Shown here piece after piece: positions 1-27,845 of a stretch of DNA of 27,845 bases. Under the pieces are notes generated by a model, which was not told where the DNA came from, did not search any database, and saw nothing but the letters and a program-made list of their open reading frames with translations. The stretch comes from a virus. Both the position numbers and the translations under genes were made by a program. The number at the start of each line of letters is the position of its first letter. The first letter of the stretch is position 1. The DNA is taken from IMG/VR virus record IMGVR_UViG_3300037231_000131, positions 1 to 27,845 of that record; one strand, 5' to 3'.

Positions 1-16
1 TGAAAGACAAGAGCAT
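1..16 (-). CDS. Possible 5' end of a leftward gene leaving the window
   Basis: An ATG (14-16 on the complement) follows an AAGAAGAAG purine run, and five codons (MLLSF) are open before the window edge. It would continue the leftward operon. Too little is visible to say more. Confidence 0.25.
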
Positions 17-28
17 CTTCTTCTTATT

Positions 29-274
29 TCACTTATCATCTGACTTATCGTAATAAAATTTAACTCTTCCGCTCGAAACCTCTATCATTTGCTGACCAGC
101 TTTTTGTCCCCATCCAAAAAGATCTTCTTCATCCAAACACTGATAATGCTGATATATGACTCCATCTAATTCAATAAATGGTGGAATAGCGCAGTAAATC
201 CCATTATCTTTTTCAAAATCTTTAATCGCTGACATAATATCGCAATAAATTTTCTTAGCTATTTCAATTGTCAT
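29..274 (-). CDS. Hypothetical protein, 81 aa
   Basis: This small acidic protein is not recognised. It contains aromatic and acidic patches (for example YQHYQCLDEEDLFGW) and has no membrane segment or cysteine cluster. Its start overlaps the end of the upstream zinc-ribbon gene (264-416) by 11 bases, so it is the distal member of the leftward recombination operon and is probably translationally coupled. Confidence 0.6.
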   Translation of the reverse strand: MTIEIAKKIYCDIMSAIKDFEKDNGIYCAIPPFIELDGVIYQHYQCLDEEDLFGWGQKAGQQMIEVSSGRVKFYYDKSDDK

Positions 275-416
275 TTTTAACTTCCTTTTCCTTCATACAG
301 TGAGTACATTTCCAATCTTTACCAATATTGCGTAAATCTTTTGGGATCATTCTAGAGCCACATTCACATTCAGGAACTTTTACAGTTTTCTTTGGACCTA
401 TTATCAAGATTGCCAT
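264..416 (-). CDS. Small zinc-ribbon-like protein, 50 aa
   Basis: Reading the complement from the ATG at 414-416 gives 50 codons ending in TGA at 264-266. The protein has CEC near the middle and CTHC near the C-terminus, a Cys2+Cys2 pattern typical of small phage zinc ribbons. Its ATG overlaps the stop of the YqaJ-like exonuclease (TAATG), which indicates translational coupling. The next gene starts inside its end. A role in recombination is only suggested by position. Confidence 0.6.
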   Translation of the reverse strand: MAILIIGPKKTVKVPECECGSRMIPKDLRNIGKDWKCTHCMKEKEVKNDN

Positions 417-1024
417 TATTTCCTCTCCTTTAGCTTCCAATCAGTCGGCGGATTCATCGTACACATGTTTATGTAAAACTCTTGCCCTTTAGCTATGATC
501 TCAGCTTGTTTCTCTAGATTTGGATATACTTCAATAATTGCATAGGGCTTTTCAGTATATTCAGGACGGTAGCTGAAGTAATAACAAATCTCGGCTTCTG
601 TCACTAACAACTGCGTCTGGACTTGATCGGCGTAGTAATCAGGCATTATCCCTGATATCGCTTCAATATGCTTTTCCATGCCAGTGCATTTAATCTCTAA
701 AATATATTGATTTTTACACCATCCTAAACCGTCTAAAGAAGCGGCCAACCATGGATATTTTGTACATTCAATGACCGCAGGTCTAAAATCAATATCCATC
801 AATTCAGAGGCCAATTTGCGTGCAGCAGGTTCAAGCTCCTGGCCCCTAGCCATTGAGGCATTCAAAGGCTGCGGAGGACGCATACCAAGCTTTTCTTCGT
901 ATAGCTCTAGCTTAGTTTTAAAAGGCGATGACCCAAGGATAATCGGAACATCCGTTGCTGTGATTCTGCTAGTTCTCCATTGTTTCCAAAGTTCACTTCC
1001 CTGAATAAGTTCAATCAACGGCAT
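416..1024 (-). CDS. YqaJ-like (lambda Exo type) viral recombinase exonuclease
   Basis: This 202-aa protein fits the YqaJ family of PD-(D/E)XK nucleases, which degrade one strand of duplex ends to give single-stranded DNA for a RecT/Bet annealase. Visible landmarks in the family order are WRTSRITATDVPIILG (residues 16-31), the RGQELEP helix (60-66), the active-site Asp in SLDG (D98) and the E-x-K pair in LEIKC (E110, K112). Its length is normal for the family. It overlaps the end of the RecT/Bet gene by 14 bases, the usual exonuclease-annealase arrangement. The function follows from family and neighbour; no key residue appears to be missing. Confidence 0.9.
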   Translation of the reverse strand: MPLIELIQGSELWKQWRTSRITATDVPIILGSSPFKTKLELYEEKLGMRPPQPLNASMARGQELEPAARKLASELMDIDFRPAVIECTKYPWLAASLDGLGWCKNQYILEIKCTGMEKHIEAISGIMPDYYADQVQTQLLVTEAEICYYFSYRPEYTEKPYAIIEVYPNLEKQAEIIAKGQEFYINMCTMNPPTDWKLKERK

Positions 1025-1943
1025 TATTCACCGCCATCTTTTGCATTTCGATATTCTTTGCCATACTGTTCATGCACACACTGAAATGCTTTGCTGGTAT
1101 CTGCTCAAATTCCGTAACCTTCCATTCGTTACGCATATACTTATCAAAATTCTCCCTAAAAACATCATTAGTGATCGCATACAGTTTCATAAATTCCGTC
1201 ATTTCGTCAAAAGTAAATAATGGTTCTTCTTTCGGTTTAGAAGAGTCGGCAAAATGATCTATCTTTGTGTCATGTAAAGATACACCACATTTTTCTTGAT
1301 GTATTTGTATATTATTTTGTGTGATTTCCTCACATTCTGCTTGCTCTAGTTTCTCTTCTTTGTCAGCTTGATCCATTTCTTCTTTTGTATAAACTGCCGA
1401 TAATTCTGCAGGAAATGATTTACGCAATGCAAGAGCTTCTGCGCACTTTGAAAGCATTATGTGGGGTTTAGTAGCCCAGAAGTCATTTTGAAACGCTGGA
1501 CGGTATTCTGTTAAGATTGCGGTGGCCGCCACTTCATGCCACTTGCCGTCATTAGTCATTTTCATGACATATGCAGTTGCTGAAAAAAGTCGACGAGAAC
1601 CATCTGTAAGATTTTCATATTTGAATAACGGTTCTTTACCAGGACTATATTTACCTGTTCTCTCCGCCACAGCTCTATATCCATCTATTCCAGTTTGAAT
1701 GCTCATTACAGGTTTTTTTTTATTTCCATCATTTTTATCTGTAACCATTCGAATAACAGGGTAAATCTGCTTAAGGAAGGGATCTAGTCCAACGTGTTTG
1801 CAAACGTGACCAAACACCGCTATATCATCCATAGACAAACCTTTGAAATAAGTGCGTTGAATTACTTCGAATCGGCTCTTAGTCCACCCGAATTCTCTTA
1901 AACAATGCTCATCAGTTAATTGTGGTAAATTTTCTGTACTCAT
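1011..1943 (-). CDS. recT/bet: RecT/Bet family single-strand annealing protein
   Basis: The 310-aa protein resembles the phage recombination protein Bet/RecT family. Markers are the N-terminal segment around CKHVGLDPFLKQIYPVIR, the central IQTGIDGYRAVAERTGKY and the LSKCAEALALRKSFP helix. These proteins anneal complementary single strands made by the partner exonuclease, here the YqaJ gene immediately downstream. After about residue 200 the sequence becomes acidic and low-complexity (KEEMDQADKEEKLEQAE), as is common in this family. A GGAAATAAG purine run precedes the ATG. Confidence 0.9.
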   Translation of the reverse strand: MSTENLPQLTDEHCLREFGWTKSRFEVIQRTYFKGLSMDDIAVFGHVCKHVGLDPFLKQIYPVIRMVTDKNDGNKKKPVMSIQTGIDGYRAVAERTGKYSPGKEPLFKYENLTDGSRRLFSATAYVMKMTNDGKWHEVAATAILTEYRPAFQNDFWATKPHIMLSKCAEALALRKSFPAELSAVYTKEEMDQADKEEKLEQAECEEITQNNIQIHQEKCGVSLHDTKIDHFADSSKPKEEPLFTFDEMTEFMKLYAITNDVFRENFDKYMRNEWKVTEFEQIPAKHFSVCMNSMAKNIEMQKMAVNNAVD

Positions 1944-1952
1944 CTTATTTCC

Positions 1953-2129
1953 TTATTCAAATGTTATTTTTAATGTAGATATTTCAAAATCATAGTCCCA
2001 GATCAAAAAACCACCATTGGGGATAAGGACTACATATTCACCTGTATGCACAAACATATTAGCCATAGTACTATAATTATTAAATTTTGCTCCACCCTCG
2101 AACTTTTCAACACTAAACAATATTTCCAT
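1953..2129 (-). CDS. Hypothetical protein, 58 aa
   Basis: Reading the complement from the ATG at 2127-2129, a 58-codon frame ends in TAA at 1953-1955, nine bases before the RecT/Bet start. An AAAGGA Shine-Dalgarno lies just before the ATG. The C-terminal half alternates hydrophobic and polar residues (YVVLIPNGGFLIWDYDFEI), suggesting a small beta-sheet protein. The family is not recognised. It is the first gene after the hairpin at 2205-2226 and reads into the recombination genes. Confidence 0.6.
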   Translation of the reverse strand: MEILFSVEKFEGGAKFNNYSTMANMFVHTGEYVVLIPNGGFLIWDYDFEISTLKITFE

Positions 2130-2204
2130 CTTTTCCTTTACTCATATTTAAAATTTTGTATTATGAAAACACATAACTTTCCTAGTTATTCTTTCGTTGG
2201 TTGA

Positions 2205-2232
2205 GGGCACTCTCCCCAGAGTGCCCTTTCTT
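2205..2232 (+). terminator. Rho-independent terminator-like hairpin (plus-strand orientation)
   Basis: GGGCACTCT (2205-2213), loop CCCC, AGAGTGCCC (2218-2226) form a perfect 9-bp stem followed by TTTCTTT on the plus strand. All neighbouring genes run leftward. On the minus strand the same stem has an A-rich 5' flank but no U-run, so there it may act as an intercistronic structure or weak bidirectional terminator. Confidence 0.6.
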
Positions 2233-2432
2233 TATAGTACACAGTGACTGCAATAAGACTTGCAGTAAGGACAATCATCCTTTTGTGAATCTAGAAAGTC
2301 TTTATAACATATTCTGCAAAGCTTGGTTTTCTCGTCTAAATCTGTAAATGGCTCCCCATTTATCATCTCATCTACGTGACCGCATCCCAAGCAGCCTCTA
2401 TTTAGTTCAATAGGATCAAACATAAAACTCAA
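2232..2432 (-). CDS. Cysteine-rich zinc-ribbon protein, 66 aa
   Basis: Four Cys pairs are visible: CLGC, CRIC, CPYC and CSHC. They could bind one or two zinc ions. The family is not recognised; small Cys4 proteins of this type are frequent in phage early operons. Its start overlaps the end of the upstream gene (2416-2607) by 17 bases. The terminator-like hairpin at 2205-2226 lies immediately after its stop. Confidence 0.6.
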   Translation of the reverse strand: MSFMFDPIELNRGCLGCGHVDEMINGEPFTDLDEKTKLCRICYKDFLDSQKDDCPYCKSYCSHCVL

Positions 2433-2607
2433 CTCCTATGCGTTCGATATCGTTAGCGTGTTTAAACATATCCCATGAAAGGGTTTCTAGATATTGCGAA
2501 TAAACCGAGTTGTAGTTTTCAGGTCGATTTGCGTAATTGTCTAATACTTGAGATACTTTCCTTAAATTATCCACAGCTAATTTTAACTCTAAATTGTTGG
2601 CGTTCAT
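2416..2607 (-). CDS. Hypothetical protein, 63 aa
   Basis: A short, mostly helical protein (NLELKLAVDNLRKVSQVLDNY) without cysteines or membrane segment. AGGAGA lies seven bases before the ATG. It sits in the leftward early operon between a 43-aa gene and the cysteine-rich gene. Function unknown. Confidence 0.6.
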   Translation of the reverse strand: MNANNLELKLAVDNLRKVSQVLDNYANRPENYNSVYSQYLETLSWDMFKHANDIERIGVEFYV

Positions 2608-2622
2608 ATTATTCTCCTCTTA

Positions 2623-2638
2623 GGGGGATTTCTCCCCC
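2623..2638. other. GC-rich stem-loop between early genes
   Basis: GGGGGA (2623-2628) and TCCCCC (2633-2638) form a 6-bp stem with a 4-base loop. On the leftward mRNA it lies a few bases 5' of the Shine-Dalgarno of the 63-aa gene. There is no clear U-run, so it could be an RNA stability or translation element rather than a terminator. Confidence 0.4.
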
Positions 2639-2646
2639 AATTGTTT

Positions 2647-2778
2647 CTAATTTAAATCTTCTAACATTGTTTCTAAAACTTTTATCATTGACTTGATGTC
2701 GATGATCTTCATTGAGCAATTGCAAGCTTCTAATTCTTTTCTTAATGTTCTTATCTCTCTTTTGACTTGCGCTTTCAT
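2647..2778 (-). CDS. Hypothetical protein, 43 aa (start of leftward operon)
   Basis: On the complement an ATG at 2776-2778 with AAGGAG nearby opens 43 codons ending in TAG at 2647-2649. The protein is basic at the N-terminus (MKAQVKREIRTLRKELEAC) and predicted helical, possibly a short coiled coil. It is the first gene after the control region shared with the Cro/YdaS-like regulator. Function unknown. Confidence 0.6.
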   Translation of the reverse strand: MKAQVKREIRTLRKELEACNCSMKIIDIKSMIKVLETMLEDLN

Positions 2779-2822
2779 TTTATTCTCCTTGCGTTTTTTT
2801 ATCCGTTTCTTTTATGATCGCA

Positions 2823-2851
2823 ATTATTCCAGATTAGGAATTTAAATGCAA
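2823..2851 (-). promoter_or_regulatory. Leftward early promoter with operator-like dyad
   Basis: On the minus strand TTGCAT (2846-2851) and AATAAT (2823-2828) are 17 bases apart, a sigma-70-like promoter for the recombination operon. The dyad ATTCC-N6-GGAAT (2826-2841) lies across the -10 and spacer, where a bound Cro/YdaS-like repressor would block transcription. The pairing with that regulator is inference from position. Confidence 0.45.
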
Positions 2852-2877
2852 CAAAAATAAATAAAAAAGAGAAAAAT

Positions 2878-3144
2878 ATGACAAATAAACTTCTTGAATA
2901 TCTCCTTGAAAATGGGATAGGACAAAATTTCTTCGGTAAAAAAGTAAAATGTTGTCAATCTAGTATGTGCAGAATTTTAAGAAAGGGACAGATGCCTACT
3001 CTCAAGCTAGCTTTAGCTATAGAAAAACAAACTAAAGGTAAAGTCACGGTTTATGATTGGCTACCCGAAAAGAAAGATGCAACAAAACCACAAAATCGAA
3101 AAAAAGATAAACCCGAACAAATACACCAAGAGCCTAAAATCTGA
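2878..3144 (+). CDS. Cro/YdaS-like helix-turn-helix regulator
   Basis: This 88-aa protein has an N-terminal helix-turn-helix of the Cro/YdaS type. Helices run through residues 3-15, then KKVKCCQSSMCRILRKGQMP (residues 21-40), and a third helix TLKLALAIEKQTKGKVTVYDW. The wording 'A.AIEK.T.GKVT..DW' is characteristic of YdaS/Cro-like phage regulators. The C-terminal 25 residues are lysine-rich and probably disordered. It is divergent from the recombination operon across a 99-base control region and probably governs the early switch. Whether it acts like Cro or like a repressor cannot be told. Confidence 0.8.
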   Translation: MTNKLLEYLLENGIGQNFFGKKVKCCQSSMCRILRKGQMPTLKLALAIEKQTKGKVTVYDWLPEKKDATKPQNRKKDKPEQIHQEPKI

Positions 3145-3189
3145 ATCGTATTTCATGCCCTCTATTATCGCCAAAAACACTTTTTTCAT
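3061..3189 (-). CDS. Possible antisense membrane micro-protein, 42 aa
   Basis: On the complement an ATG (3187-3189) is preceded by a strong GAGGTGG site and opens a 42-codon frame. The last 20 residues (LLVYLFGFIFFSILWFCCIF) would form one transmembrane helix. It overlaps the lysine-rich 3' end of the Cro/YdaS-like gene on the other strand. A lysine/asparagine-rich tail often gives a hydrophobic antisense frame by chance, so this is a weak call resting mainly on the ribosome site. Confidence 0.25.
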   Translation of the reverse strand: MKKVFLAIIEGMKYDSDFRLLVYLFGFIFFSILWFCCIFLFG

Positions 3190-3414
3190 ATCCACCTCAT
3201 CGGCGATGAAATTACAATAAAACAAAGATTTACACAAATGAATTGATAAAAACATAAATAAATTATAGAAAAGGGGGAGCCAACGCCAATCAGACCCCCC
3301 AAAGAGAATAATATATTAGAAAAGAATAATAGGTTTTCAGAAAGAAAACCCGATTAACGCCTGACAGTTTATCACACTCTCGCGTTAATTTCCACCTTTT
3401 TTTACAGGATTTTA
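3145..3414. other. Non-coding interval with stem-loops and a spaced inverted repeat
   Basis: No convincing gene lies wholly inside this interval; only the start of the weak minus-strand micro-ORF enters it. It holds a hairpin GGTTTTC-AGAAA-GAAAACC (3332-3350) and a perfect 8-bp inverted repeat ATTAACGC (3353-3360) / GCGTTAAT (3382-3389) with a 21-base gap. A pyrimidine-rich run precedes the ATG of the next gene. An operator or leader for the replication operon is plausible but unproven. Confidence 0.4.
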
Positions 3415-3717
3415 ATGCGAATTAAATCAGATCCCTATATTTGCCCAACCTGCGCTTTCACAATATCAACGTACGGATATCCCTGCACTATCTTAATGGA
3501 TCTCGCTTGCGCATATTACCTTAAAAATAAAAAACTCACATACCATGATCGAGATATACATGATCGGCTTTTCAAAATACCGCTTCAATTTATGGAACGT
3601 AAAGAATTTCTCGTTTCGTCCGAGATTGATGACGTTCATATCAAGATTTTACCTAACTTGCGAAAAGGTAAACTTGATCAATGTACAGGGCGATTCTGCT
3701 GGTGTTCTAGGGGTTGA
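3415..3717 (+). CDS. Hypothetical protein, 100 aa
   Basis: The first half has CPTC (residues 10-13) and YGYPC; the end has CTGRFCWC. These could form a zinc site, but spacing does not match a family I recognise. ACAGGA lies seven bases before the ATG. It is the first gene of the rightward replication block. An overlapping frame from 3545 competes with its second half, so the exact coding status there is uncertain. Confidence 0.45.
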   Translation: MRIKSDPYICPTCAFTISTYGYPCTILMDLACAYYLKNKKLTYHDRDIHDRLFKIPLQFMERKEFLVSSEIDDVHIKILPNLRKGKLDQCTGRFCWCSRG

Positions 3718-3730
3718 GTGTGGTATAAGG

Positions 3731-3862
3731 GTGAGAAATGAAAACGCCCCGATTGTAAGTCGAGGCGTTTATCGAGCTGTAAGCCCTATAGATGATTTGG
3801 ATATCTCTATAGTAGCTCACAGCGAATTAAATCGCAACAATTCTGTGAGGTGCTATGTCTAA
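3731..3862 (+). CDS. Possible 43-aa protein overlapping the replication gene start
   Basis: A frame beginning at GTG 3731 encodes about 43 residues with a protein-like sequence (PIDDLDISIVAHSELNRNNS). It ends at 3862, inside the start of the replication gene (ATG 3855), a coupled arrangement. The same frame extends upstream to ATG 3545, but that part overlaps the 100-aa gene. An RNA hairpin (3742-3770) lies over its first codons. Real start and function are unknown. Confidence 0.35.
   Translation: MRNENAPIVSRGVYRAVSPIDDLDISIVAHSELNRNNSVRCYV
3742..3770 (+). promoter_or_regulatory. Leader stem-loop ahead of the replication gene
   Basis: AAACGCC (3742-3748) pairs with GGCGTTT (3764-3770). The stem continues past one C/A mismatch into CGA/TCG. 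A 6-codon mini-frame MKTPRL (ATG 3738, stop 3756-3758) ends within the loop. There is no U-run beyond TTT, so an attenuation or translation-control role is more likely than simple termination. Confidence 0.4.
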
Positions 3863-4937
3863 GATTCCCTATAGAGCTATACCTATTTCTTTAGAAAATG
3901 ATCCAACTTGGCTCAAACTATCCCTCAAACGGCGTGCTTTATTTTTATTTTTAGTTCGTGAATCTGTTTCAATAGAATCTTATTCGTATAAAGGGAAGAT
4001 TCTAACCTTCGGTCAATACGTTTGGTCATATAATAAATTACTTGAAAGATTCAATCAAACCTTAATTTCTGAGGATCAATATAGCAAAATGGGATGTCAT
4101 TCTGCTATCAAGTTTTTTATTAAAGAAGGACTCGTAAAAGCCGAAAAATGGGGTACCAGTGTACACGCAGAAACACTCATAACCATCTTACATACAGATT
4201 GTTACGAGCTACTAAAAAACAAGCAGTGTACAACCTTGAGCGAGGAGTGTACAACCAGTGTACAACATAGTAATTATTTGAGTGTACAACCCAATGAAGA
4301 TGAAAAACCTGTTGAGGATGATACTAAAGCAGTAAAACCAAAGACTGAAAAAACAAGCAGTGTACAACCAGGAATTTCTTTAAACAATGAGGAGTGTACA
4401 ACCAAACAAGATCTAACAGAATCTACACTAAAGACAGTGTTTAGAAAAGACAATGTCAGGACGGTGCCTCTTTCTTCATCGAAAGGGGACAATGAGGATA
4501 TTGTAAAAAAATTTAAGATTCAAGATGAGCAAGCTGAAATATTCAATTGGTTAAACTCGGAAAAGATTGATTCGCCGATTACCACGCTCTGTTACTGGGC
4601 TAAAACTTATAGCATGAAAAGATTAAAAGAAGTCCATAAAGCTGCTGTGATGGCTAAGCCAAAGTATAAAGGAAAAGATAAAAGCATTGGTGCTTTGATG
4701 AATCATTTGCTTAAGAATGAAATTCCTGTAGAAACTAACTCTAAGAGCGAAAATATTGCTTTTATGGACGGATTTATGGATAGAGAACCACTCATGAACT
4801 GGAAAATTGAAAAGAAATATGTGTCATGTGAAATCAAAGGAATTCGTAAGGAAATATTTCTAGATATTCACCCACAATCATTTGTGGATCAATTAATAAT
4901 GTTAGAAAATCAATTTAAGGAAAGTAAAAATGTCTAA
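3855..4937 (+). CDS. Phage replication initiator-like protein with internal origin
   Basis: This 360-aa protein has an N-terminal region (residues 1-115) that looks like a winged-helix DNA-binding domain, with SAIKFFIKEGLVKAEKW as the recognition part. A low-complexity linker spans about residues 120-200. A C-terminal helical domain includes WAKTYSMKRLKEVHKAAVMA and SIGALMNHLLKNEIP, resembling the C-terminal parts of phage/plasmid replication proteins. The linker DNA carries six copies of an iteron, as in lambda O, where the origin lies inside the initiator gene. No helicase or primase motif is visible in it. A GAGGT site precedes the ATG. Initiator function is inferred from architecture, iterons and place in the operon. 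Confidence 0.65.
   Translation: MSKIPYRAIPISLENDPTWLKLSLKRRALFLFLVRESVSIESYSYKGKILTFGQYVWSYNKLLERFNQTLISEDQYSKMGCHSAIKFFIKEGLVKAEKWGTSVHAETLITILHTDCYELLKNKQCTTLSEECTTSVQHSNYLSVQPNEDEKPVEDDTKAVKPKTEKTSSVQPGISLNNEECTTKQDLTESTLKTVFRKDNVRTVPLSSSKGDNEDIVKKFKIQDEQAEIFNWLNSEKIDSPITTLCYWAKTYSMKRLKEVHKAAVMAKPKYKGKDKSIGALMNHLLKNEIPVETNSKSENIAFMDGFMDREPLMNWKIEKKYVSCEIKGIRKEIFLDIHPQSFVDQLIMLENQFKESKNV
4225..4403 (+). repeat. Iteron array (putative phage origin) inside the initiator gene
   Basis: AGTGTACAAC occurs exactly at 4225, 4246, 4257, 4281, 4359 and 4393; five copies continue with a further C. The copies at 4246 and 4257 abut. A degenerate copy (AGTGTACAC) is at 4158. The same DNA word is read in two frames, as CTT in three copies and SVQ in three, so it is the DNA rather than the peptide that is repeated. 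The half-site GTGTAC/GTACAC is partly palindromic. Confidence 0.75.
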
Positions 4938-5328
4938 AATAAGACTTAAAAATAATGAACTTATAAAGTTTGATAAACTTACAGGAATTACAAAGATAGA
5001 TGAAAAGTTTTATGTTTATTTTAATTATGCTACATACAAATTTGACTCTGAATTAGGAAATGTCGTGGGAGAAGGAAACTCAGTTGAAGAAGCGTTAATA
5101 GAGGCTTTTAAAAATATAAATAAAAGAATGGTTAAATGGGCTAACAGACTCGACAGATTAACAGATTCATTGAAATTTGATCCTTATCAAGCATGGTATG
5201 GAGATCCAAAAGATAAAAAAGCTGAAAGAAGAAGAATTGGAGTATCAACAAAAAGTAAGAAAAGTTGGATTTCAGAAGAAGATGCATGTTTTGAAATTCA
5301 TGATCCAGCACCCAATTGTCCATATTAA
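4930..5328 (+). CDS. Hypothetical protein, 132 aa
   Basis: The start overlaps the end of the replication gene by eight bases. The N-terminal half looks like a beta-rich fold with a following helix (SVEEALIEAFKNINKRM). The C-terminal half is basic and probably extended. Not recognised; its position suggests an early replication-associated role. Confidence 0.65.
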   Translation: MSKIRLKNNELIKFDKLTGITKIDEKFYVYFNYATYKFDSELGNVVGEGNSVEEALIEAFKNINKRMVKWANRLDRLTDSLKFDPYQAWYGDPKDKKAERRRIGVSTKSKKSWISEEDACFEIHDPAPNCPY

Positions 5329-5380
5329 AACCTTGCGGTTAAATGACTTAAATGGTAAAATTAATACAAATGGAGATGAA

Positions 5381-5560
5381 ATGAAATTACTAAGCACAAA
5401 CGAAGTTCATTCGATACTCATGCGAAAATTAAATAATATAGCTATTCGAATGCCCAGAAAAGAAAGTGAAAAAGTGTTATATATTATTTCACAACTAGAA
5501 AATCTTAAGTATTTTCCTGAAGATATCAGGACTAGTGAAGATTATTTCGATGAAGATTAA
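5381..5560 (+). CDS. Hypothetical protein, 59 aa
   Basis: The ATG at 5381 is chosen because GGAGATGAA lies directly before it. The same frame is open further upstream but would then overlap the preceding gene. The product is a small helical protein (STNEVHSILMRKLNNIAIRM) with an acidic end. Function unknown. Confidence 0.55.
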   Translation: MKLLSTNEVHSILMRKLNNIAIRMPRKESEKVLYIISQLENLKYFPEDIRTSEDYFDED

Positions 5561-5599
5561 AAACTTGACCCTAAACTATATAAAATGTAAATTTTAATT

Positions 5600-5776
5600 A
5601 TGAACGAATCACTAGCTAAACAACTACATGACCTGATTTCAGCAACAAAAATAAATATCGCTGACCACACATCAACAGCTATACAACACACATTTCAAGA
5701 GATGGAAACTTTAGAAAATAATGTTAATAAATTAATTGAAAAACAAAACACAAAGAGCGTAACAAATGACAAATAA
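5600..5776 (+). CDS. Hypothetical helical protein, 58 aa
   Basis: This frame runs from ATG 5600 to TAA 5774-5776, overlapping the SSB-like gene start. The protein is helical with heptad-like spacing (FQEMETLENNVNKLIEKQN), a possible coiled coil. No good Shine-Dalgarno is visible. TTGACC (5565) and TAAATT, 17 bases apart, could form a weak promoter just before the ATG. Confidence 0.4.
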   Translation: MNESLAKQLHDLISATKINIADHTSTAIQHTFQEMETLENNVNKLIEKQNTKSVTNDK

Positions 5777-6185
5777 TAATTTTGAATTTAAAAGCTATAT
5801 CCCTACACCAACCGATCAGTACATGCTAGGCATCGCTAAAGTTAAACTTTACGGAAAAATCGTGGTTAACTTCAAACATGTCAAAACGAAAGACGGCACG
5901 GGAACTTTCTTCTGCACCAACAACTACAGTTTGACAGATGCATCCGGAGAAAAGAAATATCTCTCTTGCGTACTACTCGACAGCCGCGATGATGAAGATG
6001 CTTTGATGGAGTATATCCGCGATTGTGTAACAAAGATTCAGCAGCAACGAAGTGTACACCAAGCGCAGCCTAATTCAGGTAATTTTGCTCTAGGTCAAGC
6101 TCAACCGCAAGCTTACTATCCGCACGGTGGCGCAATTCAAACTCAGCCGCAAGAGGTCGCCAAAGAAGCCGAACTTCCGTTTTGA
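5766..6185 (+). CDS. Single-stranded-DNA-binding-like protein
   Basis: This 139-aa protein has a compact beta-rich N-terminal domain (residues 18-90), a Gln/Pro/Gly-rich linker (92-130) and a short acidic hydrophobic tip ending in EAELPF. That three-part layout is the hallmark of SSB proteins, whose terminal acidic-PF tip recruits repair and replication partners. The core does not obviously match the classical OB-fold SSB signature, so it may be an unrelated phage ssDNA-binding family. It lies between the initiator and the RusA-like gene, which fits. Confidence 0.55.
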   Translation: MTNNNFEFKSYIPTPTDQYMLGIAKVKLYGKIVVNFKHVKTKDGTGTFFCTNNYSLTDASGEKKYLSCVLLDSRDDEDALMEYIRDCVTKIQQQRSVHQAQPNSGNFALGQAQPQAYYPHGGAIQTQPQEVAKEAELPF

Positions 6186-6195
6186 GTATGAATAT

Positions 6196-6762
6196 ATGCT
6201 AACAGATGGCTTAATTTCGCATATACAGACCGATGAAGCGATTAAAAAGGTCAAAACAAGAAAAGCCAAGGTTAAGTCAAAACAGGCTAGCCTTGGCCTT
6301 CCAAATGATTCCGCTGAATTTAAGACTAAAACAGCGAAATCCCCTAAAATTCCTCACATTCCGCTAGATTTCGAAACAAAAATCTTCCCAAACGTCGACC
6401 TCCCTAAACTAATTTCTTTAACTCTACCCATTCGCACAGTCTCCGAAGCTAACTGCTTCGAACCTTGGCAAAAAAAACACAAACGTCACAAAAATCAGAA
6501 AAAGATTGTATTTTTTGCTCTCCTTGAAGTAAAACATTTGATTAAACTTCCATGCAAAATTAAATATATTCGCTATGCTCCAAAAGAATTAGATGTATTT
6601 GAAAATTTACCTATGAGTTTCAAATATATTAATGATTCGGTTTGTGCTGAAATTACCGGAGATTATAGGCCAGGAAGAGCTGACGGAACTAAAGAAATTA
6701 CACAATCGTGCGACCAAGTAAAATCTAAACAATATGCTGTAAAAATTATTATTGAGTTTTAA
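6196..6762 (+). CDS. RusA-like Holliday junction resolvase
   Basis: The C-terminal half resembles RusA-type endonucleases, which cleave four-way junctions before packaging. It shows the ELDVFENLPMSFKYINDSV segment, equivalent to the acidic DxDN...K...D active-site stretch, then a Gly/Asp-rich loop, and a final strand YAVKIIIEF. The N-terminal 60 residues are lysine-rich and may bind DNA. The second acidic position of the usual DxDN is replaced by F-E-N, so catalytic assignment is tentative. ATG 6196 is preferred because it avoids the 59-base overlap that a start at 6127 would make with the SSB-like gene; no strong ribosome site decides this. Confidence 0.6.
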   Translation: MLTDGLISHIQTDEAIKKVKTRKAKVKSKQASLGLPNDSAEFKTKTAKSPKIPHIPLDFETKIFPNVDLPKLISLTLPIRTVSEANCFEPWQKKHKRHKNQKKIVFFALLEVKHLIKLPCKIKYIRYAPKELDVFENLPMSFKYINDSVCAEITGDYRPGRADGTKEITQSCDQVKSKQYAVKIIIEF

Positions 6763-6786
6763 GTCATCACAATCTGAAATACCAGT

Positions 6787-6842
6787 GAAATTTATACATG
6801 ACAAACAACTCATATATAAAATATGCCGAAATTTATACATGA
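6787..6842. repeat. 15-bp direct repeat between convergent genes
   Basis: GAAATTTATACATGA occurs exactly at 6787-6801 and 6828-6842, 41 bases apart, in the gap between the RusA-like gene and the leftward zinc-ribbon gene. The second copy abuts that gene's stop codon. Confidence 0.6.
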
Positions 6843-7031
6843 TTACCATCCATAATCTTTCCTAACATTCAAACTACGCTTTTTAGGAGAACGCTTTAAC
6901 CAAGCCTCATTACTCTCCTCAATCGTCCAATTCTTACTCGTACACGGTTCTTGACAAAAACGCTGCGTGTTTTTAACAGGCAAAAACTTCTTACCACATT
7001 TCGAGCAAATCCTGATATTTAATCCTTTCAT
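6843..7031 (-). CDS. Zinc-ribbon protein, 62 aa
   Basis: CSKCGKKFLPVKNTQRFCQEPC (residues 9-30, cysteines at 9, 12, 26 and 30) is a compact Cys4 zinc-binding motif. A basic region with WLKRSPKKR follows. Small proteins with this head are common in phages and probably bind nucleic acid. Its ATG overlaps the end of the upstream 67-aa gene by four bases (ATGA). Confidence 0.6.
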   Translation of the reverse strand: MKGLNIRICSKCGKKFLPVKNTQRFCQEPCTSKNWTIEESNEAWLKRSPKKRSLNVRKDYGW

Positions 7032-7231
7032 AGTTTATCAAATCCTCGGCAAATATTATGCTCCAAAATATTCATACGATTATTTAACTCCATGAAACGT
7101 CTAGCTAATTCCCCATGACGTGCATACAACGACTTACGCACCTTCTCATTGCTCTCACGCATTAGACGAATCTCCTCCCGCATCAAATCCGATGCACTCA
7201 TATCACGAAATAAATCCAATTGTATCAACAT
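7028..7231 (-). CDS. Hypothetical coiled-coil-like protein, 67 aa
   Basis: A charged helical protein (LMREEIRLMRESNEKVRKSL) probably forming a coiled coil. It forms a two-gene leftward unit with the zinc-ribbon gene. The ribosome site is weak (TTGGTG). Function unknown. Confidence 0.55.
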   Translation of the reverse strand: MLIQLDLFRDMSASDLMREEIRLMRESNEKVRKSLYARHGELARRFMELNNRMNILEHNICRGFDKL

Positions 7232-7341
7232 AATAACACCAACTCATAATAATATTTTTGCACAGCAAACATACCATAATACACATTTACTTGTCATTAA
7301 TTAAATAAATTGCTATCACTACTATAAAAAGGATTATACAT

Positions 7342-7590
7342 ATGCTACAACCGCTCGGAAAACGAATTATCATCGCCCCTATTCACAAAGAAACTAAATC
7401 TACTCTACTACATCTCAAACAAGAACCCACGCTTTCATATACTGTTATAGCTGTCGGCGATGAAGTTAAAAAAGTTATACCCACCGATATTATCATTGTA
7501 GATCTATATGCCGTCTCTGAACTAATCTACAATGATATTAAATACTACCTAATCCACGAAGATAACATTCACGCTATTGTAAAGGCTTAA
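7342..7590 (+). CDS. GroES-like (Cpn10) co-chaperonin
   Basis: The 82-aa protein follows the co-chaperonin pattern from end to end. LQPLGKRIIIAPI matches the first strand of GroES, YTVIAVGDEV matches the GEVLAVG core strand, PTDIIIVD matches the GDIVIF region, and YYLIHEDNIHAIVKA matches the closing segment. It is shorter than GroES (about 95 aa), mainly in the roof loop. Residues 16-32 are in the place of the mobile loop and contain LLHL, which could contact GroEL. Phage co-chaperonins such as T4 gp31 adapt GroEL for capsid protein folding. AAGGA lies upstream of the ATG, and the terminase genes follow. Confidence 0.7.
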   Translation: MLQPLGKRIIIAPIHKETKSTLLHLKQEPTLSYTVIAVGDEVKKVIPTDIIIVDLYAVSELIYNDIKYYLIHEDNIHAIVKA

Positions 7591-7591
7591 T

Positions 7592-8110
7592 ATGACTTGT
7601 GAACCTTCTCAGCCCGCTAAAATGGGGCGCCCAGCATTTGATAGAATGAAAATAGTAAATGACTTCGTCAATTGGGCAAAAACTAATCCAGACGCTTGGA
7701 CAGTCCCACAATTTGCCACTTCAATTGATATCAATAGTGCAATGATGAATCAATGGGCAACTCAGGAAGGCGAGGACAGTGAATTTACTAGATCCTTTAT
7801 ACTTGGCAAGGAACTAATAGGCATAAATAGATTGCATTCCTCCATGATTCAAGAAGGTCAAGATAAACCTGCAATGGATCGTGGAACATATTTAAGAGGG
7901 ATTGGTAATTACGACAAAGATCAAAATATATACGAACGCGGCGAACGTAAATTCGATATCGAATGTAAAGCTAAACTAGACAAAGATGATAAAAAACACG
8001 TCGACGAAGATCTTGTGAAGCGATTAGATAAAACATTCGATCAATTATCTGAAATACAATCCTCACTAAAAAATGCTAAAATCAAAATCAAAAGAGATGA
8101 AAAATCATAA
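7592..8110 (+). CDS. Putative terminase small subunit
   Basis: This 172-aa protein has the size and layout of a small terminase. A GRPAFD start is followed by a helix-turn-helix-like region (WTVPQFATSIDINSAMMNQW, residues 36-55), a central helical part, and a coiled-coil/basic C-terminus (LVKRLDKTFDQLSEIQSSLK). It lies one leftward gene group upstream of the large terminase. Its start is one base after the co-chaperonin stop. Its last 70 bases overlap a convergent gene. Alternative: another HTH DNA-binding phage protein. Confidence 0.5.
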   Translation: MTCEPSQPAKMGRPAFDRMKIVNDFVNWAKTNPDAWTVPQFATSIDINSAMMNQWATQEGEDSEFTRSFILGKELIGINRLHSSMIQEGQDKPAMDRGTYLRGIGNYDKDQNIYERGERKFDIECKAKLDKDDKKHVDEDLVKRLDKTFDQLSEIQSSLKNAKIKIKRDEKS

Positions 8111-8475
8111 TGTGTAATGGGTGTGCTCATGGCATACTCAGGAAGATTTTCAATGCTTTTAATCATCTCCTTGAGCATATCAATTAACTCAGCTTTACTT
8201 GGTTTTTTATGGCCATCTTGATTGCTATTGTTGCTATCACACTCTATACTGTTTTGGGAGCCACTCTTCTGTGGATTACTAGATGATTCAACTTTCACAA
8301 TAATTTCATTACCCTCATCGTCAACTCTCAAGAAATTACTCCAATTCTTTGCAGCGCATTTCATAGCATCGCCCCCTTCAACATGAATTTCACCGCATTT
8401 GCATATAACGAAATCAGTCGGATGGAAGCTTTCAATAACACTAGAGCACAGTTTACATTTAGCGCGGTTTTTCAT
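8041..8475 (-). CDS. Conserved phage protein with zinc-binding N-terminus, 144 aa
   Basis: The N-terminal 60 residues (KNRAKCKLCSSVIESFHPTDF, then CKCGEIHVEGGDAMKC) form a zinc-ribbon-like domain widespread in phages and bacteria as a short uncharacterised protein. A Ser/Asn-rich linker and a helix (AELIDMLKEMIKSIENLP) follow. The final 27 residues are encoded opposite the small-terminase gene and may be an extension. AAGGAG precedes the start. Function unknown. Confidence 0.65.
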   Translation of the reverse strand: MKNRAKCKLCSSVIESFHPTDFVICKCGEIHVEGGDAMKCAAKNWSNFLRVDDEGNEIIVKVESSSNPQKSGSQNSIECDSNNSNQDGHKKPSKAELIDMLKEMIKSIENLPEYAMSTPITHYDFSSLLILILAFFSEDCISDN

Positions 8476-8476
8476 A

Positions 8477-8620
8477 TTACTCCTTAAATGCTTCTAATAA
8501 ATGAAGAAACAATTGAGTTTCACTCATATCAGGATGTCTAAAACGATAAATAGTAGTTTTTATTAAAATATAGGCCACCATCATTCCAAGCAAGAAACTT
8601 AGGATTTTTTTATACTTCAT
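8477..8620 (-). CDS. Small single-pass membrane protein, 47 aa
   Basis: The complement frame starts at ATG 8618-8620 and ends at 8477-8479. It encodes MKYKK then a hydrophobic stretch (ILSFLLGMMVAYILIKT) and a charged tail. This would be one membrane helix, with the C-terminal tail outside if the positive-inside rule holds. Its end carries the AAGGAG site of the downstream gene, showing coupled translation. The role is unknown. Confidence 0.5.
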   Translation of the reverse strand: MKYKKILSFLLGMMVAYILIKTTIYRFRHPDMSETQLFLHLLEAFKE

Positions 8621-8670
8621 TTGTGGTTTCACTCATTTATAATCGGATGTTAAAAGAATAATTAATATTA

Positions 8671-9201
8671 TTATAAGCAAATAGATTGCGATTTTTTCCC
8701 ATCTTTTTTTGCTTTTGGTGGCTGCTTCAGCTTCTTCTCTAAGTGTGTAATCTTTTTTTTTAGTTTTTCGTTTTCTATTTGCAAATCAAAATTAGATTTT
8801 CTCAAATGTTCTTGATTATTTAAAACCGTGTTATAATTATTTTTCATTCTTTCATAATCAGCTAATCTAGGATCATGAGCCTGCTTGAAATACTCTTTCT
8901 TCATATCGTAGATGTTAGCGTAACGATAGCCCCCGTATCCGGCATATTGAGATTGTTTACCTAAATTTTCATTCCACCATTTTTGTGATTCATCTGCATA
9001 TTTTCTATACTCTTCTTCACTCATAGTGGAAGACTGAGAAAACTTGTTAGCCGGTATCCATGACTCATATTGACGTGTTAATTCTCGCATTAACTCGTCG
9101 GTGCCGCCCTGATCGGGATGCAGTTTCTTGGCCAATTCTCTGTAAAGCCGCTTTACATCGTCTTGAGTCTTGCAGTCTTTAAAATAATTCATTTTTTCCA
9201 C
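8671..9201 (-). CDS. J-domain (DnaJ-like) protein
   Basis: A short J-domain occupies residues 1-40 (KRLYRELAKKLHPDQGGTDE) with the diagnostic HPD at 28-30, which stimulates the ATPase of DnaK-type Hsp70. The first J helix is abbreviated, as in many phage J-proteins. The middle is Tyr/Gly-rich (YAGYGGYRYANIYD) and residues 115-165 form a long coiled coil, probably for client binding or dimerisation. The DnaJ zinc domain is absent, so this is a minimal class III type. It overlaps the upstream 72-aa gene by 13 bases. Confidence 0.8.
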   Translation of the reverse strand: MEKMNYFKDCKTQDDVKRLYRELAKKLHPDQGGTDELMRELTRQYESWIPANKFSQSSTMSEEEYRKYADESQKWWNENLGKQSQYAGYGGYRYANIYDMKKEYFKQAHDPRLADYERMKNNYNTVLNNQEHLRKSNFDLQIENEKLKKKITHLEKKLKQPPKAKKDGKKSQSICL

Positions 9202-9407
9202 TCAAACGTGCTATAGGGATTCATATCTTGATTCATTGCTTCTTTAAGTTTTTTTTTCGTTTTAAAAACATGATGTTTGGCGTTTAATTTTAACCTTTCC
9301 TGGATGAAATCATCCATTTTATAAAATTCTTCCATAATCTTGTCTTTTTCATTTTGCGTACGTTCAACGTTTAATTTCATCAATAAAAATAATTCTTGGT
9401 CATCCAT
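9189..9407 (-). CDS. Hypothetical helical protein, 72 aa
   Basis: The start at 9407 (MDDQELFLLMKLN) is chosen because the region upstream is a divergent control region; the frame extends to 9503 but then overlaps the small DNA-binding gene. The product is highly charged and helical. It is the first gene of the leftward J-protein group. Confidence 0.55.
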   Translation of the reverse strand: MDDQELFLLMKLNVERTQNEKDKIMEEFYKMDDFIQERLKLNAKHHVFKTKKKLKEAMNQDMNPYSTFEWKK

Positions 9408-9436
9408 GACAAATAATCTTTTGTTTAGTATGATGC

Positions 9437-9450
9437 GTATCAAATGATAC
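9437..9450. promoter_or_regulatory. Operator-like palindrome between divergent genes
   Basis: GTATCA-AA-TGATAC is a perfect dyad, 16 bases upstream of the 47-aa DNA-binding gene. It also lies within the spacer of a weak leftward promoter (TTGTGT and TACTAA, 18 bases apart). It is placed to control both directions. Confidence 0.45.
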
Positions 9451-9465
9451 ACAAGGTTTTTGAAT

Positions 9466-9609
9466 ATGGCAAGTATAACAGTAAGAATATGCAAAGATGG
9501 CACTGAGAGTTATAGAGTGCTAATAAGAAAGAAAGGGGTTTACAAATGCAAAACATTTAAGTGTAAAAAAGCAGCTATAGTTTGGAGTCTACAAAATGAC
9601 CCAAAGTAA
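9466..9609 (+). CDS. Stand-alone integrase-arm-like DNA-binding peptide, 47 aa
   Basis: From ATG 9466 to TAA 9607-9609 the frame encodes a peptide that begins MASITVRICKDGTESYRVLI and continues with a basic turn and KTFKCKKAAIVW. This matches the N-terminal three-stranded arm-type (AP2-like) DNA-binding domain of tyrosine integrases, in which 'YRV.IR.KG....KTF..K..A..W' is typical. No core-binding or catalytic domain follows, because the frame ends inside the start of the large terminase. It may be a relic of an integrase or a free DNA-binding regulator acting on the nearby palindrome. Confidence 0.5.
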   Translation: MASITVRICKDGTESYRVLIRKKGVYKCKTFKCKKAAIVWSLQNDPK

Positions 9610-10885
9610 ACCTATTGGCCCTTGGAGTCCAAAACAAATAGAATTCATGGCTAATTGTACCAAGCATTGGAATCTTGCGCACGGTGCAGTATCAACAGGT
9701 AAAACAGTTGGAACATTATTCGCATTCATGCACGCTGTTGACTCATGTCCAGACTCCCAAATATTCATGGTTGGACATTCATCCGACACAATATATCAAA
9801 ATGCTATCCGATTGCTTATGGAGACTGATGAATTAAGTATGTTCCGGCCATTCTGCGCGTGGTTTGCAGGTCATAGACGCTTACATTATAAAGATAAGAT
9901 TATCCAAACACTAGGCGCAAAAGATGAAGGCGCAATGGGAAAATTCCGCGGTCTAACAGCTTCTCTAATGTATTGCGATGAAATGACGCTCTATCCCGAA
10001 AACATTATCAATATGATTGATACTCGATTGCGTAAAGTGCATAGCCGGGGATTCGCTGCCATGAATCCAACATATCCCTCTCATATATGCAAGCAATGGA
10101 TAGACAAAGCAGAAGCAGGCGATCCTAATTATTATTCACTCCACTTTGAATTAGACGACAATCCTTTCCTTGAAGAAGATTATAAGAATCGTATCCGTAA
10201 TAGTTCCACAGGGCTATTCTACAAACGAAATGTACTCGGTTTGTGGTGTCTGGCTGAGGGAGCAATCTTTGACTTTTTCGATCGTGCATATCATGTGCTT
10301 TCTAAACCCCCGGCAGCCGCCGAATATTGGGTCGCTGGGATTGATTATGGTTTTAGTAATGCTTTCTGTTGCTTGATTATGGGTGTGAATACTGGACACG
10401 CTACCCAGACAGGAAAGAAAATGTGGATTGAAAAGGAATTCTATTGGGACTACAAGAAACAAGGTCGACAACTACTCAACAGTGAATTTGCCGACAAAGT
10501 GCAAGATTTCCTTGAACCGTATGCTTGCCGTGCTGTCTATATTGATCCATCCGCGGCATCTATGAAAGCTGAATTAGATAGGCGAGGAATACATACAGTA
10601 TCAGCAGATAATGATGTCTATAATGGCATTCAAATAATGACTAACGAAATGAATAAGGGTAATTTATACATATTAAATGACTGCAAGAACCTGATTAGAG
10701 AGATTGAATCATATGTATGGGATTCAAAGAAAGCTGCCCAAGGTGATGATGCTCCAGTAAAGAAGGGGGATCATGCCGTGGACGCATTAAGGTATCTACT
10801 GGCGACGCACAAAGTCTCAACTTATCAGCCTTACAAACACAATCCGAATGAATATATTCGCGAACGCTTTAAACCTTCGAGATAA
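9596..10885 (+). CDS. terL: Terminase large subunit (PBSX/XtmB-type)
   Basis: This 429-aa protein is the DNA-packaging motor. The ATPase domain has a Walker A GAVSTGKT (residues 30-37) and a Walker B with DE at 128-129 (LMYCDEM). The RNase-H-like nuclease domain shows the acidic residues expected of terminases: D250 in GIDYG, D317 in YIDPS, and D392/D396 in GDHAVDALRY. Length and order match PBSX-type enzymes. It cuts concatemeric DNA and drives it into the procapsid through the portal (16854). The methyltransferase starts three bases after its stop. Confidence 0.93.
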   Translation: MTQSKPIGPWSPKQIEFMANCTKHWNLAHGAVSTGKTVGTLFAFMHAVDSCPDSQIFMVGHSSDTIYQNAIRLLMETDELSMFRPFCAWFAGHRRLHYKDKIIQTLGAKDEGAMGKFRGLTASLMYCDEMTLYPENIINMIDTRLRKVHSRGFAAMNPTYPSHICKQWIDKAEAGDPNYYSLHFELDDNPFLEEDYKNRIRNSSTGLFYKRNVLGLWCLAEGAIFDFFDRAYHVLSKPPAAAEYWVAGIDYGFSNAFCCLIMGVNTGHATQTGKKMWIEKEFYWDYKKQGRQLLNSEFADKVQDFLEPYACRAVYIDPSAASMKAELDRRGIHTVSADNDVYNGIQIMTNEMNKGNLYILNDCKNLIREIESYVWDSKKAAQGDDAPVKKGDHAVDALRYLLATHKVSTYQPYKHNPNEYIRERFKPSR

Positions 10886-10888
10886 ATA

Positions 10889-13192
10889 ATGGAATATCAA
10901 ATTATTCATGATGACTGCCTCCATGCTATGCAACAAATGGCAGATAATTCTGTTGATTTTATCGTCACTGATCCTCCGTATGGACTTCATTTTATGGGTA
11001 AATCATGGGATAAGTTTAATAAATCTAATTTTGATGAAAATGGAATGCATAAACATCTTGATAATGCCTCTATTGATGGTAGGTCTTGCAATGTTAGAAA
11101 AGTTTATTGCGCAAATGCTGTAGCTGGTACTTATGATGAAAATCTTAACGATGAATTCCAAGAGTTCATTCGCATTGTTGGTATCGAAATGCTGCGCATA
11201 TTGAAACCAGGTGGAATGCTTGCCATGTTTGGTGCGCCTAGACGTCACCATAGGCAAATGTCAGGGCTTGAAGATGCAGGATTTGAGATACGCGATTGTA
11301 TTGCTTGGATATTCGGACAGGGATTCCCTAAGTCTCACCGGATTTCCAAGCACTTAGATGCATATCTACAGGAGGCCGATATTTGCCAGTGCGTCGAAAA
11401 TAAGCCATGCAACGAGTACACAATCCCTTTGCAAAATGCTTTCGACCACATTTGCAATTTGGATATTTGGAAACAAGCGGTAAATGTAACTGAAAATGAT
11501 CTTTATGATTTGAAAAAAGTTCTAGGTTTTCAGGATGATTATCAGTTCGATCACCATTCTTATGATGAATTTCTTCGCCTTTCTTCAATTCTCTATCTAA
11601 AACTTTTTCCATCACAAGAATGTGTTCAAGAACATAACCATTATGACGCGCCCTATGATGTTCAGGTTTACGAATCATTATATAACCTTTTACAGGTTCG
11701 ATATAACGACCTCCTTTCCAAGCAGGATTTAATTCTCTCTTCATTTTATCAGCTTGTTTTTTCCTTGCTTGAGGGGTATAAAGTTGATCATGGGAGCGCA
11801 GACGATTGGCACAAGAAGTTGAACAAGCAGCAGGATTTTTTAACTTCTTTTCATAAGCTGGTCGAACGTAAAAACCCCTTGAACATATTGGACATTTTTT
11901 GTTTGGTATTCTGTTTACCTTTTCCATTAATTAAACTCCTTTCTTTAAGGAAACTCGAAACCATAATACCATGGTTTGATATATGTTTGCAATGTAATAG
12001 ATTAAAAGATCACTGGAAAGGTTATGGAACCGCTCTCAAACCAGCTTATGAACCGATTATAATTTGTATGAAACCACTTGACGGAACATTTGCCAAGAAT
12101 GCTGAAAAGTGGGGTGTTGGTGGGATTAATATTGAATCTAGCAGAGTCGGCGTATCTCAGCACGAGAAAGACCTGTTGCCCTTAACTTTTGATAACGAAT
12201 CTTTTTCTTCTCCTGAATTTTGTTGTAATGCTCTTTTCGGTATTTCTTCTGCGCTAAAGACATGTAACAATTTTTGCAAAGATCATTGGCGTAATGGTCT
12301 AAAACTGGATGGCACTTCGATTTCGGTCTTTGAATATGAGTCTCTCGTAGTTCTCCTGTATCCCAATGGTGTTTGGTGTGGGTTGAATTTGTCATTAATT
12401 CAAGATTCTCAATCCGATTGTCCAGTTTATCGCCATTTATATGATGAACTGCTTCCCAACGCTCTAAAGAACGCCCTATTGTCTGCTCCATTATTAGGCG
12501 ATGCTCTGCACGATATTTTCCAATTCCTACTTTTACCTGCCAATATCCATTTCTTTTGTAACGACCTCCCTTCCACCTTGGATGTGTTGGACCTTCTTCG
12601 TGCATTATTAAACCCTCTTTTTAATCCTACATTATATTTATCCCAGACAAAAATGTCAAGTGGAAGATGGCCAAGTAATTTGATACTAAGTGAAGAATCA
12701 GCCGTTGAGCTGGACAAGACGACAGGGAATCTAAAAGGAAATTGTGGAATTAAAGGAAAGTTTAGAGGTCAGAGACATTCAGGGCAATTTGCAGGTGGTG
12801 GAATAAGTGGAGAAAGAGAATATAATTTTGAAGGTTACCATGATAATGGTGGAGCCAGCCGTTTTTTTAAAATAGTTGACCAAAACAATAGTCGATTCCT
12901 ATATTGCGCCAAAGCCTCATCATCCGAAAGAAACAGAGGGCTTGACAAACCATGCTCACATCCTACTGTAAAGCCATTATCATTAATTAAGTATATTATT
13001 AAATTACTTGCACCTCCAAATAAGCCAATCATGCTTGACCCATTTTTAGGATCGGGAACCAGTTTAGTCGCAGCCAAAGAATTAGGTATATCAGCCATTG
13101 GAATTGAAAAAGAAAAGGAATATGTTGAGATTGCAACTAAAAGGCTAGATGCTGCAAAATGTATCAATCAAATGGAGATGTTTAATGGATAA
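10889..13192 (+). CDS. Beta-class DNA methyltransferase carrying two in-frame antisense HNH insertions
   Basis: The 767-aa frame is an N6-adenine or N4-cytosine methyltransferase. The catalytic motif IV DPPY is at residues 28-31 and the AdoMet-binding motif I (LDPFLGSGT) at 716-724; this order defines the beta class. Conserved phage-enzyme blocks are interrupted twice. Between SKHLDA (about 158) and WKGYGTALKP (about 376) lie about 216 extra residues; between SSRVG (417-421) and SGRWPSNL (591 on) lie about 168. The extra segments coincide with antisense HNH genes plus their promoters, and the sense frame stays open. Without them the enzyme is about 383 aa, a normal size. Insertions fall in the variable target-recognition region. 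Whether the long form is translated and active is unknown; no intein motifs or ribozyme core were seen there. Confidence 0.85.
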   Translation: MEYQIIHDDCLHAMQQMADNSVDFIVTDPPYGLHFMGKSWDKFNKSNFDENGMHKHLDNASIDGRSCNVRKVYCANAVAGTYDENLNDEFQEFIRIVGIEMLRILKPGGMLAMFGAPRRHHRQMSGLEDAGFEIRDCIAWIFGQGFPKSHRISKHLDAYLQEADICQCVENKPCNEYTIPLQNAFDHICNLDIWKQAVNVTENDLYDLKKVLGFQDDYQFDHHSYDEFLRLSSILYLKLFPSQECVQEHNHYDAPYDVQVYESLYNLLQVRYNDLLSKQDLILSSFYQLVFSLLEGYKVDHGSADDWHKKLNKQQDFLTSFHKLVERKNPLNILDIFCLVFCLPFPLIKLLSLRKLETIIPWFDICLQCNRLKDHWKGYGTALKPAYEPIIICMKPLDGTFAKNAEKWGVGGINIESSRVGVSQHEKDLLPLTFDNESFSSPEFCCNALFGISSALKTCNNFCKDHWRNGLKLDGTSISVFEYESLVVLLYPNGVWCGLNLSLIQDSQSDCPVYRHLYDELLPNALKNALLSAPLLGDALHDIFQFLLLPANIHFFCNDLPSTLDVLDLLRALLNPLFNPTLYLSQTKMSSGRWPSNLILSEESAVELDKTTGNLKGNCGIKGKFRGQRHSGQFAGGGISGEREYNFEGYHDNGGASRFFKIVDQNNSRFLYCAKASSSERNRGLDKPCSHPTVKPLSLIKYIIKLLAPPNKPIMLDPFLGSGTSLVAAKELGISAIGIEKEKEYVEIATKRLDAAKCINQMEMFNG
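11328..11927 (-). CDS. HNH homing endonuclease antisense within the methyltransferase (first)
   Basis: The 199-aa protein has an N-terminal zinc knuckle (CPIC...CSTSC), a central HNH nuclease core (EEIHHKNGDRTDNHPENLEL, catalytic HH and N...N...H visible) and a C-terminal second zinc finger (CKCGRKHFAKGLCTRC). This is the standard free-standing phage HNH layout. AAGGAG lies eight bases upstream of the ATG. Its last 10-12 codons read into conserved methyltransferase sequence and end at a stop provided there. It is closely related in design to the second antisense HNH (12138-12605), suggesting two insertions of one family. Confidence 0.85.
   Translation of the reverse strand: MEKVNRIPNKKCPICSRGFYVRPAYEKKLKNPAACSTSCANRLRSHDQLYTPQARKKQADKMKRELNPAWKGGRYIEPVKGYIMIRKPEHHRARHNGYVLEHILVMEKVLDRELKKGEEIHHKNGDRTDNHPENLELFSNHKDHFQLHLPLVSKYPNCKCGRKHFAKGLCTRCMAYFRRTGKYRPPVDMHLSAWKSGET
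11963..11992 (-). promoter_or_regulatory. Promoter of the first antisense HNH gene
   Basis: On the minus strand TTGCAA (11987-11992) and TATTAT (11963-11968) lie 18 bases apart, about 35 bases upstream of the HNH start. TCCTT-AAAGA-AAGGA next to the ATG could partly hide the ribosome site. Confidence 0.45.
12138..12605 (-). CDS. HNH homing endonuclease antisense within the methyltransferase (second)
   Basis: This 155-aa protein has the HNH core EAVHHINGDKLDNRIENLEL with all catalytic positions visible. It begins with a WKGGRY...GYWQVKVG DNA-binding lead-in that the first HNH shares (WKGGRYIEPVKGYIMI). The C-terminal part has a zinc finger remnant (CHPVLDHYANDLCKNC) and a basic tail. It lacks the N-terminal CPIC knuckle of its paralogue. 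An AAGAGGG site precedes the ATG. Its stop lies in the conserved SSRVG-coding segment of the methyltransferase. Confidence 0.85.
   Translation of the reverse strand: MHEEGPTHPRWKGGRYKRNGYWQVKVGIGKYRAEHRLIMEQTIGRSLERWEAVHHINGDKLDNRIENLELMTNSTHTKHHWDTGELRETHIQRPKSKCHPVLDHYANDLCKNCYMSLAQKKYRKEHYNKIQEKKKIRYQKLRATGLSRAEIRRLC
12631..12659 (-). promoter_or_regulatory. Perfect consensus sigma-70 promoter for the second antisense HNH
   Basis: On the minus strand TTGACA (12654-12659), a 17-base spacer and TATAAT (12631-12636) match the consensus at every position. Transcription would begin about 19 bases before the HNH ATG and run against the methyltransferase. Confidence 0.8.
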
Positions 13193-13376
13193 AGATGAGT
13201 TATTAATATTATTTGAAAAATTAACAGAAATTGGAAATTTAATGGCATACCCAAAAGATGACCAAGAAAATCTATTTGATGCATGTGTAAAATTAGGATT
13301 TTTAATAGGGTGGATCGATACTAAATTAAATGGTTATGATCCAGAAATCGATGAGAAAGCCAATGAAATGGATTAA
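13185..13376 (+). CDS. Hypothetical protein, 63 aa
   Basis: ATG 13185 has GGAGATG a few bases upstream and overlaps the methyltransferase stop by eight bases. The protein is acidic and helical (ELLILFEKLTEIGNLMAY), with no known domain. It overlaps the DUF551-like gene by 14 bases. Confidence 0.6.
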   Translation: MDKDELLILFEKLTEIGNLMAYPKDDQENLFDACVKLGFLIGWIDTKLNGYDPEIDEKANEMD

Positions 13377-13599
13377 AGTCACAGATAAATTGCCTGAAAA
13401 ATCAGGTAGATATTTAGTTTATGAAAAAAAAGAACCTCATTGCCATAATTGTGCAGCATATAATTATCCAGTGAAATGTTGTGAACCCAATATTGCTTAT
13501 TTCCGTTGTTTTCAATTAAGAAACTGGGAACATTTTACACAATGTAATAATAAATGTAACCCCACTTACTGGATGCCACTTCCGGATAATCCTGAATGA
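13363..13599 (+). CDS. DUF551-like protein, 78 aa
   Basis: Starting at ATG 13363, MKWIKVTDKLPEKSGRYLVY and the closing YWMPLPDNPE are the two ends of the DUF551 pattern (WI.V.d.LP...G.YLVY / .tHWMPLP..P) common in phages and of unknown function. Between them is a Cys/His-rich insert (CHNCAAYN, KCC, CNNKCN) not typical of the family, possibly metal-binding. A second, divergent copy is at 20213-20416. Confidence 0.7.
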   Translation: MKWIKVTDKLPEKSGRYLVYEKKEPHCHNCAAYNYPVKCCEPNIAYFRCFQLRNWEHFTQCNNKCNPTYWMPLPDNPE

Positions 13600-13793
13600 A
13601 TATATCACCCGAAACTCTATCCAAAGCAATCAAACTATTCAAATCAAGCCGAATAATATCTACAGCACTCCTGATGCGTAAATTTAAATTAAGTTTAGAA
13701 AGTGCATTAGAGATATGCCAAATAATAGAAAAACGCTTTCCGAATCTATGGAGAGAGGGGAGAGAGGAATTTAACAGGAAGATGAAGGTTTAG
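13596..13793 (+). CDS. Winged-helix protein resembling the FtsK gamma domain, 65 aa
   Basis: SKAIKLFKSSRIISTALLMRKFKLSLESALEICQIIE has the helix-loop-helix-turn pattern of FtsK-gamma-like winged helices (repeat of 'A...l..s..iS...Lqr.f.igy..A..i...le'). It would bind DNA. It overlaps the preceding gene by four bases (ATGA). Assignment rests on pattern only. Confidence 0.5.
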   Translation: MNISPETLSKAIKLFKSSRIISTALLMRKFKLSLESALEICQIIEKRFPNLWREGREEFNRKMKV

Positions 13794-13916
13794 ATGGAAA
13801 CTAAAGTAAAAGTCACAAAAGAATTATACCGAATGTGGGATTCATATAATCGTTATCAGCGATGGAGTGCCAAGAAAACATTAGAGGCGATTAAGGTATA
13901 TTATGGAATGGATTAA
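13794..13916 (+). CDS. Hypothetical protein, 40 aa
   Basis: A short frame from ATG 13794 to TAA 13914-13916 begins directly after the previous stop, with GGAAGATGAAGG upstream. It is basic and aromatic (ELYRMWDSYNRYQRW). Not recognised. Confidence 0.45.
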   Translation: METKVKVTKELYRMWDSYNRYQRWSAKKTLEAIKVYYGMD

Positions 13917-13965
13917 ATGCTTTTAATTAATTCGATCTTGTTGTATGATATTCTCGAGGTGAAAT

Positions 13966-14463
13966 ATGCAACAAATGTCAGAAAAAGATAAAGCAAGGTT
14001 TTGGACAAAAGTTAATCAAACTGATTATTGTTGGGAGTGGCAAGCAGGAAAAGACAGTAATGGATATGGACTTTTTAGACATTATGATGAACAAAGAGCA
14101 CATCGTATTGCTTATCAATTAATATATGAAAATATAGATCACAATATTTTTGTTTGTCATAAATGTGATAATCCGTCTTGTGTAAATCCAGACCATCTTT
14201 GGTTAGGAACGCCTAAAGATAATAATGATGATAAAAAAAAGAAAGGTAGATCTAGGCACGCGGGTAGGGTTTCACAATATTATGGTGTAACTTGGCGTAC
14301 AGATTCAAAGAGATGGAGAGCGTATTTGATAATTAATAAGAAAATGAAACATTTAGGGTGTTTTGGAAGTGAAATTGAGGCTGCAAAGGCTCATGACATC
14401 GCATCCTTAAAAGAATTTGGTAAATATGCAACTGTTAATTTCCCAAACCCACCGCAGGAATAG
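13966..14463 (+). CDS. HNH endonuclease with AP2 DNA-binding domain
   Basis: The 165-aa protein is the classic HNH-AP2 homing endonuclease. Residues 20-90 carry the HNH core (CWEWQAGKDSNGYG, then VCHKCDNPSCVNPDHLWLGT). Residues 105-160 are an AP2/ERF domain (YYGVTWRTDSKRWRAYL, then LGCFGSEIEAAKAHD). Such genes spread by cutting alleles that lack them. It reads in the same direction as its neighbours and stands free, not in an intron. A GAGGTG site and a TATGAT -10-like box (-35-like TTTTAA 17 bases upstream) precede it, so it may have its own promoter. Confidence 0.9.
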   Translation: MQQMSEKDKARFWTKVNQTDYCWEWQAGKDSNGYGLFRHYDEQRAHRIAYQLIYENIDHNIFVCHKCDNPSCVNPDHLWLGTPKDNNDDKKKKGRSRHAGRVSQYYGVTWRTDSKRWRAYLIINKKMKHLGCFGSEIEAAKAHDIASLKEFGKYATVNFPNPPQE

Positions 14464-14465
14464 TT

Positions 14466-14621
14466 ATGAATAAAAAATCATTTTCGTGGCGTAACGAAAT
14501 AGATAAACATAAATTTATTTACATCCCTCCTCAAGTAACAAGAGAAAAAGTGGATTTAATATTTCCTTGGAATGGAAAAGAATATAAAGTTAAAGAAATT
14601 CCATATAAAGGGGTTAAGTAA
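14466..14621 (+). CDS. Hypothetical protein, 51 aa
   Basis: This frame starts two bases after the HNH-AP2 stop and ends at TAA 14619-14621. It is basic with Trp/Phe-rich strands (FIYIPPQVTREKVDLIFPW). No Shine-Dalgarno stands out, so it may be translated by re-initiation. Confidence 0.45.
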   Translation: MNKKSFSWRNEIDKHKFIYIPPQVTREKVDLIFPWNGKEYKVKEIPYKGVK

Positions 14622-14626
14622 TAGTT

Positions 14627-14938
14627 ATGGATGATAAACCAGATTTTGCTTTTGGAAAGAAAATAGCTATTTGCGAGTCTATAGATACTTTTGAAAATAG
14701 AATTATTATATTTCATGTATTAGAAAGACTATTCCAGTGTATGAAAGAAACAAATGAACTTCACAAGGTCAATTCAGAATATTTTAGGTTAGATTTTAGA
14801 CCACAAAACTTATTCGAAGATCTGTCTCAAGAATTCTCTAGAGATATGTTGGTGTTAGATTTGAAATGGGGATCTAAGAAGGAATTGGAAAAGGTTAAGA
14901 AATCTAACAATAATATTGATGCGAAAGATGGGGAATGA
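14627..14938 (+). CDS. Hypothetical protein, 103 aa
   Basis: A charged helical protein with a hydrophobic centre (NRIIIFHVLERLFQCMKET). No motif recognised. It overlaps the next gene by four bases (ATGATG region), as in a translationally coupled accessory operon. Confidence 0.55.
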   Translation: MDDKPDFAFGKKIAICESIDTFENRIIIFHVLERLFQCMKETNELHKVNSEYFRLDFRPQNLFEDLSQEFSRDMLVLDLKWGSKKELEKVKKSNNNIDAKDGE

Positions 14939-15141
14939 TGAACGAAAAATATGGGTGTAATCCAATTAGAGAATCATATTTTAAATTAGAAAGTAGAAAA
15001 GAGAAAAGAAAGAAAAATTTAATCGGAATTTTACTTAAATTTATTGAATTTTGTGATAAACATCCAGAATGCGGATTAGTTCAATCCGAATTTCAAGGAA
15101 AAGAAGTGAAGATAATTAACGAATTCTTAGAAAATGATTAA
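14935..15141 (+). CDS. Hypothetical protein, 68 aa
   Basis: The N-terminal half is lysine-rich (ESRKEKRKKNLIGILL) and a helix follows. GGGGAATG serves as ribosome site; either ATG of the ATGATG pair could be used. Not recognised. Confidence 0.5.
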   Translation: MMNEKYGCNPIRESYFKLESRKEKRKKNLIGILLKFIEFCDKHPECGLVQSEFQGKEVKIINEFLEND

Positions 15142-15170
15142 CATTATTTTATTGCGAAAACGTGTAAATT

Positions 15171-15428
15171 ATGAATGAAGAATATTGCTCTCAATGTAAT
15201 CCCGAACTATTTGTATTATATGGTTATTGCATAAATTGCGGTAAAAGATGTTACCCTCCACTTATGGAAATTAAAAATGATATGGGTGATTTTATAAGTT
15301 CTGAAGAATGGGAAGAATACCCAGAATATCTAACATATGAGCAATTACAAGGCATTAAAAACGGTACACTTAATTTTATTGCGAAACCTGTTAAAGATGA
15401 ATTTCATCTACCTTACAACCCATTGTGA
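15171..15428 (+). CDS. Zinc-ribbon protein, 85 aa
   Basis: CSQC (residues 6-9) and CINCGKRC (from residue 20) make a Cys4 zinc ribbon; an acidic segment (SEEWEEYPEYLTYEQL) follows. The type resembles small phage proteins of unknown function. No close ribosome site is visible. Confidence 0.55.
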   Translation: MNEEYCSQCNPELFVLYGYCINCGKRCYPPLMEIKNDMGDFISSEEWEEYPEYLTYEQLQGIKNGTLNFIAKPVKDEFHLPYNPL

Positions 15429-15481
15429 GCAATGTAACGCGAAGTAATTAACATCATAACCTAAATTATCAGACGTGGATT

Positions 15482-15859
15482 ATGAAAAAACTTGAAAAGG
15501 TTCCAGAAAATCAATGGACAAACGTTCCTAAAGGTTTATTGGAAGCATGGACAAACAAAGAATTCTTAGTTCAAATAAATCAAGAAATATCTGGAATAAG
15601 GATTACAATAAATAAATTAAAACATAAAATAATCAAAGGTGAACCAATTTGGAATGATGGTATTTCTTGGGATCAGATTCAAGAAATAAAATCATTAGTT
15701 GGTTATGGTGATAAATGGGCTGTAGAGTGTTTCCCGCCTAACAAGGAAGTAATAAATGTGGCTAATATGCGTCATATATGGATATTAGATAATTCCCCTG
15801 AATTTGGATGGCATAAATTTGCTAATCCATTTTCTTTCAATCATTTTTATTATCCTTAA
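15482..15859 (+). CDS. Hypothetical protein, 125 aa
   Basis: Trp-rich protein (WTNVPKGLLEAWTNKEF, ISWDQIQEIK, WILDNSPEFGWHKF) without a recognised domain. It ends the rightward accessory run; its last 23 bases overlap the convergent gene at 15837. Confidence 0.55.
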   Translation: MKKLEKVPENQWTNVPKGLLEAWTNKEFLVQINQEISGIRITINKLKHKIIKGEPIWNDGISWDQIQEIKSLVGYGDKWAVECFPPNKEVINVANMRHIWILDNSPEFGWHKFANPFSFNHFYYP

Positions 15860-16043
15860 TATCTTTTAAACGCTCATTAATCTCAATTGGAATTAATTTT
15901 CCTACAAATTTACAGTCTTTTCTAGGTTTTAAACTAGCGATTAGATCATATCCAAGATCAGAAAATTTAGTAGCAGCCATATTTAAAGACAAAGTAGCAA
16001 ACTCAAGAGTAGGTCTATATTTTTCATCCATCATCTTCCTCAC
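15837..16043 (-). CDS. Hypothetical protein, 68 aa
   Basis: A small basic protein (TLSLNMAATKFSDLGYDLIASLKPRKDCKF). It is the last of a leftward five-gene group (16794 to 15837) in which each gene overlaps the next; it overlaps the upstream gene by 20 bases. Function unknown. Confidence 0.55.
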   Translation of the reverse strand: MRKMMDEKYRPTLEFATLSLNMAATKFSDLGYDLIASLKPRKDCKFVGKLIPIEINERLKDIKDNKND

Positions 16044-16272
16044 CTATTACGCTCATATTTTCAATAATATCACATAATCTTTCTAGCAATTTAAAAGCTT
16101 TAGAAGGATGGTCGAACATATTAATCATTAATGTAGAAATGACACTTGTAATAACATTGTTCAGTGTTTTTTCATCACATTCCTTGGTTTTTTCAAATAT
16201 ATATTCTGAAATATCGCAAGTTAATTCCTTGAGATCTTCAATATCATCAAGTGGTATATTCATTTTTACCAA
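16024..16272 (-). CDS. Hypothetical acidic protein, 82 aa
   Basis: An acidic helical protein (IPLDDIEDLKELTCDISEYIF...EKTLNNVITSVISTLMINMF). It resembles the neighbour at 16344-16541 in size and helical pattern, but not clearly enough to call a paralogue. No motif recognised. Confidence 0.55.
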   Translation of the reverse strand: MVKMNIPLDDIEDLKELTCDISEYIFEKTKECDEKTLNNVITSVISTLMINMFDHPSKAFKLLERLCDIIENMSVIGEEDDG

Positions 16273-16351
16273 ACATTTTAAGAAAATCAGAAGCAGGAGT
16301 TGATAATAATGCAGGATTAAAACTTTGTTTTATTCGTTCGGATTCACTCAT
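16247..16351 (-). CDS. Hypothetical micro-protein, 34 aa
   Basis: On the complement the frame runs from ATG 16349-16351 to TGA 16247-16249. It overlaps the upstream gene's stop by eight bases and the downstream gene's start by 26. The sequence (SERIKQSFNPALLSTPASDF) looks like a short phage-encoded helix. Calling it real rests on the overlap pattern. Confidence 0.4.
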   Translation of the reverse strand: MSESERIKQSFNPALLSTPASDFLKMFGKNEYTT

Positions 16352-16541
16352 TTTTCTTTAATCCTTTTTCTTCTCTCGCATTGACTAAAAATCTCATACC
16401 ATTTTGAAGACTTTGCAGAACAAAATTAAAAATGTGATCAGGAATATTTTCATAGGATAAACCTTCAATCGAATGTTTCATTCCTTCAATAATAATTGAC
16501 TTAAGTTGTGCTTCCAATTCATCAGATGTTTGGTCATTCAT
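16344..16541 (-). CDS. Hypothetical protein, 65 aa
   Basis: A helical protein (DELEAQLKSIIIEGMKHSIEG...FVLQSLQNGMRFLVNAREEKG). Its ATG overlaps the end of the interrupted gene 16534-16794 by eight bases. Not recognised. Confidence 0.55.
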   Translation of the reverse strand: MNDQTSDELEAQLKSIIIEGMKHSIEGLSYENIPDHIFNFVLQSLQNGMRFLVNAREEKGLKKNE

Positions 16542-16794
16542 AATACGTACGCCCTTTCATTTTATAGATAAAATCTTCAACTGCTTTGCAGTCTAAATAA
16601 TCACCTCTGAAATAGACTACCGCGCATCCTAAATAAGGGGCATCAGCTGTTAAAGTAAATAGTTTCATTTCATTGAATTCCTCAATTGCTAACTTCAGAG
16701 GATTATCTTTCATTTCGTCAGCATTTACCCATATACCGCAATCACATTTATTATTTTATATTTCAGAACCACACATGTCACAAATTGTCTTCAT
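16534..16794 (-). pseudogene. Zinc-binding small gene interrupted by one in-frame TAA
   Basis: From ATG 16792-16794 the complement reads MKTICDMCGSEI, then TAA (16756-16758), then NNKCDCGIWVNADEMKDNPL and on to a normal stop at 16534-16536. Apart from that codon, all 86 codons are open. The stop splits a CxxC...CxC zinc-ribbon, so the frame was a gene until recently. GAA or AAA to TAA is a one-base change. Options are a decayed gene, a sequencing error, or readthrough. A downstream restart at ATGAAAGATAAT is possible. It is the first gene of the leftward group. Confidence 0.6.
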
Positions 16795-16853
16795 TTTTCT
16801 TTAATCCTCTAAAGATATATGGTATATATTAAAATTTACATTAGGGGGAAATC

Positions 16854-19001
16854 TTGGGTTTATACTATCCACCTTGGAATAATGCTTTAGAACCAAATCA
16901 AGGTAACGTCCGACAATGGCTTGACAATCTATATTCCAAATTTCAACCGATCGAGCAATCACGCTGGAATCAGAGTAATATTGATACATTATTCTACGCT
17001 GGTTCTCAAACATTCGTCAACCGTTATTTCAATTTTTCTCCTACAACATCTCATCAACAATACTACTTCAATTTGATCCAACAGCCCATTAATATGATTA
17101 CAGGGTATGAACGACAACATCGGAAGAATTTTAGTTATGTACCGACAGAAGGAGCAGATCCCAAAACTACAGATCAATACACTAAAATCATTACGCATGC
17201 CGCGAATGCAGGCGATATACACGAACAGAAAAGCAAAGCTAAAGAATTGGCAGCAGTTAGTGGTATGGTGCTCGTTCAACCTTATCTGGATTATACGGGA
17301 GACGATCAAGCCCAAGGACAATTAAAAACTAAAATATGGGAATATAATGCGTTTCTCGTTGATCCGTATTTCAGAAACCCTGACATGTCCGATGCTCAGT
17401 TTGTGTGGTGTCAAGAATATATATCTAAAAAAGAGGCGGAGTTTAGGTTTCCAGATAAAATCCAACAAATCGCGCCTATGTCTGGTACACCACAGCGTTA
17501 TGGATCGTTTTATTTCCTACCTGAAAACTATAATATGGCCCGAAACGACCTCATGGTACTATCGTACGTGTGGTATAAGTGGAAAACAAAAAAGAAGCGT
17601 CTTTATAGTCGCTCTAGAAATCAATTCTTTGATTTCGCTGGTGGAGAAGAAAACCTGGAAGCCCTCTTATACAATATATCGGATATGGAGGAAGTAACCG
17701 TCGAAGTTCCTTGTTGGAAATTAGCAACGATATTAAACGATCAATTAATGTTTATAGGTGAGAATCCACTCGGTAATTTCATGCCTTTTGTTCCATATTA
17801 CTGGAACTATGAACCGCATATAAACTACTATGACCTGCGTGTGAGGTCATTAGTCCGTACTATGCGCGATCCCCAATTCTTGATGAATTATAAAATAATT
17901 ACTAATAATGATATCGCTTCGGCTACTATCAATGCGGGGTGGAAACGCAAGGTGGGGGCTGTAGCTAATGAGGACAATCTAAAGAAATCTGGTCAAGGTT
18001 GGGACGTCATAATAAACGAAGGTTACGAAATGACAGACTGCGAGAAGATCATACCTTCAGCAGTGCCAGAAAGCGATTTGGCTTTGGCTCAACAAATGAA
18101 CGATTTAATATGGTCAACTTCAGGAATTAATCTAGAAAACTGGTCAGGTCAGCAAGATAAGCAGATAAGTTCACTCACAATGTTGCTTAAACAAGCTGCT
18201 AATCTAATGGTATTTCAAAAGTATTTCGATCAATGGGATTATGCTGATAAATTGCTAGGGGATAAATTATTGCAAATAGTATTAAACAATTGGAATGCTG
18301 AAAAATGCAGTCTATATATAGGCGAAGAGCCGACACCGCATTTCTATTCAAAAGTATTTGCGAAGTATCAGTGTTTAGTCGAAGAATCGGATTTAACACC
18401 TACTCAGCAAAATCTACAAGCTCAACAAATGATTGATATGAATCAGATGTTCCAGAGAGAAGTGTTTCCACCTTCAATGATTATTCCTAAGCTTAATATC
18501 ACTGGTAAAGGCGAAATCATTCCATATCTACAGCAACAAGAGCAACAGATGCAGGCTCAACAATCTGAGGCTATGAATATCCAGCATACAGTTGAAGAAA
18601 TGAAACTCAAAGAATTAATGTCTAAGATTCATAATCAATTGTCACAAGCTCGTGAGAGAGATTCTAGAAGTGAATCTAATGTTGGACTATTTGAAGAGCG
18701 TATGAGTATGATTAGTAAAAATCATGCTCTCGCAAGTAAAGAAAAAATGGCAGCACTTGAACAATTGCTTACTACTATTCAGAAATTTGGTGAAGTAGAA
18801 ACATTATTGAAAGCAAATAATCTTGAATCCATTAAGTTTGATGATGAAGAATTAGAAAAGAATTCACGCCAAAATGTTGAGAGACAAGAAGCTTCCAAAA
18901 GATTTATGGAGCAGATTATGAGTGTTCAACCTATGACTGGTAAAGGACAACAGCAACAAGGTCAACAAAATCCTCAACAACAATTAGCAGGAATGTTATA
19001 G
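16854..19001 (+). CDS. Portal protein (P22 gp1-like)
   Basis: The 715-aa protein matches the P22-type portal family in length (P22 gp1 is about 725 aa) and in features: the early ITGYERQHRKNFSYVPTEG segment, a long wing/stem region, and a Gln-rich helical C-terminal barrel (from about residue 550, QQQEQQMQAQQSEAM). The dodecameric ring forms the DNA channel, docks the terminase and nucleates capsid assembly. The start is TTG, supported by AGGGGG six bases upstream; no ATG is better placed. The C-terminus ends in a Gln/Gly-rich tail (GKGQQQQGQQNPQQQ). Confidence 0.85.
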   Translation: MGLYYPPWNNALEPNQGNVRQWLDNLYSKFQPIEQSRWNQSNIDTLFYAGSQTFVNRYFNFSPTTSHQQYYFNLIQQPINMITGYERQHRKNFSYVPTEGADPKTTDQYTKIITHAANAGDIHEQKSKAKELAAVSGMVLVQPYLDYTGDDQAQGQLKTKIWEYNAFLVDPYFRNPDMSDAQFVWCQEYISKKEAEFRFPDKIQQIAPMSGTPQRYGSFYFLPENYNMARNDLMVLSYVWYKWKTKKKRLYSRSRNQFFDFAGGEENLEALLYNISDMEEVTVEVPCWKLATILNDQLMFIGENPLGNFMPFVPYYWNYEPHINYYDLRVRSLVRTMRDPQFLMNYKIITNNDIASATINAGWKRKVGAVANEDNLKKSGQGWDVIINEGYEMTDCEKIIPSAVPESDLALAQQMNDLIWSTSGINLENWSGQQDKQISSLTMLLKQAANLMVFQKYFDQWDYADKLLGDKLLQIVLNNWNAEKCSLYIGEEPTPHFYSKVFAKYQCLVEESDLTPTQQNLQAQQMIDMNQMFQREVFPPSMIIPKLNITGKGEIIPYLQQQEQQMQAQQSEAMNIQHTVEEMKLKELMSKIHNQLSQARERDSRSESNVGLFEERMSMISKNHALASKEKMAALEQLLTTIQKFGEVETLLKANNLESIKFDDEELEKNSRQNVERQEASKRFMEQIMSVQPMTGKGQQQQGQQNPQQQLAGML

Positions 19002-19047
19002 TTAAAATAAAGATTTAAAACAAGCCGATATGGCTTAAGGAGTATAT

Positions 19048-19263
19048 ATGAGCGGTGGAAAATCCATAACAGATCACGCCTTTTTTGCTGGATCTGGATC
19101 ACCTAAGTTTCCTAAAGGTGTACATGAGAAAGAATATTCTAGCGCAGAAAGTGCAGGTGCGGTTTCTCAATACGAGGACACAACCGAAAAAATTAAAGAA
19201 CAGCAAATGATGGGTGATAAAAAAATCAAATCTCATCCTCATAAAGCTGGATATCGTAATTAA
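19048..19263 (+). CDS. Hypothetical protein, 71 aa
   Basis: AAGGAG precedes the ATG. The product is Gly/Lys/Ser-rich, polar and probably disordered (GSGSPKFPKGVHEKEYSSAES). It lies between portal and scaffold, where head morphogenesis accessory proteins often occur. Not recognised. Confidence 0.55.
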   Translation: MSGGKSITDHAFFAGSGSPKFPKGVHEKEYSSAESAGAVSQYEDTTEKIKEQQMMGDKKIKSHPHKAGYRN

Positions 19264-19346
19264 TTTTTTTCATTAAGGGGTTTTTGGAAGTATTGACAGG
19301 TTTCGGGTGACTAGTCGTGTTTGGAACCTTGTATAACAGAGGCAAT

Positions 19347-19628
19347 ATGAAAAGAGAAAAAGAACAAATTAATTCAAAATCTGGTTTTAAAGATCCTATT
19401 GCTATTAGAGAGCAAAGGGAAAAAGATTCGCCTAAAGATGGTAAAAATTCACCATATGATTGGAGATGTCCACAATATGATCAGAGATCATCTAATTTTA
19501 TCAATGCTGGCACTCATTATGGAGTAGGTCATAAAACGCCTATTGGCCATGAAGGTAATCCAAAGCAAAGAGTGGCTACGCTTCCTTACGGGACTCATAG
19601 TACTATGAGAGATGATGAGAGAGGGTAA
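19347..19628 (+). CDS. Hypothetical protein, 93 aa
   Basis: ATG 19347 with AGAGGC upstream is preferred to the GTG at 19317. The protein is very polar, with no hydrophobic core segment, and shares a basic, Gly-Tyr/His-rich character with its two neighbours (HYGVGHKTPIGHEGNPKQR). These may be minor virion or DNA-associated proteins. Confidence 0.5.
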   Translation: MKREKEQINSKSGFKDPIAIREQREKDSPKDGKNSPYDWRCPQYDQRSSNFINAGTHYGVGHKTPIGHEGNPKQRVATLPYGTHSTMRDDERG

Positions 19629-19630
19629 TC

Positions 19631-19846
19631 ATGCCAATATCGGGAAATGCTCAACCATTCAATCGCCAACAGCCTAAGCCTTATAAAAAAAATAAACAGG
19701 CTCATGTAGCCAATACTAAATATGGTATGGGCGATCACTATGGGCAAGGTATTAAAGCCAAGATGGGGCGTATGCGTAGCGACTCAGTGGGTTTTATTCC
19801 TGTGAGTAAGAAAGGGATTAAGACTCCGCCTCGCTCTCTAGCTTAG
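19631..19846 (+). CDS. Hypothetical basic protein, 71 aa
   Basis: Lys/Gln/Gly-rich (FNRQQPKPYKKNKQAHVANT, YGMGDHYGQG), low in hydrophobics. It may be paralogous in style to the preceding gene (both have Y-G-[MV]-G...H-Y-G-like motifs). It ends in a 29-base overlap with a convergent leftward gene. Confidence 0.5.
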   Translation: MPISGNAQPFNRQQPKPYKKNKQAHVANTKYGMGDHYGQGIKAKMGRMRSDSVGFIPVSKKGIKTPPRSLA

Positions 19847-20228
19847 ATTCGAAATATTTATCAAATCGATCAATTCCATATTTTTTCTGTAATTTTTTTA
19901 GAGGTTTTTCTTTTAATTTTTCGATTCTTTTCTTAGTTTTAAATTCAATATCTTTGATTTTTGACTGAAGTTTATAATCTTCTTTTAATTCTGATTCGAT
20001 TTTATTATTCAGGCATTTTTGCATTCTGAACATGGCAAGAAAATGATCTTGTTCGGTGAATTTTTCTTTTTTAAGTTCATTAGTAGTGAAAATAAAAGGA
20101 ATATCTGCTGGAAATAAAACCGTATTATATTCTTTAGGAATCTTAACAAAATTGATAAATTTACCATATTTACCAATTTCACTAAGATTTATGTCTACAT
20201 TATCTAATGGTTCTATGTCTTTTTCCAT
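19818..20228 (-). CDS. Hypothetical protein, 136 aa
   Basis: The first 60 residues look like a beta-rich fold (KYGKFINFVKIPKEYNTVLF), and residues 75-130 form a lysine-rich coiled coil. It is the last gene of a leftward five-gene island (21289 to 19818) lying inside the rightward morphogenesis block. Not recognised. Confidence 0.55.
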   Translation of the reverse strand: MEKDIEPLDNVDINLSEIGKYGKFINFVKIPKEYNTVLFPADIPFIFTTNELKKEKFTEQDHFLAMFRMQKCLNNKIESELKEDYKLQSKIKDIEFKTKKRIEKLKEKPLKKLQKKYGIDRFDKYFESKLESEAES

Positions 20229-20416
20229 TTATCCTCAAAATCTACAAGTGGAGGCAAATCGAAGTATGTCCAATGGCTAATTGGTTTAAAACATAGATTT
20301 TCTTTTAAAACTCTATGATTTTCTTGATATACGATTTGTTGAACATATCTATGATTACCAACGAGGATCTGATGACCTTCTTTTGGTAATTCATCTTTAA
20401 ACGCTTTCCAGTGCAT
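20213..20416 (-). CDS. DUF551-like protein, 67 aa
   Basis: HWKAFKDELPKEGHQILVGN followed by ISHWTYFDLPP retains the DUF551 pattern (W......LP..G..iLv / .HW.....P). It is divergent from the copy at 13363-13599 and lacks its Cys-rich insert. Function unknown for the family. Overlaps both neighbours. Confidence 0.55.
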   Translation of the reverse strand: MHWKAFKDELPKEGHQILVGNHRYVQQIVYQENHRVLKENLCFKPISHWTYFDLPPLVDFEDKWKKT

Positions 20417-20654
20417 CTTTTACCTCAATTGGAGTAGCTGCTCCATCGTCTGAATTAGCCATTGCTTTAACTGCTTCTTCAGCTTTTTTCTGCACTTCCT
20501 CTCTATATTCCATCAAAGGTAGAAGCATTAAATTACATACTGTATAAAGTAAATTGCGCTGTCTAATCTCATAATCTAAAGGGTCACATGCTTGACAAGC
20601 ATGTTGAAACATTTGCTCAAATTGCTGTAAATTTTTCATCGTCTTTTCGTCCAT
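20397..20654 (-). CDS. Hypothetical helical protein, 85 aa
   Basis: Predominantly helical (MKNLQQFEQMFQHACQACDP; EEVQKKAEEAVKAMANSDD). CQAC could bind metal but stands alone. Overlaps the upstream gene by 38 bases. Not recognised. Confidence 0.55.
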   Translation of the reverse strand: MDEKTMKNLQQFEQMFQHACQACDPLDYEIRQRNLLYTVCNLMLLPLMEYREEVQKKAEEAVKAMANSDDGAATPIEVKDALESV

Positions 20655-21147
20655 ATAAATTCTCCGTTCTTTTTTCTTGGTCTATTTCTGTTGCTACAGT
20701 GATATAAATATGCCTGCATCGTTCATCAGGTAAATCATCTGGATCAAGTCTTTCTAAAACATTCCTAAAGTTAAGAAATTGATTAATACTCCAAATGACT
20801 AATTCATTTTCGGTAACTTTACCTTTAAAATATTGATTCCACATTTCACGCGTTGGCAATAACCAACATATTTCTAATTCATCGGTGTTTGATTTTGCCC
20901 TGAAAAGATATGAATTAGTTTGCGCCTTGGGTTTGGTTAGTCTAGGCTGCCATATCATACGCTTATTAACTCCATCGTCAGCAGTGCGAGGATGTGCGAA
21001 TAAATAGACATAAGGGGAGTATTGTTGTAATCCAATCGATAATCTATTTTTTTTTAGACAATCTTCAGCTCCTTGGAATATATTTATTCCCTGATCTTGC
21101 TTGAGATGTTCTAAACGATCATGAGTTTCAAGTCTTTGGATTTTCAT
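20617..21147 (-). CDS. Conserved hypothetical phage protein, 176 aa
   Basis: The protein has a beta-rich core (SPYVYLFAHPRTADDGVNKR, MIWQPRLTKP, TDELEICWLLPTREMWNQY) and an acidic C-terminal half. No catalytic motif is obvious. It overlaps the 53-aa gene upstream by 20 bases. It belongs to the leftward five-gene island between portal and scaffold. Confidence 0.55.
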   Translation of the reverse strand: MKIQRLETHDRLEHLKQDQGINIFQGAEDCLKKNRLSIGLQQYSPYVYLFAHPRTADDGVNKRMIWQPRLTKPKAQTNSYLFRAKSNTDELEICWLLPTREMWNQYFKGKVTENELVIWSINQFLNFRNVLERLDPDDLPDERCRHIYITVATEIDQEKRTENLYGRKDDEKFTAI

Positions 21148-21289
21148 TTTGCAATTTCTCTATTTCTCTAACGATTTTTTCCATTAAGATATCTAATCCG
21201 CCTTGTGTTAAAGGAGTTATTTTAGAATATTCTAAAACTTCACGTAACGTCATTTTATCAAAACCATTGAAAGGTTCTTTATTATTCAT
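21128..21289 (-). CDS. Hypothetical protein, 53 aa
   Basis: On the complement ATG 21287-21289 to TGA 21128-21130 encodes a small helical protein (KMTLREVLEYSKITPLTQGG). No strong ribosome site was seen. It is the first gene of the leftward island, facing the scaffold gene across 81 bases. Confidence 0.5.
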   Translation of the reverse strand: MNNKEPFNGFDKMTLREVLEYSKITPLTQGGLDILMEKIVREIEKLQNENPKT

Positions 21290-21370
21290 CTATTGCTCTA
21301 TATTTCAAAATTTAGTTTAATGAAAAAAAATTAACCGCATGTCAGCGTTACGACAAAAGGAAATTTCAAT

Positions 21371-22036
21371 ATGACATCACCCACAAATGAAAGTCAAGAA
21401 AATGATGTAGCAAATAATGCTCAACCGAATAATAGAGAAATAAATTTCCGAAAACAAGAAGCTATGTATTTGAGACAACTGGATCAGGAAAGACAGGAAA
21501 CGGAAAAATTAAGACAAGAATTAGATGCTAGCCGACGAGCACAAATGGTTCAAGAGGATGATGATGACTCAGAACCTTATGTGAACCATAAAAAATTTAA
21601 TAAAAGATTTACTGCTAATAATCAAGCTACACAAACAGAAATTCAAAAGGCCATGGAAATAGCTAAAAGATCAGCTAAAGAAGAACTAAAACAAGAAATG
21701 TGGTTAGAAAATAATCCTGATTTTTATGATGTTCTTCAAAAGGCTAATGATTTCGCACAGCGCGCTCCAAAACTAGCAGAAAATATTCTAAAAATGCCTG
21801 ATAATTTTGCACGTCAGCAATTAGTTTATCAAACTATCAAAGAAATGGGAATAGATAAACCTGCTCAAAAGCAATCAACTATTCAAGATAAAATCGATGC
21901 TAATAAAAGATCTCCATATTATCAACCAACAGGTTCTAATAGCGCACCATATGCAGCAGTAGGGGACTTTTCAGCCACTGGCCAGAAGAATGCCTATGAT
22001 AAGATGCAGCAACTTAAAGCATCTTTAAGAATTTAA
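21371..22036 (+). CDS. Scaffolding-like protein
   Basis: This 221-aa protein is highly charged and helical. It has a polar N-terminus, a coiled coil at residues 25-60 (LRQLDQERQETEKLRQELDA), an acidic patch (EDDDDSEP), and a C-terminal helical region that would bind coat. It lies between portal and coat, the usual place of the scaffold. The call rests on position and composition, as scaffolds have little sequence conservation. AAAGGAAA precedes the ATG. Confidence 0.6.
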   Translation: MTSPTNESQENDVANNAQPNNREINFRKQEAMYLRQLDQERQETEKLRQELDASRRAQMVQEDDDDSEPYVNHKKFNKRFTANNQATQTEIQKAMEIAKRSAKEELKQEMWLENNPDFYDVLQKANDFAQRAPKLAENILKMPDNFARQQLVYQTIKEMGIDKPAQKQSTIQDKIDANKRSPYYQPTGSNSAPYAAVGDFSATGQKNAYDKMQQLKASLRI

Positions 22037-22227
22037 TGATAGAAGAAATCGAATTTTGTAAATGGACATCTTTAACATGGGAAGATATACACAATCTGCC
22101 TATTGATAAATTTAATATATTAGCAAAAATGCAATCAACCCTATTTCCAGATCTTCTTAAAATTATTGATGAAGAAGAAATTATTGATACTTTTTACAGA
22201 GAATATAAACGAGAAAGATTGAATTAA
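22036..22227 (+). CDS. Hypothetical acidic protein, 63 aa
   Basis: Starts on the last base of the scaffold-like gene's stop codon. Acidic and Trp/Ile-rich (FCKWTSLTWEDIHNLPIDKF). It lies between scaffold and coat; the role is unknown. Confidence 0.55.
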   Translation: MIEEIEFCKWTSLTWEDIHNLPIDKFNILAKMQSTLFPDLLKIIDEEEIIDTFYREYKRERLN

Positions 22228-22259
22228 ATATTGGATTTGATATAGTGAAATTTCGCAAC

Positions 22260-22295
22260 CATGCGTCAAATGGTATCGCATTCATGCGTCAAATG
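22260..22295 (+). repeat. 13-bp direct repeat in the coat leader
   Basis: CATGCGTCAAATG occurs at 22260-22272 and 22283-22295, in the 181-base gap (22228-22408) ahead of the coat gene. That gap also holds ATGTCAGCGT (22296-22305), which recurs 32 bases before the scaffold ATG (21339-21348). No clear sigma-70 promoter was found there. Confidence 0.5.
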
Positions 22296-22408
22296 ATGTC
22301 AGCGTAAGAGGACTATCGCTACCTCGCAAGATGTGAAAGAAAACGGACGTAATACGTTGTGTCGTCCACGGCTCACACATCACATTAACATGTAACCATA
22401 AGGTTATC

Positions 22409-22897
22409 ATGTCGATCACGACTACAGGCAATTTAGGGCCGCTGATTCTGCAATCACTTGCACCAGCTATGCTCTATGTGCCAACGCCCACAATGAACAA
22501 CATCATCGTTTGCGACAAGGTTTCAATGCCTGCAAATGGTGGTACTACATGCAGATTTATGCGCCCACGCGCTCTGCAACCGCCAACTATTCAGTTGGGA
22601 AATTCTGGTATTGATCCACCAGCTCAAGTGCCTCAAAGAGATATCATAGACGCACAAATGGCCTTTTTCGGGACTGGATGTATAATCAATGAACAGGTTA
22701 TCCTCCAAGATCAAGAAGGTGTTTTAGCTTGGGTGTCAGAGCGTTTAGCTGTGGCAATGAGACAAGCTGAAGATTTAATTTTACGGGATTATATTGTTTC
22801 TGCGGCATCTGAATTGATGGCTGGAGGCGGATCAAACGGGGATAACCCGAGCAATCTAGGCCTTTCAGATTTCTCTTTAGTTGCAACAACACTCGAT
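22409..22897 (+). CDS. Major capsid protein, exon 1 (N4 gp56-like)
   Basis: The exon encodes residues 1-163, ending in VATTLD at the codon boundary 22895-22897. The sequence resembles N4-gp56-type coat proteins (LILQSLAPAMLYVPTP; RDIIDAQMAFFGTGCIINEQ; RQAEDLILRDYIVSAAS). The unspliced frame would add 20 intron-coded residues and stop at 22955-22957. The exon end is set by P1 pairing (see intron). AAGG precedes the ATG. Hundreds of copies of this protein make the procapsid shell around the scaffold. Confidence 0.8.
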
Positions 22898-23098
22898 AAA
22901 CTTTGTGTCGAGTATAAACCCTCAATAATTGACTTAGAACTCCTACTTGCTGCGTAAAGTATACAGTAAGGGACAATAAGGGGCAAGCAGGAAATTTTCC
23001 GTGCAGCCTGACAGACTAAACTTAAGGGACCCAGTAATGGGTATGCGATAGTCGAGCCTGTATAGTAATATACAGAGGTAGCAGAAATGACTACCCGC

Positions 23099-23929
23099 TT
23101 AAATGATAGGTTGGTTGAGTTGACGAGTTTTTTGATAAATTTCTTCCCTTCCAGAAAAATCTTTGGAAAGAACTTTTTCTCTAAGTTTCATCAATTCAGC
23201 GCAAATAGGTTTTTTGTGAACCAAAAAAGGATAAATACCTTGAAGAATAGGATCAAGTTGCAAATTTGCAATTCTCCAAAGCATTTGGTTTCTACAGTTA
23301 GGAAGATGACTTTTATCCAAAAAATGAAATTGTCCTCCGAATTTTCTAGAAACCCAATAAAAAAATGGAGATTTAGAATTATTGCATTGCAATTGTGCTC
23401 TATATGTAGGAGTTTTTCCTCGTTTTTGCATGACCTTGCTAATGTCGAGACTACATTCAGCATCAACAAAACCTGCAAGATAGGCAAAATCTTCTTTAGT
23501 TGCTTTAAGAGTATTTCTCAAGGATTCTATTTCTTCTTTAAGAGAAGTTTTAATAAGGTAAGTTTCTTCCTTAAGGATCTTCATAGCTTTAACAAGGGAT
23601 TTTCTAGATTCCTTGAAATTGTTAGATCTAAAGTTAAGGAAAACTTCACATTCTTTAAACTTTTCAATAAGAAAGGGTTTTATTCTGTTAAGAAATTTAT
23701 AACCTTCTTTGGTAAACACAAAATGATAGGATGGAAGTCTATTTTTCTGTTTCGTTTTTTTAACTTGAATCGTGCCTTCAAAATGCTCGTTGAACCATTC
23801 AATGTTATCAAAATTAGTAGAAATAATAGAGAAAGTGTCTTGAAAAAATGGAGAAGTTTTAATTTCTCCAATATAAAAGCACCCATTTCCATCAATATAT
23901 CCTGCTGCGTATGCTAACCATGTTTCCAT
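23099..23929 (-). CDS. LAGLIDADG homing endonuclease, antisense within the intron
   Basis: The 276-aa protein has two LAGLIDADG motifs, AAGYIDGNG (residues 8-16) and LAGFVDAEC (151-159), so it is a two-domain monomer. The catalytic position in motif 1 is Asn15 in place of Asp; motif 2 has Glu158, as I-DmoI does. A helical, Lys/Glu-rich linker (residues 105-145) joins the domains. It is transcribed opposite to the coat gene. No Shine-Dalgarno precedes the ATG, whose A lies seven bases after a TATAAT box, so a leaderless mRNA is possible. Apart from Leu5 (TTA) it uses no TTA, CTA or TCA codons among 25 Leu and 17 Ser. Confidence 0.85.
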   Translation of the reverse strand: METWLAYAAGYIDGNGCFYIGEIKTSPFFQDTFSIISTNFDNIEWFNEHFEGTIQVKKTKQKNRLPSYHFVFTKEGYKFLNRIKPFLIEKFKECEVFLNFRSNNFKESRKSLVKAMKILKEETYLIKTSLKEEIESLRNTLKATKEDFAYLAGFVDAECSLDISKVMQKRGKTPTYRAQLQCNNSKSPFFYWVSRKFGGQFHFLDKSHLPNCRNQMLWRIANLQLDPILQGIYPFLVHKKPICAELMKLREKVLSKDFSGREEIYQKTRQLNQPII

Positions 23930-23935
23930 GCTAGA

Positions 23936-23965
23936 ATTATAGTATGTAAGCGTTGTTTAAGTCAA
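23936..23965 (-). promoter_or_regulatory. Promoter of the LAGLIDADG gene, inside the intron 3' end
   Basis: On the minus strand TTGACT (23960-23965), 18-base spacer, TATAAT (23936-23941). The predicted start site falls on or next to the A of the ATG at 23929. The box lies in the last 45 bases of the intron. Confidence 0.65.
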
Positions 23966-23980
23966 CAAGTAATAGTAAAG

Positions 23981-24460
23981 ACAAATAATGCTTATAAGTT
24001 CATGTCAGGTATCGAGGGCATGGACAGATTCGGTACGGGTCCAATAAGAGCCTCTTATTTCATGTTAAGTTCGACTGAATTACAGTCAGACTTTGACGGA
24101 TTAACAGGCGTAGGAGTGTTTAACAACTGGAATTATCCAAATAATACAAGCGCGCTTCCTTCCGAGTGGGGCTCAGTGTATAATTTGAGAATTCTTACCA
24201 GTTCCGAAGCTCCAGTGGCTCGTGGTGCATCAGCTTTAGGGCAGGATGTCTACTATAATGCCGTTATGGGTAAACAGGCGATCACACATATAAATCAAGA
24301 TGGATATTCCATGAATTTGATTTATCGTGATCCTTATTACTCTGGAATGCTGGCACAGAATGCAACCTTGGCTGTTAAATTTGCTCAGGCTCAAGCATTG
24401 ACTCAAGATACGGCTATCCGTAATTTGCTTTGCACACGCTTAAGCACATTGGGGGTGTAA
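23981..24460 (+). CDS. Major capsid protein, exon 2
   Basis: The exon opens with TNNAYKFMSG and continues IEGMDRFGTGPIRASYF, a block conserved in N4-gp56-type coat proteins. It encodes the last 159 residues to TAA 24458-24460, making a 322-aa coat protein with exon 1. Without splicing, translation could only begin at ATG 24002 (MSGIEGMD), which would miss the conserved lead-in and has no Shine-Dalgarno. The 3' splice site follows G 23980. Confidence 0.8.
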   Translation, partial: TNNAYKFMSGIEGMDRFGTGPIRASYFMLSSTELQSDFDGLTGVGVFNNWNYPNNTSALPSEWGSVYNLRILTSSEAPVARGASALGQDVYYNAVMGKQAITHINQDGYSMNLIYRDPYYSGMLAQNATLAVKFAQAQALTQDTAIRNLLCTRLSTLGV

Positions 24461-24461
24461 G

Positions 24462-25679
24462 ATGACAGAATATTCTAGAATGGCCAAAGGTAGTTTTACA
24501 GCAGCGACAGGTCAAACAAGTGCAATTATAACATTGCCTTTTCAACCTGATTTTGTTGAAGTTTGGAACTTAACAAATATTGGAAATGCTGCATTAGCTG
24601 GAAATATTTTGAGAGCGTATTTGGATAACAATATTCCTCCATTTACTCCATCTGGCAAATCGGCTTCTTCAACCATGGTTGAAGTTTATAACGCTACACC
24701 AGCAGTTATATATGACACTGTTTACACAAATGGTGTTACAGGCGGAACAACTCCAGCAGGGGGTATTAGTACATTTGCCGCTGGTTTGCTGTTTCAATAT
24801 GGGCCAACAATCCAAATTGCAAGTACTACAACAGCCACAAATACCATAACTACGGCAACTGCTCATGGTTATAGTGTTGGTGATACTGTAATTATGCAAG
24901 GTTTGGCAACAACTGTAACAAATAATGCTTACAGGCTTTTGAATGGAATTCCATTTACAATTGTAACGGTTCCTACAGCAACAACTTTTACAATTAGTTG
25001 GAATACAAACCAATCAAACTATACAGCTCTTAGTGGTTCTCCAACAGGTGCTTTAGTTAAAAAGGTTTTGTATCCATTCTTGTATTTACCGCAAGACAAT
25101 GTTGTCTCTGCTGTAACTACAGGCGCTACGCAAACAGTAATTCAAACAACAATGTATCATAATCTAGAATTGGGACAGGAAGTTGCTTTCCGAGTCCTGC
25201 CATTCTGGGGAATGACACAATTGAATTCATTGCCAAACGTTCTTATTCCTGGATCTCCGATCTATGCATATGTAACAGCTATAACAGGTACGGTTAATGG
25301 CGTTACATTGGATAATTGGCATGTAGCGGTAAATATTAATTCGACCAGTTACACGGCATTTAATACAAACCAAGCAACGATCCCTACAAGCATCACACCT
25401 GCTCAAATTGTAGCTGTTGGTGATGTTAATACTGGAGGTGTAAGCATTGGAACATATGACACTACAACGTTATATCCTTCTCCGGCTTTCCCTATACCAA
25501 ACAATCGTGTTCCAACGATCAATGGCCCAGCTATTAAGGGAAGTTTTGTCAATAACACATCTCAAGGATTCATAATTGGTAATGGTACACCACAGCAACA
25601 GGCTGGTACTGGAACTATTGTGACATCAGGATCTGAAATATTATGGCATGCATATCTTCATGATTATACAAAGCCTTAG
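24462..25679 (+). CDS. Structural protein, probably head decoration or fibre, 405 aa
   Basis: Thr/Ala/Asn/Gly-rich, beta-strand-rich and low in charge, the composition of virion surface proteins. Residues 130-190 (TATAHGYSVGDTVIMQGLA, then FTIVTVPTATTFTISW) form one beta module. A second runs from about 230 (HNLELGQEVAFRVLPF...QLNSLPN) to about 330 (QIVAVGDVNTGGVSIG). The second is paralogous to the protein at 26309-26737. It begins one base after the coat stop, so it is likely co-translated. Exact function is unknown. Confidence 0.6.
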   Translation: MTEYSRMAKGSFTAATGQTSAIITLPFQPDFVEVWNLTNIGNAALAGNILRAYLDNNIPPFTPSGKSASSTMVEVYNATPAVIYDTVYTNGVTGGTTPAGGISTFAAGLLFQYGPTIQIASTTTATNTITTATAHGYSVGDTVIMQGLATTVTNNAYRLLNGIPFTIVTVPTATTFTISWNTNQSNYTALSGSPTGALVKKVLYPFLYLPQDNVVSAVTTGATQTVIQTTMYHNLELGQEVAFRVLPFWGMTQLNSLPNVLIPGSPIYAYVTAITGTVNGVTLDNWHVAVNINSTSYTAFNTNQATIPTSITPAQIVAVGDVNTGGVSIGTYDTTTLYPSPAFPIPNNRVPTINGPAIKGSFVNNTSQGFIIGNGTPQQQAGTGTIVTSGSEILWHAYLHDYTKP

Positions 25680-25689
25680 ATTTTTTTGG

Positions 25690-25718
25690 TTGATTATGTA
25701 AATAACACCAAGTATACT
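25690..25718 (+). promoter_or_regulatory. Promoter whose -10 lies in the HNH leader stem
   Basis: TTGATT (25690-25695), 17-base spacer, TATACT (25713-25718). The predicted start, about 25725, is at the first base of the hairpin loop. Confidence 0.55.
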
Positions 25719-25746
25719 ACCTCTTAATAAACTGAGAGGTAGTATA
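25713..25746 (+). promoter_or_regulatory. Ribosome-site-sequestering stem-loop
   Basis: TATACTACCTCT (25713-25724) is perfectly complementary to AGAGGTAGTATA (25735-25746), with a 10-base loop. The 3' arm contains the GAGG ribosome site and the A of the HNH start codon, so a long transcript would hide both. Confidence 0.75.
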
Positions 25747-26312
25747 TGAAAAATTGCCCTACATGTAATTGTGAAAAAGATGAAAGTGAATTTAATATAG
25801 ATAGGAATCGTAAAGGAGGATTTTCATACGATTGCAAAATATGTAATCGTATTCGTACACAGAAACATCTAGAAAAACATAGAGAAAAAAATAAAGAAAG
25901 AAGTCGTTTATTTTATGAGAATAACAAGGAGCATTGTCAGGAAGTCAAAAGAGAATATTATGAAAAAAATCGTAAAATTTTTATAAAAAGAGCAAGAGAT
26001 TGGAGTATTGATCCAATCAAAAAAGAAAGAAAAAGGATTCGTGCTCGAGCTTATAAGAAAAAACAGATCGAACTTGCTAAAGCGCATAAACTTATTAATG
26101 CAGACTATAAAAAACGTCAGATATCTGCACATTTGAAAGTTTATTGGGCTGTTAAAAAAGGAAGATTAATAAAACCTGAAATTTGTGAAAAATGTGGTGA
26201 AAAAAAAGATTTACAAGGTCATCATGAAGATTATAAAAAACCTCTAAAAGTTATGTGGTTGTGCTTCATATGCCATTGTAAGCAACATAATAAATATATG
26301 GATTTAACATGA
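25746..26312 (+). CDS. Free-standing zinc-finger HNH endonuclease, 188 aa
   Basis: The N-terminus has a zinc finger (CPTCNCEKDESEF...CKICNR), then a long basic helix rich in Lys/Arg/Glu (residues 40-125). The C-terminal HNH core is CEKCGEKKDLQGHHEDYKKP with WLCFICHCKQH. This is a familiar phage HNH type. It sits between two paralogous structural genes and overlaps the following gene by four bases (ATGA). Its expression appears to be controlled by the hairpin and internal promoter. Confidence 0.85.
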   Translation: MKNCPTCNCEKDESEFNIDRNRKGGFSYDCKICNRIRTQKHLEKHREKNKERSRLFYENNKEHCQEVKREYYEKNRKIFIKRARDWSIDPIKKERKRIRARAYKKKQIELAKAHKLINADYKKRQISAHLKVYWAVKKGRLIKPEICEKCGEKKDLQGHHEDYKKPLKVMWLCFICHCKQHNKYMDLT

Positions 26313-26737
26313 GTTCCCCACCCCTTTTGAACGGTCCACAAGCTCCCTATAACAATCCACCAATTGAACCCCAAAACTTCAAACCGTCTAGATTCGTTAT
26401 AAGTGCCGTTACATTAGGAAATACAACACTAGTGACAACGTCAGTCAATCATAATTATGTTATCGGGCAAGAATGTAGATTGATAATCCCTAATGGTTAT
26501 GGATGCAGACAACTCAATGGAGTTACTGGATTAGTCGATTCGATACCAAACCCAAATCAGGTCGTTTTATTGATAAATTCAAGCGGTATAGATCCATTTA
26601 TTGCTGCTAATTTGAGACAACAACCTCAAATTTTAGCAATCGGAGATATAAATTCAGGTGCAACAAATGATGCCGGAAGAAAATATACTAAATCTTATAT
26701 TCCAGGTTCATTTCAAAACATTTCTCCTCAATCTTAA
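26309..26737 (+). CDS. Structural protein paralogous to the second half of the 405-aa gene
   Basis: The 142-aa protein shares a pattern with the 405-aa protein: HNYVIGQECRLIIPNGYGC / HNLELGQEVAFRVLPFWGM, QLNGVTG / QLNSLPN, and ILAIGDINSGATND / IVAVGDVNTGGVSI. The closing PGSFQNISPQ resembles KGSFVNNTSQ. The N-terminus is Pro/Asn-rich. It is probably a small surface or decoration protein derived by duplication. Its start overlaps the HNH stop by four bases. Confidence 0.6.
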   Translation: MSSPPLLNGPQAPYNNPPIEPQNFKPSRFVISAVTLGNTTLVTTSVNHNYVIGQECRLIIPNGYGCRQLNGVTGLVDSIPNPNQVVLLINSSGIDPFIAANLRQQPQILAIGDINSGATNDAGRKYTKSYIPGSFQNISPQS

Positions 26738-26745
26738 AAATCTAT

Positions 26746-26774
26746 TTGTGATATCTAAAAATTTTAGGTATATA
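26746..26774 (+). promoter_or_regulatory. Putative promoter ahead of the 193-aa gene
   Basis: TTGTGA (26746-26751), 17-base spacer, TATATA (26769-26774), about 30 bases before ATG 26804. The ribosome site there is weak (TAGG). Confidence 0.4.
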
Positions 26775-26803
26775 TTACTTAAAACTTCACTATAGGTATT
26801 CAC

Positions 26804-27385
26804 ATGGTCGAAAAACCCAAACCTCATACTTCACTAGCTGCAAAAGAACTTGAAAAATGCGAAGAACAATTCAAAGCATTTGATGACAATGTCCAACAAT
26901 TGACGATGGATAGGATGAATCAGGCTCCAAAAGAAGACAAGGAACCACATCAAATTGCTCAACGAGATATTGATAATTCAAAAGATATTTACTTAAAGCC
27001 TTTTCGCACTATTGGAAGCCGTGAAAAATTCAACGAAAGATTCCGCGGTGACTATGAATTTGCTAAGGAATATGTGCGGTTTATTGCACGGAATGAAGAA
27101 AGTCCCGGTGATACTATTGATATGTGGACTAAGCCTTATCCTGGAATGCCAGCGGAAGAATGGAAGGTTCCTGTGGGTAAACCTGTTTGGGGACCTCGTT
27201 ACGTTGCTGAAAGACTCCACGGATGCAATTACCACAGAATGACAATGACAGATCAAGTTACTGGTGGCGATTCTATAGGCACTAAATATTATGGTCAAAT
27301 GGCTGTCGATTCAATTATTCAAAGATTAGATGCAACTCCTGTAAGTAATAAGAAGTCGATCTTTATGGGTGCTGGTGGGTTCTAA
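26804..27385 (+). CDS. Hypothetical virion-associated protein, 193 aa
   Basis: The N-terminal 60 residues are charged and helical (ELEKCEEQFKAFDDNVQQL); the rest is compact, with conserved-looking PYPGMPAEEWKVPVGKPVWG and CNYHRMTMTDQVTGG. No motif is recognised. The position downstream of the coat and decoration genes suggests a head-completion or connector role. Confidence 0.55.
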   Translation: MVEKPKPHTSLAAKELEKCEEQFKAFDDNVQQLTMDRMNQAPKEDKEPHQIAQRDIDNSKDIYLKPFRTIGSREKFNERFRGDYEFAKEYVRFIARNEESPGDTIDMWTKPYPGMPAEEWKVPVGKPVWGPRYVAERLHGCNYHRMTMTDQVTGGDSIGTKYYGQMAVDSIIQRLDATPVSNKKSIFMGAGGF

Positions 27386-27395
27386 AAATCGGACA

Positions 27396-27414
27396 ATGTA
27401 AAGCAGTTTTACAT
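27396..27414 (+). promoter_or_regulatory. Stem-loop just before a ribosome site
   Basis: ATGTAAA (27396-27402) and TTTACAT (27408-27414) with a 5-base loop, directly before AGGAAAAA and ATG 27423. There is no U-run, so an RNA processing or translation signal is more likely than termination. Confidence 0.35.
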
Positions 27415-27422
27415 AGGAAAAA

Positions 27423-27845
27423 ATGAATCTCCTTAGCGATATTATCACATATGTTAGAAGGATCATAAAAAGCCCTTCCAATGCTGTCATTAGCGATAAT
27501 TTAATTATCGACTATATAAACAGATTTTGGATTATGGATGTTGACGCCCGGATTCAGTTATTTGATTTGAAAGTAAAATATCAATTTCAAACGCAGCCGG
27601 GCGTAGATCAATATAATATGCCATTATATAAAGTCCAATTTGAAGGATCTCAACCGTCGACCGCAATAAATTATTACCCAGTTTATCAAGGTTTTCTTTC
27701 GCCATGTTATATAAATGGAGAGGAAGTTCAACTTCAAACAGAGCGGAATTATTTTTATAGTTATTGGCCTGATATCGTTCAGCAATTACCTGTAGTAGCA
27801 ATAGGGACGGGTGTTGAAAATGATATATATAATTTCCAATTCCCG
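27423..27845 (+). CDS. Virion morphogenesis protein, incomplete at the window edge
   Basis: From ATG 27423 (AGGA upstream) 141 codons are open to the window end. The sequence (NLLSDIITYVRRIIKSPSNA; ISDNLIIDYINRFWIMDVDA; YQFQTQPGVDQYNMPLYKVQ) looks like head-to-tail connector or tail proteins found after the coat gene in related phages. That is by general pattern, not a named family. The C-terminus is missing. Confidence 0.6.
   Translation, partial: MNLLSDIITYVRRIIKSPSNAVISDNLIIDYINRFWIMDVDARIQLFDLKVKYQFQTQPGVDQYNMPLYKVQFEGSQPSTAINYYPVYQGFLSPCYINGEEVQLQTERNYFYSYWPDIVQQLPVVAIGTGVENDIYNFQFP

Follow-up and report, generated by a model that had tools for sequence, protein, structure and literature searches.

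In the phage DNA analysed here, a free-standing HNH endonuclease gene quite probably carries its own expression switch, in which RNA read through from upstream genes is predicted to hide the Shine-Dalgarno (SD) sequence and RNA from an internal sigma-70-type promoter is predicted to be translatable. In the proposed mechanism, a mobile HNH gene would have been inserted, together with this switch, between two genes of a virion operon. Readthrough RNA from the capsid operon would fold into a hairpin of 12-15 bp that hides the SD sequence and part of the start codon, and the endonuclease would not be translated from it. A transcript from the promoter TTGATT-17-TATACT would begin at the edge of the hairpin loop (about 25724-25727), lack the 5' arm and leave the start codon free. 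The HNH gene would be uncoupled from a strongly transcribed operon, with its own promoter as the sole source of expression; this promoter would probably be active at any time that host RNA polymerase holoenzyme is present. Promoter activity, the difference in translation, the timing of expression and homing activity are what we infer from sequence data.

The DNA is a 27.8-kb virus record (IMGVR_UViG_3300037231_000131, positions 1 to 27,845), hereafter the window. The HNH gene lies between the genes S405 and P142 (Table 1). S405 comes after the major capsid gene, and its relatives, found at 73 loci, are likewise preceded by a capsid gene. The HNH protein matches the PHROG 2340 'endonuclease' profile (E = 3e-26), and alignments reveal a CxxC..CxxC finger in its N-terminal part and a C..C-HH-C..CH motif in its C-terminal part, with C147, C150, H159, H160, W171, C173, C176 and H177 invariant. 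Comparison of this protein with Pfam gave nothing above threshold, and a structure search found no solved relative.

Table 1. Coordinates of the HNH locus and its predicted control elements in the window
Feature	Position	Strand	Basis
S405, late-type gene 5' of HNH, 405 aa	24462..25679	+	ORF
-35-like hexamer TTGATT	25690..25695	+	Sequence; TTG at exactly N17 recurs in HNH relatives
Hairpin 5' arm	25712..25726	+	RNAfold; exact repeat 25713-25724
-10-like hexamer TATACT, within 5' arm	25713..25718	+	Sequence; position enriched in relatives
Predicted transcription start, loop edge	25724..25727	+	Inferred, 6-8 nt past the -10
Loop AUAAAC, 6 nt	25727..25732	+	RNAfold
Hairpin 3' arm, with ribosome site and start codon bases 1-2	25733..25747	+	RNAfold
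Shine-Dalgarno core GAGG, 6 nt 5' of ATG	25736..25739	+	Sequence
HNH endonuclease gene, free-standing, 188 aa	25746..26312	+	PHROG 2340 and alignments
P142, 142-aa phage gene 3' of HNH	26309..26737	+	ORF; start overlaps HNH stop (ATGA)

Other inserted genes are present in the same record. A DNA methylase frame of 767 aa (10889-13192, +) holds two inserts and stays open through both; these contain HNH-like genes on the opposite strand (11328-11927, -, and 12138-12605, -). They resemble the 'ShiLan' case of an HNH insert hidden within a phage methylase, which is described there as out of frame (PMC11855218). The major capsid gene is split (22409-22957 and 24002-24460, +) by an insert of about 1 kb that contains an antisense LAGLIDADG gene (23099-23929, -). 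The capsid gene is uninterrupted in relatives such as L008 and L010 and split elsewhere in others. This insert is probably an intron; its comparison with Rfam gave no match at the gathering score. Upstream of the antisense LAGLIDADG gene, the sequence TTGACT-N18-TATAAT (23930-23980, -) ends 6 nt before the ATG, which would leave the transcript with almost no leader. L062, L012 and L069 retain TTGACT, with TATATT or GATACT at N17.

The hairpin in the window is confirmed. The perfect 12-bp stem of the original prediction (25713-25724 with 25735-25746) was recovered both by an inverted-repeat search and by RNAfold, which lengthens it to 15 pairs including G-U and end pairs. No other inverted repeat in the window reaches 11 bp with full complementarity and a real loop; the remaining complete ones are self-overlapping palindromes. 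The 111-nt region has a folding energy of -26.9 kcal/mol, whereas shuffled versions average -14.2 (z = -4.1) and 1 of 200 does as well. The stem had been said to cover both the GAGG site and the start codon. GAGG does lie wholly in the 3' arm, and coverage of the start codon (25746-25748) is partial, with A paired to U, U paired to G at 25712, and G unpaired.

Folding models of the long and short RNAs point to a difference in access to the ribosome site. In the long RNA the SD sequence has an unpaired probability of 0.00, and sequestration of the site in readthrough RNA is thus supported by the fold model as well as by related loci. In RNAs modelled from 25724-25727 the 5' arm is absent and the start codon is free with a probability of 0.97-1.0. 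The SD sequence is predicted to remain weakly paired with codons 4-6 in this short form (-6.2 kcal/mol). The proposal that loop-start RNA is translatable is therefore borne out in the model for the start codon and qualified by this residual pairing. Ribosomes translating S405 are unlikely to open the stem, since S405 translation stops 33 nt before it.

The promoter is less distinctive when the window is considered by itself. TTGATT-N17-TATACT is present as predicted, with its -10 in the 5' arm, scores 9/12, and is the top match in the 185 nt upstream of HNH, where the runner-up scores 8. Matches at the 9/12 level number 12 in 3.3 kb, compared with a chance expectation of 14.2. As such a score is at chance level, relatives are needed to judge the promoter; the window sequence alone backs the hairpin, and the related loci back both elements.

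Relatives of the HNH gene were taken from viral contigs, and 846 other SD-bearing genes of the same loci served as controls. Single HNH proteins used as direct queries returned few relatives, and A2 was too diverse. Contiguous hairpins covering the SD sequence with a dG of -7 kcal/mol or lower occur at 22 of 61 HNH genes and 22 of 846 controls (p = 2e-16). At -11 kcal/mol or lower the counts are 16/61 and 1/846, and shuffled upstream sequence yields a hairpin of this strength in 0.2% of cases. With the window excluded and a second HNH family included, hairpins of -9 kcal/mol or lower are found at 26/114 genes compared with 8/846 controls (p = 5e-19); in this second family (HNH_3 type), 12 of 55 genes have one at -7 or lower. 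About half of the HNH relatives lack a strong contiguous hairpin. The hairpin finder and the -10 rule applied below were devised after viewing examples drawn from this set; cleaner checks are provided by the -35 test, the second family and an unconditioned promoter scan. Genes that share an insertion site are not independent, and statistics at the level of junctions are weaker.

Promoter elements recur inside these hairpins at a fixed position. A -10 matching TATAAT in at least 5 of 6 bases and ending 5-9 nt before the loop is present in 18 of 35 hairpin-bearing HNH genes. Synthetic perfect hairpins placed on control genes give 2.8 +/- 1.5, and none of 2000 replicates reaches 18. This comparison rejects the possibility that an AT-rich spacer simply yields a TATAAT-like complement. 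Swapping flanks among HNH genes yields a mean of 12.2, with 18 reached in 7 of 2000 replicates, and is a weaker control because HNH flanks themselves contain promoter pieces. The TTG of the -35, which lies outside the selection, stands at exactly N17 in 10 of the 18 genes, with 0-3 genes at other spacers. Clustering by homology of the upstream protein merged unrelated insertion points, and the junction groups were therefore assigned manually. TTG at N17 is found in 6 of 17 such groups (window out, second family in) against a background of 1.45% (p = 1e-7; p = 2e-4 with a conservative group correction).

The unconditioned scan takes the best promoter lying no farther than 140 nt from the start codon; of 21 predicted starts, 17 fall between -3 and +1 relative to the first base of the loop. 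The predicted start is 10-30 nt from the start codon for 19 of the 21 HNH promoters, versus 21% of control promoters. The complete layout is seen in 12 of 61 HNH genes and 2 of 846 controls (p = 2e-13). In the second HNH family the -10 is found in 6 of 16 hairpins and the -35 at N17 in 3 of these 6, and a LAGLIDADG gene (L064:4228) has the layout of the window HNH gene. By visual inspection, Vibrio phage K67 shows this layout too: its HNH gene comes after the gene for the single-strand binding protein and is preceded by TTGATT-17-TATCAT, with the -10 at the foot of a stem over the start. At the level of sequence, the combination of hairpin and promoter thus recurs in more than a dozen related phage genes, its sequence varying from one to another, as a module that is common, not universal. 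The geometry in these loci supports the predicted promoter start at the loop. At one common insertion site the host gene contributes the -35 and spacer from its 5' end, with the -10 at the junction, and this arrangement suggests that promoters may be completed at the point of insertion.

The enrichment bears directly on the possibility that the hairpin merely silences translation, with low levels of endonuclease arising through breathing of the stem and with no working internal promoter. This account would fit the chance-level promoter score in the window's own region, and about half of the related hairpins lack a good -10, including strong ones at L092, L088 and L151. It is nevertheless unlikely, as the family shows strong enrichment both for the placement of the -10 with respect to the loop and for a -35 at exactly N17, a pattern that the window fits.

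Start-covering structures were also observed in a different context. In the Bacillus and Enterococcus phages L247, L248, L249 and L252, HNH genes lie between or beside parts of a DNA polymerase gene, in a setting that resembles a group I intron, and the start codon or SD sequence is in a hairpin. No clear promoter was found inside these hairpins, and the cases were left out of the layout counts.

Comparison with near relatives separates the HNH gene and its hairpin from the surrounding operon. In L006, where the S405 protein is 96% identical, HNH is absent and P142 follows 68 nt after S405; the gene is thus present or absent at one site in near relatives, as is characteristic of homing genes. 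The L006 junction is without the hairpin and promoter of the window and has another GC-rich hairpin that covers no ribosome site. In nearly all HNH-less relatives examined, the interval from S405 to P142 contains a GC-rich hairpin, in many cases followed by a T-run; this element is likely a partial terminator, and its sequence varies among L006-L082. Its presence in nearly all the other relatives examined identifies it as an old element separate from the SD hairpin. It has been lost from the window. In L038 the same junction is occupied by another HNH gene, of a different zinc-finger kind, whose SD hairpin is perfect and starts in TATAAT.

The prevalence of this element raises the idea that the window stem belongs to the operon, as a terminator or processing hairpin following S405, and merely adjoins HNH. 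Identity with the conserved hairpin was rejected, because the L006 hairpin differs in sequence and L058 carries both the ancestral operon hairpin and a distinct SD hairpin, in a row. SD hairpins also precede HNH genes at other insertion sites, and no T-run follows the window stem, all of which makes this explanation very improbable. Equally little credence is given to the inverted repeat as a DNA site (an operator or endonuclease recognition site) without an RNA switch: the repeat overlaps the promoter, and T4 intron endonucleases bind near the promoters of their own genes and so repress them (PMC2988022), yet a shared site would keep its sequence, whereas the repeats vary among relatives with SD pairing always kept, as in the stems ATATCTTCC/GGAGGATAT, ATGTCTCC/GGAGACAT and ATTCTCCT/GGGAGAAT from one insertion site, where both arms vary. 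Autorepression may exist in addition to the RNA switch.

The proposed RNA switch has close counterparts among T4-like phages. The T4 genes for I-TevI, I-TevII, I-TevIII and segB, and mobE of Aeromonas phage Aeh1, follow the same hairpin logic with T4 middle or late promoters (PMC2988022, PMC3014915). In the T4 endonuclease genes the SD sequence is hidden in long RNA, and RNA from their own promoters lacks the 5' part of the hairpin; these genes are in part intron-encoded or specify GIY-YIG proteins, unlike the window gene. The lysozyme gene e and soc of T4 are likewise off in long RNA and on in short RNA (PMC3014915), as predicted for HNH, but they are phage genes with late promoters and not mobile endonucleases. 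The closest parallel is mobE, a free-standing HNH homing endonuclease gene whose ribosome site is hidden by a hairpin in readthrough RNA and whose promoter RNA lacks the inhibitory arm (PMC2988022). The free-standing HNH gene, which the original prediction had presented as a new point, is therefore not new.

What distinguishes the HNH gene of the window from mobE is that the mobE promoter is of the T4-type late class, whereas the -35/17/-10 of the window is of the sigma-70 type and lies in a phage unrelated to T4. The window shares with T4-type hairpin-controlled endonuclease genes a stable structure over the ribosome site and, judging from the geometry in relatives, a promoter RNA predicted to start inside it. 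The promoters of the related HNH genes are not of the T4 middle or late type but combine a -35 of the form TTGANN at N17 with a TATAAT-like -10. The new points are the sigma-70-type promoter, its occurrence in non-T4 phages and the recurrence in several endonuclease families. In the literature covered, which excluded most subscription journals, no sigma-70-type, unrelated-phage or multi-family case was found.

The timing of expression may also depart from the T4 pattern. A Pfam search found no phage RNA polymerase in 39 relatives, although the control search was likewise empty, and the examined part of the L006 contig contains no polymerase-sized or polymerase-type ORF; late transcription is likely carried out by the host polymerase. 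If this enzyme is used throughout the cycle, the HNH gene's own promoter would be usable from the start and the long RNA would appear late; the gene would then be on early and off late, the opposite of I-TevI. The T4 endonuclease genes, with middle and late promoters, are 'early off, late on', and this order may be reversed in the window, where a virion operon lies upstream. A broader reading, held tentatively and at slightly less than an even chance, is that outside T4-like phages the switch has arisen repeatedly, in two HNH families and in one or more LAGLIDADG genes, through the placing of a host sigma-70 promoter in an SD hairpin. Within virion operons, such genes would be expressed early and independently of late transcription and would be silent in the late burst, so that T4 timing would be reversed.

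The layout provides a searchable signature, consisting of a -35, 17 nt, a -10 in the 5' arm, a predicted start at the loop and an SD sequence in the 3' arm, and it offers a direct test of early versus late timing of mobile endonucleases. A trick of a handful of T4-like genes would thereby become a pattern across many environmental phages. This would show how a selfish gene may sit inside a heavily transcribed essential operon and not be expressed from it.
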